Assembly (NCBI RefSeq): GCF_030548175.1
Contig: NZ_JAUORX010000001.1
Span: forward strand, 186,001 to 250,000
Length of the DNA stretch: 64,000 nucleotides
Source of the DNA: Cognatishimia sp. 1_MG-2023
Lineage (GTDB): Bacteria > Pseudomonadota > Alphaproteobacteria > Rhodobacterales > Rhodobacteraceae
Direction of reading: 5' to 3'
The position numbers and the translations under genes were made by a program. The notes beneath the pieces were generated by a model. The model searched no databases. It was not told where the DNA came from and worked only from the letters and a program-made list of their open reading frames with translations. Below are positions 1 through 64,000 of this stretch, in pieces. The first letter of the stretch is position 1. Every line of letters starts with the position of its first letter.

Positions 1-2
1 AG

Positions 3-530
3 TCCACCCAATGGTATTTCCAACGCTACATCCAACACCTGCCCGCAGCTGGTGAGATGACCTTCTTTGACCGCAGCTGGTACAACCGAGGTGTCGTGGA
101 AAAGGTCTTTGGCTTCTGCACCGATCAGCAACGCGATCATTTCTTTGCCCAAGCCCCCGATTTCGAAAAAATGCTGGTGGACGAAGGCATCATCCTGATC
201 AAATTCTGGCTCAACGTCGGCCGCGCCGAACAGCTGCGCCGCTTTATGGCCCGCGAAAGCGATCCACTAAAACAATGGAAACTCAGTTGGATCGACGTCG
301 AAGGCCTCAAGAAATGGGATGCCTACACCCAAGCCATCGGAGAAACGTTTGATCACACAAACACCGACATCGCCCCTTGGACCATCATCCGCAGCGACGA
401 CAAACGCCGCGCGCGGCTGAACGCAATTCGGCACGTTCTCCATCGCGTGGACTACACCCACAAAGACGCAAAGGCCATCGGCCAATGCGACCCAACCATT
501 TGCGGCACAACGGATATTTGGCATGCCTAA
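3..530 (+). CDS. ppk2: Polyphosphate kinase 2 (PPK2) family, C-terminal part, cut by the window start
   Basis: The reading frame is open from the first bases, so the gene starts left of the window; 175 residues are visible, against about 270-300 for the family. PPK2 enzymes move phosphate between polyphosphate and nucleotides in the cytoplasm. The fragment begins with the conserved WYFQRYIxHLPAAGE stretch and continues with the Walker B/lid signature FDRSWYNR (visible residues 22-29). Other family marks are [15 protein letters not shown] and the [13 protein letters not shown] region near the C-terminus. The Walker A loop must lie outside the window. The last 8 bp overlap the start of the TetR gene, which suggests coupled translation. 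Substrate subclass (ADP or AMP) cannot be told from the visible part. Confidence 0.93.
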
Positions 531-1143
531 GCAAGGCTATCACCACGGCAACCTGCGCCAAGCGCTGGTCGAAGCCGCCCTGCGCCTGATCGAGGTCAAA
601 GGCCCAACAGGCTTCACCCTGTCAGAAGCCGCGAAAACCGCAGGCGTAACACCCGCAGCCGTCTACCGCCATTTCGAAGGTCGCGAAGACCTGATCGCCG
701 AAGCCGCCCGCCAAGGCTATGAAATCTTTGCCGATTTGATGCAATTCGCCTACGACAAAGGCCAACCCTCAGCGCTCGCCAGTTTCGAAGCAACCGGCCG
801 CGCTTACCTCGCCTTCGCCCGCAAATATCCGGGCCACTACATCGCGATGTTTGAAAGCGGCATCTCCGTCAACCGCACCCCAGAACTCGCCGCGATCGCC
901 ACCCGCGCGCGTGGTGTGATGGAACAAGCGGCCAATGATCTCTCTCAACACATCCCACCGGAAAAACGTCCCCCAGCAAGTATGTTTTCAGCCCACATCT
1001 GGGCCATGAGCCACGGCGTGGTGGAACTCTTCGCCCGAAACTCCCCCGGCACCCAAAGCCCCTTCCCACCAGAAGATTTGCTAGAAACCGGCATCGGCGT
1101 TTACCTACGAGGCCTCGGCCTGATCAAACCCGACGACGCATAA
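523..1143 (+). CDS. TetR/AcrR family regulator with WHG-type C-terminal domain
   Basis: A 206-residue DNA-binding repressor-type protein. Residues about 8-58 form the TetR helix-turn-helix, with the recognition helix in [18 protein letters not shown]. The C-terminal half, including [14 protein letters not shown], resembles the WHG domain (TetR_C_33) group. It overlaps the PPK2 stop by 8 bp and is probably co-transcribed with it. The target genes and ligand are not evident. A paired extragenic repeat follows the stop directly. Confidence 0.9.
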
Positions 1144-1262
1144 TGGGGCTCTGCCCCCTGCGCTGCGCGCATTCCCCCGAGGTATTTTGGTCAAGAAAAA
1201 GCCTATCTTCATCTTTCCAAAAATACTCTGGGGTGAATTGGCCAGCGGCCAAGAGGGGCACA
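1144..1262. repeat. Two converging copies of an extragenic palindromic repeat
   Basis: Right after the TetR stop comes a GGGGCTCTGCCCC mini-palindrome, a GCGCTGCGCGC segment and CCCCCGAGGTATTTTGG (1174-1190). About 26 bp on, CCAAAAATACTCTGGGG (1217-1233) is its near-exact inverted match, followed by a degenerate copy of the rest on the minus strand to about 1262. The pair could form a long hairpin of roughly 17 bp. From memory, this element with its CCCCGAGTATTTTTGG core and purine-rich tail is frequent after genes in Rhodobacterales. No gene is seen between 1144 and 1458. The stretch holds this repeat pair and the rpsI terminator. Confidence 0.75.
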
Positions 1263-1404
1263 GCGACGACCTGCAACAACGCTTTCCGAGAAAGTTGGTG
1301 GCGGTAAAACCGGACGCGAAAGAGATACTAAAAGCGGTCAGTTTGTTCAAAATGGTACAGCGAAGCGTCGCCCAAGCACCACAGTTACCGAAGATAAATA
1401 GCCA

Positions 1405-1437
1405 ATAGAAAAAGGGCCGCCTGAAGGCAGCCCTTTC
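1405..1437 (-). terminator. Intrinsic terminator of rplM-rpsI
   Basis: The stem AAAGGGC-GCC (1411-1421) pairs with GGC-GCCCTTT (1426-1436) around a TGAA loop. On the minus strand it is followed by a U-run (A-run 1408-1413 on the plus strand). It lies about 20 bp past the rpsI stop. Confidence 0.85.
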
Positions 1438-1458
1438 CAAATTCGAAATGTGTAAAGC

Positions 1459-1944
1459 TTAACGCTTTGAGAACTGGAAGGAACGACGCGCTTTGCGGCG
1501 GCCAAACTTCTTACGTTCAACAACACGAGAGTCACGTGTCAGGAAGCCAGCAGCTTTCAACGCGCCACGCAGGGATGGTTCATAAAGCTGAAGCGCTTTA
1601 GAAATACCGTGCTTAACCGCGCCCGCTTGACCGGACAGACCGCCACCTTTCACAGTTGCGTATACGTCGAATTCACCTTCAACGCCTGCAATTGTGAATG
1701 GCTGTGCCAGGATCATTTGCAGAACCGGACGTGCGAAATATTCGTTCTGTGGCTTGCCGTTTACAACAACTTTGCCAGAGCCTGGTTTAATCCAAACACG
1801 TGCAACAGCGTCTTTACGTTTACCAGTTGCATAAGAACGACCTAGCTCGTCGCGAACAGGCTCCGCAGGAGCTGCGTCAACAACAAGAGTTTCGCCGTTT
1901 GCAACAGCAGAGAGCTCTTCAAGAGAATTGATTTGATCAGCCAT
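1459..1944 (-). CDS. rpsI: 30S ribosomal protein S9
   Basis: 161 residues. The conserved S9 core starts at about residue 35 ([17 protein letters not shown]) and ends in the [11 protein letters not shown] tail, whose basic end reaches the ribosomal P site. The 30-residue acidic N-terminal extension is usual in alphaproteobacteria. It follows rplM after 3 bp in the universal rplM-rpsI operon, served by the promoter near 2490 and ended by the hairpin at 1411-1436. Confidence 0.98.
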
Positions 1945-1947
1945 TGA

Positions 1948-2409
1948 TTAGCTCCGCGTGTTCTTGGAGTTCATGGATTTCACATCCAACACTTCTGGCG
2001 CTTGCGCCTCGTGTGGGTGCTCGGAACCAGCATAGACGCGCAGGTTGGTCATGATCTTACGGCTCAGGGAGTTCCCTGGCAGCATGCGCTTTACAGCAGC
2101 AGTCACGACACGCTCAGGGAATTGACCCTCGAGAATTTGCTCAGCCGTACGGAATTTGATGCCGCCCGGGTGGCCTGTGTGCCAGTAGTAACGTTTGTCG
2201 GTACGTTTTTTACCAGTCATCTGCACCTTGTCGGCGTTGATGATGATAACGTTGTCACCTGTGTCCATGTGTGGAGTAAAGGTGGCCTTGTGCTTGCCAC
2301 GCAAGCGCATGGCGACGATCGACGCAAGACGGCCAAGCACGACGCCTTCAGCGTCGATGATGATCCATTTCTTATCGATGTCTGCCGGAGTAGCAGAAAA
2401 GGTTTTCAT
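1948..2409 (-). CDS. rplM: 50S ribosomal protein L13
   Basis: 153 residues, full length. L13 signatures visible are [33 protein letters not shown] and the [19 protein letters not shown] region. L13 is an early-assembling large-subunit protein. It is the first gene of the two-gene operon with rpsI, and a good sigma-70 type promoter lies about 70-95 bp upstream. Confidence 0.98.
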
Positions 2410-2475
2410 TGTGGTCTACCTAAGTTTGGTTGACAGATGCGGCAACGAGTCGACACATCAATATGCGATGGGCGG

Positions 2476-2503
2476 GTTATAAAGCCCCCACAACCACAGT
2501 CAA
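2476..2503 (-). promoter_or_regulatory. Sigma-70 type promoter of rplM-rpsI
   Basis: On the minus strand TTGACT (2503-2498), a 16-bp spacer, then TATAAC (2481-2476). Transcription would begin near 2469, leaving a leader of about 60 nt before the rplM ATG. Confidence 0.65.
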
Positions 2504-2574
2504 CAGCGGCAAAGTTAAATTAACCAAGTAAAATCAACACCTTACAAAATAGGTATTATTTTACCCCACTTATT

Positions 2575-3549
2575 TCACCGCTCCGGCTGGAAAAACACCC
2601 CGGCAAACAACCCACGCAGGGTTTTCGCGGTCAGAAACGCAACAATCCCACTTAGTACCGCCCATAATCCAGCGCCAATCACCATATGCGCGGGCGACGC
2701 GGCCTCAACGCCAAACCGGATTGATGCCATACACAAGCCCGCCACAGGAAAGCTCAGCGCCCACCAGCTTAAGGCAAAGGGCATAGTCACAAGTTTCGGC
2801 AGCTGGATCACCACCAACATCGCAAAGATATAGGCCGCGTTCAAAAGCACCCGTGCAAAGCTGTCTACCCCACCCGTCAATGTCACATAGGCCAGAAACC
2901 CCAGTGCAGGTGGCGCGATCAGAACCACAAGGGTTGGCACCAATTTGCCCGGCAGCGGATCGTGAAACACCAATCGGTTCATCACCAAGGTCAACAACAC
3001 CAACCAAAAGAGAACACCGCCAGAAAAGAACAGCCAAGACAGCTCAATATATCCCAACGGAACGCCCGCTACGGGCACAATCACATTCCCAACCGCTGGA
3101 ATAAACCACGCGGGGCTTAGCTGCCCCACCTCAAATGACCGATGACTGATCCAGCTAGAAATCACCGACAGCGTCAAAAGCCCTTGAAACGCCAAGCCGA
3201 TCACCCAAATCACGCGGGCCATTCCCGGCGCATCCTGCAAATACCCCATTGCCACCAAAAGCATAGAAATCGAAATCGCTGGGAAAAACGCCAGCTTGCC
3301 CGGCACCTGCCATTCTGCGCGGCAATCGTGCGGCGCTCGGATCAGTTTGGCCCCGTAGATCAAGACCAAGCCAACAAAGGCCACCGTCGCAACCACCCGC
3401 AACACCAAGGCCACAGGCATAAACGCAGGCCATACCGCAGCCATTGCGAAACTTGCCAAGGCCCAGCCCCACAACCCCATAGAGGACGCAAATAATGTAA
3501 CTGGAAAATGCGCAAGACCTGCCTTTGCATCACTCATATCTGTTGCCAT
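2575..3549 (-). CDS. SLAC1/TehA family transporter
   Basis: 324 residues with about ten hydrophobic helices and short loops, matching the tellurite-resistance/dicarboxylate transporter (TDT, SLAC1) family. The start MSDAKAGLAHFPVTLFASSMGLWG is the typical first-helix motif (FP.T.F...MG..G), and PAWFIPAVGNVIVPVAG in the middle is also characteristic. The family moves anions in plants and C4-dicarboxylates or sulfite in microbes; the substrate here cannot be read from sequence. It lies 59 bp beyond the end of the mocR gene on the same strand and may be its target. Confidence 0.85.
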   Translation of the reverse strand: MATDMSDAKAGLAHFPVTLFASSMGLWGWALASFAMAAVWPAFMPVALVLRVVATVAFVGLVLIYGAKLIRAPHDCRAEWQVPGKLAFFPAISISMLLVAMGYLQDAPGMARVIWVIGLAFQGLLTLSVISSWISHRSFEVGQLSPAWFIPAVGNVIVPVAGVPLGYIELSWLFFSGGVLFWLVLLTLVMNRLVFHDPLPGKLVPTLVVLIAPPALGFLAYVTLTGGVDSFARVLLNAAYIFAMLVVIQLPKLVTMPFALSWWALSFPVAGLCMASIRFGVEAASPAHMVIGAGLWAVLSGIVAFLTAKTLRGLFAGVFFQPER

Positions 3550-3608
3550 CGTCTGTCTCTCCTCCGGCAGAGCCGTTCCTTCGGCTCCTGATTTTCGGTT
3601 TTGTCTCG

Positions 3609-4982
3609 CTACGTCGTGAAACTACGAGGCGGATTGTCCAACAAACGCCGAACGATCTCGATCCCTTGCTCAAACCGCTTTTGGTCGATCTGCCCATTCA
3701 TGGCCAACCGAACCGCATGCACTGTGCGACCATCCCGAAGTGTGAATTCATCAGCAGATTTCAACATCACGCCTGCCGCCTCTGCAGCCTGCGCAAAGGC
3801 TGGGGCCCGCCATCCAGTAGGCAGTTCAACCCAAACCAGCGGTACGTTGTTTCGCCATCGAATGGCATATCCGCCCAATTGGTGTACCGCGATGCGCAAA
3901 TCCGCATTGATCCGCGCCTGCATCTTGGAAATAACCCCCGGCAGCTTTGGGTTGGTCATCACCTTGGCAAACACCTCAGTCAGCATCGTTGATACGCCAA
4001 AGTGACTAAACTGCACGCTGCGCAGCATTTCTCCGACCCACCCATTGGGCGGCAAGGTAAATCCAACACGCAGGGCCGGCGAAACTAACTTTGACGGAGA
4101 ATTCACATACCAGCCCAATTCAGGCAACAAGGCCCGATAGGTTTCACCAGTGTGTTGCCCCATATAGTAACAATCATCATCCAGCACATGAATGCCGTGT
4201 CTCAATGCGACGGATGCGATTTCGCGACGCCGCGCTGCAGATGTTGGCCGCGTTGTTGGATTATTCACCTCGGAAGAGGTACAATACAATTCAGCACCTG
4301 TGGATTGTACCAATTCTTCAAAGGCTGCTGGGTCCGGTCCGTCACCATCCCACGGCACGCCAACGATCCGCGCGCCGTAAATCTCGGCCGCTTTTCGAAA
4401 TCCTGAAAAGGTCACATCGTCCACCAACACGACCGGATCCTTGGACCGCAAGACAGCCTGCATAATATGCATCACAGCATTCTGTCCGCCATGGGTAATG
4501 ACCAAATCATCAACCGTGTAATCCCCCAGTGGTGCGTCCTTCATCCACTTCATAAATGCCAGCCGCGCCGGAAGGTTCATTTCGCGTTTTGGGTATTGCA
4601 TCAAGGCCATAGCAGGCAATTCTGCAGTAACTTTACGCATCGCATCGCGTATAAGTGCCTCTTGACCCATGTTTGGAATGCGTGGGCTAAACAGGTCAAC
4701 ACTACCGGTTTCCCCCACGTCAATTTCCATGCCGTTGACGTCGGAAACATAGGTGCCCCGACCGACGCCTGCGGTCAATGTGCCGTCCTCCACCAGCAGT
4801 GAATAGGCCCGCGCAACGGTGCCGGGCGTAATCTCTAGACGGTAGGCTAATTCACGAACAGGCGGCAACTTTTGCCCCGGATCAAGTTCGCCCTCTTGGA
4901 TACCCTTACGGATGCAATCAACCAGAGCGCGATACTTGGCACGCCCTGTTTGCGCCAACATCGGAGTCCACTTTGTACCCAT
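3609..4982 (-). CDS. MocR-type regulator: GntR winged helix fused to a PLP aminotransferase fold
   Basis: 457 residues. Residues 10-75 form a GntR-type winged helix (QKLPPVRELAYRLEITPGTVARAY). The rest is a fold-type I aminotransferase domain with DDDCYYMG and SPSKLVSPALRVGF, whose lysine should bind pyridoxal phosphate. MocR proteins sense PLP or amino compounds and usually control a neighbouring gene. The likely target is the SLAC1-type transporter downstream on the same strand, or whatever is transcribed from the gene-free stretch upstream. A sigma-70 promoter and a perfect 12-bp palindrome lie upstream. Confidence 0.88.
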   Translation of the reverse strand: MGTKWTPMLAQTGRAKYRALVDCIRKGIQEGELDPGQKLPPVRELAYRLEITPGTVARAYSLLVEDGTLTAGVGRGTYVSDVNGMEIDVGETGSVDLFSPRIPNMGQEALIRDAMRKVTAELPAMALMQYPKREMNLPARLAFMKWMKDAPLGDYTVDDLVITHGGQNAVMHIMQAVLRSKDPVVLVDDVTFSGFRKAAEIYGARIVGVPWDGDGPDPAAFEELVQSTGAELYCTSSEVNNPTTRPTSAARRREIASVALRHGIHVLDDDCYYMGQHTGETYRALLPELGWYVNSPSKLVSPALRVGFTLPPNGWVGEMLRSVQFSHFGVSTMLTEVFAKVMTNPKLPGVISKMQARINADLRIAVHQLGGYAIRWRNNVPLVWVELPTGWRAPAFAQAAEAAGVMLKSADEFTLRDGRTVHAVRLAMNGQIDQKRFEQGIEIVRRLLDNPPRSFTT

Positions 4983-5014
4983 TACAATGTTTTCCTAGAC
5001 CAAAAACTGCGCTC

Positions 5015-5043
5015 ATTGTACCTAGAATTTAACAACACATCAA
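5015..5043 (-). promoter_or_regulatory. Sigma-70 type promoter of the MocR gene
   Basis: On the minus strand TTGATG (5043-5038), a 17-bp spacer (5037-5021), then TACAAT (5020-5015), 33 bp ahead of the start codon. The palindrome at 5050-5061 lies immediately upstream of the -35 box. Confidence 0.6.
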
Positions 5044-5049
5044 TGGATA

Positions 5050-5061
5050 TGTATCGATACA
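5050..5061. promoter_or_regulatory. 12-bp perfect palindrome, candidate operator
   Basis: TGTATCGATACA is a perfect inverted repeat with imperfect GGAT/ATCC flanks. It sits just upstream of the mocR -35 box and overlaps a TACAAT element (5058-5063, plus strand) that could be the -10 box of the candidate RNA starting near 5070. One site could thus control both directions. Confidence 0.5.
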
Positions 5062-5069
5062 ATCCATAA

Positions 5070-5322
5070 GTTTCCGCAAGGTCACCTACGACCTGTCGCG
5101 TTCAGATTTGACGCTGTGCGATCCACCCTCTTCCGGACGTCGCACATCATCACTGGGGAGCTCGACTGAGGTGATTTTGCGGAGGAGCGCCTAGGTCAAT
5201 TTGGTTTGGGTGCGACCGACATCGGAGTCACTCCCGATGGCGTGACCGCTTCGCGGTCATCTTCTGGCGGGCGCAAACCCCGTCGAACGTCAGAAATCAC
5301 TTAGCCGGGGTTCGCCCCGGCT
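5070..5322 (+). ncRNA. Candidate structured non-coding RNA with its own terminator
   Basis: This 347-bp gap (4983-5329) has no convincing ORF but dense pairing. A 13-bp stem (5074-5086 with 5170-5182, two G-U pairs, extendable by 3) encloses the hairpin TGTGCGA/TCGCACA (5115-5121/5140-5146). A second unit, 5208-5214 with 5272-5280 (7 bp, 2-nt bulge), encloses two hairpins: CATCGG/CCGATG (5220-5239) and an 8-bp stem with a TTC loop (5242-5260). It ends with AGCCGGGG-TTCG-CCCCGGCT (5303-5322) followed by nine T on the plus strand only. No plus-strand gene precedes this terminator. I could not match the RNA to 6S, SRP, RNase P or tmRNA by eye. Confidence 0.55.
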
Positions 5323-5330
5323 TTTTTTTT
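5303..5330 (+). terminator. Strong intrinsic terminator facing plus-strand transcription
   Basis: Perfect 8-bp GC-rich stem with a TTCG tetraloop and a run of nine T on the plus strand. No U-run exists on the minus side, so it does not serve the thioesterase gene well. It marks the 3' end of a plus-strand transcript from 5070-5300. Confidence 0.85.
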
Positions 5331-5755
5331 CAATCGCGCTTCGGAGGGATTGAATAGGTCAACGTCGCACGCGCAACCGGCGCCTTTTGCCCCTCAGAAC
5401 AAATACGAATATCAACCACAGACAGGCTTTTGCCTAGCTTCAACACCTCTGCCGTCGCAATTAAATCCGCATCTGCTGAAGGTTTACGCATAAAGTCGAT
5501 CGAACAATTGGTTGTCACAGCCAATGCTTCGCGTCCGATATGCGCCAATGTCGCCGCATAGGCTGCCACATCCGCAAGTGCAAACATGGTGGGCCCAGAC
5601 ACAGTTCCCCCCGGTCGCAGATTTTGATCCGTCACAGGCATCCGCATCACGGTCACAGCACCATCAATGTGTTCAACAGAAAAATGCCCTCGGACTTGCG
5701 GAAAAACCTCCCACAAATAGTCCTGCATCTCAGCGCGCGTCATAACTGGCGTCAT
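5330..5755 (-). CDS. PaaI family hotdog thioesterase
   Basis: 141 residues from the ATG at 5755, which has an AAGGGG Shine-Dalgarno 7 bp upstream; the ATG two codons earlier is too close to it. The hotdog signature is NLRPGGTVSGPTMFALADVAAYAA, with DFMRKPSADADLIATAEVLKLGKSL after it. Such enzymes hydrolyse acyl-CoA or aryl-CoA thioesters. It lies divergent to an enoyl-CoA hydratase gene, which fits a role in acyl-CoA turnover; the true substrate is unknown. Confidence 0.85.
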   Translation of the reverse strand: MTPVMTRAEMQDYLWEVFPQVRGHFSVEHIDGAVTVMRMPVTDQNLRPGGTVSGPTMFALADVAAYAATLAHIGREALAVTTNCSIDFMRKPSADADLIATAEVLKLGKSLSVVDIRICSEGQKAPVARATLTYSIPPKRD

Positions 5756-5849
5756 CACCATTCCCCTTATGCCGTAACGTCTTATGCGATTTGCCTTTGG
5801 CGCAACCGCTCTGCATCCTACGCTCTAGGCAATTGTGACGGAGGGCAAG

Positions 5850-6635
5850 ATGGCAATTTTAGAACGTAACGACACACAGGCTGTGGCACATCTGCAAATG
5901 AATGCACCAGAGCGGTTAAACGCGCTGTCAGATGAGATGATCCATGCACTGCAAACACAGCTCGATCAAATCGCCACAGATCCCAACATTCGCGTCGTCA
6001 TCCTATCGGGTGATGGCAAAGCTTTTTGCGCGGGCCACGATCTCAAACAAATGACCGCAGGCCGCCAAGCCAAAGACGCTGGCCGCGCCTATTTCGCCGA
6101 TCTCTTTGCGCGCTGTGCCAAACTGATGCTGACCATCCAATCCATCCCCCAGCCCGTCATCGCCCAAGTCCACGGCATCGCCACCGCAGCGGGCTGCCAG
6201 CTTGTCGCCACCTGCGATCTTGCCGTCGCCACAGATACAACCAAATTCGGCGTGAATGGCGTCAATATCGGCCTGTTCTGCTCCACCCCCATGGTCGCCC
6301 TCACCCGCGTGATCCCCCGCAAACAGGCGTTCGAGATGCTCACCACCGGCAAATTCATCTCCGCAGAACGCGCAGAACAGCTTGGGCTGATCAATTACGC
6401 CGTCCAAATCGACGATCTTGAAGCAAAAACCACCGAGCTCGCCGAAACCATCGCAGCAAAACTCGGGTCTGCGGTGAAAGTTGGTAAACAAGCCTTTTAC
6501 AAGCAGGCGCAATTGCCCACGGATCAAGCTTATGACTATGCAGGCGATGTCATGGTGCAAAACATGCTGTTTCAGGACACAGCCGAAGGCATCGCCGCAT
6601 TTTTAGAAAAACGCCCGCCAAATTGGGATCAATAA
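5850..6635 (+). CDS. Enoyl-CoA hydratase/isomerase family protein
   Basis: 261 residues from the ATG at 5850, preceded by GGAGGG; a GTG five codons upstream is a weaker start. Crotonase fold marks are NALSDEMIHAL, the oxyanion-hole stretch SGDGKAFCAGHDLKQM and GIATAAGCQLVATCDLAVAT. The first catalytic Glu of classical hydratases is not obvious (AAGCQLVA), so it may be an ECHDC3-like or otherwise specialised member. It converts or hydrates acyl-CoA in the cytoplasm. Confidence 0.85.
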   Translation: MAILERNDTQAVAHLQMNAPERLNALSDEMIHALQTQLDQIATDPNIRVVILSGDGKAFCAGHDLKQMTAGRQAKDAGRAYFADLFARCAKLMLTIQSIPQPVIAQVHGIATAAGCQLVATCDLAVATDTTKFGVNGVNIGLFCSTPMVALTRVIPRKQAFEMLTTGKFISAERAEQLGLINYAVQIDDLEAKTTELAETIAAKLGSAVKVGKQAFYKQAQLPTDQAYDYAGDVMVQNMLFQDTAEGIAAFLEKRPPNWDQ

Positions 6636-7003
6636 CGCCGATCCGCCCGTGAATTGTGTCCGAAATGTGGCAAAATCCTTCGAAATTCGGCAGCCAGAAA
6701 GTGGTTAACATTAAGTAAACAAGGGAAATACGCGATTTTCCGCCAATTTTAGGCATTGTTTCCCTTTTTGCGCCCCACTTTTTCCTAATTTGGTCTAGCC
6801 GCACCCGAAAACCCATGTCATAACCACCCTATCGAAGCGCAGAACATCGCAGACTTCGAACATAGACATTGGGTCGCTGAACGGTGGAAGGTCCCTCCAG
6901 GGTTATCTCTCTAACCCGACATTCCTGCCTCAGCGGCCCAAATGATCTCTCCCACATCTAAAACCCCTTTCCAAAGCCGCGCCCGTGGCCTATCTCGCCC
7001 CTT
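6636..7003. other. Gene-free 368-bp stretch before trmFO
   Basis: No supported ORF. It holds TTAACATTAAGTAAAC (6705-6720), with half-sites resembling a CtrA motif but not the full TTAA-N7-TTAA spacing. It also holds AAGGGAAA/TTTCCCTT arms (6721-6728 and 6759-6766) followed by TTT, a possible weak terminator for the hydratase gene. The second half shows nothing further to me. Confidence 0.4.
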
Positions 7004-8347
7004 ATGACAGAGACATTGCATATCATCGGCGGCGGAATGGCCGGATCCGAGGCCGCTTGGCAGGCCGCGAACATGGGCGTGAACGTGGTGATCCACGAAA
7101 TGCGGCCCAAAGTCGAAACCTTTGCCCACCGCACCGGCAACCTGGCCGAGATGGTGTGCTCTAACTCCTTCCGCTCAGACGACAGCGAACAAAACGCCGT
7201 CGGCCTGCTGCACTGGGAAATGCGCGCCGCAAACGGTGTGATCATGCAAACCGCCGACAAACACCGCCTGCCCGCAGGTGGTGCCTTGGCTGTGGACCGT
7301 GATCCATTTGCCGAAACTGTCACAGAAACCCTGATGGCCCATCCAAACATCTCCGTTGAATATGGCGAGATCAACAAACTCCCAACCGACGGCCACTGGA
7401 TCATTGCCACTGGTCCCCTAACCTCAGCGGGTCTAGGTGCGGCCATCCAACAAGAAACCGGCGCTGACGCGCTGGCCTTCTTTGATGCCATCGCCCCAAT
7501 CGTCTACGCTGACTCCATCAACATGGATGTCGCATGGCTGCAATCGCGCTATGACAAAGGCGAAACCGAAGAAGAGCAAAAAGCCTACCTCAACTGCCCG
7601 ATGACCAAGGATCAATACGAATCCTTCATCGACGCATTGCTGGCTGCTGACAAAACCGAATTCCACGAAGGCGAAACCGCCGGCTATTTTGACGGCTGCT
7701 TACCAATCGAAGTCATGGCCGAACGCGGCCGCGAAACATTGCGCTTTGGCCCGATGAAGCCCGTCGGTCTGACAAACGCCCACGATCCAGACAACAAACC
7801 CTACGCCGTCGTCCAGCTCCGCCGCGACAACGCGCTTGGCACTTTGCTGAACATCGTCGGTTTCCAGACCAAAATGAAATACGGCGCGCAAACCGAGGTT
7901 CTGAAAATGATCCCGGGCCTCGAAGACGCCTCTTTCGCGCGCCTCGGCGGCATCCACCGCAACACTTTCATCAACTCACCGACCCTGCTTGACGATCAGA
8001 TGCGTTTGAAATCCAAACCGCACATCCGTTTCGCAGGCCAAATCACCGGTGTCGAAGGATATGTGGAAAGCGCTGCAATGGGTTTGCTCGCCGGTCGTCT
8101 GGCAGCCTCCGAAATTCTCGGCCAACCGATGGACACTGCCCCACTCAACACCGCGATGGGCGCGCTTGTGCATCACATCACTGGTGGTGCCGAGGCGAAA
8201 ACATTCCAACCAATGAATGTGAACTTCGGTCTCTTCCAACCGGTCGAAGGACTCAAGCACGGTCGCCGTGGTCGCAAGGAGCGGTACAAAGCCTACTCGG
8301 ATCGCGCGAAAGCCGAGTGGCAATCTTGGCTCGACACCCAAGCATAA
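7004..8347 (+). CDS. trmFO: tRNA (uracil-54-C5)-methyltransferase, folate/FAD-dependent
   Basis: 447 residues, full length. TrmFO makes ribothymidine at position 54 of tRNAs using methylenetetrahydrofolate and FADH2. The N-terminal dinucleotide-binding motif is [17 protein letters not shown] (6-22). Family signatures include [29 protein letters not shown] and NVNFGLFQP. The cysteine in MVCSNSF and the later CLPIE cysteine are the usual catalytic pair. No clear Shine-Dalgarno precedes the ATG. Confidence 0.97.
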
Positions 8348-8360
8348 CGTCAAAACCGTA

Positions 8361-8380
8361 GGCCGGGCTTCAGCCCGGCT
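8361..8380. other. Hairpin downstream of trmFO
   Basis: GCCGGGC-TTCA-GCCCGGC (8362-8379) forms a 7-bp stem without a T-run on either side. It may aid termination or protect the 3' end of the trmFO mRNA. Confidence 0.4.
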
Positions 8381-8523
8381 CACCAACACAATTCGGGAAT
8401 CGTACAATTCAGCCGCTCAAACGTACGAATTTCCACATTTCCAAACATTACGCCAACCGTGCGTTGCCTTAACGCCTTCACCTGCTACGCTGGCGCTGCA
8501 ATTCACACGGTACGACGCCTGAA

Positions 8524-9375
8524 ATGACCTTCAAAACCCGCTTTGCCCCATCCCCAACCGGCCCACTGCATCTGGGCCACGCCTATTCGGCACTCTTGGC
8601 GTATCGACAGGCAAAGGCAGAAGGCGGGGCGTTTTTACTACGCATCGAAGACATCGACCAATCTCGCAGTCGCCCCCAATGGGAGGCACAGATATACGAT
8701 GATTTACAATGGCTTGGCCTAGACTGGGACACCCCCGTCATGCGCCAATCTGACCGTACACCTGCCTATCAATCTGCCCTACAGCGCCTAACCGACATGG
8801 GTCTAACATATCCCTGCACCTGCCGCCGCGCAGACATCGAAGCCGCCGCAGGCGCACCCCAAGAAGGCGTTCCACAGTTCGGCCCAGATGGGCGCATCTA
8901 TCCCGGCACCTGTCGCGACAAGGAACAGGACGGCACACAGACGGATGTTGCCATTCGCCTAAACCTTAGCAAAGCCTTAACGCAGCTCGGTGAGCTCACC
9001 TATACAGAGGTTGGACCGCTTCACACAGGAACCCACAAAATAAACAAAAACAATATGTTATCGAACGTAGGTGATGTGATTTTGCAGCGCAAAGGTATGG
9101 GCAGCAGCTATCACCTGTCCGTTGTTGTGGATGACGCAGACCAAGGTATCACCCAAGTCACGCGCGGCGCGGATCTTTGGGAGGCAACGGAAATTCACGT
9201 TGTTTTACAAAAGCTTCTGGGGCTTTCTACACCTAAGTACTTTCACCACGACCTGATCCGCGATGAAAATGGCAAGCGTTTGGCCAAACGCGACGACGCA
9301 CGCGCCATCGCCACCTACCGGGCCGAGGGCGCGCAGCCTCAAGACATTGTTAAGATGATCTGCTTGGAACCTTAA
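8524..9375 (+). CDS. gluQ: Glutamyl-Q tRNA(Asp) synthetase
   Basis: 283 residues, a truncated glutamyl-tRNA synthetase paralogue without an anticodon-binding domain. It charges glutamate onto queuosine-34 of tRNA-Asp. [20 protein letters not shown] carries the class I HIGH-type motif (HLGH, 17-20); KRLAKRDDA is the KMSKS-type loop. The cysteines in YPCTCRRAD and YPGTCRD are the zinc ligands. It converges on hisI with a 4-bp overlap. Confidence 0.96.
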
Positions 9376-9731
9376 GACATCGGCTTCATCAATTCGGTTT
9401 CTTGCCCGTCTTTGACAGAGGTATAGAAACACGAACGACGGTTAGTATGACAGGCCGGACCAACCTGATTGATCAGCACCAAAATGCAATCGCTGTCGCA
9501 ATCATAGCGGAAATCCACCAATTCCTGCGTATGACCGCTGGTTTCACCCTTTACCCAAAACGATTGGCGGGAGCGCGACCAATAGGTCACTTTTCCGGTT
9601 TCTAACGTCTTTTCAATAGCTTGCAGGTTCATCCATGCCATCATCAGCACGTCTTTACTCTCTGCATCCTGCGCAATTGCCGGGATCAAGCCATTGTCAT
9701 CAAATTTCAGGCTCTTTGGATCAAACGCCAT
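9372..9731 (-). CDS. hisI: Phosphoribosyl-AMP cyclohydrolase
   Basis: 119 residues from the ATG at 9731, which has AGGA at a good distance; an upstream ATG at 9755 would add 8 residues. It opens the purine ring of phosphoribosyl-AMP in step three of histidine synthesis. [34 protein letters not shown] and the metal-binding DCDSDCILV and [12 protein letters not shown] motifs are complete. It is monofunctional, without a HisE part. Confidence 0.96.
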
Positions 9732-9796
9732 AACGATTTCCTTTGCATCTGCCATAAGGCTCTCTATCTAGGAAAGAGGAACGAAAGGGAACTCAA

Positions 9797-10249
9797 ATGT
9801 CCGGCGAAACCGATCTTATCAAACTTTATTCTGGTCAGATTCTCGGCCTCGCTTCGGATATGCCATTCACAGAGCGTTTGGAAAATCCCGACGGTTCCAG
9901 TAAAAAACGCTCCCCGCTTTGCGGCTCTACAATCACCGTAGATGTAAATCTAAGTGACGGAAAAATAACAGAATTTGGCCAAGACGTGAAAGCCTGTGCA
10001 TTAGGTCAAGCAGCCGCATCAGTCGTTGCGCGCAACGTGATTGGCAGCGACCGCGCCCAGCTTGAAACGGCCCGCGACGCGCTCAAAGCCATGCTCAAAG
10101 AAGACGGCCCAACACCGCCAGCCCCCTTTGATGGCCTCGAAGTCCTGCGCCCCGCGCGCGATTACAAAAACCGTCACGCATCAATCCTCCTGGCGCTAGA
10201 AGCCACACTTGACGCCATCGAACAGGCAGAACAATCCGCCTGCGCCTAA
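9797..10249 (+). CDS. NifU/SufU-like iron-sulfur cluster scaffold
   Basis: 150 residues. NifU N-terminal domain with the usual cysteines, SPLCGSTITVDV (about residue 42) and DVKACALGQAAASVVA (about residue 74). The third cysteine region is changed: RPARDYKNRHASILLA has no Cys where IscU has one. Rhodobacterales carry this IscU-like protein beside hisI. It probably helps cluster assembly, but the missing ligand makes a full scaffold role uncertain. Confidence 0.82.
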   Translation: MSGETDLIKLYSGQILGLASDMPFTERLENPDGSSKKRSPLCGSTITVDVNLSDGKITEFGQDVKACALGQAAASVVARNVIGSDRAQLETARDALKAMLKEDGPTPPAPFDGLEVLRPARDYKNRHASILLALEATLDAIEQAEQSACA

Positions 10250-10272
10250 CCCCCTAACTCATTACCAGTAAA

Positions 10273-10310
10273 CAAAAAAACGCCGCACTTACCGGGGAGG
10301 AAGTGCGGCG
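10273..10310 (-). terminator. Terminator for the leftward small-ORF transcript
   Basis: CGCCGCACTT (10281-10290) pairs perfectly with AAGTGCGGCG (10301-10310). The seven A at 10274-10280 give a U-run on the minus strand only, so it ends a leftward transcript, which must be that of the 40-codon ORF at 10460-10582. Confidence 0.85.
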
Positions 10311-10459
10311 CAGGTTGCGTTCTATGTGCATCGTTGTTCCAAATTGGGAATGTGAGGCAGACCCTTCGGACTATAGGACAGGCAGTGTCAGTCGGTACGT
10401 ATCAAATTGGGGACAGGATACGTGAACAACCAATGCAGAACGCCAGGCAGTAGGTAAAC

Positions 10460-10582
10460 TTAGGCAAGACCAGGAATATGCAGGGCAACAATCATCATCA
10501 CCGCCAACGCACCAACGCCAACGGCGTCCTGCATCAACGTATTTTGTGAATTGCGGATCACTGTTTTGATCTGGGTAATCAT
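10460..10582 (-). CDS. 40-residue membrane protein under a LexA box
   Basis: An ORF of 40 codons starting ATG at 10582 with AGGAG 7 nt upstream. The N-terminal half is polar (MITQIKTVIRNSQNTLMQ). The C-terminal half is one hydrophobic segment (GVGALAVMMIVALHIPGLA). About 49 nt separate the start from a predicted TSS; a GAAC-N7-GAAC LexA box lies at 10647-10661, next to the -10 element. A dedicated terminator closes the transcript. I do not recognise the sequence as a named family. Size, membrane nature and SOS control recall the SOS-induced division inhibitor SidA of Caulobacter and the toxin TisB, but that is analogy only. Confidence 0.75.
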   Translation of the reverse strand: MITQIKTVIRNSQNTLMQDAVGVGALAVMMIVALHIPGLA

Positions 10583-10638
10583 TGTGTTGCTCCTGCGTTA
10601 ATTCCTTTGTTGCCTCTTTGTTCTCATTTTTTGTTCTT

Positions 10639-10671
10639 ATTGTAAAGAACTTTATGAGAACATTTGAGAAC
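10639..10671 (-). promoter_or_regulatory. LexA (SOS) box and promoter of the 40-residue ORF
   Basis: GAAC-TTTATGA-GAAC (10647-10661) is a perfect alphaproteobacterial SOS box (GTTC-N7-GTTC on the minus strand). A third GAAC follows at 10668-10671 with 6-bp spacing. The -10 element TACAAT (10644-10639, minus strand) directly adjoins the box, so bound LexA would cover the promoter. A further GTTC pair at 10620-10636 has 9-bp spacing. Confidence 0.75.
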
Positions 10672-10688
10672 ATTTAGTGAATTAAATG

Positions 10689-14923
<4,235 letters not shown>

Positions 14924-14992
14924 TCATCTAGATAAATCGGGGCGCGAGTTTCGTCCAGCGGGCATGTGTCTTCGTTAGCGTTTTGAGCGGCG

Positions 14993-15712
14993 CTAGGCGC
15001 GCAGGGCCAAATCCTCTGGCGCATCTATTTGGCCCGGCTCTGGATCACGCAGAACATATCCACGCCCCCAGACTGTTTCGATATAGTTTGATCCTTGGGT
15101 CGCCTCGCTTAGCTTCTTACGCAGCTTGCAGATAAAGACATCAATGATCTTCAGCTCTGGCTCGTCCATGCCGCCATACAGGTGGTTCAGGAACATTTCT
15201 TTGGTCAGTGTTGTTCCCTTGCGCAGCGAGAGCAACTCTAGCATCTGGTATTCTTTGCCCGTCAAGTGAACGGCGGTGCCATCCACGCTTGCGGTTTTGG
15301 CGTCCAAGTTCACAGCGACTCGACCAGTTTTGATGACGGATTGCGAATGCCCTTTTGACCGCCGAATGATCGCATGAATACGCGCGACCAGTTCTTCGCG
15401 GTGGAACGGTTTGGTGAGGTAATCATCCGCACCATATCCAAACCCTTTGAGTTTGCTTTCGGTGTCGTCAGATCCAGAAAGAATCAGGATAGGCGTATCA
15501 ATCCGTGCCAAACGCAATTGGCGCAGAACGTCGTGGCCCAGCATATCCGGTAATCCGAGGTCTAAAAGGATCAAATCGTAATCATATAGTTTCGCTAGAT
15601 CTATCCCTTCCTCCCCCAAATCCGTGGCGTAGACATTCAGGTTTGCGTGGGTCAGCATCATTTCAATGCTTTTCGCAGTCGCTGGATCGTCTTCAATTAA
15701 TAAAACACGCAT
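14993..15712 (-). CDS. ctrA: Cell-cycle response regulator CtrA
   Basis: 239 residues from the ATG at 15712 (GGAG 7 nt upstream; a TTG one codon earlier is also possible). The receiver domain has Asp51 as phosphoacceptor ([15 protein letters not shown]), conserved T and K, followed by an OmpR-type winged helix ([17 protein letters not shown]). CtrA is the global alphaproteobacterial regulator; in Roseobacters it mainly drives motility, gene-transfer agent and quorum-linked functions. A full TTAA-N7-TTAA site in its own upstream region points to autoregulation. Confidence 0.97.
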
Positions 15713-15763
15713 CAATATTCTCCGGTAAAAGCAAGGCTGAAAACAATAGTGGACAACAATTCG

Positions 15764-15796
15764 TTAAATTCGAATTAATCTCGAATTGAGATTAAT
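15764..15796. promoter_or_regulatory. CtrA binding site and overlapping palindrome upstream of ctrA
   Basis: TTAA (15764-15767), 7 bp, TTAA (15775-15778) matches the full CtrA consensus. It overlaps a palindrome with 9-bp arms, ATTAATCTC (15774-15782) and GAGATTAAT (15788-15796). This places an autoregulatory site 50-80 bp ahead of the ctrA start, in the ctrA-sciP gap. Confidence 0.65.
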
Positions 15797-15805
15797 ACAC
15801 ACACG

Positions 15806-16084
15806 CTAAGGTTGTCTATACTTTTGCAAGGCTGTTGTTTTCAAAGCATCTTCTCCATATTCATTGATCGCGACAATCCATTGAGAAAACTCCTCCTCTG
15901 TTAATTTATAGCGTTCCAACGCCTCTTCTTGGGTAATCAACCCATAGATGACACCACGTACGACAGCCGCTTTTCGTGATGCGACCCAGCGTCGCGTGTT
16001 TTCTGATGGCAAGTCCGCTTGCGAAAACACCTGACCATTGGGCAAAGTTACCGTGCGCCGCCCCTCTACTCTTTTCAAAAACAT
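15806..16084 (-). CDS. sciP: SciP, small inhibitor of CtrA (DUF1153)
   Basis: 92 residues from the ATG at 16084, favoured over the ATG two codons earlier, which is too close to the GGGG ribosome site. The helix-turn-helix DUF1153 core is TVTLPNGQVFSQADLP, RRWVASRKAAVVRGVI and EEALERYKLTEEEFSQW, ending ALQKYRQP. In Caulobacter SciP binds CtrA and blocks its transcriptional activity. It sits just upstream of ctrA on the same strand. Confidence 0.93.
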   Translation of the reverse strand: MFLKRVEGRRTVTLPNGQVFSQADLPSENTRRWVASRKAAVVRGVIYGLITQEEALERYKLTEEEFSQWIVAINEYGEDALKTTALQKYRQP

Positions 16085-16208
16085 CGCCATTCCCCTTTTG
16101 TTGCTACAAGCATTGGGGACACGTCCTTAACGGAGACTAAAACAAGGGCTTGAGAGTATCTTGGATTTTCCTATATTCCTCACTTTCGCCCCCTCTAGGA
16201 GAACGGCC

Positions 16209-17351
16209 ATGGCGCTGGATACCAAACACCCACTGAACTCTCTTGGCTTTGCCAAGCCACCGGCAGAGACGCGGGTTGTGGTTGCCATGTCTGGCGGCGT
16301 CGACAGTTCCGTTGTTGCAGCACGTTTGGCCGATGAAGGCTATGACGTGGTTGGCGTGACGCTTCAGCTGTATGACCATGGTGCTGCCTTGGCGAAAAAG
16401 GGTGCATGTTGTGCGGGCATTGACATTCACGACGCGCGCCGCGTTGCCGAGGAAAAGGGCTTTCCGCATTACGTATTGGACTATGAAAACATCTTCCAAG
16501 ATGCGGTGATTGACGAATTCGCAGATAGCTATCTAGCCGGCGCGACCCCTGTTCCGTGCATTCGCTGCAATGAACGTGTGAAATTCAAAGACCTGCTGGA
16601 AACCGCAAAAGACCTAGAGGCTGACTGCATGGCAACTGGCCATTACATTCAGCGCAAGGTTGGTGAGAATGGGCCAGAGCTTCATTCCGCTGAGGATGCA
16701 CGTCGCGATCAGAGTTATTTCTTGTTCTCAACCACACGCGATCAGCTGGATTATCTACGCTTCCCGTTAGGTCATTTGCCGAACAAGGATGCTACACGCG
16801 CCTTAGCGGCGGAATATGGATTGTCGGTTGCGGACAAGCCTGACAGCCAAGACATCTGTTTTGTGCCAAATGGGAACTACGCGCAGGTCATCGAAAAACT
16901 GCGCCCTGGTGCCGCTGAACCCGGTGATATCGTCGACCAAGACGGCAATGTACGTGGCCAGCACAACGGAGTGATCCATTATACTATCGGCCAACGCCGT
17001 GGCTTGGGCATCGGTGGTCTTGCGGATCCCCTGTATGTAGTGAAACTCGACGTAGACAAGAAACAAGTGGTCATCGGGCCAAAAGAGATGCTGTCGACTC
17101 GCATCATTCCAGTCCGTGAAATCAACTGGCTAGGTGATGTGCCGTTTGACAGTAAATCCGAATGGAACTTGTCTGTGAAAGTCCGCTCTACGCGGCCACC
17201 ACGCGAAGCCATCATTCGCCCAACCGGTCCTACAACGGCTGAGGTCGAGCTTTTGACACCAGAAGAAGGTGTGTCACCGGGTCAGGCTTGTGTGTTTTAC
17301 TCACCTGACAGCAGCCGCATCTTTGGTGGCGGTTGGATTTGGCGGGGCTAA
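16209..17351 (+). CDS. mnmA: tRNA-specific 2-thiouridylase MnmA
   Basis: 380 residues from the ATG at 16209 (AGGAG 7 nt upstream). It thiolates U34 of Lys, Glu and Gln tRNAs. PP-loop SGGVDSS at 28-34; catalytic cysteine motif PCIRCN (Cys117/Cys120) and the second cysteine in DSQDICFV. The C-terminal beta-barrel ends with FGGGWI. It is divergent to sciP and converges on lpxB 1 bp after its stop. Confidence 0.97.
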
Positions 17352-17352
17352 G

Positions 17353-18516
17353 TTAGCGCGCCTTAAGCCCATCAAGAACAGCCCGTGCAGCACGTATGCC
17401 CGGGTCTTCCGCTCCGCGACCTAGCAACTCCATCGTCTGGTTCACAATTTTCTGCTGCTTCGTTGGCTGATCTAACACGCCCAACACACCCGGCGCGATC
17501 AAATCGGCGCGGCAGTTTTCGCCCAGAAATTCCGGTATTTCGCGGGTATCGGTCACTAGGTTGGCCAAGGTTAATGTGTCGATCTTTAGCATCCGCTGGA
17601 AAATCTTGCGGCTTAACCAGCTTACGTCATAGGCGATGACCATCGGTGTGCTTGAAGCCGACAGCTCCAAAGACACTGTTCCTGATGCAGCCAAGGCGAC
17701 ATTCGCCGCTTTGAACGCTGCGCGCTTTTGCGTGGCAAACGTCGCATCATCGACATTGCGCGGGTCCAAGATGATGGGTGGGTTTGCCATGCCGCTTGTC
17801 AATTCTACGACCAATTCGGCAACTGGTGCGGCAGCTGGTAAGACAAACTTCAGCTCCGGCCGTTCTGATTGAAGCAACTCCATGGTTTCAACAAACGTCG
17901 GTAGCAACCGCGAGACTTCGCTACGGCGACTACCCGGTAGCACCAAAGCAAGCGGTGCGGCATCAATTGCCTGCTCTGCGCGAAAGGCTGTGGCCTCTTC
18001 TTCGGTGGCGACGGGCTCTGATACAACAGGGTGCCCAACGAAATCACAGCGCATACCATGTGCCTCCATATACGGAGGCTCAAACGGCAAAAGCGCAAGG
18101 ACTTGGTCGATCATCGGCGCCATTTTGGCAGCGCGACCGGGGCGCCATGCCCAGACTGATGGCGCGACATAGTGAACGGTTCGTGTATCGCCCTGTTCGC
18201 GCACAAGTTTCGCTACGCGCAGGCAAAAGTCAGGGCTGTCGATTGTAATCACAACATCCGGCTTAAGTGCCGCGATCGCATCAGCGCATTCTTGAATGCG
18301 GCGTTTTAGGTGAAAGTACTTCGGTAGAATTTCCACCAGACCAATGACTGACAGCTCGTCCATTGGGAATTGGCTCTGCAATCCCTCGGAGGACATCAAT
18401 GGGCCACCAACGCCGTGAAATTCGATCTTGTCCTCAGAAAGGGATTTGAGGCCCTTCATTAGAGAAACCCCAAGTTTGTCGCCTGAGAGCTCGCCAGCAA
18501 TCATATAGATCTTCAT
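17353..18516 (-). CDS. lpxB: Lipid-A-disaccharide synthase
   Basis: 387 residues. It joins UDP-2,3-diacylglucosamine and lipid X at the inner membrane. GT19 marks: IAGELSGDKLGVSLMKGL at the N-terminus, IDSPDFCLRVAK, HYVAPSVWAWRPGRA, LPGSRRSEV and SGTVSLELS. The start overlaps the lpxI stop by 1 bp (TGATG-type). Last gene of the long leftward envelope operon. Confidence 0.97.
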   Translation of the reverse strand: MKIYMIAGELSGDKLGVSLMKGLKSLSEDKIEFHGVGGPLMSSEGLQSQFPMDELSVIGLVEILPKYFHLKRRIQECADAIAALKPDVVITIDSPDFCLRVAKLVREQGDTRTVHYVAPSVWAWRPGRAAKMAPMIDQVLALLPFEPPYMEAHGMRCDFVGHPVVSEPVATEEEATAFRAEQAIDAAPLALVLPGSRRSEVSRLLPTFVETMELLQSERPELKFVLPAAAPVAELVVELTSGMANPPIILDPRNVDDATFATQKRAAFKAANVALAASGTVSLELSASSTPMVIAYDVSWLSRKIFQRMLKIDTLTLANLVTDTREIPEFLGENCRADLIAPGVLGVLDQPTKQQKIVNQTMELLGRGAEDPGIRAARAVLDGLKAR

Positions 18517-19319
18517 CAGAGATCATCCCGGGCTAAAATGAAAACGCCGTATTTTTCAGCCGCAGCTAAAATGGCTGGCTTGTCGACGAACAACACCCGT
18601 CCAGCCGCAACAACGATACCGGCCAGCCCTGCTTTTGAAACGTTCTCAATGGTTTGCGGGCCGATAGCAGGCATATCGACGCGTAAATCCTGCCCTACTT
18701 TCGGCGCTTTAACAAAGACGCCGGGTGTTTGATGCAGTGTGTCCGGTGTTTGGGCGACAAAACTCAACAGCGCATCTGTGCCTTGAAGCGTTTCAATTCC
18801 AAGACAAAGGCCCGCCGACACAACGACACCCTGCCCCACATCAAGTGGCCCAAGGGTGCGAAGTATCTCCGCCGCTTTTTGAGCGTCTTTTAAGTTGATG
18901 TCGGATGGTTCCGACCCAACGAATAAGCCCGGCTTTAACGTCAGTTCTGGCAATAATTCATGCGCACCGCGTACTTGGATACCCTGTTCTTCGAACAGTG
19001 AAATGACGAACCGCAGTAGTTTGTCGTCGCCCTGTTGAAAGGCTTGTACAAGCTTTGGGGCAATGGCCTGCATGTATGGATCAAACGCGGTAGGATCTAG
19101 CTGTGGGCGTGTCATTGCACCAGCAAAGACCAACTGATCCACGCCTCGTGCTTTGAGGTCATCCATCAAACCGCCAAGCTGCTCGAAACGATGCTCAATT
19201 GTCGACACTTGGTGATCGTGATCGACGCCCTGCAGCGTAAAAATCAAAGCATCAGGATGGGCCGCCGCGATCTGTACGGGCAACGCCCCCTTTGCGGACA
19301 GGATAGCTAAGCGCCCCAT
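18516..19319 (-). CDS. lpxI: UDP-2,3-diacylglucosamine pyrophosphatase LpxI
   Basis: 267 residues, DUF1009/LpxI family. It hydrolyses UDP-2,3-diacylglucosamine to lipid X, the job done by unrelated LpxH in gammaproteobacteria. LAILSAKGALPVQIA at the start, LVFAGAMTRPQ, and GQGVVVSAGLCLGIET with KAPKVGQDLRVDMPAIG are typical. It stands between lpxA and lpxB, 4 bp after lpxA, as expected. Confidence 0.96.
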   Translation of the reverse strand: MGRLAILSAKGALPVQIAAAHPDALIFTLQGVDHDHQVSTIEHRFEQLGGLMDDLKARGVDQLVFAGAMTRPQLDPTAFDPYMQAIAPKLVQAFQQGDDKLLRFVISLFEEQGIQVRGAHELLPELTLKPGLFVGSEPSDINLKDAQKAAEILRTLGPLDVGQGVVVSAGLCLGIETLQGTDALLSFVAQTPDTLHQTPGVFVKAPKVGQDLRVDMPAIGPQTIENVSKAGLAGIVVAAGRVLFVDKPAILAAAEKYGVFILARDDL

Positions 19320-19323
19320 TCAT

Positions 19324-20121
19324 TTACTCCGGTGTAAGAAACGAACGATCTGAATCGCCCAAAATAAACGAAGCGATTTCTTTGACATAATCGCTATCTG
19401 CGTCGTCACCCAAGCGCTTAGCACGTTCGGTGAACGATCCCTCGCCTTGCGCCAAAGATTGAAACGCTGCGCGCAATGCGGAAATATCAGGACGTGACAC
19501 ACCACGACGCTTGAGACCGACAAGATTCAACCCATCAAGCTTGCCGCGTGGTCCCTGAACAAGGCCATATGGGATAACATCATTCGTCACCATGCAAACC
19601 GCACCGATAATGGCACCGCGACCGATACGAACGAATTGATGGATACCTGACAAGCCACCAACAATGACGTCTTCTTCGATGATGCAATGCCCCGCGACGG
19701 CCACAGAGTTCACCAGGATCACACGATCACCGATTTGGGCATCATGTGCCACGTGGCAACCTGCCATGAATAATCCATCGTCCCCAATTTTGGTTACGCC
19801 GCCACCGCCTTCGGTGCCCGGATTCATTGTGACATGCTCGCGAATACGATTACGTTTGCCGATCACCAACCGCGATGCTTCGCCGTTAAACTTAAGGTCC
19901 TGAGGAATTTCGCCGATAACCGCAAAGCTGAAAACTACGGTCTCTTCGCCGATTTCCGTATTGCCAGTGACAACCACATGAGACTTTAGCTCAACCCGGT
20001 CTTTTAGCACCACTTCCGAGCCGACCACGCAAAACGGGCCGACGATACACCCGGCGCCAATCTGGGCGCCGTCTTCGATGACTGCGGAGGCATGAACCTG
20101 CGCATCAGGGGAAACAGCCAT
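19324..20121 (-). CDS. lpxA: UDP-N-acetylglucosamine acyltransferase
   Basis: 265 residues from the ATG at 20121 (AAGGAG 8 nt upstream). First step of lipid A synthesis: transfers an R-3-hydroxyacyl chain from ACP to UDP-GlcNAc. Left-handed beta-helix hexapeptide repeats fill residues 5-190. The catalytic histidine is in MAGCHVAHDAQIGD and the C-terminal helical domain follows LVGLKRRGVS. It begins 6 bp before the end of fabZ. Confidence 0.97.
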   Translation of the reverse strand: MAVSPDAQVHASAVIEDGAQIGAGCIVGPFCVVGSEVVLKDRVELKSHVVVTGNTEIGEETVVFSFAVIGEIPQDLKFNGEASRLVIGKRNRIREHVTMNPGTEGGGGVTKIGDDGLFMAGCHVAHDAQIGDRVILVNSVAVAGHCIIEEDVIVGGLSGIHQFVRIGRGAIIGAVCMVTNDVIPYGLVQGPRGKLDGLNLVGLKRRGVSRPDISALRAAFQSLAQGEGSFTERAKRLGDDADSDYVKEIASFILGDSDRSFLTPE

Positions 20122-20126
20122 TAGGC

Positions 20127-20591
20127 TCACTCCTTAGGCAATTCCATCATAGCAGTGAATTCGGCTTCGGCAGCCATTTCGCCATCAACTTCGGCGATGC
20201 CTGAAAATTTCCAGACTTTCCCACCCGGCTTTCCGCGTGTGGTGGTCAGTTTCATTTGCAATACGTCACCCGGTACAACCATGCGACGGAATTTGCATTT
20301 GTCGATGGCCATGAAATAAACCTGCATGTTTTTGTCTTCCATGCCCAGTTCTGTACCAACCATCACAGCAGCCGTTTGCGCCATTGCTTCGATGATTGTC
20401 ACGCCAGGCATGATTGGGTTTCCAGGGAAATGTCCTTGGAAATGCGGTTCATTCATTGTGACATTCTTGATGCCAGTTGCTGACTGATAGCCATCAATGT
20501 CTACAACTTTGTCCACCAGCAGAAATGGATAACGATGCGGGATAATGCGTTGAATACGGTGAATATCAGCGGTTTTCAAAGTCTCGCTCAT
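20127..20591 (-). CDS. fabZ: 3-hydroxyacyl-ACP dehydratase FabZ
   Basis: 154 residues from the ATG at 20591 (AGGAG 6 nt upstream). Dehydrates beta-hydroxyacyl-ACP in fatty acid elongation. Hotdog fold with [15 protein letters not shown], catalytic His in [15 protein letters not shown] and Glu in IIEAMAQ. Its place before lpxA balances fatty acid and lipid A synthesis. Confidence 0.97.
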
Positions 20592-20672
20592 GGGTGGCTC
20601 CTGCTGTCTTTTGTACTTTTGTTCGTTAGTCCCTAGCAATCTCGAGGCCTAGGGGCAAGCAACTGGCGGTAA

Positions 20673-21257
20673 TCAGTTGTCTACCGCAGGTTCGGTTGCT
20701 TCAGGTTCTTCGCTCACAGCGCCGTCCCCCAATAGACCATTGGCAATCGCCAATGTTCGGTCAGTCACGTTCAATGCGCTGCTAGACGCAAATGTGGTGC
20801 GTTTTTCGAGAACAATTGATGCACCTCGTTCGTTTAGAATACGCTCAAGAACTGGGACAAGTTCTTGGAAAAAGCGAATACGTTCTTCCTCGGCAAACCG
20901 GATGATTTGCAGTTCTTTGTCGTCTTGAATAGAGCGGATTTCTTCTACGCGGCTGTCAAAAGCATCGGCCAGCTTCCGAAAGTCGGTAGCCTCCATCGTG
21001 GTTCTTTGTTCTGTTAAACGCTTTTCTTCTTCTGCCAGCTCAGCCGCAATCTGACGGTTTTCAGCAAGCAGCACAGCTTTGCGTGCGTTCTGTTCTTGTC
21101 TAACGCGTTGGCTAAACAACGATTGTTCATAGAGCCGGTCCGACTCGATGATGATAATTGGACTTGGAACTGTCGAGGACACCTGCTGCGCCACCACCTG
21201 AACCGGTGCGAACCAAAGGCTCGCAACGGCTGACAGTGAAAGCAAAGTCAAACGCAT
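20673..21257 (-). CDS. OmpH/Skp family periplasmic chaperone
   Basis: 194 residues with a signal peptide (MRLTLLSLSAVASLWFAPVQVVAQQ, cleavage about residue 24). The rest is a long charged coiled coil (about 45-150), as in Skp/OmpH, which holds unfolded outer-membrane proteins. The C-terminal tail is acidic. It follows bamA after 1 bp, the conserved bamA-ompH order. Confidence 0.9.
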   Translation of the reverse strand: MRLTLLSLSAVASLWFAPVQVVAQQVSSTVPSPIIIIESDRLYEQSLFSQRVRQEQNARKAVLLAENRQIAAELAEEEKRLTEQRTTMEATDFRKLADAFDSRVEEIRSIQDDKELQIIRFAEEERIRFFQELVPVLERILNERGASIVLEKRTTFASSSALNVTDRTLAIANGLLGDGAVSEEPEATEPAVDN

Positions 21258-21258
21258 A

Positions 21259-23610
21259 TTAAAACTCTGTTCGGATCGTCAGATTGAAGTTTTGTTCACG
21301 ATCAAACGCTTCCTTTTGAAGCGCTTTTGAGAAGTTGAATTGTAATGGTCCGATTGGCGTTTCCCAGAACAAGGATACCCCGACCACATGCCGCAAGCTT
21401 GCATCATTGTAGAGAAGCGAACCTGCACCAGCGGTGCCATCGACACCCCAAAGCGATCCAACGTCATAGAAAACACCACCAGAGATGCCGTATTCTTCCG
21501 GCAGCCCGAGTGGGAACTCAGCTTCGAAGCGTGCTACAGCAAAATACTTGCCACCAAGACCTTCGTCGATGCCCCCACCCTGCTCCCGGGGCCCAATCCC
21601 ATAGGGTTCAAAGCCGCGCATCTGACTACCGCCAAGCGCAAACCGGTGATTTGCACGCGAGTCATTGTTCGGCGTGTAAAGCAGGCCACCTTCGAGCGAT
21701 GCTCTTAGTGTAACATCTCCGTTGAAAACTTTGGTCTGAGCGACAGCTTTGGCGGTTGTTCGGAGATATTCGATATCCCCACCGGCGCCAGCATAGTCTT
21801 GGCCAAATTCAAGCAAAAATCCTGCATCAGGGTTTAGCCCGCCAATTCGTGTATCATAGGTATAGGTATATCCAATTGAGCTAGATGCTTCTTCGCCGCG
21901 TGCCGCTTCTGCATCAAGCAAGGACCCAGCTATGACATCTGTAGCTGCGATAGACATATCCACTGATTCATATGTGTAGCGCAGTTGAAGTCGGCTATTT
22001 TCGCCGGTCGCGAAGGACATGAATGGCTGAATTTGACCAACTGTATTTTCGTAACGTACCTGGCTAAACGTCAAATCCCGATAAGAAGCAGAGAAACCAA
22101 CCGCCACATCACGCCCGATGAACGCGGGCTCAACAAAGCGGAATTCGTAGTTGTTCACATCCGGAGAAGTCGACAAGCTGAATGACAGTTGCTGACCTCG
22201 GCCAAGGAAGTTGCGTTCGGTTAAACCTGCTACTAAGCCGAAACCAGAGTCCGTTGAATATGTACCACCAAAGTTCAAAGACCCAGTTGGTCTTTCTTCA
22301 ACGTCCACATCGACGATCACTTGATCAGGGCTAGACCCTTCACGCGCGTTTACTTCTGCTGTCGCAAAGAAACCTAATGCGCGGATACGTTCTGCGGATT
22401 CCCGAATCTCACGTGGATTAAACGGGTCACCTTCTGCGACTTTGAATTGACGGCGCACAACACGATCCAGCGTGGTTGTGTTCCCCTCAACGTCGATCCG
22501 TTCGACAAACACCCGAGGGCCACGCACCAGTGCGAATTCGACATCCAGGGTCAGGTCGCGATCATTACGGGTGATGCGAGGTTCAACCCGAACAAAATCC
22601 AAACCTTCGCGAATGGCCAAGCGCTCTAGACGTGCGATGGAGCTTTCAACAAGGCTAGGTGAATATGTAACACCAGAGCGGATTTTCAGTTCATCCTGAA
22701 ATAACTCTGCATCTACGTTTGGTAGTTCGCTAACTGCTGTAACTTCACCAAACGAGAATTGCTGCCCTTCTTCGACATTAAAGGTCAGGAAATATCCATC
22801 GCGTTCGCGCGCAAGTTCGGCATTCACACCTGTCACGCGGAAATCGACATAACCGCGGGACTGATAGAAATCAGTGATCACTTGCTTATCAAATTCAATA
22901 CGGTCTTCGACAAGCGTGTCCCGTTTAACCAATGCACGTAAAACGCCCGCTTGCTTGGTGCCAAGAACACGACGAAGGCGACGGTCACTGTAAACACGGT
23001 TGCCAACAAAGCTTAGGCGTTCAATTTCCGCCAGTGCACCTTCGAAGATTTCAAACACCAAGTCAGCGCGGTTGTCTGACCGACGGATAACACGCGGTGT
23101 TACGCGCGCCGCAACACGGCCGCTTTCGGCATATGCTTCGGCAATTGCGATAGCATCACGTTCAGCCGCAGCTGGATTGAGAACACGCCGGGACTGCGAT
23201 TCGACAATTGCTTCGAGTACTTCATCTTTGAGGCGCTTGTTACCTTCAAAGCGGATAACGTTGATCGTCGGGAATTCGACAACTTTGATAACGAGTCGAT
23301 TGCCGCGCGGGGTGATTTCGACTGTCTCAAACAATCCACTGCCTAGAATACGCTGATATGCGTCATTCAATTCACCGGCAGAAACAACTTGTCCACGTCC
23401 GATTCCGGCATAAGACGCGATGGCGGCATCTTCGATCCGGTTATTGCCTTCGATGGCGAGTGTCGAGAAGCGGTAGCTCTGTGCCTGGGCCACATCCGGA
23501 GTACCGGCGATCCCAAGTGAAATCAGTACGGAAAATGCAAATGCTGTGCGGCGCAACAACGCTTTATGTTGTTTCCCGGCCCGGGGTGTCCCCCAAATAT
23601 GCTCGCTCAT
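21259..23610 (-). CDS. bamA: Outer membrane assembly factor BamA
   Basis: 783 residues from the ATG at 23610; an upstream in-frame start at 23673 would place 21 residues before a normal signal peptide (h-region FAFSVLISLGIAGTPDVAQAQ). Five POTRA domains (about 45-420) are followed by a 16-strand barrel ending in FNLTIRTEF with a terminal phenylalanine. The lid-loop VRGF-type motif appears as MRGFEPYGIGPRE. BamA inserts beta-barrels into the outer membrane. Confidence 0.97.
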   Translation of the reverse strand: MSEHIWGTPRAGKQHKALLRRTAFAFSVLISLGIAGTPDVAQAQSYRFSTLAIEGNNRIEDAAIASYAGIGRGQVVSAGELNDAYQRILGSGLFETVEITPRGNRLVIKVVEFPTINVIRFEGNKRLKDEVLEAIVESQSRRVLNPAAAERDAIAIAEAYAESGRVAARVTPRVIRRSDNRADLVFEIFEGALAEIERLSFVGNRVYSDRRLRRVLGTKQAGVLRALVKRDTLVEDRIEFDKQVITDFYQSRGYVDFRVTGVNAELARERDGYFLTFNVEEGQQFSFGEVTAVSELPNVDAELFQDELKIRSGVTYSPSLVESSIARLERLAIREGLDFVRVEPRITRNDRDLTLDVEFALVRGPRVFVERIDVEGNTTTLDRVVRRQFKVAEGDPFNPREIRESAERIRALGFFATAEVNAREGSSPDQVIVDVDVEERPTGSLNFGGTYSTDSGFGLVAGLTERNFLGRGQQLSFSLSTSPDVNNYEFRFVEPAFIGRDVAVGFSASYRDLTFSQVRYENTVGQIQPFMSFATGENSRLQLRYTYESVDMSIAATDVIAGSLLDAEAARGEEASSSIGYTYTYDTRIGGLNPDAGFLLEFGQDYAGAGGDIEYLRTTAKAVAQTKVFNGDVTLRASLEGGLLYTPNNDSRANHRFALGGSQMRGFEPYGIGPREQGGGIDEGLGGKYFAVARFEAEFPLGLPEEYGISGGVFYDVGSLWGVDGTAGAGSLLYNDASLRHVVGVSLFWETPIGPLQFNFSKALQKEAFDREQNFNLTIRTEF

Positions 23611-23646
23611 TGCCCAAATCCTGTCAGACGTCCCAGTTATGAAGTG

Positions 23647-23673
23647 AGTATCTGTATTAGACTTGCTTGTCAA
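23647..23673 (-). promoter_or_regulatory. Internal promoter before bamA
   Basis: On the minus strand TTGACA (23673-23668), then GATACT (23652-23647) after a 15-bp spacer or TACTCA (23650-23645) after 17 bp. It follows the hairpin at 23684-23706, so bamA-ompH-fabZ-lpx could be transcribed independently of rseP. Confidence 0.5.
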
Positions 23674-23683
23674 AAAAGCAATG

Positions 23684-23706
23684 CACGCGAACCGAGGGTT
23701 CGCGTG
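23684..23706 (-). terminator. Hairpin between the 45-residue ORF and bamA
   Basis: CACGCGAACC (23684-23693) pairs perfectly with GGTTCGCGTG (23697-23706) around GAG. On the minus strand a TTTTTT run starts 6 nt after the stem. It looks like a full or partial terminator inside the envelope operon. Confidence 0.65.
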
Positions 23707-23751
23707 GCAAAAATAACATTATTTATGAGATACGGCGTGGAATTGCCGTTA

Positions 23752-23889
23752 TTACCAAAATAGGCCCATGCTGCCCAGCTGGGCACCAACGCCGAGCGAA
23801 AGCAAAATAGCGATTGGGAACAAGAGACGCTCCCAGTTCACGTCCAAAAGGACGCCCATGGCTTGGTATCCGTTATGAATCGTTTGCAT
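23752..23889 (-). CDS. 45-residue single-pass membrane protein between rseP and bamA
   Basis: ORF of 45 codons from the ATG at 23889, with GGAG 6 nt upstream, to TAA at 23752. The N-terminus is short and polar (MQTIHNGYQAMG). A hydrophobic stretch LLFPIAILLSLGVGAQLG ends near GSMGLFW. It lies 75 bp after rseP and is followed by a strong hairpin, so it is probably translated from the rseP transcript. I do not recognise the family. The position between the site-2 protease and BamA makes an envelope role plausible but unproven. Confidence 0.65.
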   Translation of the reverse strand: MQTIHNGYQAMGVLLDVNWERLLFPIAILLSLGVGAQLGSMGLFW

Positions 23890-23964
23890 TGGATGCTCCG
23901 CAGTTACCTTTTCTTAGTTTTGCTTATCGCAAAAGAATGGGGCAACATTTGGGCAGGCAATTTT

Positions 23965-25311
23965 TTACGGGCAGAAAAGGTCGTTGGTTAAGCCAAAGAG
24001 CATCATGCCAAGGACGATTGCCAGCCCCGCTGTCATTAACACGCGTACGATTCCATCGCTCGGCGGTTTGCCACTAATTGCTTCATAGGCATGGAACATC
24101 AGATGCCCACCATCCAAGACAGGAATTGGAAACAGATTAAGCAAACCAATGGCTGTCGACAAAACAGCAATAAACCAGATGAAATTTTGTGTCCCTTGGC
24201 TGGCCATTGCGCCAGATGTCTGTGCGATGCCGAGTGGGCCAGACAAATTACAGCTGCTAATCGCACCCGTCACCATGTGATAAAGCCCGGAAAGAGAGCC
24301 CTCGATAACCCGCAATGTTTGGGACGCTCCAGTGCTAACCGCCTGCCCTACACCAGCAGATTCGCGAGCTGGCTCAAATGCAAGGCCACCACGGATACCA
24401 ATCCGCCATTGGGTCTGGAAACCACCGGATGCTGTTGGTTCATCGACACGTTTAGGCGTGAGTTCGTAGTCAAGCTCTTCACCTGCTCGCCACACCTGCA
24501 ACTGAAGTGTCGCTCCATCGGACCCTTCAACAGCTGTACGAAGCTGATGAAAGGCAAAGACATCTTCGCCGTTGATCCCCGTGATAACATCACCGGGTTC
24601 AAGCCCGGTTTCATAGGCTGCACTTTGTGGAGACGTTTGCACAACAAAAGGAGGGTAAATATGTGGCCCAACAGCCGTTACCTCAGAGCCATTACGCTCC
24701 ACAACGTAGTTCAGGATGGACTGAACAGGCATGTTTTCAACAAAAGCATCATTTGCCTCGGTATCTTGAAAACTCGGTAAGTCCACACCTTCGACGGATA
24801 AAATGACATCGCCGCTTTCAAGCGTATAGCTGCTTTCGGGCAACGTGCGCAGTTCACCCACAATCAGTTTATCGCCGACGACACCTTGACTCAAAATCAC
24901 AGCACTAAAGATGATAATAGAGAGGGCAAAGTTGAATATCGGACCAGCCGCAACCGTTGCAGAACGCGCCCAAAGCGGGGCGCCGTGCATCGTTGTTCTG
25001 AGTTCTTCTTCACTTAGCGAGGAAATAATCTCGCCGTCTTTCCCAGAAGCGGCATCAGCATCCCCCTTAAACCGTACATATCCCCCCATTGGGATCGCTG
25101 CGATCTGCCATTTGGTGCCACGCTTGTCATACCGAGAATACAAAACTGGACCAAAACCAAGCGAGAAAACCTCGGCATGGATGCCTGACCAACGCCCTAC
25201 GATGTAGTGACCGTATTCATGAATGGCGACGATGACAGAAAGCGCGATAACAAAGGCCAACAAAGTGACTGCACCACTTTGAAATTGAGGGAGGAAAGAT
25301 GAAAAATCCAA
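23965..25311 (-). CDS. rseP: RIP metalloprotease RseP (site-2 protease)
   Basis: 448 residues. Intramembrane zinc protease that cleaves anti-sigma factors and signal-peptide remnants. HEYGH (31-35) supplies two zinc ligands; the third is in NLFPIPVLDGGHL near 400. Between them a PDZ domain (PQSAAYETGLEPGDVITGINGEDV) is clear. Hydrophobic helices frame both catalytic motifs. Seven bp separate it from dxr. Confidence 0.96.
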   Translation of the reverse strand: MDFSSFLPQFQSGAVTLLAFVIALSVIVAIHEYGHYIVGRWSGIHAEVFSLGFGPVLYSRYDKRGTKWQIAAIPMGGYVRFKGDADAASGKDGEIISSLSEEELRTTMHGAPLWARSATVAAGPIFNFALSIIIFSAVILSQGVVGDKLIVGELRTLPESSYTLESGDVILSVEGVDLPSFQDTEANDAFVENMPVQSILNYVVERNGSEVTAVGPHIYPPFVVQTSPQSAAYETGLEPGDVITGINGEDVFAFHQLRTAVEGSDGATLQLQVWRAGEELDYELTPKRVDEPTASGGFQTQWRIGIRGGLAFEPARESAGVGQAVSTGASQTLRVIEGSLSGLYHMVTGAISSCNLSGPLGIAQTSGAMASQGTQNFIWFIAVLSTAIGLLNLFPIPVLDGGHLMFHAYEAISGKPPSDGIVRVLMTAGLAIVLGMMLFGLTNDLFCP

Positions 25312-25318
25312 GGTCGTC

Positions 25319-26491
25319 CTATCCTTTGCGGTACTGCATTATCTCTTTGGCTGTGATGCGAGCCAACTGATCTGTTTCTTTGACCGTATCTAATGTCATT
25401 TCGGCACGAATAAGGCCATTGTCTGATGACAGTTTCGTGAGCGTCTTTTCGACGACAGTCGCCATATCTAAAAATCCGATACGGTGATCAATGAAGGCGT
25501 CCAGTGCTGTTTCTTTGGCTGCATTGAAAATGCAACCTGCCATGCCACCTAGTTCCATAACGCCCCAGGCCAAACGAAGTGCTGGGTATCGTGCAGGATC
25601 AGGCGCGTTAAAGTTTAGCTGCCCAACCTTTGCAAGATCTAAGCGTTCAACCGGCAAGTGGCGGCGCTCAGGCCAGTGAAGCGCATATCCGATAGCATGG
25701 CGCATATCCGCAGGGCCGACATGCGCCATCATGCCAGCATCGCGATAGCTAACGATCGCATGCACTAAAGATTCAGGGTGCACCAACACTTCAATTTGCT
25801 GCGGATCAACCGAAAAGAACTCTTTGGTTTCAATAACCTCTAAGGCCTTATTGAACATAGAGGCTGAATCAATCGTGATACGTTGCCCCATGTCCCAATT
25901 GGGATGCGTCGCCGCCTGTTCTGGAGTTGCGCAGGCCATATCTTCGAGTGACCAATCACGAAACGCGCCACCGCTGGCCGTAATCGTGATCTTTTCAACC
26001 CCTGCCATGTTTTCGCCAACCAAAGCCTGAAACACAGCAGAATGTTCGCTATCCACAGGCAATAGCCGAGCGCCAGAAGCCTTGGCAGTCCGAAGAACCA
26101 AATCACCAGCGGTGACCAATGACTCCTTGTTGGCCAGTGCTAAGGTCGCGCCCTGTTTTAGTGCGGCAATACCCGGAGCCAGGCCGGCATAGCCAATGAT
26201 AGCAGACATGACCCAATCTACGGGGCGAGACGCCGCTTCAACGATAGCCGCCTCTCCTGCAGCTGCTTCGACAGGTGATCCAGCCAAAGCAGCGCGCAAA
26301 TCGTTCAGTCGGTCAGCGTAGGCCGTAACTGCGATTTCAGCGTTTAATTCAATCGCGTCCGCAGCAAGCTGCGCGATATTCGCGCCGCCCGTTACTGCCA
26401 CTACTTTATATTCAGACGGTGCGCGACGGATCAAATCAATGGTGTTTTGACCAATTGATCCCGTTGCACCAAAGATTGAAACGCGTTTCAT
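25319..26491 (-). CDS. dxr: 1-deoxy-D-xylulose 5-phosphate reductoisomerase
   Basis: 390 residues, full length. Second step of the MEP isoprenoid pathway. NADPH motif GATGSIGQNT at 8-17; substrate and metal motifs ALANKESLVTAG, PVDSEHSAVFQ and ITASGGAFRDW are intact. It feeds isoprenoid units to UppS, encoded two genes upstream in the same operon. Confidence 0.98.
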   Translation of the reverse strand: MKRVSIFGATGSIGQNTIDLIRRAPSEYKVVAVTGGANIAQLAADAIELNAEIAVTAYADRLNDLRAALAGSPVEAAAGEAAIVEAASRPVDWVMSAIIGYAGLAPGIAALKQGATLALANKESLVTAGDLVLRTAKASGARLLPVDSEHSAVFQALVGENMAGVEKITITASGGAFRDWSLEDMACATPEQAATHPNWDMGQRITIDSASMFNKALEVIETKEFFSVDPQQIEVLVHPESLVHAIVSYRDAGMMAHVGPADMRHAIGYALHWPERRHLPVERLDLAKVGQLNFNAPDPARYPALRLAWGVMELGGMAGCIFNAAKETALDAFIDHRIGFLDMATVVEKTLTKLSSDNGLIRAEMTLDTVKETDQLARITAKEIMQYRKG

Positions 26492-26518
26492 ACTAACCCT
26501 GTTTGCTTGCGCCCGTAC

Positions 26519-27295
26519 TTAACCCGGAAGCTGCGGCAAGCCAATAAACGATGAAACGAGTAGCACAACCAAAGCAGCGGCCGTCAATCCATCAAAGCGA
26601 TCCAACAGCCCACCATGGCCGGGAATCAAATTGCTGCTGTCCTTAACTCCGCCACGACGCTTGATCGCGCTTTCAGCAATATCTCCAAGCTGGCTAGCAA
26701 AAGACATCACAATACTTACAATTGCGAGCGGCGGACCTGCAAAAATGAACCCAACAATAGCTGCTGCGATCCAACCTGCTGACGTGCCTGACCAAGTTTT
26801 TTTCGGGCTGACCGATGGCCAGAACTTTGGGCCACCCAAAAGCCGCCCAGCAAAATAGCCCGCAATATCCGTCGCAACCACGACAAATACGAGCCACAAA
26901 ACCCAATCCGTCCCGCGAAATTCCCGCAAGGCGATCAAGCCAAAGCTGGCCAACATGAGGCCTGAACCATAAGCCGCGAAAATTAAACGATCTTTCTTAA
27001 TTCCTGTCGCGCCGACAATCGCCGGCGCTATCAAAACGGGCAAAAAGAAAAATGGGGGAATGAACGCAATGCTAAAAAGGGCGACACCGGCCAAAAAGCC
27101 TAATGGCGTCGCTAAGCTTCGCTTTTCTGGAGCAATGATCCGAGTTAGCTCCCAGATCATGCCGCCGCATAAACAAGCTGCTAACACATGAAAAATAACG
27201 CCGCCCATGAGAATGGCAAACATTCCAACTGACAGCATGATGATCGCTGACAGAATGCGGACTGGGAGGTCTCCCCACTTTCCATCCATTGTCAT
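26519..27295 (-). CDS. cdsA: Phosphatidate cytidylyltransferase
   Basis: 258 residues with seven to eight membrane helices. It makes CDP-diacylglycerol for phospholipid synthesis. The CDP-alcohol signature is SPKKTWSGTSAGWIAA together with KRRGGVKDSSNLIPGHGGLLDRFDG near the C-terminus. The start overlaps the uppS stop (ATGA). Confidence 0.96.
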   Translation of the reverse strand: MTMDGKWGDLPVRILSAIIMLSVGMFAILMGGVIFHVLAACLCGGMIWELTRIIAPEKRSLATPLGFLAGVALFSIAFIPPFFFLPVLIAPAIVGATGIKKDRLIFAAYGSGLMLASFGLIALREFRGTDWVLWLVFVVVATDIAGYFAGRLLGGPKFWPSVSPKKTWSGTSAGWIAAAIVGFIFAGPPLAIVSIVMSFASQLGDIAESAIKRRGGVKDSSNLIPGHGGLLDRFDGLTAAALVVLLVSSFIGLPQLPG

Positions 27296-28017
27296 GCGGG
27301 CACCGCGCCGTATCGGCGTTTTCTGCCCCCAAAGGCACCAACAATCTTTTGGAATTCTTCATCAGAGAAGTCAGGCCAAAGCGTGTCGACAAATTCGTAT
27401 TCGGCGTATGCAGATTGCCAAAGCAAGAAATTAGAAATGCGCGCTTCACCGCTTGTGCGGATTACCAGATCTGGATCCGGTAGGACATGTGTATCCAAGT
27501 AGCGCGGCAAAGTCTCTTCATCGACATCCGCTGGCATAAGAGAGCCATTCGCAACGTCCTGAGCCAAACGTTTGGTGGCGCGAGCCACCTCATCCCGGCC
27601 GCCATAGTTTATGGCAATGGTCAAATGCACCACATCGTTTTCTGATGTAATCGCTTCGAGATCATCCATTAGCGCAATCAGCTTATCGTCTAACTTAAGC
27701 CGGTCACCAATAAACCGAACACGCACGCCCTCAGCCTTTAGGCCTCGGGCTTCTTTGCGGATGTACTGACGAAACAAGCTCATCAAACCGGACACTTCAG
27801 TTTGTGTTCGCTTCCAATTTTCCGTCGAAAAGGCAAATATTGTCAGGTACTTAACACCAAGTGGTTTACATGCGCGCACGATTTCTTTGACGCGTTTTGC
27901 ACCTGCATGGTGACCAAATAGACGAGGTCGACCGCGTGACTGTGCCCATCGACCATTGCCATCCATAATGATGGCAACATGGCCGGGACCAGTGTTGTTT
28001 TCTTGATCGGCGGCCAT
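27292..28017 (-). CDS. uppS: Isoprenyl transferase (undecaprenyl diphosphate synthase)
   Basis: 241 residues from the ATG at 28017 with AGGAAGG upstream; the longer frame starts with TTG at 28038. Cis-prenyltransferase marks: AIIMDGNGRWAQ with catalytic Asp19, FAFSTENWKR, AINYGGRDE and DLVIRTSGEARISNFLLWQ. It makes the C55 lipid carrier for peptidoglycan and O-antigen. Confidence 0.97.
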   Translation of the reverse strand: MAADQENNTGPGHVAIIMDGNGRWAQSRGRPRLFGHHAGAKRVKEIVRACKPLGVKYLTIFAFSTENWKRTQTEVSGLMSLFRQYIRKEARGLKAEGVRVRFIGDRLKLDDKLIALMDDLEAITSENDVVHLTIAINYGGRDEVARATKRLAQDVANGSLMPADVDEETLPRYLDTHVLPDPDLVIRTSGEARISNFLLWQSAYAEYEFVDTLWPDFSDEEFQKIVGAFGGRKRRYGAVPA

Positions 28018-28034
28018 TTCCTGCCCTTCCTGCG

Positions 28035-28598
28035 TCAAACCTGCATGATCTCGGCTTGTTTTGCCTCGAGCGCTTCATCAATCTTTTTGATGTAGGAATC
28101 AGTCAGTTCTTGGACTTCACCTTCCCAAAGCTTTTGATCATCTTCAGACATGCCGTCGGCTTTAGCTTTCTTAATCTTATCCATGCCGTCACGACGCACG
28201 TTGCGGATGGAAACACGGCCGTTTTCGGCATAACCGCCGGCCACTTTGGTTAATTCACGGCGGCGTTCTTCATTAAGCTCAGGGATCGGCAACATGATGA
28301 TTGTGCCGTTTAGCTGTGGGTTGATGCCCAAGCCAGATTCGCGGATAGCCTTTTCAACTTTACCAACCAGTGCTTTGTCCCAAACATTAATTGTGACCAT
28401 GCGTGGCTCCGGTACGTTAACCGTGCCAACTTGGTTGATCGGGGTCATTGATCCATATGCGTCAACTTGCACAGGTTCCAGCATCGAAGCCGATGCTCGG
28501 CCTGTACGCAAAGATGCGAATTCGGTTTTTAGGTTGGCCATCGCGCCATCCATGCGGCGTGTCAGGTCATCGGTGTCGAGTTCAAATTCTTCAGACAT
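28035..28598 (-). CDS. frr: Ribosome recycling factor
   Basis: 187 residues. Splits post-termination ribosomes together with EF-G. Typical features are [52 protein letters not shown] and the C-terminal three-helix bundle with [13 protein letters not shown]. It follows pyrH after 61 bp, as in most bacteria. Confidence 0.98.
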
Positions 28599-28659
28599 GG
28601 CGATTTACTCTGCTTCTATGGGGCGTTGCCCCGGATTTGTTTTCTTTACCTTAAAAGGT

Positions 28660-29394
28660 TTAGGAGACCTTTGTATAGGTACCCTCACCAGCGAGGACAC
28701 CACGGAACCCGCCCGGTTGATCTAGACCAAAGACGACAAGCGGCAAGTTGTTGTCACGTGCAAGCGCAATTGCGGATGCATCCATTACGCGCAAACGCTT
28801 CGCGAGAACGTCGTCATAGCTCACATCATCATATCGTACGGCATCCGCGTGTTCTTTTGGATCTTTATCGTAAACGCCATCAACGCCGTTTTTCCCCATA
28901 AAGATCGCCTCACAGGCCATCTCGTTGGCACGCAAAGTGGCCGCGGTATCGGTCGTGAAATAGGGATTCCCTGTACCAGCAGCAAAGATGCATACCCGCT
29001 TCTTTTCTAGGTGACGCACTGCACGGCGACGAATGTAAGGTTCTGCAACTTCATCCATGCGGATCGCGGAAATAACACGTGTAAATACGCCAATTTCTTC
29101 TAGCGCGGACTGCATCGCGAGTGCGTTCATAACAGTCGCGAGCATCCCCATATAATCAGCTGTTGTCCGTTCCATGCCTTGAGCAGAACCAGACAACCCG
29201 CGGAAAATGTTGCCGCCACCGATAACCATACAAATCTCAACACCAAGATCGTGAACAGTTTTCACTTCTTGAGCGATGCGCTGTACTGTAGGAGGATGAA
29301 GGCCAAAGCCTTGATCGCCCATCAATGCCTCCCCCGATATTTTCAGCATGACGCGGTTATAGGTGGACACGTTCTCGGGGGATGACTCGGCCAT
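28660..29394 (-). CDS. pyrH: Uridylate kinase
   Basis: 244 residues. Phosphorylates UMP to UDP; amino-acid kinase fold. [18 protein letters not shown], the ATP-binding [10 protein letters not shown] and [22 protein letters not shown] are intact. First gene of the leftward operon that runs to lpxB. A weak promoter candidate (TTGAAC, 17 bp, CATCTT) lies at 29460-29432 on the minus strand. Confidence 0.98.
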
Positions 29395-29514
29395 GTTGCA
29401 CTCCGTCTGCGCAGGGAATTAAATTGCGCGCAAGATGTCGGAAATTACAGCTATGTTCAATGCGAGATGTCACTTCTTGTTGCGAGTCGGCGGAAAAAAA
29501 ACGGAAAAGCGTGA

Positions 29515-30390
29515 ATGATTGACCTGAAAGCCCTGTCTCCTGAAATACCCGTCTTGATTGCAGGGCCGACAGCTAGTGGAAAAAGCGCGCTTGCGCTTCA
29601 GATCGCGAGTCAGCAGGGCGGCGTTATTGTGAATGCTGATGCTCTTCAAGTTTATCGCAATTGGCGCGTGCTATCGGCCCGTCCATCAGCTGAGGATGAA
29701 GCGCAAGCCCCCCACGCAATGTATGGTCACATTGGAAAAACGCAGCCTTATTCCACGGGGCATTGGTTACGTGAAATTTCCACCTTCTTAGATGGTTCCC
29801 AACGACCAATTATCGTCGGAGGCACCGGGCTATATTTTGGTGCACTCACTCAAGGGCTGGCAGAAATACCCGAAACCCCAGCAGAGATTCGCGATGAAGC
29901 GAATGAGCGCGTCGCATCCGAGGGTTTTGAAATGCTTCGTCGCGAATTAGACGCCGAAACCCTTTCTCGGATCGACACGTTAAACCCGATGCGTGTTCAG
30001 CGCGCTTGGGAAGTACAAAGAGCAACCAACCGTCCTCTTTGGCAATGGCAGGATGAAACACCGGCGCCTTTGCTGCCCCTTTCATCCTGTGCGCCGTTTC
30101 TTTTTGACGTCGACAAAGAGTGGCTAAACCAGCGGATCGCAAAGCGGTTTTCGATGATGTTAGATTTAGGTGCTCTGGATGAAGCTCGAGAAAACCTAGA
30201 AGACTGGACGCCATCTTTGCCATCCTCCAAGGCAATCGGTGCACCAGAATTGATCGCCTACCTTAAGGGGGAAACAACGTTAGAGGAAGCCAGAGAGCTT
30301 TCAACAATTGCGACACGCCAATACGCGAAACGCCAGCGCAGCTGGTTTCGCGGAAGGATGAAGGACTGGAAACACATAGCACCCAATTGA
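29515..30390 (+). CDS. miaA: tRNA dimethylallyltransferase
   Basis: 291 residues. Adds dimethylallyl to A37 of tRNAs that read U-starting codons. P-loop [14 protein letters not shown] (16-29), then [18 protein letters not shown], the [15 protein letters not shown] block and the C-terminal [14 protein letters not shown]. It is slightly shorter than the usual 300-plus residues but complete. Divergent to pyrH. Confidence 0.97.
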
Positions 30391-30398
30391 GACAAGGT

Positions 30399-30421
30399 AT
30401 TAATTAATCAATTTAATTAAT
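30399..30421. promoter_or_regulatory. AT-rich palindrome upstream of the AraC gene
   Basis: ATTAATTAA (30399-30407) and TTAATTAAT (30413-30421) are perfect 9-bp arms around TCAAT. They lie 9 bp after the miaA stop and 66 bp before the AraC-type gene. They may be an autoregulatory operator or part of an AT-rich promoter element. Confidence 0.4.
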
Positions 30422-30486
30422 GATTATTTACAGAAGATATGCTTAAAAGTTTCACAAAACATACCTTTTGAGCGCAACGAAACGAC

Positions 30487-31290
30487 ATGACCAACCAGAA
30501 CGTTAGAGTCGCGACTATTGCGCAACTCACCACGGGATCGTCCGCGGACTTAGGCTTAATGCACGTCCAAACAGAAAATCTACTGTTGTGGACAACGCGG
30601 GGACAAGGCGTCGTAAACCTGCAAGGTGAACGAAAAGGCTTTGGAACACACAATGCCATTTTCGTACCCGCGGGTAAGATTTGGTCGATAGAAATTGGGC
30701 GTCAGACGCTTGGCCAAGCGGCTATTGTGCCAGACAATGTCGCCGATGCATTCCCGAATGAAAGCCAATTGCTTCGCATCCAAGATGGGTTAGCACAGAG
30801 TGAATTAACCGGCCTGATTGAAGATATGCGACGAGAGATTCTGCAAGACCGCGCCTTTGTTGGCCAAGCTTTGTCTTCGCAAGCAACTTTGTTAGCGATC
30901 TGGCTGCAGCGCCAAATGCAACACCAGCCGCCTGCCCCAAAACGCAAAGCTGCGACCCGATTGGTTAGGCGGTTTTGCGATATTGCTGCGGCTGAATATA
31001 CCTCTGGGAAAACGATGGCCGATTTTGCCGAAATGTTAAACGTGACCCCGACGCATTTGACGCGTGTGTGTCGGCAATCCGCTGGTATGACTGCTGCCGA
31101 CATTCTAGCGCAATGCGTTATTCACTCGGCTAGAAAACAATTAGAGACAAGCACCACAAGCTTCAAAGCCATCTCAGAAGAATTGGGTTTTGCGAGTGCT
31201 GCTTACTTTACAAGGTTCATTCAACAGCATTGTGGGGCTACCCCCACAACCATCCGTCAGCGCGCAAGCCATAAAGTTCAAACGAGCTAA
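30487..31290 (+). CDS. AraC family transcriptional regulator
   Basis: 267 residues. The N-terminal half looks like a cupin-type sensor (LLLWTTRGQGVVNLQGERKGF, IFVPAGKIWSIEIG). The C-terminal 100 residues hold two helix-turn-helix motifs, KTMADFAEMLNVTPTHLTRVCRQSAG and SFKAISEELGFASAAYFTRFIQQHCGATPTTIR. Inducer and target are unknown; no metabolic gene lies beside it. It stands alone between miaA and a convergent lytic transglycosylase. Confidence 0.9.
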   Translation: MTNQNVRVATIAQLTTGSSADLGLMHVQTENLLLWTTRGQGVVNLQGERKGFGTHNAIFVPAGKIWSIEIGRQTLGQAAIVPDNVADAFPNESQLLRIQDGLAQSELTGLIEDMRREILQDRAFVGQALSSQATLLAIWLQRQMQHQPPAPKRKAATRLVRRFCDIAAAEYTSGKTMADFAEMLNVTPTHLTRVCRQSAGMTAADILAQCVIHSARKQLETSTTSFKAISEELGFASAAYFTRFIQQHCGATPTTIRQRASHKVQTS

Positions 31291-31315
31291 CACACTTGAT
31301 GGGGAATAAGAGCTA

Positions 31316-31903
31316 TTAGCTACCCCAGATAATTTTGACGTAATTCTGTGTCTCTTTATACGGAGGCACACCGCCATATTTTCGCACAGCACCTGGACCT
31401 GCGTTATAGGCCGCTAAGGCCAATCGCCATGATCCAAATTCGCGATACTGAGCGGCTAGGTAGCGTGCCCCACCCTCTAGGTTCTGTGCTGGGTCATGCG
31501 CATTGACCCCCAAAGATGCTGCTGTGCCGGGCATCAGTTGTGCCAGCCCCAACGCGCCCTTGTGTGACTTTGCACGCGCGTTCCATCCACTTTCCTGCTG
31601 CACCAGGCGCAAGAATAGATCTACTGGAATATTATGTTTCAGAGCAGCACTACGTGCCACATCTAAATAGGGACCACGGTACTTGCCTTTAAAAGGTTTT
31701 GTGCCCCATTTGGTCGGCGTCACGACTTTCTGAGGGGTTAACTTTACAGAGTTTTTGTACTGTTCGGATGCGCGATTATCCAAAACACTTGTCTGGCTTT
31801 TGAATAAAGACGTGCGCGATTTACTGCCGATCAAATCCTTAGCGGACACGCTTGTGGCCAAGCCCAGAGCCCCGATCAAAATAACACTGACCACCTTGAA
31901 CAT
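31316..31903 (-). CDS. Lytic transglycosylase, SLT domain
   Basis: 195 residues with a signal peptide ([23 protein letters not shown]). The C-terminal SLT domain (about 80-195) contains the catalytic Glu in [29 protein letters not shown], plus [32 protein letters not shown] split over the fold. It cleaves peptidoglycan in the periplasm. Divergent to ssb. Confidence 0.93.
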
Positions 31904-32069
31904 GAATTCTGTCCCATCGTTAATTCCGCTGAATATAGCAATGATTATCCTTTTTTAAAGACTTGGCTGTTTCGGTGCTGCAAAGTTGCTCAAATTTCTG
32001 CTGGCGTTCTGTCCCCTGTGATGGTGTAAGCTTGCGCGAAACCTACAATAGAATCCAAGGGGGTGGCAC

Positions 32070-32621
32070 ATGGCCGGATCACTGAACAAAGTTATGCTGA
32101 TTGGTAACCTGGGGCGTGATCCAGAGGTGCGCTCGTTCCAAAATGGTGGCAAAGTATGCAACCTGCGTATTGCAACATCTGAGACCTGGAAAGACCGTAA
32201 CACTGGCGAACGCCGCGAACGTACGGAATGGCATTCGGTTGCTGTATTTAGCGAAGGCCTCGTACGTGTTTGCGAGCAATTCCTACGTAAGGGCTCCAAA
32301 GTTTATATCGAAGGCCAGTTGCAGACCCGGAAATGGCAGGATCAATCCGGTCAAGATCGCTACAGCACCGAGATTGTCTTGCAAGGCTTTGGCAGCACGC
32401 TGACAATGCTTGACGGTCGCGGCGGCGAAGGCGGCGGCGGCGGTGGTCAAGGCGGCGGCCAAGGTAGCTATGGCGGTGGTCAAGGCGGCGGTTACGACAG
32501 TGGCGCACAAGGTGGCGGTAGCTACGGTGGCGGCCAAGGTGGCGGTAGCTACGGTGGCGGCCAAGGTGGTGGCGGACAAAGCACACCGTCACGAGACCTA
32601 GATGACGAAATTCCATTCTAA
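32070..32621 (+). CDS. ssb: Single-stranded DNA-binding protein
   Basis: 183 residues. OB fold in residues 1-110 ([44 protein letters not shown]), then a long Gly/Gln/Tyr-rich linker (about 117-170) and the conserved acidic tip DDEIPF that recruits repair partners. The linker DNA includes an exact 27-bp tandem duplication. A bidirectional terminator shared with aroB follows. Confidence 0.97.
32511..32564 (+). repeat. Exact 27-bp tandem repeat in the ssb linker
   Basis: Two identical 27-bp units (32511-32537, 32538-32564) each encode nine residues, GGGSYGGGQ in phase. Being in frame, changes in copy number would only alter linker length. Confidence 0.9.
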
Positions 32622-32622
32622 T

Positions 32623-32653
32623 AAAAAAGGCCCCGCATTGCGGGGCCTTTTCA
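32623..32653. terminator. Bidirectional terminator between ssb and aroB
   Basis: GGCCCCGC (32629-32636) and GCGGGGCC (32640-32647) pair around ATT, flanked by an A-run on the left and TTTT on the right. It serves convergent ssb and aroB. Confidence 0.88.
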
Positions 32654-32670
32654 TAATCTGGAGTACTAGC

Positions 32671-33780
32671 TCAGCATTGATCGAGAGCGTCTTGTAGCAC
32701 CTTCAGGACTGCATCTTTTGGCACATCAGCCGAAACAAACGCATCCCCAATCTCGCGCGCCAAGATAAAGCGCAATTGCCCATCAACAACTTTTTTGTCT
32801 TGCCCCATTAGATCAAGTAAAGCGTCAGCATCAGGCAAAGCACCTTCGATGTCAGACAAATCTGTTTTCATTCCCATTGCCTTTAGGTGCGCGCGAACCC
32901 GGCTCGGGTCTTCTTGTGAGCACAGACCTAACCGCGACGACAGTTCAAACGCCAACGCACAACCAATTGCGACACCTTCGCCGTGCAACAAACGATCGCC
33001 GTATCCAGTCGCAGCCTCTAGTGCATGACAGAACGTGTGCCCAAGATTAAGCAGCGCACGGTCGCCCTGCTCTGTCTCGTCACGCATCACGATATCCGCC
33101 TTCATTTCACAAGAGCGCTTTACTGCAGCGATGCGCGCGCCTTGATCACCAGCGGCCAGTTTTGGGCCCCACTCTTCCAGCCACTCAAAAAACGTAGCAT
33201 CTCCGAGCATGCCGTATTTGACGACTTCACCGTAGCCAGACAGAAAGTCCCGTGGGGTCATCGTTTCTAAGACATCAATATCAGCCAAAACCAAAGATGG
33301 CTGATGAAAGGCGCCGATCAGGTTTTTGCCCTGTGGTGCATTGATGCCAGTTTTTCCGCCAACGGAACTATCGACTTGCGCGAGCAATGACGTTGGAATT
33401 TGGACGAAGCCAACGCCACGACGCAGCGTAGCTGCTGCAAATCCAGTGAGGTCGCCAATCACACCGCCACCTAGAGCGATGACCAAATCTTTACGTTCCA
33501 CTTTCTGAGCCAAAAGCCATTCTACGGTTTGCTCAAAATACGGCCAGCTTTTGGTGCCTTCACCCGCAGGTAAAATCAATGCTTCCGACTGAATGCCAGC
33601 GGCCGCTAACCCATCTTGAAGTGTTTTCAGGTGCAGAGGCGCGACGTTCTCTTCGGTAACGATCATCATCCGCTTTCGAGAACTGATTTTTGAAATCAGC
33701 GTACCAGCTTGGGATAATAAACCCGGACCAATGTGAATATCATAGGCGCGGTCGCCCAGACCAACGTGAACGGTTTCCAT
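32671..33780 (-). CDS. aroB: 3-dehydroquinate synthase
   Basis: 369 residues. Second shikimate-pathway step. ALGGGVIGDLTGFAAATLRRGVGFVQIPTSLLAQVDSSVGGKTGIN carries the NAD and substrate loop. Zinc ligands are the Glu in SGYGEVVKYGML and the histidines in NLGHTFCHALEAATGY and LLHGEGVAIG. It starts 3 bp after aroK. Confidence 0.97.
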   Translation of the reverse strand: METVHVGLGDRAYDIHIGPGLLSQAGTLISKISSRKRMMIVTEENVAPLHLKTLQDGLAAAGIQSEALILPAGEGTKSWPYFEQTVEWLLAQKVERKDLVIALGGGVIGDLTGFAAATLRRGVGFVQIPTSLLAQVDSSVGGKTGINAPQGKNLIGAFHQPSLVLADIDVLETMTPRDFLSGYGEVVKYGMLGDATFFEWLEEWGPKLAAGDQGARIAAVKRSCEMKADIVMRDETEQGDRALLNLGHTFCHALEAATGYGDRLLHGEGVAIGCALAFELSSRLGLCSQEDPSRVRAHLKAMGMKTDLSDIEGALPDADALLDLMGQDKKVVDGQLRFILAREIGDAFVSADVPKDAVLKVLQDALDQC

Positions 33781-33783
33781 GAT

Positions 33784-34320
33784 TTAGGGCTCCAGAACAT
33801 CAGGCCGCGTTAGAAGGGCTTTGATTACCCGGTCAGCCATGTTTTCGATTGAGTAAGACGCATGCGATTGCACCGCAAGATCGGCTTTTGAATAAATCGG
33901 AACGCGCTCATTGTAGATTTGTTCAAGGGTCGCTTTCGGGTTTGCAGTACGCAACAGTGGCCGTGTATCTTTGTGACGAACACGTTGCCAAAGCAGGTCG
34001 AGGTCAGCATCTAGCCAAACAGAGACCCCTTTATCCGAAATCATTGTTCGGTTGCTATCCGATAAGAATGCTCCGCCCCCGGTCGAAAGCACGCCTTGCA
34101 TATCGTCCAAGAGCCGATCAATGACCTGTGTTTCTTTTGTGCGGAAAAAGGGTTCGCCATCGCGTTTGAATATTTCGGCAATCGACATATTCGCTGCTTT
34201 TACAATTTCCGCATCCGAATCCAGAAAGGGAACATTCAGTTTTGCCGCCAAAGCACGGCCAACAGCGGTTTTTCCCGCCCCCATCATCCCGACCATGACA
34301 ACAGTTTTCTTAAGTTTCAT
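33784..34320 (-). CDS. aroK: Shikimate kinase
   Basis: 178 residues from the ATG at 34320; an upstream in-frame extension to 34386 lacks family similarity. P-loop GMMGAGKT at 11-18, DSDAEIVK, FRTKETQVI, STGGGAFL and the lid RPLLRT are all present. It phosphorylates shikimate and forms an operon with aroB. Confidence 0.95.
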   Translation of the reverse strand: MKLKKTVVMVGMMGAGKTAVGRALAAKLNVPFLDSDAEIVKAANMSIAEIFKRDGEPFFRTKETQVIDRLLDDMQGVLSTGGGAFLSDSNRTMISDKGVSVWLDADLDLLWQRVRHKDTRPLLRTANPKATLEQIYNERVPIYSKADLAVQSHASYSIENMADRVIKALLTRPDVLEP

Positions 34321-34457
34321 GCCTATGCAACGCCTTGCTTTTTGGAGAATTTGAACGAAATCCGGCCAAAATCCGCCATTTGACATTGAATGACGTGATA
34401 TTCGCGAAAAGGCCAGTTATAAAGTAGAAAAAACGGCAGGCAAAATTGGGGAAGCGA

Positions 34458-34607
34458 ATGGGCAAGCTCTTAAGAGCACTGTTTTTCCTAGTGGTTCTCA
34501 TCGCAATTGGCTTAGTGGGCTATGCCTACTTAGGACCAATTTTTGGTGCAGACTTCTCGGCACCACAGCGCGAAGTGCGTGAAACGGTTCCATTGGATGC
34601 GAATTAA
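34458..34607 (+). CDS. 49-residue single-pass membrane protein
   Basis: ATG at 34458 with GGGGAAG upstream, TAA at 34605-34607. The protein begins MGKLLRALFFLVVLIAIGLV, one clear N-terminal membrane helix, with a short polar tail rich in charged residues. It overlaps the next gene by 11 bp in another frame, so both are probably translated together. In my recollection a small ORF at this spot before xerD recurs in Rhodobacterales. Function unknown. Confidence 0.75.
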   Translation: MGKLLRALFFLVVLIAIGLVGYAYLGPIFGADFSAPQREVRETVPLDAN

Positions 34608-36111
34608 ATCGGCATCCATTGCAGCAACTTGCATTGCAGCAGCTAGCGCAGCAATGGCGCAGCCGGCTGATCCGTTGTCTGCAATTGATTGGTTGAGTCA
34701 AACGCCAACCGTAACAATACATATAGCTCCCGACGAACCCCCGGTCGCCGAAGGTGGAAGCACACCTGAAGTGTCCGTTGGGCAACTGGATTCTGAAGGA
34801 AGAGATGCGGTCGGCCTACTACCCAGTAATGTAACAGGTCTACCAAACAGCTTGTGGCAAGAAAGCAATGCCAAAAACCTAGCGGATTTATTGGCAGTTC
34901 AATCTGCCGAAGCATTCCCCGCGATGCAGGCATTAACCTACACCCTTCTGCTGGCCGAAGCGAACCCACCAATTGATGTTCCTGGTAAACACACTCTGCT
35001 TTTGAAACGAGTAGATAAACTGATCGCACTTGGCGCAATTGAACAGGCAAACGCATTGCTGGTCCGCGCGAACCCAGATGAGCCTGATCTATTTGCGCGC
35101 TGGTTTGATGTGACGTTGCTGATTGGTGAAGAAGATCGCGCATGTTCAGCACTTGAAGGTGCGCCTCATCTCGCACCCAGTTATGGGGCCAGAGTATTTT
35201 GTTTGGCGCGTGCTGGCGATTGGAACTCTGCTGCAATCACTCTAAATTCGGCAAAATTGCTAAACTTGATCAGTGAAGAAACTGACTCCCTTTTACTTCG
35301 CTTTCTTGATCCCGAGCTCTTCGCAGAAGAGCCGTTGTTGGTATCCGTTTCCGAGCCATCTCCATTAAACTTCCGACTTTACGAAGCAATTGGCGAGGCG
35401 CAACCGACTGCTTCCCTACCAAGGGCATATAGCCACTCTGATTTAAGCGAAACCGCCGGTTGGAAATCTCGGCTTGAGGCTGCGGAAAGATTAGCTCGTG
35501 TTGGTGCCCTTCCCGAGAACCGCCTTTTTGCGATCTATACCGAGAACCGTCCCGCAGCTTCGGGTACGGTTTGGGACCGAGCAAGCGCAATTCAAAAGTT
35601 TGAATCAGCGCTCGCTTCAAAGGATCAGTCTAAAGTCGAACAAGCATTACCTGCCGCTTGGAACGCGATGAAAAGCGCACGTCTTGAGGTTCCGTTTGCT
35701 AGATTTTATGCAGAAAAATTATCCAAATTTACATTAAAAGATGAAGCCGCAACCTTAGCGGGAAAAATATTGCTACTTTCCCCTATGTATGAAAATATTA
35801 ATCCGACAGGATCAGATGACTATCTATCTGCACTTGCTTTAGGTAACCCGCCTAAACAAAGTGCCGACCCACTAAAACAATCTGTTTCGGATGCATTTCA
35901 TGGCGCAGGCGTACCACAAGCACTTTCAAATCGCTTGGCACGCGGCCAGTTAGGTGAAGTTATTTTGCAAGCTATGACATTATTTTCACAAGGAGCAGCC
36001 GGCGATTTGCGGGCCCTAACGAGCGCCTTGGCTACATTTCGAGCAATTGGTCTAGAAGACACTGCGCGCCAAGCTGCGTTGCAGGTCCTTTTGTTGGAGC
36101 GCGGTTACTAA
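34597..36111 (+). CDS. Conserved periplasmic helical protein of unknown function
   Basis: 504 residues from the ATG at 34597. Signal peptide MRIKSASIAATCIAAASAAMA is followed by QPADPLSAIDWLSQ. The body is rich in Ala and Leu, with helix-turn-helix style repeats resembling TPR/HEAT-like solenoids (LDKLIALGAIEQANALLVRA-type units), but no named domain is recognised. It overlaps the 49-residue ORF by 11 bp and the xerD start by 1 bp, so the three genes are one unit. Perhaps it supports the cell envelope; that is a guess from location. Confidence 0.8.
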   Translation: MRIKSASIAATCIAAASAAMAQPADPLSAIDWLSQTPTVTIHIAPDEPPVAEGGSTPEVSVGQLDSEGRDAVGLLPSNVTGLPNSLWQESNAKNLADLLAVQSAEAFPAMQALTYTLLLAEANPPIDVPGKHTLLLKRVDKLIALGAIEQANALLVRANPDEPDLFARWFDVTLLIGEEDRACSALEGAPHLAPSYGARVFCLARAGDWNSAAITLNSAKLLNLISEETDSLLLRFLDPELFAEEPLLVSVSEPSPLNFRLYEAIGEAQPTASLPRAYSHSDLSETAGWKSRLEAAERLARVGALPENRLFAIYTENRPAASGTVWDRASAIQKFESALASKDQSKVEQALPAAWNAMKSARLEVPFARFYAEKLSKFTLKDEAATLAGKILLLSPMYENINPTGSDDYLSALALGNPPKQSADPLKQSVSDAFHGAGVPQALSNRLARGQLGEVILQAMTLFSQGAAGDLRALTSALATFRAIGLEDTARQAALQVLLLERGY

Positions 36112-37037
36112 TGCGTGAAATGCAATGGATCTCTACTTTTCTTGAAGCGCAGGCTGCGGAACTTGGCGCTGCGACGAACACGCAGATGGCCTATGCGCGT
36201 GATCTGAAGAACTTCGCAGAATGGATTGGCGACAGATCAATCAAATTCGTCGATGTCGTTCGCTCAGATATTGAAGACTACCTTGTTCACTGCGATGAAC
36301 AGGGCCTTGCTAAATCCACGCGTGCACGCCGCCTTTCGGCAATTAAACAGCTTTATCGTTTTGGATTTGAAGAAGGTTGGCGCGAAACCAACCCTGCCAT
36401 TCAAGTCAAAGGCCCGGGACTAGACAAACGGTTACCAAAGACGTTGGAAGTTAAAGAAGTCGATCTGCTTATTGAAGCCGCACGCGTTTCTGGGCGGAAC
36501 AAACAAGATAAGGCTCGCAACATCTGCATGATGGAACTGCTTTATGCCACAGGCATGCGCGTTTCTGAATTGGTGTCTCTGCCAGTTAGTGCGTCACGCG
36601 GTGATCCACGGATGCTACTAATTTCCGGTAAAGGCGGCAAAGAGCGCATGGTTCCTTTGTCCCCGGCTGCACGAGAGTCACTCGCTGAGTGGCTGGTTAT
36701 CCGAGATGCCGCTGAAGACGTCAGGGTCAAATCTGGGAAGGCGACTTCTAAATACCTCTTCCCAAGTCGCGGAAAACTTGGCCACCTCACCCGGCACCGT
36801 TTTTACGCTCTTATCAAGGAATTTGCGGTTTCTGCAGGTGTTAATCCAGACAAGGTTACACCACATACTTTGCGGCATGCCTTTGCAACGCATCTGCTCG
36901 CAAATGGCGCGGACCTTCGGTCTATCCAAGTTCTGCTGGGACATGCAGACGTCGCAACGACCGAGATTTACACGCATGTGCTTGATGAACGACTAAAGGA
37001 GTTGGTGTTAGATCATCATCCACTTGCTAAGTCCTAA
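36111..37037 (+). CDS. xerD: Tyrosine recombinase XerD
   Basis: 308 residues. Resolves chromosome dimers at dif with XerC. All catalytic residues are present: Arg150 (GMRVSEL), Lys174 (GKGGKERM), His252 and Arg255 (HTLRHAFATH), His278 (LLGHADVATTEIY) and nucleophile Tyr287. Core SAM-like domain about 5-95. Starts at the last base of the preceding gene. It is a housekeeping Xer protein, not a phage integrase. Confidence 0.96.
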   Translation: MREMQWISTFLEAQAAELGAATNTQMAYARDLKNFAEWIGDRSIKFVDVVRSDIEDYLVHCDEQGLAKSTRARRLSAIKQLYRFGFEEGWRETNPAIQVKGPGLDKRLPKTLEVKEVDLLIEAARVSGRNKQDKARNICMMELLYATGMRVSELVSLPVSASRGDPRMLLISGKGGKERMVPLSPAARESLAEWLVIRDAAEDVRVKSGKATSKYLFPSRGKLGHLTRHRFYALIKEFAVSAGVNPDKVTPHTLRHAFATHLLANGADLRSIQVLLGHADVATTEIYTHVLDERLKELVLDHHPLAKS

Positions 37038-37088
37038 ATGCTGGGTCTGGGGCAGCCTCTTGCTGTCCCCCCCGATTGCTAACAAACT

Positions 37089-37895
37089 CTATCGTTTGGC
37101 GCGTAATTCTTGCGGAAGAATATCTTCCGAAGGCCAATACCCAGTTTGCAATGCAACATCATAACCCTTAACTAGATTGGCGCTCTTCATTGCGGAAACG
37201 GCAGAAACGACGTCGTAGCTCAAAGAGTGAAATTCTGGCTTTCCAGAGCTCAGTACAGCAAAACTGGTATCAGCGCTTCCATTATTTGCCGGCATTCCAA
37301 TCGCACCTGCGTTGATCCAAATTTTATCAACTAAATCGCGGCAGAACTGCATTCCGCAATGCCCCGCTATGATACCGTCAACAGCTCCAAGTACATCTTC
37401 AATCGCACCTAGCTCTTCTCTAAATTCGGCTTCGGGTGAAGTTGGCCACAAAAACCGGCTGATGTTGGTAATGCCGCCATGAATCGCAGCGAACCGTTTA
37501 CCACTTTGGGTAAAGACCAGAACATCTGGGAGATTATGCATCCAGTCGCGTTGTTCATCGGTAACTTGGGATGAGGCATGCGCGAACCATCCTGCAGACA
37601 ACAGATCACAAGTCGTGCCCTCGTCAAATCCACACCCGCAGTCCATCGCATTCACAGCAAGTTGTTTTTCACAATTACCTGCTACGACAGGGCAATCTAG
37701 CTGTTGAATGAGATCCATCGTTTCCGAAGGATGAGCACAATACGCTGCTATATCGCCCGTACAAATCAAATTTGACGGTTTAATCTGCATGTCATGTGCT
37801 TGCTGAAGCAAAGCCTGCGTTGCCTGAAGGTTGGAATATGGACCGCCAAACAACAACACAGGCGTATCAAAATTGCCAAGGTCGACGACTTTCAT
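37089..37895 (-). CDS. Metallophosphoesterase-like protein with altered first motif
   Basis: 268 residues. The calcineurin-like order is recognisable: LICTGDIAAYCAHP (GDxx), VVAGNCE (GNxE), AAIHGG (H) and IIAGHCGMQF (GHxx). The first motif, usually DxHGN, reads LLFGGPYSNLQA, lacking both the Asp and the His that bind one metal. It may use a single metal or be catalytically altered. YfcE/DevT-type serine/threonine phosphoesterases with GD..AYG.P are the nearest group I recognise. Convergent to xerD. Confidence 0.75.
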   Translation of the reverse strand: MKVVDLGNFDTPVLLFGGPYSNLQATQALLQQAHDMQIKPSNLICTGDIAAYCAHPSETMDLIQQLDCPVVAGNCEKQLAVNAMDCGCGFDEGTTCDLLSAGWFAHASSQVTDEQRDWMHNLPDVLVFTQSGKRFAAIHGGITNISRFLWPTSPEAEFREELGAIEDVLGAVDGIIAGHCGMQFCRDLVDKIWINAGAIGMPANNGSADTSFAVLSSGKPEFHSLSYDVVSAVSAMKSANLVKGYDVALQTGYWPSEDILPQELRAKR

Positions 37896-37964
37896 TTGTG
37901 CTTTTCCTTGAATGAACGCCCTTCGAGGCTCATAACGCCATCAGATAAGAGGATTATTTGATCT

Positions 37965-39296
37965 ATGGAAGTCACAACTGTGGCATTGGACAGCGCCTTT
38001 TGGCTCACAGCCGGAGCAATCGCTGTGCTTTTGATGCTCTCCGCCTTCTTCTCAGGCAGCGAGACCGCTTTGACCGCAGCAAGCAGAGGCAAGCTGCGCA
38101 GCCAAGCTGATAAAGGTAACAAAGGGGCTGAGCGCGCCTTAGACATCACAGAAGACAATGAGCGCTTGATTGGCTCGGTTCTTTTGGGAAACAACCTTGT
38201 GAATATCCTCGCGACGTCTTTAGCGACCGCTCTGTTTACGCGGGTCTTTGGCGAAAGTGGCGTAGCGCTTGCGACTTTGGTCATGACATTGCTCGTGCTG
38301 ATTTTCGCTGAAGTTCTTCCGAAAACCTATGCAATCACTGCGCCAGAGATAGCGGCAGCTCGGGTGGCGGGTATTATTCAAGCTATCGTAACGGTATTTG
38401 CACCTGTGGTTTCTGCTGTTCGCCTATTGGTACGTATGGTGTTGCGCATTTTTGGAGTTCGCGCTGATCCAGATAGCCAAATCCTTGCCGTCCGTGAAGA
38501 AATCGCTGGAGCCATTCAATTGGGCCACAGCGAAGGGATCGTCGAAAAAGAAGATCGCGACCGTATCTTGGGCGCATTGGATCTAAGTGAACGAACCGTA
38601 GAAGAGATCATGCTACATCGTTCAGGCATCGAAATGATCAATGCCGATGACGATCCTTCCGATATTTTAGCGCAGTGCCTTGAAAGCAATTACACGCGCT
38701 TGCCTGTCTACAAGGATGATCCAGAAAATATCGTGGGTGTTGTTCACGCCAAAGATTTGCTGCGGGCAATGCATTCTCAGTTCGTTGATGGTGATGGAAC
38801 GCGCGCTGACTTGAGTAAATTCAACCTCACATTGGTTGAGAAGAAGCCATATTTTGTACCCGACACGACATCGCTTGATGATCAGATGCGTCAATTCCTG
38901 CGTCGGCGCAGCCACTTTGCCCTTGTGGTTGATGAATACGGCGCCTTGCGCGGTTTGATTACGCTAGAGGATATTTTGGAAGAAATCGTCGGTGAAATCA
39001 CCGATGAATTTGATCCGGCTGCAGAACATCCAATTCGCAAAAGCGATGATGGTCAGTTTTTGATTGATGGCGCCATGACCATTCGCGACCTGAACCGCGC
39101 AAGCGACTGGACGCTACCGGATGACGAAGCCAATACAATTGCAGGCCTTGTGATCCATGAAGCCCAAACCATCCCTGTGGTTGGTCAGGTCTTTGCCTTT
39201 CATGGTTTCCGCTTTGAGGTCATGGCGCGCAAAGACAACCGCATCACTCGGTTGAAAGTACGCCCGCTTGAAACGTTCAACGCTACGCCCGAGTGA
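37965..39296 (+). CDS. HlyC/CorC (CNNM) family transporter
   Basis: 443 residues. N-terminal DUF21 domain with four membrane segments (15-190; FFSGSETALTAASRGKL is typical), two CBS domains (about 205-330; SRLPVYKDDPENIVGVVHAKDLL, FALVVDEYGALRGLITLEDILEEIVGEI) and a C-terminal CorC_HlyC domain. Such proteins are linked to magnesium export. In Rhodobacterales it regularly follows xerD. Its end overlaps the convergent YceI gene by 14 bp. Confidence 0.93.
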   Translation: MEVTTVALDSAFWLTAGAIAVLLMLSAFFSGSETALTAASRGKLRSQADKGNKGAERALDITEDNERLIGSVLLGNNLVNILATSLATALFTRVFGESGVALATLVMTLLVLIFAEVLPKTYAITAPEIAAARVAGIIQAIVTVFAPVVSAVRLLVRMVLRIFGVRADPDSQILAVREEIAGAIQLGHSEGIVEKEDRDRILGALDLSERTVEEIMLHRSGIEMINADDDPSDILAQCLESNYTRLPVYKDDPENIVGVVHAKDLLRAMHSQFVDGDGTRADLSKFNLTLVEKKPYFVPDTTSLDDQMRQFLRRRSHFALVVDEYGALRGLITLEDILEEIVGEITDEFDPAAEHPIRKSDDGQFLIDGAMTIRDLNRASDWTLPDDEANTIAGLVIHEAQTIPVVGQVFAFHGFRFEVMARKDNRITRLKVRPLETFNATPE

Positions 39297-39864
39297 GCCA
39301 AATAAAGAACTTAAGCGAAATGTCATCACCAACAAAATTTGCGTAACCGGTTGCTCCAAAATCCGAACGTTTTAAACGGCCTGAAATTTCTAGCACGAGT
39401 TTTGAATTGTCTTTGGGGGCATCGGGCGTTCGGATCAAGCGAGCACTGACTTTTACGGGGCGCGTCACACCGCGTAGCGTTAGGTCGCCGCGTATGTCTG
39501 CCCCCTGCCCGCGTTGAACGACCTGACGGCTTACAAATTTGGCACTAGGAAACCTAGCTGCATCTAAAACTTCCTGACTTTTCATAGCCGACGTTGAAAA
39601 CAGATCGCCCGCACGAGCATGCTCTACAGAAAGATCGACCGTTACGCTGGACTTAGACAGCATATCCAAATCAAGGATCACATCGGCATTTGAAACTGGG
39701 AAAAAGCCCTTGCTGCGTTGATCACCAATTTCGAAGAAAAAGCTTACACGCGACGCATTCTGATCAACAGAATACCGTTGCGGCTCTGCCAATACCGATG
39801 AGGCTAGGCTACAGAGCCAAACTGCTGCTACGACGAAGGACGGCCTAAAAACTTTAGTATACAT
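39283..39864 (-). CDS. YceI family periplasmic protein
   Basis: 193 residues with a signal peptide (FVVAAVWLCSLASSVLAEPQ). The YceI lipocalin-like barrel shows YSVDQNASRVSFFFEIG, LDMLSKSSVTVDLSV, FPSAKFVSRQVVQ and GDLTLRGVTRPVKVSA. Members bind polyisoprenoids. Tail-to-tail overlap with CorC (14 bp). Confidence 0.92.
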   Translation of the reverse strand: MYTKVFRPSFVVAAVWLCSLASSVLAEPQRYSVDQNASRVSFFFEIGDQRSKGFFPVSNADVILDLDMLSKSSVTVDLSVEHARAGDLFSTSAMKSQEVLDAARFPSAKFVSRQVVQRGQGADIRGDLTLRGVTRPVKVSARLIRTPDAPKDNSKLVLEISGRLKRSDFGATGYANFVGDDISLKFFIWLTRA

Positions 39865-40014
39865 AGCTCAATGCTAGCACATCGGGCTTACGATACTAAA
39901 ATCACCACTAAGTGTTCAGGTCCAATCAGTAGAATATTAACTACGAATGGCTCTTGCGTTTGCTCATTCTGGCAGAGAGTACCTTCCTGTGTGAACGTGC
40001 CGAGGTTGGCGCTA

Positions 40015-40803
40015 TCAGCAATCGAAACGCTGGAACTGGCGTGCGAACTCACTGCGCAAAACCGGCCGTGCAGACGGATAGCTTCTCTCTAACGGCACAT
40101 CATTCAATTGCGGGAAAATCGCGCGTATCTCCTGGCGCTCATCGCCTGAAAATTGCTCCAATGCCTCTTTGTCAGGTGTCATCGTATCCAGCCAAGCATC
40201 GTTGGCGCGCAATACTTCCTGACGATCAAACAGCATTGCGACCATAGGTTCATTGCACTCGATCTCGTTCACTCCTTCGAGGTGTAACAAATCACCTGCA
40301 CGCACCAAAACCTCGCGAGTGCCAAATTGATCTGCAATTTCAGGACACGTCAAAAGCACGCGTTGGCGCCCAGAAACGTGAAGTACGTCTGATGGGATAC
40401 CAGCATCAATGGCACTGGATTGGATTTCCACCATCGTAGAATTACTCTTGGTGGGCAAATAACCAGTCCAGCGCAGCTTTTGAAACCCATTGTCACGGGT
40501 CAAAATCTGTTCCCCGACCGAAAGCTCGCCCACAGTTTTCCCACCGCTTGCAGTGACCACTTGTGTCTTCGCAGACATGCTACTGACGCCACGCAATAAT
40601 TCAGGGGTTTTTCGTGTAATTTTCTCAGGCGCAACAGATTGAAATCCCGTCGGATAAACAACCTCTGCCGACTTACTAAGCCGCTGATGTGGAACGATCG
40701 CGCGTGGCGCAGATGCATCATGTATATTAGAGAATATATTGTCGCCAAAATCGGGCGCGCGTTCAATGTCCGGCAAACGCCGATTGATAATTCGTACTTT
40801 CAT
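40015..40803 (-). CDS. Hint-domain protein, likely non-processing
   Basis: 262 residues from the ATG at 40803 (AAGG upstream). A Hint_2-type domain spans about 75-215: TVGELSVGEQILTRDNGFQKLRW, then VSGRQRVLLTCPE and LVRAGDLL. Compared with the Hint domain of the divergent RTX protein, the N-terminal CFTPGT cysteine is Ser (SMSAKT) and SPNHRVL reads SGRQRVL, losing the histidine. Both self-cleavage residues are thus gone. No signal peptide. Function unknown. Confidence 0.8.
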   Translation of the reverse strand: MKVRIINRRLPDIERAPDFGDNIFSNIHDASAPRAIVPHQRLSKSAEVVYPTGFQSVAPEKITRKTPELLRGVSSMSAKTQVVTASGGKTVGELSVGEQILTRDNGFQKLRWTGYLPTKSNSTMVEIQSSAIDAGIPSDVLHVSGRQRVLLTCPEIADQFGTREVLVRAGDLLHLEGVNEIECNEPMVAMLFDRQEVLRANDAWLDTMTPDKEALEQFSGDERQEIRAIFPQLNDVPLERSYPSARPVLRSEFARQFQRFDC

Positions 40804-41087
40804 TGAAAAGCCTTGTTCTGCTCGATTTGGCCCGCTTCTGCAGACGTCGTGATTAATATCCATGGACTACCGAGCGAAGAAGGCTGCTTTTAGGCGACAT
40901 ATAGGAGACTTTGGACAAATTTCCTTGAAATACCTCGACAAAAAGGCACTGCCACAGCAAATTCACAATCAAGAAAATTTTGCCTCATTTATTTCAAACT
41001 GACACCGCAATACGCGAGCAAAAACACCAAAATTAAACTAGATCGCTGCACCTTGGTGTGGCCATATTAATGATGATCGGACGGGCT

Positions 41088-43736
41088 ATGCCGACAGAAA
41101 ATACATTGAATTGGGCAGACGCGGCTACGAACGGCCACGTTACAGTTGGCTCGGGTGAAACTTCTACTGGTGTCACAATCGCCACGAATACAAATGCCGC
41201 GGGCGAAACCGGCAGTATAACGACACAAGGTTCCCCAGCCGAAGATGCGCTTTGGGTCGACGACTTAACAGACGCTGTCACCACCACGCTCACGTTTGAT
41301 GCCCCGGTTGAAAACGTCTCGTTTGAAATATTTGATTTAGACGAGAACGGCACTTTATGGGATGAACGCGTTACGATCCTAGCGACAGACGCCGAAGGAA
41401 ATGTTTTTCCAGTTTCCGTGTCTGATCTTGATGGAACACATTCTGCCAGCAACGGTATTATAGATGCTGATGGGATCGCGAGCCTTACAACTGATACAAC
41501 AGGTGCCGATGACTCAGTTTCAGTTTCTATTGCTGGTCCAATTACATCCTTAGAAATCATCTTTGAGAACGGCGAAGACGCAGCCCAAACAGGAAAAATT
41601 GGGTTAAGCGACATTTCTTTTTCCAATGCTCCTGACGGCATTGTCGAAGGTAGTGCCGCGGCGGAATTGATCGACAGCGCATATGCCGGGGACCCTGAGG
41701 GCGACGTTGTAACCAATGCTGGTACGCAAATCGAAGCAGGTGGCGGAAACGACACAGTGTTTTCAGGCACAGGTAACGATAGTGTTCTAGGCGGTGATGG
41801 CGATGACATATTGGTCGGCGAAGCCGGTGATGACACGCTTGAGGGCGGTGACGGAAACGACACTTTGCTGGGCTATGAGGGTAACGATGTTTTCATCGGT
41901 GGTGATGGCAATGACAGCGCGCAAGCTGGTGAAGGCAATGATGTCTTTTATGGCGGGCAAGGCGATGACTGGGTCAACGGTGATCTCGGGAATGATGAGC
42001 TCCATGGCGGCACTGGTAACGACTTTTTACGCGGCAGCTTTGGCAACGATACAATCCATTCAGGTGGTACAGGCGAAGGCGATGACTATCTATGGGGTGG
42101 TTATGGCGATGATCGGTTCGTCATCACTGACGGATTTGGCAACGACACAATCGCTGGCGAAAACATAGATGAAGTAGATGGCGATACCGTTGATCTATCC
42201 GCAGTAACAACCGGTGTACGGCTGGATTTGACGAATGGCGCATCTGGCATTGGCACCTTTTCGGACGGCACTAGCACAACCGAATTTGAGGCCATCGAAA
42301 ACATTGAATTATCTGCAGGACAAGACACCGTCGTTCTTGCCGATGGATCCGGTTCTGACACGGTGACTGGCTTTGCGGTCCCTACAGACAATGGCGATGG
42401 CACATTCACTGCAGGCGATTTGCTAGATGTAACCGCACTGACCTCTGATTCTGGCGCAACACCAATCACCACGCGAAACGTTACTGTCAGCGAAGATGCC
42501 GATGGAAATGCTGTTCTTTCTTTCCCGGGTGGTGAATCCCTGACGTTAGAAGGCGTTGCAGCATCATCACTTTCCTCACCAGAAGCGCTAGAATCCCTAG
42601 GCATTCCAGAAGCGCCAGATGGCTATTTCATTGGCTCCTCTGGAGATGATGTCATTAATGTCGGCGACATCGACGCTGATGGAGACTTAATAGACGGCGG
42701 TGATGCGGCCCTTCCCGGCAGTACGGGTGATGACGATCATGTCCAAGCACTTGATGGAAATGACTTGGTATTCTCTGGTGCAGGCGACGATATTGTTGAA
42801 GGCGGCACAGGAAACGACACGGTTTATGCATCCGTTGGTGACGACACCATTTACGGTGGCGAAGGTGACGACAAGCTTGTTGGCGAAGACGGCAACGACG
42901 CTATCTATTCCGGAACCGGCGCTGATGAAATGGACGGCGGTGCCGATCGCGATACCTTCTTTGAAGTCAATGACGGCGACACCATCTTTGGTGGTGAAAC
43001 CGGAGATGACTTTGACACCATAAATCTAACTGGATCTGGTGATCACCGGGTCACTTATGATGTAGCTGACGCAGAATCTGGGACAATTGAATTTCTGGAT
43101 ACAGACGGCAATGTAACAGGCTCAGCACACTTCGAAGGGATTGAGCGGATCGTCCCCTGCTTTACACCCGGAACACTGATCGCAACTGAAACTGGTGCGC
43201 GGAATGTAAGCGAGCTTGCCATAGGCGATCATATTCACACGCGTGATCATGGTATTCAGAAAATTCGCTGGATTGGCACGCGCCACCTTTCAGAATCTGA
43301 CCTGAACGAAACACCATTTTTGCGGCCGGTGCTTATTAGAGCTGGTGCTCTTGGCAATGCACTGCCAGATCGCGATATGATGGTTAGCCCCAATCACCGT
43401 GTTCTGGTAACCGATGCAAAGGCTGAGCTGTTGTTTGGAGAGGCTGAAATTCTAGTTGCTGCGAAACATTTGATCGGCACCTCTGGGATTGAAAAAGCAG
43501 AGGTTGCTGATGTTACCTACGTACATTTCATGTTTGAGCGACATGAAATCGTTATGTCTGACGGATTGTGGAGCGAAAGCTTCCAACCTGGGCTTCAAGC
43601 GCTCGCCGGTCTGGACGCTCCACAGCGCGACGAAATCTATACTTTGTTTCCTGAGTTGATGCTTGATCCTAGCAGCGTTTTCGCCACAGCGCGACCTGTC
43701 GCACGTAAACGCGAAGCACAACTTCTATTCAAATAA
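41088..43736 (+). CDS. RTX-repeat secreted protein with C-terminal Hint domain
   Basis: 882 residues from the ATG at 41088; starts at 41070 or 41073 are possible. N-terminal beta domain (about 1-190), a first calcium-binding RTX block (nonapeptides GGxGxDxLx, about 41735-42150), a linker, a second RTX block (about 42755-42965), then an intact Hint_2 domain from CFTPGTLIATETGARNVSELAIGD with SPNHRVL. Low Lys/Arg and high Asp/Gly are typical for type I secretion; no ABC secretion genes lie in the window. It is probably secreted and may cleave itself before the cysteine. Confidence 0.9.
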   Translation: MPTENTLNWADAATNGHVTVGSGETSTGVTIATNTNAAGETGSITTQGSPAEDALWVDDLTDAVTTTLTFDAPVENVSFEIFDLDENGTLWDERVTILATDAEGNVFPVSVSDLDGTHSASNGIIDADGIASLTTDTTGADDSVSVSIAGPITSLEIIFENGEDAAQTGKIGLSDISFSNAPDGIVEGSAAAELIDSAYAGDPEGDVVTNAGTQIEAGGGNDTVFSGTGNDSVLGGDGDDILVGEAGDDTLEGGDGNDTLLGYEGNDVFIGGDGNDSAQAGEGNDVFYGGQGDDWVNGDLGNDELHGGTGNDFLRGSFGNDTIHSGGTGEGDDYLWGGYGDDRFVITDGFGNDTIAGENIDEVDGDTVDLSAVTTGVRLDLTNGASGIGTFSDGTSTTEFEAIENIELSAGQDTVVLADGSGSDTVTGFAVPTDNGDGTFTAGDLLDVTALTSDSGATPITTRNVTVSEDADGNAVLSFPGGESLTLEGVAASSLSSPEALESLGIPEAPDGYFIGSSGDDVINVGDIDADGDLIDGGDAALPGSTGDDDHVQALDGNDLVFSGAGDDIVEGGTGNDTVYASVGDDTIYGGEGDDKLVGEDGNDAIYSGTGADEMDGGADRDTFFEVNDGDTIFGGETGDDFDTINLTGSGDHRVTYDVADAESGTIEFLDTDGNVTGSAHFEGIERIVPCFTPGTLIATETGARNVSELAIGDHIHTRDHGIQKIRWIGTRHLSESDLNETPFLRPVLIRAGALGNALPDRDMMVSPNHRVLVTDAKAELLFGEAEILVAAKHLIGTSGIEKAEVADVTYVHFMFERHEIVMSDGLWSESFQPGLQALAGLDAPQRDEIYTLFPELMLDPSSVFATARPVARKREAQLLFK

Positions 43737-43748
43737 ACAAAACACAAA

Positions 43749-43824
43749 CGCGTGTGGTCGTGACCATTCAACGGTCAAGACTACACGCGCTTTCGCATGA
43801 AGCTTTCAGGCTAAATACCTGAAA
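43749..43824 (+). terminator. Hairpins downstream of the RTX-Hint gene
   Basis: An imperfect stem GCGTGT..GTC.TGACC / GGTCA.GAC.ACACGC (about 43749-43789) and TTTCAGG/CCTGAAA (43804-43810, 43818-43824) follow the stop, the second with a T-rich tail. They probably end the plus-strand transcript before the opposing tRNA gene. Confidence 0.55.
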
Positions 43825-43854
43825 TTATTCAATTTTGCGGAAACCTAAAATAGG

Positions 43855-43938
43855 TGGTACCCAAGGCCGGACTCGAACCGGCACGCCTCGCGGCGGGGGA
43901 TTTTGAATCCCCTGCGTCTACCATTCCGCCACTTGGGC
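43855..43938 (-). tRNA. tRNA-Leu (anticodon CAA)
   Basis: 84 nt with encoded CCA. Acceptor GCCCAAG pairs with CTTGGGT (first pair G-U). D arm GGCGGAATGGTAGACGC, anticodon stem GGGGA-TTCAAAA-TCCCC with CAA at 34-36, a short class II variable arm, and T arm GCCGG-TTCGAGT-CCGGC. It decodes UUG. Confidence 0.96.
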
Positions 43939-44165
43939 ACGTTTGAGTGGGATACTCAAATCAGTTGGGAACGTCTAGAGCGAAAGTGCAAATCTGAGCG
44001 GATTTTTTCATTCTATCAAAATATTCGTGGGCTTCATCCAAACGCTCCTTTAACAATGCTCCAAAATCAGAGCATGTCGCTTTAGGCGCTCGCACTTCTA
44101 GGTCATACAAACTTGAAGTAAGAGCATAAAAAAGTAACTCAAAGCGAAAAACATCAGGAGCCGGA

Positions 44166-44744
44166 ATGTTAAAAGGTTTGTACGATTGGACGATGCGCCT
44201 AGCCGATCACCCGCGCGCAATTTGGGCCCTAGCCATCGTAAGCTTTGTGGAAAGCTCATTTTTTCCGATCCCACCAGACATCTTGATGATTCCTTTGATC
44301 CTGGCTGCGCCTCATCGCGCCTGGCTAATTGCAGGCGTTGCCATGGTCTCATCCGTGTTGGGTGGACTTTTTGGCTACACAATCGGCGCATTAGCATTTG
44401 AACAGCTTGGTCAGCCGATCCTTGAGGCCCTTGGAAAAGGCGACGCCGTTGCCGAATTCAATACTCGCTTTAACGACTTTGGCTTCTGGGCGGTCCTTGG
44501 CGCTGGAATTACGCCATTCCCTTATAAAGTGATTACAATCATGTCCGGTTGGACAGGAATGCCAATCGCGACATTCGTTGTGTCCTCTATTTTAGCACGG
44601 GGCTTGCGCTTCTTCATTGTTGCCGCATTGCTATGGAAATTTGGGGCACCAATTCGTGACTTCATTGAGAAACGTCTAGGCCTTGTATTCACGGTCTTTC
44701 TTGTGCTTCTGTTTGGCGGATTTCTTGTAGTAAGGTACCTATAA
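44166..44744 (+). CDS. YqaA/DedA family membrane protein
   Basis: 192 residues, about five hydrophobic segments. SNARE-associated (VTT) domain with VESSFFPIPPDILMIPLILAAPH near 28-50 and GAGITPFPYKVITIMSGW with the conserved Pro and Lys. Family members act on lipid carriers or membrane homeostasis. AGGAG precedes the ATG. It is 2 bp from dsbB and co-transcribed with it. Confidence 0.9.
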   Translation: MLKGLYDWTMRLADHPRAIWALAIVSFVESSFFPIPPDILMIPLILAAPHRAWLIAGVAMVSSVLGGLFGYTIGALAFEQLGQPILEALGKGDAVAEFNTRFNDFGFWAVLGAGITPFPYKVITIMSGWTGMPIATFVVSSILARGLRFFIVAALLWKFGAPIRDFIEKRLGLVFTVFLVLLFGGFLVVRYL

Positions 44745-44746
44745 TT

Positions 44747-45208
44747 ATGCCTCGCCAAACTGCGGTTCTTTTTCTTACGCTTGCTTCAGCTGCGATGATA
44801 TTATCGGCCTGGGGATTTCAATACATTGGTGGCTATGCACCCTGTAAAATGTGTTATTGGCAAAGGTACCCCCATATCGCCGCAGTCATCATTGGCGGAT
44901 TGGCCCTCGCGATCAAACAACGCGTGTTTGTTTGGCTTGGTGCACTAGCATCAGTGACAACTGGCGTGATCGGAATTTATCATTCTGGAGTTGAACGCAA
45001 GCTTTGGGAGGGCCCAACGTCATGTACCTCTTCGAGTATCGGTGGCTTGAATTCAGATGAGCTGTTTAATCAGATCATGAATGCGCCATTGGTCCGTTGC
45101 GATGATATCCCCTGGCAAATGGCAGGCTTTACCATGGCAAATTTGAATGCCATTATTTCATTAGGTCTAGCTTTTCTTTGGATCTTGGTCGCACTTAAAC
45201 GCGACTAA
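44747..45208 (+). CDS. dsbB: Disulfide bond formation protein B
   Basis: 153 residues, four membrane helices. It re-oxidises DsbA and passes electrons to quinone. First redox pair Cys33-Cys36 in APCKMCYWQR; second pair Cys93 (GPTSCTSS) and Cys118 (LVRCDD). Its end converges on the Lrp gene with a 4-bp overlap. Confidence 0.94.
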   Translation: MPRQTAVLFLTLASAAMILSAWGFQYIGGYAPCKMCYWQRYPHIAAVIIGGLALAIKQRVFVWLGALASVTTGVIGIYHSGVERKLWEGPTSCTSSSIGGLNSDELFNQIMNAPLVRCDDIPWQMAGFTMANLNAIISLGLAFLWILVALKRD

Positions 45209-45630
45209 CCCTGCTTGCGCGTTGCCAATAACAAGTTCGTTTCGCTCGTCGCGACACCTTCGTAGCGCCGAATTCGTGCAAGAATATTATCTAATTCTTC
45301 CAAAGTTTCGGTACCAAGCTCTACAATCAAGTCCCAACGACCGTTGGTGGAATGCACGGCACGCACTGCAGGCATCCCATTGAGCTGACGCACAATGCGT
45401 TCCGCACCACGTCCTTCGATACCGATCAGCATAAGCCCACGAACTGGATCGCGTTGAACGTCTTCTTTCAAAACAACACTAAATCCGACGATATCACCAC
45501 GCTCTTTCAACCTGTCAAGACGTCCACGCACAGTCGTACGAGACACGCCCAAATCAATAGCAAGGTCAGACAACGACGAACGAGCATCGTGACGCAAAGC
45601 AGAAATTAACTTACGATCCACATTATCCAT
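45205..45630 (-). CDS. Lrp/AsnC family transcriptional regulator
   Basis: 141 residues from the ATG at 45630 (MDNVDRKLISALRHD), as the extra 41 codons upstream are not Lrp-like. HTH SLSDLAIDLGVSRTTVRGRLDRLKERGDI (about 17-45), then the RAM effector domain (GLMLIGIEG, VHSTNGRWDLIVEL). It is divergent to the arginase-ctlX-ocd operon, which it most likely controls, probably with an amino acid as ligand. Confidence 0.93.
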   Translation of the reverse strand: MDNVDRKLISALRHDARSSLSDLAIDLGVSRTTVRGRLDRLKERGDIVGFSVVLKEDVQRDPVRGLMLIGIEGRGAERIVRQLNGMPAVRAVHSTNGRWDLIVELGTETLEELDNILARIRRYEGVATSETNLLLATRKQG

Positions 45631-45669
45631 ATTGATCAATCTATCTTTCGTATTGAGTAGTGGCTGCCC

Positions 45670-45715
45670 AATATGTGCAAATTGATGGATGAAAATCAAC
45701 CCAATTTGCAATATT
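45670..45715. promoter_or_regulatory. Inverted repeat between the Lrp gene and arginase
   Basis: AATAT..GCAAATTG (45670-45684) faces CAATTTGC.AATATT (45702-45715), with an inner TTGAT/ATCAA pair (45682-45686, 45695-45699). This long symmetrical site lies 32-77 bp before the arginase ATG. It is a good candidate operator for the divergent Lrp protein. Confidence 0.6.
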
Positions 45716-45746
45716 CTTAAGGCAACCCTCAACTCGCAGGAATGAT

Positions 45747-46670
45747 ATGACACCGAAAACCTGTATTTTAGTTGGCGCTCCTGTGGATTCAGGAAAGCGG
45801 CGTCACGGCTGTATCATGGGCCCAGACTCTTACCGAACTGCTGGTCTCGTAGAAAGCTTAACCGAGCTTGGCCATACGGTCATAGATACAGGGAATATCG
45901 CGCCAGCACAGGTATCGGTTCCCGCGCCCCAAGCAAACACACATGCATGGTCTGAAACTATCGGTTGGACCCAATCGTTGTCTGACGCGGCGGAACGGGC
46001 CATTGAACAGGGGTTTCCCATTTTTCTAGGCGGCGACCATAGTCTTGCCGCTGGAACGGTCCTGGGTGTCAGCCGGTATGCGCAAAAACAGAGCCGGCCA
46101 CAGTTTGTATTATGGCTTGATGCTCATAGCGATTATCACACACCGCAAACAACGGATTCTGGCAACCTCCACGGCACCCCAGTAGCATACTTCACCGGTA
46201 AAGATGGTTTTGACGGCTTTCCCAAAGTGCCCCATCCAATACCTGAAGAGAATGTTTGCATCATTGGACTTCGGTCCGTTGATCCAGCTGAACGTGACGC
46301 TTTGCAACGCAGTAAAATCCATCGCCATGACATGCGTGAAATTGACGAAATTGGCATAGTAAAACCGCTCACAGCATTCCTAGACAAGGTAGCGGCGGCT
46401 AATGGCATGCTGCACGTATCGTTGGATGTCGACTTTCTGGACCCAATGTTTGCGCCTGCCGTCGGCACCACAGTTCCTGGTGGAGCAACCGTGCGTGAAG
46501 CACATTTGGTCATGGAACTGCTGCACGATGCCGGTCTTATGACCTCGCTTGATCTAGTAGAACTAAACCCCTTCCTCGATGAGCGCGGCCGTACAGCCAC
46601 GCTTATGGTAGACCTCGCAGCGTCGTCTTTGGGGCGGCGCATATTTGATAGACCCACTCGGAGTTACTAA
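45747..46670 (+). CDS. rocF: Arginase
   Basis: 307 residues. Splits arginine into ornithine and urea. Manganese ligands are in GGDHSLAAGT (95-104), DAHSDYH (125-131) and SLDVDFLDP, all intact, and GTTVPGGAT is conserved. First gene of an arginine-to-proline operon with ctlX and ornithine cyclodeaminase. The next gene starts at its last base. Confidence 0.95.
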   Translation: MTPKTCILVGAPVDSGKRRHGCIMGPDSYRTAGLVESLTELGHTVIDTGNIAPAQVSVPAPQANTHAWSETIGWTQSLSDAAERAIEQGFPIFLGGDHSLAAGTVLGVSRYAQKQSRPQFVLWLDAHSDYHTPQTTDSGNLHGTPVAYFTGKDGFDGFPKVPHPIPEENVCIIGLRSVDPAERDALQRSKIHRHDMREIDEIGIVKPLTAFLDKVAAANGMLHVSLDVDFLDPMFAPAVGTTVPGGATVREAHLVMELLHDAGLMTSLDLVELNPFLDERGRTATLMVDLAASSLGRRIFDRPTRSY

Positions 46671-47587
46671 TGAAATCCGTGCAAGCCCCTCAGGCGGTTG
46701 TCATGATCCGCCCACACCATTTCTGTTCCAATCCGGAAACGCGTGACGACAATGCATTTCAAACGCTCAGCAATCGCGATGCCGATGCGACATCGGACGC
46801 GGCATTGGCGGAGTTCGATGCAGCAGTTGATAAACTCCGGTCTGCAGGCGTCCGCGTTCATGTTTTTGATGATTTCAGCACCGAAACCCCAGACAGTGTT
46901 TTTCCGAACAACTGGTTTTCCACGCATGCCGGTGGCCATATTGCGATCTACCCGATGTTCGCAGAAAATCGTCGCAAGGAACGACGCCAAGATGTGATTG
47001 AACTGCTAAAAGCTGAGTATCGCGTTCAAGACGTCATTGATTACTCAGGCCTCGAGCAAGACAACTTAGCGCTCGAAGGCACTGGTGCAATGGTTTTGGA
47101 CCATACGGGCCGCATTGCCTATACAGCGCAGTCAAACCGCGCTGATCCAGTCATTCTGGAGCGTTTTTGCACACATTTTAACTATGAGCCTATCGCATTT
47201 GAGGCAAAAGATGCGCAAGGGCGCGATGTGTACCACACCAATGTTCTAATGGGTATTGGAACGGATTATGCGCTGATCTGTCTTGATATGATTACAGACC
47301 CAGCGCGCCGCCGAACCGTTGCATACCGACTTGAAGAATCAGGATGCGAAGTCATTGACTTAACCCATTCTCAGATTGGTGAATTCGCTGGGAATGCCAT
47401 TGAGCTCACCGGCAATAGACGCGTGCTGGCCCTTTCCGAACGGGCGCTTAAATCGCTGCGCCCTGAACAACTTAGCATTATCGAAAAGTCGGCAGATCCC
47501 TTGCCCCTTTCAGTTCCTACCATCGAAACCGCAGGTGGGTCAGTGCGCTGCATGATCGCTGGCATCCATCTAACTCGCCGTACATAA
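46670..47587 (+). CDS. ctlX: Amidinotransferase-fold hydrolase CtlX
   Basis: 305 residues of the arginine deiminase/DDAH fold. FPNNWFSTHAGGHIAIYPM (about 78-96), the catalytic His region YHTNVLMGIGTDYALIC, and the C-terminal nucleophile Cys in GGSVRCMIAGIHL are present. CtlX-type proteins act on citrulline or related guanidino compounds. Being flanked by arginase and ornithine cyclodeaminase, it likely feeds ornithine from citrulline. Confidence 0.88.
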   Translation: MKSVQAPQAVVMIRPHHFCSNPETRDDNAFQTLSNRDADATSDAALAEFDAAVDKLRSAGVRVHVFDDFSTETPDSVFPNNWFSTHAGGHIAIYPMFAENRRKERRQDVIELLKAEYRVQDVIDYSGLEQDNLALEGTGAMVLDHTGRIAYTAQSNRADPVILERFCTHFNYEPIAFEAKDAQGRDVYHTNVLMGIGTDYALICLDMITDPARRRTVAYRLEESGCEVIDLTHSQIGEFAGNAIELTGNRRVLALSERALKSLRPEQLSIIEKSADPLPLSVPTIETAGGSVRCMIAGIHLTRRT

Positions 47588-47596
47588 GAGGTCACA

Positions 47597-48649
47597 ATGA
47601 ACCAACCTTCTGAAAAAGCGCTCGTCCCATTTGTAAGCGTCGAAAACATGATGCGCCTCGTGCATCACATTGGCATCGAAACTGTTTTGCGCGATTTAGC
47701 AGATTACGTCGAAGCCGATTTCCGTCGCTGGGAATTGTTTGACAAAACACCACGCGTTGCCTCGCATTCCGACGTCGGTGTAATTGAACTTATGCCAACC
47801 AGCGATGGCGAAGCTTATGGCTTTAAATACGTAAATGGCCACCCGAAGAACACGTCAGAAGGCCTGCAAACGGTTACTGCCTTTGGCCTATTGGCTGACG
47901 TCTACACCGGCTATCCTGTACTTCTCACCGAGATGACAGTTCTGACTGCCCTGCGTACGGCAGCGACTTCAGCTATGGTCGCTAAGCACTTGGCGCCTAA
48001 AGGTTCTAAGACGATGGCAATGATCGGTAACGGCGCGCAATCAGAGTTCCAAACTCTCGCCATGAAAGCGATTGTTGGCATTGAAAATGTGCGCCTTTAT
48101 GACGTCGATGCTGCCGCTTCAGAAAAATGCGCACGCAACCTTAAGGGGCAAGGTGTCAACGTCACAATCTGCAAAACACCAGAAGAAGCAATTCAAGGTG
48201 CGCAAATTCTGACAACCTGCACCGCTGATAAGAAAAACGCGACGATCCTAAGCGACAATATGGTTGGCGCGGGTGTGCACATTAACGCAATCGGCGGTGA
48301 CTGCCCCGGCAAGACCGAATTGGCTGCAGATATTCTGAATCGCTCTGACGTGTTTGTGGAATTCCCGCCACAAACACGAATCGAAGGTGAAATTCAGCAA
48401 ATGCCAGAAGATTTTCCGGTTACCGAAATGTGGGAAGTCATCGAAGGCAAAGCAGCTGGACGCTGTGACGACAAGCAAATCACATTGTTTGACGGCGTTG
48501 GTTTTGCAATCGAAGACTTTTCGGCCCTGCGTTACATCCGTGATCAGGTAAAAGACAGCGGGTTCTGCGAAAACCTCGACATGTTAGCAGATCCTGATGA
48601 TCCACGTGACCTATTTGGCATGGTACAGCGTGCTGTTCCTGTTTCGTAA
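47597..48649 (+). CDS. ocd: Ornithine cyclodeaminase
   Basis: 350 residues. Converts ornithine to proline and ammonia with bound NAD. NAD motif MAMIGNGAQSEFQTLAM (about 133-149), and substrate residues in VIELMPTSDGEAYGFKYVNGHP and TEMTVLTALRTAATSAM. It is 9 bp after ctlX, closing the arginine-ornithine-proline route. A good terminator follows. Confidence 0.95.
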   Translation: MNQPSEKALVPFVSVENMMRLVHHIGIETVLRDLADYVEADFRRWELFDKTPRVASHSDVGVIELMPTSDGEAYGFKYVNGHPKNTSEGLQTVTAFGLLADVYTGYPVLLTEMTVLTALRTAATSAMVAKHLAPKGSKTMAMIGNGAQSEFQTLAMKAIVGIENVRLYDVDAAASEKCARNLKGQGVNVTICKTPEEAIQGAQILTTCTADKKNATILSDNMVGAGVHINAIGGDCPGKTELAADILNRSDVFVEFPPQTRIEGEIQQMPEDFPVTEMWEVIEGKAAGRCDDKQITLFDGVGFAIEDFSALRYIRDQVKDSGFCENLDMLADPDDPRDLFGMVQRAVPVS

Positions 48650-48655
48650 GAAAAC

Positions 48656-48687
48656 AAAAGCGGATCAATCACTTGATCCGCTTTTTT
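48656..48687 (+). terminator. Terminator of the arginine operon
   Basis: AAGCGGATCAA (48658-48668) pairs with TTGATCCGCTT (48673-48683) around TCAC, followed by TTTT. It also lies just past the convergent HNH gene stop. Confidence 0.9.
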
Positions 48688-48692
48688 AATGC

Positions 48693-49277
48693 TTATGCAT
48701 CAAGCTCGGCGTCCCAATATAGAAAATCCATCCAACTTTCGTGCAGATGGTTTGGTGGAAACTTCCGTCCCATATCGCGAAGCTCGCCAGCGCGCGGTTG
48801 GCGAGCCGGTTTCTTCAAATGCATATTGGCTTGCCGCAAGCTTTTGCATCCTTTTTTCAAATTACACCGGCTACAAGCCGCGACAACGTTTTCCCAGCTT
48901 GTCACACCGCCCGCAGCCCTTGGGATAACGTGATCAAATGTCAAATCCCCTTGGGAACCGCAGTATTGGCACCTAAATTCGTCCCGTAAAAAAAGATTAA
49001 AGCGCGTGAAGGCCACGCGCTTTACAGGTTTTACATAATCTCTCAGCACGACCACCGACGGGATCCGCATTTCGATACTAGGACTTCGCGCTACGTAGTC
49101 ATATTCCGCGACAATATCGACCCGATCCATGTAGACCGCCTTAACAGCTTCCTGCCATGGCCACAGTGAAAGTGGATAATATGATAAGGGCCTATAATCC
49201 GCGTTAAGAACAAGCGCGGGGTGCTGCTTCAACCCACCGGGTTGGTGTACAAACTCTGACCTGAAATCGCCATCCAT
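48693..49277 (-). CDS. HNH endonuclease family protein
   Basis: 194 residues from the ATG at 49277 (MDGDFRSEF); longer in-frame starts at 49331 or 49385 would run through two inverted repeats. LVLNADYRPLSYYPLSLWPWQEAV is the conserved N-terminal block. The HNH zinc site is CQYCGS ... FDHVIPRAAGG ... CSRCNLKKG. Such stand-alone HNH proteins are common in alphaproteobacterial cores; the role is unknown, perhaps DNA repair or metabolism. Confidence 0.88.
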   Translation of the reverse strand: MDGDFRSEFVHQPGGLKQHPALVLNADYRPLSYYPLSLWPWQEAVKAVYMDRVDIVAEYDYVARSPSIEMRIPSVVVLRDYVKPVKRVAFTRFNLFLRDEFRCQYCGSQGDLTFDHVIPRAAGGVTSWENVVAACSRCNLKKGCKSLRQANMHLKKPARQPRAGELRDMGRKFPPNHLHESWMDFLYWDAELDA

Positions 49278-49320
49278 TTGGGACTCTACCTCCGCCCAAC
49301 TGCCTGATTTTTCAGCATTC

Positions 49321-49392
49321 GGGCGGGACATCCCGCCCTGCTCTAAAACTACTATATATCGGGGGAGCGACTTGGCAACCCCCACGATATAT
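49321..49392. promoter_or_regulatory. Two inverted repeats upstream of the HNH gene
   Basis: GGGCGGGA-CA-TCCCGCCC (49321-49338) is a perfect 8-bp inverted repeat. ATATATCGGGGG (49354-49365) pairs with CCCCC.CGATATAT (49379-49392), about 12 bp. Both would form hairpins in the HNH leader RNA or act as operators. Confidence 0.55.
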
Positions 49393-49483
49393 GAAGTTCA
49401 GATGATGGCTAACGCGATTCCGTAACGAATGGATGACAGTTATCCACAAGCCGCCCTAATAGAGCAGCTTGACCTGTAGTTAA

Positions 49484-50149
49484 TCAGAGGCCCAATTTGT
49501 CCCGCATGAATGCGAGGGATACAGATAGACCATCCGGCGCAATCCCATGTGCCGTGCCTTTCATGATATGGGCAAAGACATCTTGAAACCCAGCATCCTG
49601 CAAGGCCTGAGCAGCCTCTGGCAGAGAATTCACTGGTACGACATCATCCTGATCCCCGTGAACCAACAAGATTGCTGGGCGGCTTACAGTCTCATCCGCA
49701 AGCACTTCGGGTGAAAGAAGGCGACCAGAAAAGGCAACAACCCCTGCGACTGGATCTTCTCGGCGTGGCGCGACGTGTAAGCTCATCATTGAGCCTTGTG
49801 AAAAGCCAAACAATACCACTTGCTCGGGCAATACATCTTCATCGACCATCATTGCGTCTAAAAACGCATTCAGGTCTTCGACCGCCGCGCGCATCCCGCG
49901 TTCGCTTTCTTCTTCAGAACTTCCGTCAATCCATGGGATAGGAAACCACTGAAGACCAGTGGGCATTCCTGGAATTGTTTCCGGAGCATCTGGCGCTAGA
50001 AATAGCGTGTCTGGAAGGTGTTCCGCCAAAGGATCAGCCAGACCGATTAAGTCCTGACCATTCGCACCATAGCCATGCAAAAACACGACAACTGATCGAG
50101 TTTCCCCCGATAGTGGTTCCTTACGAAGCGCATTAAGTACCCGAGTCAT
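49484..50149 (-). CDS. Phospholipase/carboxylesterase family hydrolase
   Basis: 221 residues from the ATG at 50149 (AGGG upstream). Alpha/beta hydrolase: HGYGANGQDLIGLADPLAEHLP, nucleophile Ser in LFGFSQGSMMSL, acid in HGDQDDVVP and His in GTAHGI. Related to YpfH and carboxylesterase II. It overlaps the alkA stop by 4 bp, suggesting a two-gene unit with no obvious shared chemistry. Confidence 0.9.
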   Translation of the reverse strand: MTRVLNALRKEPLSGETRSVVVFLHGYGANGQDLIGLADPLAEHLPDTLFLAPDAPETIPGMPTGLQWFPIPWIDGSSEEESERGMRAAVEDLNAFLDAMMVDEDVLPEQVVLFGFSQGSMMSLHVAPRREDPVAGVVAFSGRLLSPEVLADETVSRPAILLVHGDQDDVVPVNSLPEAAQALQDAGFQDVFAHIMKGTAHGIAPDGLSVSLAFMRDKLGL

Positions 50150-50775
50150 CTGATCCCTTCCCTGTCTTTTGCAACATGGTAGTAGGCCCACAAGAGACGC
50201 GCTGCAACCGATCTCCAAGGAGACCAAGCTTCGGCCATAAGCCGCAGCTGTTTTCCAGTTGGGCGCGTATCAAGATCAAATAAAACCCTAGCGCCTTCTT
50301 GTAACGCCAAATCACCGGGTGCAAAAACATCGGCGCGCCCAAGGCTAAACATCGCATAGATTTCCGCAGTCCAAGCTCCGACCCCACTAACCTCAGTCAG
50401 CCTTTTAATCACTTGAGGCGTAGGCGCATCTCGTAACGCTTTGAAATCAATTCGTGATTCTGCCAAAGCACGCGCATAACGAACCTTTTGCCAACTCAGC
50501 CCGGCATCTCGCAGTTCATCATCGGTTGCCCACATAATCTTTCGAGGGCCAGCCAATTTCGCCTTTTTCAGACGCGCCCAAATCGCATTGGCGGCTGCGA
50601 CACTAACCTGTTGGCTTACAATTGCGCTAAGTAGCGGTTCGAAGCCATCTTTTTTGAGACGCAGAGGTAACTTACCAGTTCTTGCATAAGCACTAGCAAA
50701 ACGTGGATCCAATTTACCTAAATAGGCGACGCCTTCGGCAACGCATGTGTCGGATTTTATTATGCGACCAACCAA
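50146..50775 (-). CDS. alkA: DNA-3-methyladenine glycosylase II, HhH-GPD
   Basis: 209 residues from a TTG at 50775, chosen because GGAGG (50785-50781) stands exactly 5 nt before it and homologues begin at this point; an ATG at 50799 is the alternative. The HhH motif LTEVSGVGAWTAEIYAMFSLGRADV is followed by the catalytic Asp in APGDLALQEG. It removes alkylated purines. The short N-terminal region shows it is the compact alphaproteobacterial form. Confidence 0.88.
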   Translation of the reverse strand: MVGRIIKSDTCVAEGVAYLGKLDPRFASAYARTGKLPLRLKKDGFEPLLSAIVSQQVSVAAANAIWARLKKAKLAGPRKIMWATDDELRDAGLSWQKVRYARALAESRIDFKALRDAPTPQVIKRLTEVSGVGAWTAEIYAMFSLGRADVFAPGDLALQEGARVLFDLDTRPTGKQLRLMAEAWSPWRSVAARLLWAYYHVAKDREGIR

Positions 50776-50923
50776 AACGACCTCCAAAATTTCGTGCATC
50801 GGACCAATCTCTGCGCTGCTTGTCAAACCCGGATCATGCGTATTGTATACATCTGAACGGATCAGTTCATTTTATTGTACCAATCCCCTTTTCAAACCAA
50901 GAATTCGGGTCTAGCCATTCCCT

Positions 50924-52141
50924 ATGACACAAATGATTGATGACCGCAGAGCGCGACGCGCCGTATTCATATTAGTTCTGGCCCAGGCATTAATTGGCTC
51001 CCAGATGCCCATGATTTTTACGATTGGCGGATTGGCCGGGCAATCTCTAGCCTCCAACGCCTGCTTTGCAACACTACCCATTTCGATGATTGTTCTGGGA
51101 TCAATGTGCACAGCGACACCGATGTCGTCGATCATGCAAAAATTTGGTCGCCGGGTTGGCTTTTTGCTAGGCGCTCTGGCCGGAGCTCTTGGTGGTGCGA
51201 TTGGGGCCTATGGCCTGTACCTATCAAGCTTTCCTGTGTTCCTGTTGGGTAGTTTTATTACAGGCATCTATATGAGCGCACACGGTTTTTACCGCTTTGC
51301 CGCTGCTGATAGCGCATCAGAATCTTACCGCCCAAAAGCCATTTCATATGTCATGGCTGGCGGTCTTGCGGCGGCACTTATCGGTCCTCAAATTGTTAAA
51401 GTAACAGCGGATGCAATGGTCGTACCATTTATGGGCACATATGCTGCTGTGATCGCTTTGAATTTGATAGGCTCCATCCTTTTCCTGTTCCTTGACCTGC
51501 CGGTACCCGAAGCGCCAAGGGCTGACGCGCCACCAAGCCGCAGCCGTTGGGAACTGTTGACCACACCGCGTATCGCAGTTGCTGTCATTTGCGGAGCAGT
51601 CTCTTACGCGCTTATGAATTTAATGATGACATCCACCCCACTTGCGGTGGTCGGATGTGGATTTGCCAAGGAAAATGCGGCTGATGTGGTCAGTGCACAC
51701 GTGTTGGCGATGTTTGCCCCATCCTTTTTCACAGGTCACCTAATCGCCCGTTTTGGCGTGGAAAAAATTGTGGCTATCGGCATTGCAATCTTAGCCGCAG
51801 CGGGCGTGGTTGCCCTGCAAGGCGTCACACTCGGCAACTTCTTCGTCGCTTTGGTTTTGCTTGGTATCGGTTGGAACTTTGGCTTTATCGGCGCTACCGC
51901 AATGCTTGCAAGTGCTCATGAACCACACGAGCGCGGTAAGATGCAGGGTCTAAATGACCTCATCGTATTTGGTGGCGTAACAGTTGCATCCCTCGCTTCT
52001 GGCGGATTGATGAACTGTTCTGGGGGTTCACCTGTTGAAGGTTGGGTTGCAGTAAATCTGGCAATGGCTCCTTTCATTGTCCTCGCGGGTGGTGCGCTGA
52101 TCTGGTTGATCATGCGTCCACAACCAAAGCCTGCTGAATAA
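50924..52141 (+). CDS. Major facilitator superfamily transporter
   Basis: 405 residues, twelve hydrophobic helices. FGRRVGFLLGALAGALGG carries the loop 2-3 motif A. SYRPKAISYVMAGGLAAALIGP and the second-half AHEPHERGKMQGLNDLIVFGGV are typical of the YbjJ/YnfM-like family. Substrate unknown. Divergent to alkA; the gap holds TGAAC-N6-GTTCA at about 50853-50868, a possible operator. Confidence 0.9.
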   Translation: MTQMIDDRRARRAVFILVLAQALIGSQMPMIFTIGGLAGQSLASNACFATLPISMIVLGSMCTATPMSSIMQKFGRRVGFLLGALAGALGGAIGAYGLYLSSFPVFLLGSFITGIYMSAHGFYRFAAADSASESYRPKAISYVMAGGLAAALIGPQIVKVTADAMVVPFMGTYAAVIALNLIGSILFLFLDLPVPEAPRADAPPSRSRWELLTTPRIAVAVICGAVSYALMNLMMTSTPLAVVGCGFAKENAADVVSAHVLAMFAPSFFTGHLIARFGVEKIVAIGIAILAAAGVVALQGVTLGNFFVALVLLGIGWNFGFIGATAMLASAHEPHERGKMQGLNDLIVFGGVTVASLASGGLMNCSGGSPVEGWVAVNLAMAPFIVLAGGALIWLIMRPQPKPAE

Positions 52142-52142
52142 G

Positions 52143-52175
52143 GAAAGCGCGCCAATAACTTAGGCGCGCTTTCTC
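52143..52175. terminator. Terminator after the MFS gene
   Basis: GAAAGCGCGCC (52143-52153) pairs with GGCGCGCTTTC (52163-52173). It lies between the convergent MFS and Gfo/Idh/MocA genes and can serve both. Confidence 0.75.
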
Positions 52176-52190
52176 ATCAATTTACACATC

Positions 52191-53285
52191 TTATGAGTAA
52201 GATTTGGTGACACCATCTCGAGCAGAATCTTGTGCCTGCATCCCCATTTTTACAGCGTGTAGGCCATCCATCAATGAGACATCAGGCACGCTTTTCCCAC
52301 GAACGACATCTAAGAATTTGACGTGCTGATAAAACGTCGATCCATTGTGATCTCCAGCATCCAAGATTGTGGGATCAACTGGAATCTCAACCATCTGTGG
52401 CCCTTTTGGAGAGCGAGGGCTAACAATAACCTGTGAAACCGGCGGCTCACCTAGATGGGTTGGCCAAAACCGGCCCGGCCCAGGTACCAACGCTTCGATT
52501 TTGCCGTTTGGTCCAACAGCACTGATCTCTTCCTGAAACTTACTGCCTTCGGCATACATGCAAAGCTCAAGCATAGCGCGTGCACCATTGGCGAAATCGA
52601 CAATCACATAGCCGCTATCCCAAATATCAGATGGCTCACCGCCATAGCTTTCATCCAAGTGGTTCACCTCTTGGCCTGCAGACGCCATGATCCGTACAGG
52701 ATCAGCCCCAATGATTAAGCGCATCAGGTCGAAGAAGTGACAGCACTTTTCAACAAGCGTTCCACCCGAGTTTTTATTGAAGCGGTTCCAATTGCCCACT
52801 TTCTCCAAGAAGGGAAAGCGATGCTCTCGAATGGTCAGCATTTTCACGCCACCAGTCGCTTTTTCGACCTCTTCCAAAAGTGTCTGAATGGGCGGCATAT
52901 ACCTGTATTCCATAGCAACCCAGATGGGTGCCGGATAACTCTCTTGGAATGCACGCAACATGTCTTCGTCCGCTGGGTCGGTGAACAGCGGTTTCTCCAT
53001 CAACAGAGGAAGTGGATTACGCGCAGCAATGATCTCTAGCTGTGGTACATGCATATGATTAGGGCTAACGACCAATAAGCAATCAAGGTCATCGCGATCC
53101 AATAACTCTTCGATCGTTGCACACATCTTTGCGTTTGGCTCAATGGCCTTGGCCGCATTCGCCATTATTTCATTCGGCTCAAAAATAGCCCCAACACGCG
53201 CGCCTTCAAGTAAGGCGATATTGCGCATATGTTCCTGCCCCATCATGCCGCAGCCGATGATACCATAGGTGATGTCACGGGTCAT
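52191..53285 (-). CDS. Gfo/Idh/MocA family NAD-binding protein; candidate sulfoquinovosidase
   Basis: 364 residues from the ATG at 53285 (GGGAG 6 nt upstream). N-terminal Rossmann fold YGIIGCGMMGQEHMRNIA, conserved EKP in LLMEKPLFTDP, and the C-terminal domain with KNSGGTLVEKCCHFFDLMRLI. Most members oxidise or reduce sugars; some are NAD-using glycosidases, including the sulfoquinovosidase family GH188. Standing beside SmoC/SmoB/SmoA-like genes with no GH31 enzyme in view, this protein is my candidate for releasing sulfoquinovose from its glyceride. That is inference. Confidence 0.85.
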   Translation of the reverse strand: MTRDITYGIIGCGMMGQEHMRNIALLEGARVGAIFEPNEIMANAAKAIEPNAKMCATIEELLDRDDLDCLLVVSPNHMHVPQLEIIAARNPLPLLMEKPLFTDPADEDMLRAFQESYPAPIWVAMEYRYMPPIQTLLEEVEKATGGVKMLTIREHRFPFLEKVGNWNRFNKNSGGTLVEKCCHFFDLMRLIIGADPVRIMASAGQEVNHLDESYGGEPSDIWDSGYVIVDFANGARAMLELCMYAEGSKFQEEISAVGPNGKIEALVPGPGRFWPTHLGEPPVSQVIVSPRSPKGPQMVEIPVDPTILDAGDHNGSTFYQHVKFLDVVRGKSVPDVSLMDGLHAVKMGMQAQDSARDGVTKSYS

Positions 53286-53296
53286 AGTATGCTCCC

Positions 53297-54001
53297 TCAT
53301 TTCAGGCGCTGAACGTACAGCGCCTGATCCGTGTCAAACCAAGTGCGAGAATACTCGATGGGCAGATCCTTATCGGCCCAACTAAAGCGTTCCACAAATC
53401 CAATAGGTGTTCCGGGCCGTTTCGTAAAAACCGAGGGAGCCCATATTGGCACCTCGCTAATCCCCACGCGGTCTTCAGCCCGTGTAATCCAAATGCCAAG
53501 TTGCTTCTGGTAATAGTGATAAAGCGAATCCGACAGCGTGTCTTTCGCGACCTGACCGACCGAATCGTCGAGCCAAATCTCCTCAACCGCGATAATTGTA
53601 TCATTCAGATAACGCAGTCGACGGATGCGCGCGCCGTGATCACTATAGCCAAAATCCGGAAGATCAGCTGGCTTGGCAACACGCTCTACCGTCAATAAAT
53701 CTGCGCGCGGCAACCCGCCGCCCTCGTGTAGTTCAAGGCGAAACATGCCGTAGATACTATTGCGAGTTTTGCCTGCCCGAATGTAATTTCCAGACCCTTG
53801 AATACGCTCTAAAAGCCCTTTTTCTGTGAGCGCACCAAGTGCTTTACGCAGCGTTCCAACAGATGTGTTCAACCCCATGGCCATCTCGCGTTCTGGCGGC
53901 AACCGTTCGCCATCAATCAAGCGGCCCGCGCCGATATCCCGGATGATAAGTTCTGCGATCTGCAGATAAACTGGCAGCGCGTTTCGATTACGATTTGTCA
54001 C
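53297..54001 (-). CDS. GntR family regulator, HutC/UTRA type
   Basis: 234 residues. Winged helix in residues 5-72 (DGERLPPEREMAMGLNTSVGTLRKALGALTEKGLL), then a UTRA ligand domain (LLTVERVAKPADLP, RRLRYLNDTIIAVEEIWLD, IGFVERFSWADKDLPIEYSRTWF split along it). UTRA domains bind sugars and related small molecules. It is divergent to the monooxygenase gene and 11 bp before the Gfo/Idh/MocA gene, so it is the likely local repressor. Confidence 0.92.
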   Translation of the reverse strand: MTNRNRNALPVYLQIAELIIRDIGAGRLIDGERLPPEREMAMGLNTSVGTLRKALGALTEKGLLERIQGSGNYIRAGKTRNSIYGMFRLELHEGGGLPRADLLTVERVAKPADLPDFGYSDHGARIRRLRYLNDTIIAVEEIWLDDSVGQVAKDTLSDSLYHYYQKQLGIWITRAEDRVGISEVPIWAPSVFTKRPGTPIGFVERFSWADKDLPIEYSRTWFDTDQALYVQRLK

Positions 54002-54045
54002 CTAATCCCCCGTGTCAGGATGCCGCGGAAAAAATTGATACACCA

Positions 54046-54059
54046 TTGATCCACATCAA
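54046..54059. promoter_or_regulatory. Perfect FNR-type box in the divergent promoter
   Basis: TTGAT-CCAC-ATCAA matches the FNR/FnrL consensus TTGAT-N4-ATCAA in all ten fixed bases. Its centre is 55 bp before the monooxygenase ATG and about 51 bp before the GntR start. Another TTGATxCAC copy lies 11 bp to the left (54035-54043), giving a direct repeat. Confidence 0.6.
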
Positions 54060-54107
54060 GGCGGATGTTACCCATCTAGCAAGTGAAGACAACCCATAGG
54101 TTTGAAA

Positions 54108-55265
54108 ATGACAGTCGTTCCGATCACATCCCCAGACCTGAAAGCCGCAGAAATCTCTTGGTTTTCAGCTCTCTGTTCAGACGACTATCGGTACCTAGGC
54201 GTACCTGATGGCGCATTACGGTCCTCTTGGGATCATTGTTCAGCTATTGTGAAAGAAGCAGAGGCGCAGGGTTTCAATAACATCCTATGCCCCTCCTCTT
54301 ACCAAGTTGGGCAAGACACACTTTCCTTTGTCGCAGGCTGCGCGCCCATAACAGAAAAAATCAATTTGCTAGCCGCCGTCCGCTGCGGAGAAATGCAACC
54401 AATCATGTTGGCCCGCACCATCGCCACGCTTGATCACATGCTGCAGGGTCGTCTGACGATTAATATCATCAGCTCCGACTTTCCCGGACAGAAGGAAGAG
54501 AGCAAATACCGCTATCAACGCTCTCGAGAAGTTGTTGAGATTCTAAAGCAAGCCTGGTCTCAAGACGAAATCAACTATGAAGGCGAAGTTTACAACTTCA
54601 AAGGCCTGACAACAGATCCAGTCAAACCCTATCAGCAAAATGGAGGACCGCTGCTGTATTTTGGAGGCTACTCTCCATCCGCATTAGAGCTTTGTGGCCA
54701 ACATTGTGACGTCTATCTGATGTGGCCTGAAAAAATCGAAGAGCTTAAGGGCCGTATGCAAGCGGTGCATTCGGTTGCTGAAAAATACGACCGCACTCTT
54801 GATTACGGCTTACGCGTCCACATGATCGTTCGCGACACCGAAAAAGAAGCGCAAGAATACGCAGATTACATCGTTTCAAAACTTGACAATGAGTATGGTC
54901 AAATGATCCGGGAACGCGCACTCGACAGCACGTCACTCGGTGTCAGCCACCAAGCCAAAAACCGTGAATTGGCTGACAAATATGGCTACATTGAACCAAA
55001 CCTTTGGACCGGCGTTGGTCGTGCGCGTTCTGGCTGCGGCGCTGCCTTGGTTGGATCAACCGACCAAGTGATGTCCAAAATTGAAGAATATCAAAAGATG
55101 GGCATTCGTGCTTTCATCTTCTCAGGTTACCCACACATCGACGAAGCCAAACACTTCGGCGCACGTATTTTACCCAATCTAAAAACCTGCTCGTTACCGC
55201 ATGAGTATGGTCGCGTGCCCGCATCAACACCCGCCACACCTCTTGGCAATGGAGTCCGCCGCTAA
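54108..55265 (+). CDS. smoC: FMNH2-dependent sulfoquinovose monooxygenase (SmoC-like)
   Basis: 385 residues, SsuD-type luciferase-like monooxygenase. Such enzymes use FMNH2 and oxygen to release sulfite from a sulfonate. From the ATG at 54108 the sulfonate and flavin residues fall at Trp206 (LMWPE), Arg236 and His238 (LRVHMIVRDT), Arg307 (GRARSG), Tyr341 and His343 (FSGYPHIDEA). These are the numbers I recall for Agrobacterium SmoC, which makes 6-oxo-glucose from sulfoquinovose. Start of a unit with the AKR and flavin reductase. An alkanesulfonate specificity cannot be excluded. Confidence 0.82.
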   Translation: MTVVPITSPDLKAAEISWFSALCSDDYRYLGVPDGALRSSWDHCSAIVKEAEAQGFNNILCPSSYQVGQDTLSFVAGCAPITEKINLLAAVRCGEMQPIMLARTIATLDHMLQGRLTINIISSDFPGQKEESKYRYQRSREVVEILKQAWSQDEINYEGEVYNFKGLTTDPVKPYQQNGGPLLYFGGYSPSALELCGQHCDVYLMWPEKIEELKGRMQAVHSVAEKYDRTLDYGLRVHMIVRDTEKEAQEYADYIVSKLDNEYGQMIRERALDSTSLGVSHQAKNRELADKYGYIEPNLWTGVGRARSGCGAALVGSTDQVMSKIEEYQKMGIRAFIFSGYPHIDEAKHFGARILPNLKTCSLPHEYGRVPASTPATPLGNGVRR

Positions 55266-56155
55266 TGGATCGTATTACCCTTTCCCCATCCCTTGAAATG
55301 AGCCGTATTGTATATGGCATGTGGCGCCTTGGGGACGACAGCGACACATCACCTTCACACGTCGAGGCAAAGATCCAAGCATGTTTGGACCAAGGCATTA
55401 CGACATTTGATCAAGCAGACATCTATGGCGAATACGTCGCAGAAGCTGTTCTTGGCGGCGCTTTAAAAGCAAACCCAGCACTGCGCAATCAAATGCAAAT
55501 TGTTACCAAATGTGACATCGTTGCGCCCTGTGGCCGCTATTCAGACGCCAAGGTGAAATACTACGACACTTCACGTGCGCATATCGAAAAATCAGTTGAT
55601 ATATCGCTAAAAGAGATGGCGATTGAGCACATTGATTTGCTCTTAATTCATCGCCCTGATCCTTTGATGGACCATAATGAAACCGGTGCTGCGTTGGATG
55701 ATTTGGTCGCATCAGGCAAAGTCGGCAACATTGGCGTGTCCAACTTCCGACCTTGGGATTGGGACCTACTGCAATCGGCGATGAAAACCAAACTGGTCAC
55801 AAACCAGATCGAAATCAGTCTTGCGGAAATTAGCCCATTCACAAACGGAGACCTAGCGTTCCATCAAAAGCAAGGCGACGCAATGATGGCTTGGTCTCCT
55901 CTGGGCGGCGGCAGCATCATTGGCAACGAAGGTAATTTAGGTATCGTTTTGGACGACATCGCAAACGCTTATGGTGTGGATCGTGGTGCCGTGGCAGTTG
56001 CATTCCTTTTGGCTCACCCTGCCAAAATTCTACCAGTTATGGGCACCAATAACTTGTCTCGTATCGCCACAATTTCCGATGCGTTGAAAGTGAAACTCGA
56101 TCGCGAAAACTGGTATCGCCTCTATGAGGCGGCACTCGGAAAAGAGGTGCCATGA
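55265..56155 (+). CDS. smoB: Aldo/keto reductase (SmoB/YdhF-like)
   Basis: 296 residues. AKR barrel with tetrad Asp49 and Tyr54 (FDQADIYGEY), Lys82 (VTKCDI) and His129 (LLLIHRPDPLMD). It resembles E. coli YdhF over its whole length and ends in ALGKEVP. In the SMO pathway SmoB reduces 6-oxo-glucose to glucose. It starts at the last base of smoC and overlaps the next gene, supporting that role. Confidence 0.82.
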   Translation: MDRITLSPSLEMSRIVYGMWRLGDDSDTSPSHVEAKIQACLDQGITTFDQADIYGEYVAEAVLGGALKANPALRNQMQIVTKCDIVAPCGRYSDAKVKYYDTSRAHIEKSVDISLKEMAIEHIDLLLIHRPDPLMDHNETGAALDDLVASGKVGNIGVSNFRPWDWDLLQSAMKTKLVTNQIEISLAEISPFTNGDLAFHQKQGDAMMAWSPLGGGSIIGNEGNLGIVLDDIANAYGVDRGAVAVAFLLAHPAKILPVMGTNNLSRIATISDALKVKLDRENWYRLYEAALGKEVP

Positions 56156-56670
56156 TGAATGCCCTAGCGCCCCAAATGCCTGTTGCATTTCAGCCAGACC
56201 CAGAAAATACGCGCCTGTTGCGAGATGCTTTTGGCCGGTTTGCGACAGGTATCACCGTCGTAACCGCAGACTCTGCGGATGGACCTGTTGGCATTACTGC
56301 CAATAGCTTCTCATCAGTGTCTTTGGAACCTGCAATGGTCTTATGGGCGCCGGGTAAAACATCACGCCGCTTTCCCTATTTCGAAAAAGCAGAGCACTAT
56401 GCAATCCATGTGCTTGCTGCCGATCAAACTGACCTTTGCACCGGATTTGCAAAAGATGTTTTTGCGCTAAATCACATTAAACACGACAGGAATGCCGAAG
56501 GTGTTCCAATCATCCCAAACTGCCTTGCGCGTTTTGAATGCAAACGCGTCGCGGGGTTTGACGGCGGCGACCACGTTATTGTTTTGGGAGAAGTCTTAAG
56601 GGCCGAAATGCGCGACGGTGATGCATTGGCTTTTTACGCCGGTAAGTACGGCCAATTCGCGCAACAATAA
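56155..56670 (+). CDS. smoA: Flavin reductase (SmoA-like)
   Basis: 171 residues from the ATG at 56155 (GAGG 7 nt upstream); an ATG at 56152 is also possible. Split-barrel FMN reductase: LRDAFGRFATGITVVTADS, GITANSFSSVSLEPAMVLW, HYAIHVLAADQ and the GGDHVIVLGEV C-terminal block. It would supply FMNH2 to the monooxygenase two genes upstream, which by itself cannot reduce flavin. Confidence 0.87.
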   Translation: MNALAPQMPVAFQPDPENTRLLRDAFGRFATGITVVTADSADGPVGITANSFSSVSLEPAMVLWAPGKTSRRFPYFEKAEHYAIHVLAADQTDLCTGFAKDVFALNHIKHDRNAEGVPIIPNCLARFECKRVAGFDGGDHVIVLGEVLRAEMRDGDALAFYAGKYGQFAQQ

Positions 56671-56725
56671 GCGCGAGGCTCGGATCGAGGAGGGTCCGGG
56701 CCACACAACAAGGGGGAGGATCCGC

Positions 56726-57316
56726 ATGGGCGGATTGTTGGCGTTAGTTACGCCTCTAAGTTTGGTAAACGCTGCGGTTCTCAAGGTAGGACGCGGTGTT
56801 GGATGCGTTGCGGTGGCCTTTATGGTAGCCGCTATTTTGATTCAGGTTTTCTTTCGCTACATTCTAAACAACGCCCTTCCCTGGCCCGACGAAGCTGCAC
56901 GATTTGGCATGCTTTGGATGACAGGCTTGATGGCTCCAACTGCATTTCGTCGCGGTGGCTTTGTTGCCATCGAAACTATTCCAGACATGCTGCCAAGCCG
57001 CGTTGGTGATACCCTCAGCTTGTTTTTACTTACAATTTCCTTGGCCGTTTTGTCGCTAGCAGTCGTTTTAGGTTACAGCGAAGTCACTGGGTTCGGAGGG
57101 CGTTTTGCGACAGCATCACTATATTTACCAACCTCTTTTGGCTTTGATGAATGGTTTCGGATTCCTCGTAGCTGGATGATGGCTTCCCTCTTTGTCGGTG
57201 TCGTTTTGTTGCTCTCAGTTAATGTAGAACTGATCTTACGCAGTCTAGTCGGCCTATGGGGGGGGCGCGACCGTTTACCTAGCATCACAGGCGCAGACAT
57301 TGGAGGAGCAGAATAA
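56726..57316 (+). CDS. TRAP transporter small permease (DctQ type)
   Basis: 196 residues from the ATG at 56726, with GGAGG 6 nt upstream; the frame upstream is not DctQ-like. Four membrane helices, with VFFRYILNNALPWPDEAARFGMLWMTGLMAPTAF the DctQ core. It pairs with the large permease that starts at its last base. Gene order DctQ-DctM-DctP directly follows smoA. Confidence 0.93.
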   Translation: MGGLLALVTPLSLVNAAVLKVGRGVGCVAVAFMVAAILIQVFFRYILNNALPWPDEAARFGMLWMTGLMAPTAFRRGGFVAIETIPDMLPSRVGDTLSLFLLTISLAVLSLAVVLGYSEVTGFGGRFATASLYLPTSFGFDEWFRIPRSWMMASLFVGVVLLLSVNVELILRSLVGLWGGRDRLPSITGADIGGAE

Positions 57317-58791
57317 TGTTGATCTGGTTCCTTCCTGTCTTTTTGATCTTTCTCATGATTGGCTTGCCAGTTTTCTTTGGCCTTCTCGCGGCCCCTGGCA
57401 TTTTGCTTTGGATGAACGGGCAAGAAAAAGACATCGCGCTTCTATATCGAAATGTTTACAATGGGATGGATAGCTTTCCTTTGATGGCGATCCCCTTTTT
57501 CATGTTAGCCGGAGAGCTTATGAACAAAGGTGGGATCACCATCCGCCTAGTCGAATTCTCCCAAGCCCTCATGGGCCATCTTCGTGGCGGTTTGGCCCAG
57601 GTAAACATTCTGTCTTCAATCCTATTCGCTGGCCTGTCCGGCTCAGCGGTTGCTGACACATCTGCACTAGGATCAATGTTAATCCCTGCGATGGAAAAAC
57701 AGGGCTACACGCGCAGGTTCGCAGCAGCCATCACCGCGGCAAGCTCTGTCATTGGCCCGATCATTCCACCTTCTGGCATCATGATCATCTACGCCTATGT
57801 AATGGGGGAAAGTGTTGCCGCGCTATTCCTCGCAGGTATCGTACCCGGTATCTTGGTTGGGCTTGGCCTAATGCTGATGGTCCGCGTGACTGCAGATCGT
57901 TACAACCTGCCCGCAGCAAAACGTGTCGTGTTGAAGAATATCGAACTCGGCCCTCTGGAATACTGGTTTTCATTTGCGCTAGTGCGCCTCAACCTAGGCC
58001 TGTTACTCGCGCAATTTGTCCCGCTCGGCGACGAGGCCACCGGCACAGCAAAATGGCTGGCGTATGGCGGCAGCATCCTAATCACGCATGGCCTTATGCT
58101 AGGGTTACGCAGAATGGTCAGCCATGATTTCCGCATGGTTTGCAAACGCGCGGTGGTTCCGTTGCAAACCCCGGTCCTAATCTTAGGCGGTATTCTGGCG
58201 GGTGTGTTTACCCCAACAGAGGCAGCAGCTGTCGCAGTGGCTTACGCCCTAATCGTAGCCTTTGGTATTCTGCGAACAATGAAGCTAAGTGATCTGCCCG
58301 ACGTCCTAACACGTGCAGGTATCACTTCGGCAGTCGTTCTGCTTTTGGTCGGCGCTGCCATGGCCTTTAAAACAGTTGTCAGCCTAAGCCATGCGCCAGA
58401 AATACTAGCGCAATTCATCCTAAGCCTAAGTGAAAACCCACTAATCCTGCTGTTCCTGATTAACTTGCTGCTTTTCGTGGTTGGCATGTTCTTGGATGCA
58501 GGTCCTGCGATCATCATCCTTGGCCCCATTCTTGGGCCAATTTTTACGGACTTGGGCGTAGACTCGATTCACTTTGCCATCATCATGAGTGTTAACTTGA
58601 CCGTTGGTCTAGCGACGCCACCGATGGGGCTTGTCCTATTTGTCGCCGCGGCAGTCTCACGAGAAAAAGTCGAGACGATTGCCAAAGCCATTCTGCCGTT
58701 CCTGGCTGTGGAGATCGCTGTGATTTTCTTAATCACATATGTCCCAGCCATTAGCATGACGATCCCGCGTTTGACGGGCTTCGCGAACTAA
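57316..58791 (+). CDS. TRAP transporter large permease (DctM type)
   Basis: 491 residues, about twelve hydrophobic segments. LLAAPGILLWMNGQEKD, LSGSAVADTSALGSMLIPAMEKQGY, SSVIGPIIPPSGIMIIYAYVMGESVAALFLAG and the GMFLDAGPAIIILGPI motif define DctM. It forms the sodium-driven channel of the TRAP system. A central insertion (about 190-260) makes it longer than the usual 425-430 residues. Confidence 0.95.
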   Translation: MLIWFLPVFLIFLMIGLPVFFGLLAAPGILLWMNGQEKDIALLYRNVYNGMDSFPLMAIPFFMLAGELMNKGGITIRLVEFSQALMGHLRGGLAQVNILSSILFAGLSGSAVADTSALGSMLIPAMEKQGYTRRFAAAITAASSVIGPIIPPSGIMIIYAYVMGESVAALFLAGIVPGILVGLGLMLMVRVTADRYNLPAAKRVVLKNIELGPLEYWFSFALVRLNLGLLLAQFVPLGDEATGTAKWLAYGGSILITHGLMLGLRRMVSHDFRMVCKRAVVPLQTPVLILGGILAGVFTPTEAAAVAVAYALIVAFGILRTMKLSDLPDVLTRAGITSAVVLLLVGAAMAFKTVVSLSHAPEILAQFILSLSENPLILLFLINLLLFVVGMFLDAGPAIIILGPILGPIFTDLGVDSIHFAIIMSVNLTVGLATPPMGLVLFVAAAVSREKVETIAKAILPFLAVEIAVIFLITYVPAISMTIPRLTGFAN

Positions 58792-58819
58792 AAATTGAGT
58801 AAACAGGGGAGGAAACACC

Positions 58820-59878
58820 ATGCTCAAGCAAACCCTCAAGTCACTGTCTGTCGCAGCGCTGCTTGCTACGTCCGCCGTGACCGCTACAGCTGCGGATTAC
58901 ACAATCCGTGCCACAGCAAACTCTAACGAAAACGACGAAGACTATGACGGCCTCGTAGTCTTCAAAAACTACGTCGAAGCGGCATCCAATGGCGCGATCG
59001 AAGTTGAACTGTTTATCGGTACACAGCTTTGCTCAAACGGCGCAGAGTGCCTGCAAGGCGTGGCTGAAGGCCAGGTTGATGTTTATATCTCAACTTCAGG
59101 CGGCGCATCCGGCATCTTTCCATATGTTCAGGTTCTGGACCTACCATATTTGATGGCCGACGACCGTATCGCGGAGCATGTTCTTTCTGGCGACTTTACA
59201 CGCACATTGCGCGACATGGCGCTTGAGGATTCAGGCAATGCGATCCGTCTGATGACTGTTGGCAACACCGGAGGTTGGCGTAACTTCGCGAACACAAAGC
59301 ACCGCGTCGCAAACCCAGCTGACATGGAAGGCCTGAAAATCCGTACGGTTGTTGCGGATCTTCCACAGGAATTGGTCAAAGCACTAGGCGCGTCCCCTAC
59401 TCCGATCCCATGGCCTGAACTGTTCACATCCTTCCAAACTGGCGTTGTTGAAGGGTCCAAAAACGGCATCACCGACATCATGGGTATGAAATTCCCAGAT
59501 GCGGGCCTGCAATATGTTACTCTGGATGGTCACGCCTACATGGGCGCGCTGTGGTGGATGAACAACGAAAAATTCATGGGTATGCCGGAAGACATGCGCC
59601 GTGTTGTTGTTGATGGTTTCTATGCTCTGCAACAAGCAACATTTGCTTCACCAAAGCGTAAGTCCATTAAAGCATACGAAGACTTCGTTGCTGGCGGTGG
59701 TGATCTATATGTTCCGACACCGGATCAAAAAGCCGCGTTCAAAGAATCCGCGTCTCCGGTTTACGACTGGTTCAAATCCAACGTTGCACGCGGCGATGAA
59801 ATATTCACAGCTTTGACCGACGCGGTTGCAGCAGCTGAAGCAGACGTAAACGCGTCTCGCGCCGCTGACCTGAACTAA
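58820..59878 (+). CDS. TRAP transporter substrate-binding protein (DctP type)
   Basis: 352 residues with signal peptide MLKQTLKSLSVAALLATSAV ending TATAAD. DctP fold with MEGLKIRTV holding the conserved Arg that grips the acid group, WPELFTSFQTGVVEGSKNGITDI and a Cys pair (LCSNGAEC). The periplasmic receptor. The gene context suggests a sulfonated sugar or its glyceride as ligand. Confidence 0.94.
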   Translation: MLKQTLKSLSVAALLATSAVTATAADYTIRATANSNENDEDYDGLVVFKNYVEAASNGAIEVELFIGTQLCSNGAECLQGVAEGQVDVYISTSGGASGIFPYVQVLDLPYLMADDRIAEHVLSGDFTRTLRDMALEDSGNAIRLMTVGNTGGWRNFANTKHRVANPADMEGLKIRTVVADLPQELVKALGASPTPIPWPELFTSFQTGVVEGSKNGITDIMGMKFPDAGLQYVTLDGHAYMGALWWMNNEKFMGMPEDMRRVVVDGFYALQQATFASPKRKSIKAYEDFVAGGGDLYVPTPDQKAAFKESASPVYDWFKSNVARGDEIFTALTDAVAAAEADVNASRAADLN

Positions 59879-59895
59879 GTTTAGCTTGAAATAAC

Positions 59896-59920
59896 AAAGG
59901 CGGCCTCATTGGTCGCCTTT
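59896..59920. terminator. Terminator after dctP
   Basis: AAAGGCGGCC (59896-59905) pairs with GGTCGCCTTT (59911-59920) around TCATT, ten pairs with one G-U. It sits between dctP and the convergent Sel1 gene. Confidence 0.75.
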
Positions 59921-59930
59921 CCATTTCCGC

Positions 59931-60401
59931 TCACCGGAACGGATACATCCAGACCTTATAGTCCTCGACCAAAATATGCGCTTTTTCGATCTCTTCAGAC
60001 GTCATTTTCTTAACGACCTCTTCCAAGCTGATCGCGGCATCAGGATCACCGCCAATGGCCGACAAAGTATACCACATATAAGCACGTACAAGGTCCGGCG
60101 CGGGCATACCGCGGCCGATTTCATAGTACCAACCAATACCGCTTTGTGCACCCGGATGACCTTTCATCGAACTACGCAAATACCATTCGAAAGCGCGCTG
60201 ATCATCTTTCGGCATCCCCAACCCCATCGCATACATCACGCCAATCAGCTCTTCGGCATCAGCATTCCCAGAACGTGCCGCGGGCCAAAGCTCTTCGTAA
60301 GCTTGCTGAAAATTGCCCTCTTCCATAAGGTCACGAGCATGTTCAATTTCCGCCACAGCTGGCGTCGCCAAAAGGGCCAATCCAAAGGCTATTGCGCGCA
60401 T
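59931..60401 (-). CDS. Sel1-repeat periplasmic protein
   Basis: 156 residues with signal peptide MRAIAFGLALLATPAVAE. Two Sel1 (TPR-like) repeats follow: GNADAEELIGVMYAMGLGMPKDDQRAFEWYLRSS and its successor ending YMWYTLSAIGGDP. It probably mediates protein contacts. Its first 63 bp overlap the divergent start of the cytochrome peroxidase gene. Confidence 0.88.
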   Translation of the reverse strand: MRAIAFGLALLATPAVAEIEHARDLMEEGNFQQAYEELWPAARSGNADAEELIGVMYAMGLGMPKDDQRAFEWYLRSSMKGHPGAQSGIGWYYEIGRGMPAPDLVRAYMWYTLSAIGGDPDAAISLEEVVKKMTSEEIEKAHILVEDYKVWMYPFR

Positions 60402-61691
60402 CTTCTAGGTCTTTCCGTTTTGCTGGCCACACCCAGTTGGGCGAGCGATCTTCCATCCCCGTTAACCGATGCCGATTTCATTCAGTTTGACATGAAACAG
60501 GCAACCTTGGGACGTGATCTATTTTACGACAAAATCCTATCGGGCAACAGAAATATCAGCTGTGCTACCTGTCATCATCCTGACTTCGGTACAGGCGATG
60601 GGCTTTCACTTGGCATTGGCGAGGGCGGCGTTGGTTTAGGGACCGATCGCACGGCCGGTATTGGCGAAAGCCGTATAAAAAAACGCATTCCACGCAATGC
60701 TCCTCCGCTTTGGAACCTAGGAGCAAAAAGCCTGCACACAATATTTCATGATGGTCGCCTTTCCATTAGCGACGAATACGGAAACGGTTTCAACTCACCT
60801 GCCGAAGAATGGCTGCCAGTAGGTTTCAACTCCATTTTAGCGGCACAAGCCGTTTTTCCACTTGTTGCCCAATTTGAAATGGCCGGAAACCCAGGTGAAA
60901 ACCAAGTCGCTGGGGCTGCGCACGACCGCATAGATGCCCCATGGCCAATAATTGCGAAAGCTACCCGAACTAAAGGTGACTATGGCCCAAGGTTTGTTGA
61001 GGCATTTGATCATATCGACGACCCTGAACAGGTCTCGATCGTCGAAATAGCAAATGCACTTGCGGCTTTCATGGCTATCGAATGGAAAAGCATCGACAGT
61101 CCATTTGACCAGTACTTAGCAGGCACTACAGAAGCATTAAATGCCTCACAAAAGCGAGGAATGGATTTGTTCTATGGTAAAGCCCAATGCAGCACCTGTC
61201 ATTCAGGCCCCTTGATGAGCGATCAAAAATTCCATGCACTCGGCCTACCTCCCTTTGGTCCCGGACGGACACGCCGTTTTGACCCAATGGTGCGGGATGT
61301 CGGTCGAATGGGGGAAAGCGACCGCATCGAGGATGCCTACCGTTTTCGTACCCCCATGCTGCGCAACGTCGCACTGACTGCGCCTTACGGTCACAACGGG
61401 GCTTATCCAACACTAGAAGGCATCGTTCGCCACCATCTTGCCCCGAAAGCCGCGCTAAAAAATTGGCAACCCACAGATGCCCAGCTACCAAAAGCGCCTT
61501 GGTTAGAACCGATTGATTTTGTTGTGTGGTCTGATCGCCTTGAAATGGCGCGCCAGATTGAAAAAAATGACATGACACCAATCACGCTAACCGATGATGA
61601 AGTGCAAAACTTAGTGGCGTTTCTAAAGTCATTGACCGGTAGCAGCCTCGAAAATCCAGTTTTCGGTGTACCAGAAGATTTCGAACCTTAA
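60339..61691 (+). CDS. Dihaem cytochrome c peroxidase / MauG family
   Basis: 450 residues from the ATG at 60339. The n-region is basic (HSWRRQKGQSKGY) and the h-region is LLGLSVLLATPSWAS, a plausible signal peptide. Haem sites CATCHH (Cys75-His79) and CSTCHS, with conserved Trp/His regions between. Periplasmic electron transfer or peroxide reduction; MauG-like oxidation of a partner is possible. The start is antisense inside the Sel1 gene, so the two promoters must lie inside each other. Confidence 0.85.
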   Translation: MFNFRHSWRRQKGQSKGYCAHLLGLSVLLATPSWASDLPSPLTDADFIQFDMKQATLGRDLFYDKILSGNRNISCATCHHPDFGTGDGLSLGIGEGGVGLGTDRTAGIGESRIKKRIPRNAPPLWNLGAKSLHTIFHDGRLSISDEYGNGFNSPAEEWLPVGFNSILAAQAVFPLVAQFEMAGNPGENQVAGAAHDRIDAPWPIIAKATRTKGDYGPRFVEAFDHIDDPEQVSIVEIANALAAFMAIEWKSIDSPFDQYLAGTTEALNASQKRGMDLFYGKAQCSTCHSGPLMSDQKFHALGLPPFGPGRTRRFDPMVRDVGRMGESDRIEDAYRFRTPMLRNVALTAPYGHNGAYPTLEGIVRHHLAPKAALKNWQPTDAQLPKAPWLEPIDFVVWSDRLEMARQIEKNDMTPITLTDDEVQNLVAFLKSLTGSSLENPVFGVPEDFEP

Positions 61692-61720
61692 TGCCCCTGT
61701 TTAAGGCAAAAGACCTGTGT

Positions 61721-62836
61721 CTATTGCGCTGCGGGAAATACAAAACACCGATCACGCCGTAACGTCAGCCACAACCGAGTACCGGCTTTGGGCATGAACA
61801 CATTCGGTACGGTCGCCTTTAGCACGCTGTTGTCATGTTCCATACGGAACTCAACAAGGCTTTCGGTGCCCATAAAGCGTGCACGCTCCACAATACCCGC
61901 GGCTGCCTGACCGTTGGTTGGCGTTGGTGTCGGTCCTTTTCCAGACCTATAAAAATCCAAATGCAGGTGCTGTGGTCTAATAACAATATCAACCTCTGCA
62001 CCATCTTCGCAGCCGGGCGTCAGGAACTGACCAAACAAAGTATCAGTCAAAGCGCCATTACTGACGCCTTTGATCACATTAATATCGCTAAAGAATGCCA
62101 TAGCATCTCGGTCAGCCGGTGCATTGTAGATGTTGTATGGCGATCCACATTGAACAATCCGCCCATTCCGCATCAACGCCACTTCATCCGCCATACGCAG
62201 CGCTTCTTCGGGCTCATGCGTTACCAACAATACTGCCGTATCTTCTTCTTTCAGCAACGCAAGGGTTTCATCCCGGATACCATCCCGCAGACGGTTATCC
62301 AGCCCTGAAAACGGTTCATCCATCAACATGATACGTGGGCGCGGTGCTAAGGCACGCGCAAGCGCGACGCGCTGCTGCTCGCCTCCAGAAAGATGATGCG
62401 GATACTCATCAATTGCCCAGAACAGGCCAACCTTACCAAGTAACTCTTCAACGCGAGCGCGCTTTTCTACTGTCGCACCTTTCAGGCCAAAGGCGACGTT
62501 ATCCGCCACGGACAAATGCGGGAATAGTGCGAAATCTTGAAACATCAAGCCAATCTGGCGACGTTCGGGAGGCACTCTGAAATGCGTGTCGCAAATCAGT
62601 TTACCATCAACGTAGATTTCGCCGCTGTCCTGCATATCGACACCGGCAATCATGCGTAGGGTTGTAGACTTTCCGCACCCAGATGGCCCAAGCAAGCACG
62701 TCACCTGTCCCGGCTCGATCGTCAGAGACACCCCATCAACAACCATCCGGTCGCCAAAGCGACGATTCAGGTTGCGTATTTCTAAACGGGGTGGCGTATC
62801 GGCCGGTTGGTCAAATGTCACAGCTGCCTCATGCAA
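61721..62836 (-). CDS. ABC transporter ATP-binding protein (FbpC/PotA type)
   Basis: 371 residues. Walker A GPSGCGKST (50-58), Q-loop FQDFALFPHLSV, LSGGEQQRVALARALAPRPRIMLMDEP split by normal spacing, H-loop VTHEPEEA. A C-terminal TOBE domain follows (IVIRPQHLHLDF). Iron(III) and polyamine importers carry this type. No permease or binding-protein gene is visible; the upstream gene is a symporter, so partners are elsewhere or outside the window. Confidence 0.92.
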   Translation of the reverse strand: MHEAAVTFDQPADTPPRLEIRNLNRRFGDRMVVDGVSLTIEPGQVTCLLGPSGCGKSTTLRMIAGVDMQDSGEIYVDGKLICDTHFRVPPERRQIGLMFQDFALFPHLSVADNVAFGLKGATVEKRARVEELLGKVGLFWAIDEYPHHLSGGEQQRVALARALAPRPRIMLMDEPFSGLDNRLRDGIRDETLALLKEEDTAVLLVTHEPEEALRMADEVALMRNGRIVQCGSPYNIYNAPADRDAMAFFSDINVIKGVSNGALTDTLFGQFLTPGCEDGAEVDIVIRPQHLHLDFYRSGKGPTPTPTNGQAAAGIVERARFMGTESLVEFRMEHDNSVLKATVPNVFMPKAGTRLWLTLRRDRCFVFPAAQ

Positions 62837-62883
62837 TGCCCAACGAATTTCATCGGGTTTGGCGTGGTGTAACAGCCCTCTGT

Positions 62884-64000
62884 TTAGGCTTCAACCCTGC
62901 GAGCACCTGTCAAAACAGCGACAAACCCGACGACCAATACGATCACACAGATCTGCAGAAGCTGTTCGTATTTGTGCCCTTCGACCAAAACCGAAGCAAT
63001 CATTTCATTGCTACGCAAGAAATAAGCCGCGGCCCCAAGGATCGCTGCCGAGAAACTCACCAGATACGCCCACAGAGCAACCCGGCGTCCAGCCAATAGT
63101 CCCGCAACCAAGACAGGCGTTAAGAACATCGAAGCTGTCCCTGACACGGCAACCGCATCAAAGAGCGATTGATTGCCCCAAAGTGTCAAAGCACCGCCCG
63201 CAATCGCAAAAGCAACCATAGCCATACGACCGCCAGACAACGTTTTAGGTGCTAGACGCAATTCCTCGACGACCAAACGAGCAGCAGAGGACAGCGCGCT
63301 ATCCAGCGTTGATAGAGCTGAGACCAACAATGAAACCAACAACAGCACAAAAACCCAAGTTGGCAAGATAGCTGCCCAAGTACCGATAAGCTCGCCTTGG
63401 TACTCAGCACCTTCCAACGAGGCTTGGATGCCAAAGAAACCAAATCCAATGATGCAAAGCGCTGAAATCCAAAATGCATGCAAAAAGCTTTTCCGTGTTG
63501 TGCTTTCATCCGCAATAAACCCGCGGTCCATCATAACCGGGTCATGCACTGGATAGGAAAACACCTGCAAAAACGCGACAACCAGCAAAACCCAACCGTT
63601 ATACTGACCAGAAGCGCCTTCTGCCGTTAGCACAGCACCTAGTTCAAATCCCGGTGTTGCGACCAAGGCAACAAAAGCCAAGACGAACACCACCAAGAAC
63701 ATCGCCATCTGCATCACGTCGGTGCGCAAAGCAGCACTTAATCCGCCCCATGCCGAGTAAGCCAACGCAAGTAAACCGACGATCAGTATGGAGCCTTCTT
63801 TGGCAAAGCCCACTTCAGGAAGCGCCGCCGAAAAGATCAATCCAACAACAATCAAGTTGGCAAATACTTCCGACAGCAAGCGCAGGCCGATGACCAAGTT
63901 ATAACAACCTGTGCCAATCGCGCCGAATTCTCCAACTAGCCATTCCTGTACCGAACGCGCGCCCTTTGCCCGCAAGCGGCCTACAATGAACCCACCAGTC
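62884..64000 (-). CDS. Sodium:solute symporter family, N-terminus beyond the window
   Basis: At least 372 residues in an open frame that runs off the right edge. Ten or so hydrophobic helices with NLVIGLRLLSEVFANLIVVG, AYSAWGGLSAALRTDVMQM, VHDPVMMDRGFIAD and LVSALSTLDSALSSAARLV, the sodium-site region of the SSS (PutP/SGLT) family. The C-terminal stop is at 62884. Substrate unknown. It lies 47 bp from the ABC ATPase on the same strand. Confidence 0.9.
   Translation of the reverse strand, partial: TGGFIVGRLRAKGARSVQEWLVGEFGAIGTGCYNLVIGLRLLSEVFANLIVVGLIFSAALPEVGFAKEGSILIVGLLALAYSAWGGLSAALRTDVMQMAMFLVVFVLAFVALVATPGFELGAVLTAEGASGQYNGWVLLVVAFLQVFSYPVHDPVMMDRGFIADESTTRKSFLHAFWISALCIIGFGFFGIQASLEGAEYQGELIGTWAAILPTWVFVLLLVSLLVSALSTLDSALSSAARLVVEELRLAPKTLSGGRMAMVAFAIAGGALTLWGNQSLFDAVAVSGTASMFLTPVLVAGLLAGRRVALWAYLVSFSAAILGAAAYFLRSNEMIASVLVEGHKYEQLLQICVIVLVVGFVAVLTGARRVEA

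Follow-up and report, generated by a model that had tools for sequence, protein, structure and literature searches.

A sulfo-SMO-type gene cluster with a TRAP transporter as the putative importer of sulfoquinovose

How does a bacterium take up the sulfosugar sulfoquinovose (SQ), which occurs in plants and algae, or its glycoside sulfoquinovosyl glycerol (SQGro), when the genes next to its desulfonation enzymes encode a TRAP transporter? The question is raised by a sulfosugar cluster of a marine bacterium at positions 52191-59878 of the window, the whole stretch of 64,000 nucleotides that was analysed. Domain assignments confirmed all of the genes named in the preliminary description, at the positions given there:

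52191-53285, minus strand: GH188 gene (GFO_IDH_MocA; domain assignment)
53297-54001, minus strand: GntR+UTRA regulator (domain assignment)
54108-55265, plus strand: smoC (Bac_luciferase; domain assignment, solved homologues and tree)
55265-56155, plus strand: smoB, aldo/keto reductase (best solved match 7bby)
56152-56670, plus strand: flavin reductase in the SmoA role (Flavin_Reduct domain; overlap with smoB)
56726-57316, plus strand: dctQ, TRAP small permease (PF04290)
57316-58791, plus strand: dctM, TRAP large permease (PF06808, TIGR00786)
58820-59878, plus strand: dctP, TRAP substrate-binding protein, proposed binder of SQ and/or SQGro (PF03480)

Overlaps of 1-4 bases were found at the SmoC/SmoB, SmoB/flavin reductase and DctQ/DctM junctions, and a gap of 55 bp separates the flavin reductase gene from dctQ. 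Among the 80 best SmoC loci, 60 possessed DctP, and the order and strands of the eight genes (GH188-GntR, divergent from SmoC-SmoB-reductase-DctQMP) were identical in all 60. Thus, the gene arrangement is not due to chance.

The monooxygenase was 76.0% and 76.8% identical to the solved enzymes 7olf and 7oh2, respectively, with a score of 706 bits to both compared with 180-190 bits to SsuD and 7jv3. Against the NCBIfam SsuD model it scored 244 bits, below the cut-off of 518. In the phylogenetic tree it grouped with 7olf/7oh2, apart from SsuD, with a support of 100/100, in agreement with the assignment made in the preliminary description. The latter had also invoked six residues as markers of SmoC (W206, R236, H238, R307, Y341 and H343). 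These residues do lie at the positions given, but all six were common to 29 of 30 alignment rows, SsuD-type enzymes included. Being equally present in SsuD-type enzymes, they are uninformative on the sugar, and the match was ruled out as proof of SQ specificity.

Shared residues, together with a superfamily common to both enzymes, would suit a reading in which the monooxygenase is an ordinary SsuD-type alkanesulfonate enzyme, with linear sulfonates as the source of the sulfur that the cluster scavenges. In contrast, the bit scores, the NCBIfam cut-off and the tree all separate SmoC from SsuD, and the partner genes are those of SmoB and GH188. We therefore rejected the identification of SmoC as SsuD, which is extremely improbable. 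SmoB matched 7bby best among solved structures (418 bits, compared with 201 bits for YdhF), and a flavin reductase partner, assigned at the family level, is encoded in overlap with smoB. The orthology of SmoC and SmoB and the tree support SMO-type oxidative desulfonation, as had been proposed, with SmoC as the predicted FMNH2-dependent sulfoquinovose monooxygenase.

The divergent gene that had been described as a Gfo/Idh/MocA protein has, by homology, a more specific role. Its product scored 516 bits to 8zn9 and 355 bits to the GH188 structures 8qc2/8qc3, compared with 51 bits to the next family; its closest relatives were SqgA structures, and other Gfo/Idh/MocA proteins were far off. In ArSqgA, the sulfonate site consists of R166, L170 and K172, and the catalytic residues are K107, Y136, E189, H193 and H321 (PMC10755693). 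Read from the printed alignment, residues K98, Y127, R156, L160, K162, E179, H183 and H313 of the window's protein correspond to K107, Y136, R166, L170, K172, E189, H193 and H321 of ArSqgA (residues from PMC10755693), so that all eight positions checked were matched. Judged by sequence and active-site residues, the gene is a sqgA-like gene for a GH188 NAD-dependent sulfoquinovosidase, a role that the preliminary description had missed. A GH31 enzyme as the alternative sulfoquinovosidase was ruled out because no GH31 match was detected in the genome.

The GntR/UTRA gene was divergent from smoC in 60 of 60 TRAP-SMO loci, and its product is probably the repressor of the cluster. The divergent gap of 106 bp contains a candidate site for it:

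54034-54059, plus strand: candidate operator ATTGATACACCATTGATCCACATCAA

Of the 80 best SmoC loci, 79 contained a single copy of the core pattern of this site. In the genome the site is the sole exact copy, with one further site at 3 mismatches. The pattern was detected in 10 of 20 loci that possess SmoC only and in none of the 32 that possess DctP only, including L099 and L107, which bear a GntR gene. The site at 54034-54059 is thus a probable operator.

Taken together, the cluster very likely constitutes a complete sulfo-SMO-type set for SQ utilisation, with TRAP uptake, GH188 and GntR/UTRA control. In the proposed pathway, DctP would bind the anionic sulfosugar in the periplasm, most likely SQGro as well as free SQ, and DctQM would import it using an ion gradient. 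In the cytosol, the NAD-dependent GH188 enzyme would split SQGro into SQ and glycerol. By homology, the flavin reductase would supply FMNH2 to SmoC, which with O2 would cleave the C-S bond of SQ to yield sulfite and 6-dehydroglucose; SmoB would then reduce the latter to glucose, which the single glucokinase encoded in the genome could phosphorylate. The GntR/UTRA protein would repress both divergent units via the 54034-54059 site until an SQ-derived ligand binds.

Import is the step for which the distribution of the genes is most telling. Separate DctP, DctQ and DctM subunits are all encoded, as indicated by Pfam domains; an AlphaFold model of DctP from a 14-row alignment was poor, with a mean pLDDT of 48. 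Among 394 genomes of the family, SmoC was detected in 165 and a DctP of the window's type in 142; both were present in 110 genomes, SmoC only in 55, DctP only in 32 and neither in 197, in a sample of nearly one genome per genus for which Fisher's test ignores shared ancestry. Positions were listed for 100 of the pairs, and in 93 of these the two genes lay no more than 10 kb apart. Further, among 72,556 plasmid records, SmoC (at least 60% identity) was found in 11 and DctP (at least 60%) in 10, and all 10 of the latter were among the 11 with SmoC. In the eleventh, Marinovum pMaD9, genes for an ABC sugar transporter lie downstream of those for SMO, and ABC genes occupy the TRAP position in two clusters (Yoonia and Loktanella). 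The TRAP transporter had been presented as a different solution of this strain; since 110 of the 165 SmoC-positive genomes possess this DctP, it is no peculiarity of the strain. The cluster is also found in Ruegeria sp. TM1040, a roseobacter available in culture.

The chemistry does not depend on TRAP: this DctP is missing from 55 of 165 SmoC genomes, among them G308 of the window's own genus, and L006 (Cognatishimia activa) and L007 (same coordinates as G308), both near loci, possess SmoC but not TRAP. Twenty of the 55 SmoC-only loci were read, and in 16 neither this DctP nor either of the two queried types of ABC binding protein was detected.

All 32 DctP-only loci were read, and 22 of these were of the sulfo-EMP (sulfoglycolytic) type, with GH188 in 22 of 22 and a DctP 72-88% identical to that of the window. 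The label rests on the kinase of L111, on GH188 and on Pfam families; the other 21 loci were assigned by homology to L111, and each of them contains two or more of the kinase, aldolase and isomerase genes. When L111 was scanned gene by gene, its kinase matched sulfofructose kinase 7ag6 best among solved structures. Its aldolase matched an unnamed DUF2090 protein (8tnf) best, then tagatose-bisphosphate aldolases and, weakly, SFP aldolase; its isomerase had no match among solved structures, and its aldehyde dehydrogenase resembled succinate-semialdehyde dehydrogenases. Five of the 32 loci matched neither pathway, and GH188 was not found in seven, where some of the stretches read stop at a contig end. 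SmoB was present without SmoC in L099, L105, L140 and L146; no SmoC was detected in these genomes at E 1e-20, with a query that matched 165 genomes, and their ORF lists held no obvious replacement.

In a DctP tree built by a quick method, with 25 of 63 inner branches weak, SMO and EMP sequences interleaved, and at least four changes were forced for the EMP label. The pathway labels were more clustered than in 500 of 500 shuffles, yet did not form one clade each. We propose that the TRAP transporter is a pathway-independent module for SQ uptake, one family serving both sulfo-SMO and sulfo-EMP-type clusters. Two chemistries thus share one transporter and have SQ alone in common, which points to SQ/SQGro as the cargo. 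Synteny, co-occurrence, ABC swaps and the second SQ pathway together provide strong genomic evidence for the TRAP import suggested in the preliminary description.

Some TRAP transporters are known to carry small sulfonates, and the SMO chemistry could stand while this TRAP carries another anion (DHPS, sulfolactate or a sugar acid) and SQ enters via an ABC or other carrier elsewhere. DctP has no close solved relative (best 121 bits), and the isethionate DctP 8t9t is among its matches (93 bits); further, a third of the SmoC genomes manage without it. Sulfo-EMP routes produce and export C3 sulfonates, according to passages of PMC12890257. In contrast, sulfo-SMO makes no C3 sulfonate, and the same DctP family occurs in both routes, whose common ground is SQ and, via GH188, its glycoside; another cargo is accordingly improbable. 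No Cons_hypoth698 exporter was found beside the cluster in the window. The adjoining MFS carrier (50924-52141) is still present in L006 and L007, which are without TRAP, and might appear to be the SQ importer. However, its homologues (E <=1e-80) were found in 35 of 36 sampled family genomes and 3 of 24 others, including SmoC-negative genomes (for example, G001, G003, G004 and G005), and lay near SMO genes in just 3 of 80 loci (L005, L006 and L007). We rejected it as a dedicated SQ carrier, a role it is most unlikely to have. The TRAP transporter remains the preferred importer.

Two further genes lie downstream of dctP:

59931-60401, minus strand: Sel1-repeat protein (divergent from the MauG-type gene; by eye, the N-terminus is signal-like)
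60342-61691, plus strand: MauG/cytochrome-c-peroxidase-type di-heme protein with two CxxCH motifs (start codon uncertain)

The MauG-type protein accompanied this DctP in 106 of 107 genomes, with a cut-off chosen afterwards. MauG relatives oxidise partner proteins. A broader uptake module for sulfoquinovosides in marine alphaproteobacteria, in which TRAP, a periplasmic MauG-type enzyme and the divergent Sel1 partner are plugged into sulfo-SMO or sulfo-EMP, is a tentative and rather doubtful idea; there, the di-heme enzyme would serve uptake by oxidising, for example, a partner protein or the glycerol end of SQGro. If so, the entry of SQ glycosides would follow a TRAP-based route, and our searches found no described counterpart of it. 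The passages on SQ pathways consulted make no mention of the di-heme protein, which is here flagged as a companion of this DctP. Searches of the open literature, one on SQ and MauG among them, found no account of TRAP uptake of SQ.

The sulfo-SMO pathway of Agrobacterium employs the ABC importer SmoE-H and a GH31 sulfoquinovosidase. The window's cluster possesses TRAP genes in place of any SmoE-H-type importer and GH188 in place of GH31, in addition to the GntR/UTRA regulator. As in the sulfo-SMO (sulfo-ASMO) systems of Agrobacterium tumefaciens and Novosphingobium (SmoA/B/C; SquD/SsuE/SquF), SmoC, SmoB and flavin reductase occur together, with glucose and sulfite as the products described in passages of PMC12890257. 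GH188 in roseobacter SMO clusters is already published: Kaur et al. (2023; PMC10755693) report that it is near-universal where marine Roseobacter bacteria possess a sulfo-SMO cluster, and the window's cluster belongs to that set, for which the main text names no transporter, in contrast to the TRAP described here. Sulfo-EMP/sulfo-EMP2 clusters likewise possess GH188, and 22 family genomes share the same DctQMP, but these clusters cleave a C-C bond by kinase and aldolase instead of the C-S bond, and L111 carries a DeoR-type regulator instead of GntR. Uptake genes thus appear to be swapped between unrelated catabolic routes for a single substrate. The isethionate DctP 8t9t belongs to the same fold family and has an anionic sulfonate as cargo, whereas the window's DctP, similar to it in sequence at the superfamily level only, is proposed to carry a hexose sulfonate or a glycoside of this sugar. 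If TRAP carries SQ and SQGro, the cargo range of TRAP transporters gains a hexose sulfonate and its glycoside, and dctP becomes a sequence marker of SQ consumers of both pathways together.

Every named gene of the cluster lies where the preliminary description had put it, as translation and Pfam searches showed for the first eight genes below. The last two genes lie past its end point.

52191-53285, minus strand, GH188 (a Gfo/Idh/MocA protein)
53297-54001, minus strand, GntR/UTRA regulator
between GntR/UTRA and SmoC, divergent gap of 106 bp
54108-55265, plus strand, SmoC (monooxygenase)
55265-56155, plus strand, SmoB (aldo/keto reductase)
56152-56670, plus strand, flavin reductase
56726-57316, plus strand, DctQ
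57316-58791, plus strand, DctM
58820-59878, plus strand, DctP
59931-60401, minus strand, Sel1-repeat gene
end at 61691, plus strand, MauG/cytochrome-c-peroxidase-type di-heme gene

On the sequence evidence, we judge the cluster to be a real and complete TRAP-fed sulfoquinovose (SQ) desulfonation unit that is common in its family. The adjoining MFS carrier (50924-52141) is probably a chance neighbor, because 35 of the 36 genomes sampled from the family have a homologue, independently of SmoC.

When all solved structures were searched, the window monooxygenase scored 706 bits with 7olf and 7oh2 (76.0% and 76.8% identical); SsuD and 7jv3 reached 180-190 bits. The database titles of 7olf and 7oh2 are methanesulfonate sulfonatase and alkanesulfonate monooxygenase; we take them to be the SmoC structures of the papers on oxidative desulfonation (SMO). 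A phylogeny had been proposed for separating SmoC from SsuD, and in a 30-row tree the window gene grouped with 7olf and 7oh2 (100/100 support), with the SsuD-type rows and 7jv3 outside. The six monooxygenase residues (W/R/H/R/Y/H) that the preliminary description had offered as SmoC markers occupy the positions it numbered; as markers they failed, all six being found in 29 of the 30 rows, 7jv3 and both SsuD-annotated rows among them; only a Bacteroidota protein does not have the full set. They are a mark of the SsuD superfamily, not of sugar specificity. Further, the aldo/keto reductase scored 418 bits with 7bby, presumably SmoB, compared with 201 for YdhF. For the Gfo/Idh/MocA protein, the best matches were 8zn9 at 516 bits and 8qc2/8qc3 at 355, the next being inositol dehydrogenases at 51 bits. 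8QC2 is a GH188 structure according to PMC11465081, and every ArSqgA residue listed by Kaur et al. (PMC10755693) was found in the window GH188. Since GH31 had no match in the window's genome (99.6% complete), GH188 is the sole candidate sulfoquinovosidase of these two families; the genome has one glucokinase. GH188 requires NAD+ (PMC10755693) and would thus be expected to act in the cytosol, so that the glycoside itself should be the imported species.

We surveyed SmoC loci in one genome per species (84,980 species) and read the best 80 of at least 579 confirmed relatives. DctP was present in 60, all with the eight genes in the order and strands of the window. Two others (Yoonia maritima and Loktanella) had ABC genes at the TRAP position and a Cons_hypoth698 gene last. 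In the remaining 18, our queries found neither DctP nor ABC genes; four of these (L011, L018, L068, L071) possessed DctQ or DctM, and a distant TRAP (DctP identity 22-24%) is all that L066 and L082 have. The trait is uneven close to the window: TRAP occurs in L005 and is absent from L007 and from Cognatishimia activa (L006), in which GH188 is also missing. A putative sulfate exporter family gene, a possible exit for sulfite, lies 3' of the TRAP or ABC genes in several loci (L085, L086, L090, L151 and L067, in the last at 14751-15731 as Cons_hypoth698); none was found within the window.

In a set of 394 family genomes, with almost every genus represented once, 165 had SmoC (E at most 1e-100) and 142 had DctP (at least 65% identity; three weaker matches of 37-50% excluded). 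Both occurred in 110, SmoC only in 55, DctP only in 32 and neither in 197. The odds ratio is 12, and Fisher's test, which takes no account of ancestry, gives p 2e-27. The two genes were at most 10 kb apart in 93 of the 100 pairs with listed positions (of 110), and on different contigs in the other seven. Of the 55 SmoC-only genomes, 20 loci were read; either of two queried ABC binding-protein types was found in 4, neither in 16. The match was sharper in the plasmid collection, where SmoC (at least 60%) was present in 11 records and DctP (at least 60%) in 10, all within the 11; the eleventh, Marinovum pMaD9, carries an ABC sugar system. The entire unit, including TRAP, was found on a Rhizobium plasmid (Rhizobiaceae) and in Ruegeria TM1040, Salipiger, Paracoccus, Roseivivax and Roseicitreum; Qingshengfaniella has no more of it than the regulator, SmoC and TRAP. 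Sister TRAP systems with DctP relatives were seen in Pacificitalea (L093 8890-9939, 52% identity) and Photobacterium (L094, 45%), where the records contain no SmoC match reaching 60%.

As a control, we read the DctP neighborhood in all 32 DctP-only genomes, calling a locus sulfoglycolytic when it held at least two of a PfkB kinase, a DeoC/LacD-type aldolase and a Fucose_iso_C isomerase. By this definition, 22 were sulfoglycolytic (EMP-type), each with GH188 and an adjoining DctQMP of the same kind. One of these clusters, L111, was scanned for each gene in turn; here the set also includes an aldose epimerase and an aldehyde dehydrogenase, which complete it. Its kinase best matched sulfofructose kinase 7ag6, and its aldolase and isomerase had no comparably clear match among solved structures. 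Kinase-aldolase routes of this kind, including hybrid sulfo-EMP sets in Proteobacteria, are described in a review (PMC12890257). SmoB was present in five of the other ten loci; the remaining five (L100, L107, L136, L139 and L145, the last a 3.6-kb contig) were assigned to neither pathway. In one SmoB-bearing locus (L144), SmoC is cut off at the contig end. The other four (L099, L105, L140, L146) keep SmoB and TRAP, and three of them the flavin reductase; SmoC was not found in their genomes at E 1e-20; the cluster may have decayed, or the oxygenase may have been replaced. In L102, L104, L115, L136 and L139, the neighbors of this TRAP and of the MauG gene include a PhyH-type gene (phytanoyl-CoA dioxygenase family), possibly for another sulfosugar oxygenase.

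DctP of the 22 EMP-type clusters was 72-88% identical to that of the window, whereas GH188 was 43-54% identical in EMP-type (16 loci) versus 63-88% in TRAP-SMO loci. We built a 67-row DctP tree that included all 22 EMP rows and 33 SMO rows, the latter drawn from the window, from 25 of the 60 TRAP-SMO loci and from 7 plasmid loci. The labels interleaved: EMP took 10 changes when compared with every other row and 8 when compared with SMO/SMO-like rows only, and well-supported branches forced 4 or more. Even so, none of 500 shuffles clustered the labels as strongly, suggesting that exchange between pathways is occasional, not free. The two routes have a common substrate and no common enzyme but the glycosidase, and finding the same DctP in both is the strongest evidence for SQ or its glycoside as the cargo of the TRAP.

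A conserved block, ATTGATACACNATTGATNNACATCAA, in the divergent gap was taken as the probable GntR operator. Of the best 80 SmoC loci (of at least 579), 79 contained a single copy of its core pattern, which is also present in the ABC-type clusters L067, L080 and L088; the commonest 8-mer was shared by 75 of 81 divergent gaps. The window's genome has one exact copy of the full pattern, at the gap, and one further copy with three mismatches. Only 10 of the 20 SmoC-only loci read showed the core, and all 32 DctP-only loci lacked it, even L099 and L107, which bear a GntR homologue; thus, the site or the regulator differs there.

Relatives of the di-heme protein (E at most 1e-90) were present in 223 of the 394 genomes. 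Close homologues (E at most 1.4e-148, at least 53% identity, a cut chosen after the list was seen) were found in 107, of which 106 had the SQ-linked DctP, at most 15 kb away in 87 and not so in 19; they occur in both SMO- and EMP-type clusters. The gene was present in 50 of the 60 TRAP-SMO loci, none of the remaining 20 of the best 80, and 24 of the 32 DctP-only loci; it was also seen in 4 of the 20 SmoC-only loci read (copies at 48-55%, directly 3' of the flavin reductase). A divergent Sel1-repeat gene accompanied it in 28 of these 50 TRAP-SMO loci and in 23 of these 24 DctP-only loci. The position of the di-heme gene downstream of TRAP is not random. MauG relatives oxidize partner proteins, so the di-heme and Sel1 proteins may form an enzyme-partner pair; ordinary peroxide removal is another possibility.

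In the open literature searched, whose coverage of roseobacter SQ metabolism was partial and leaves priority uncertain, we found no paper on a TRAP as an SQ carrier common to two pathways or on a di-heme companion of SQ clusters. The chemistry of the cluster and its GH188 step are already known, and the combination of GH188 with SMO in roseobacters has been published (PMC10755693).
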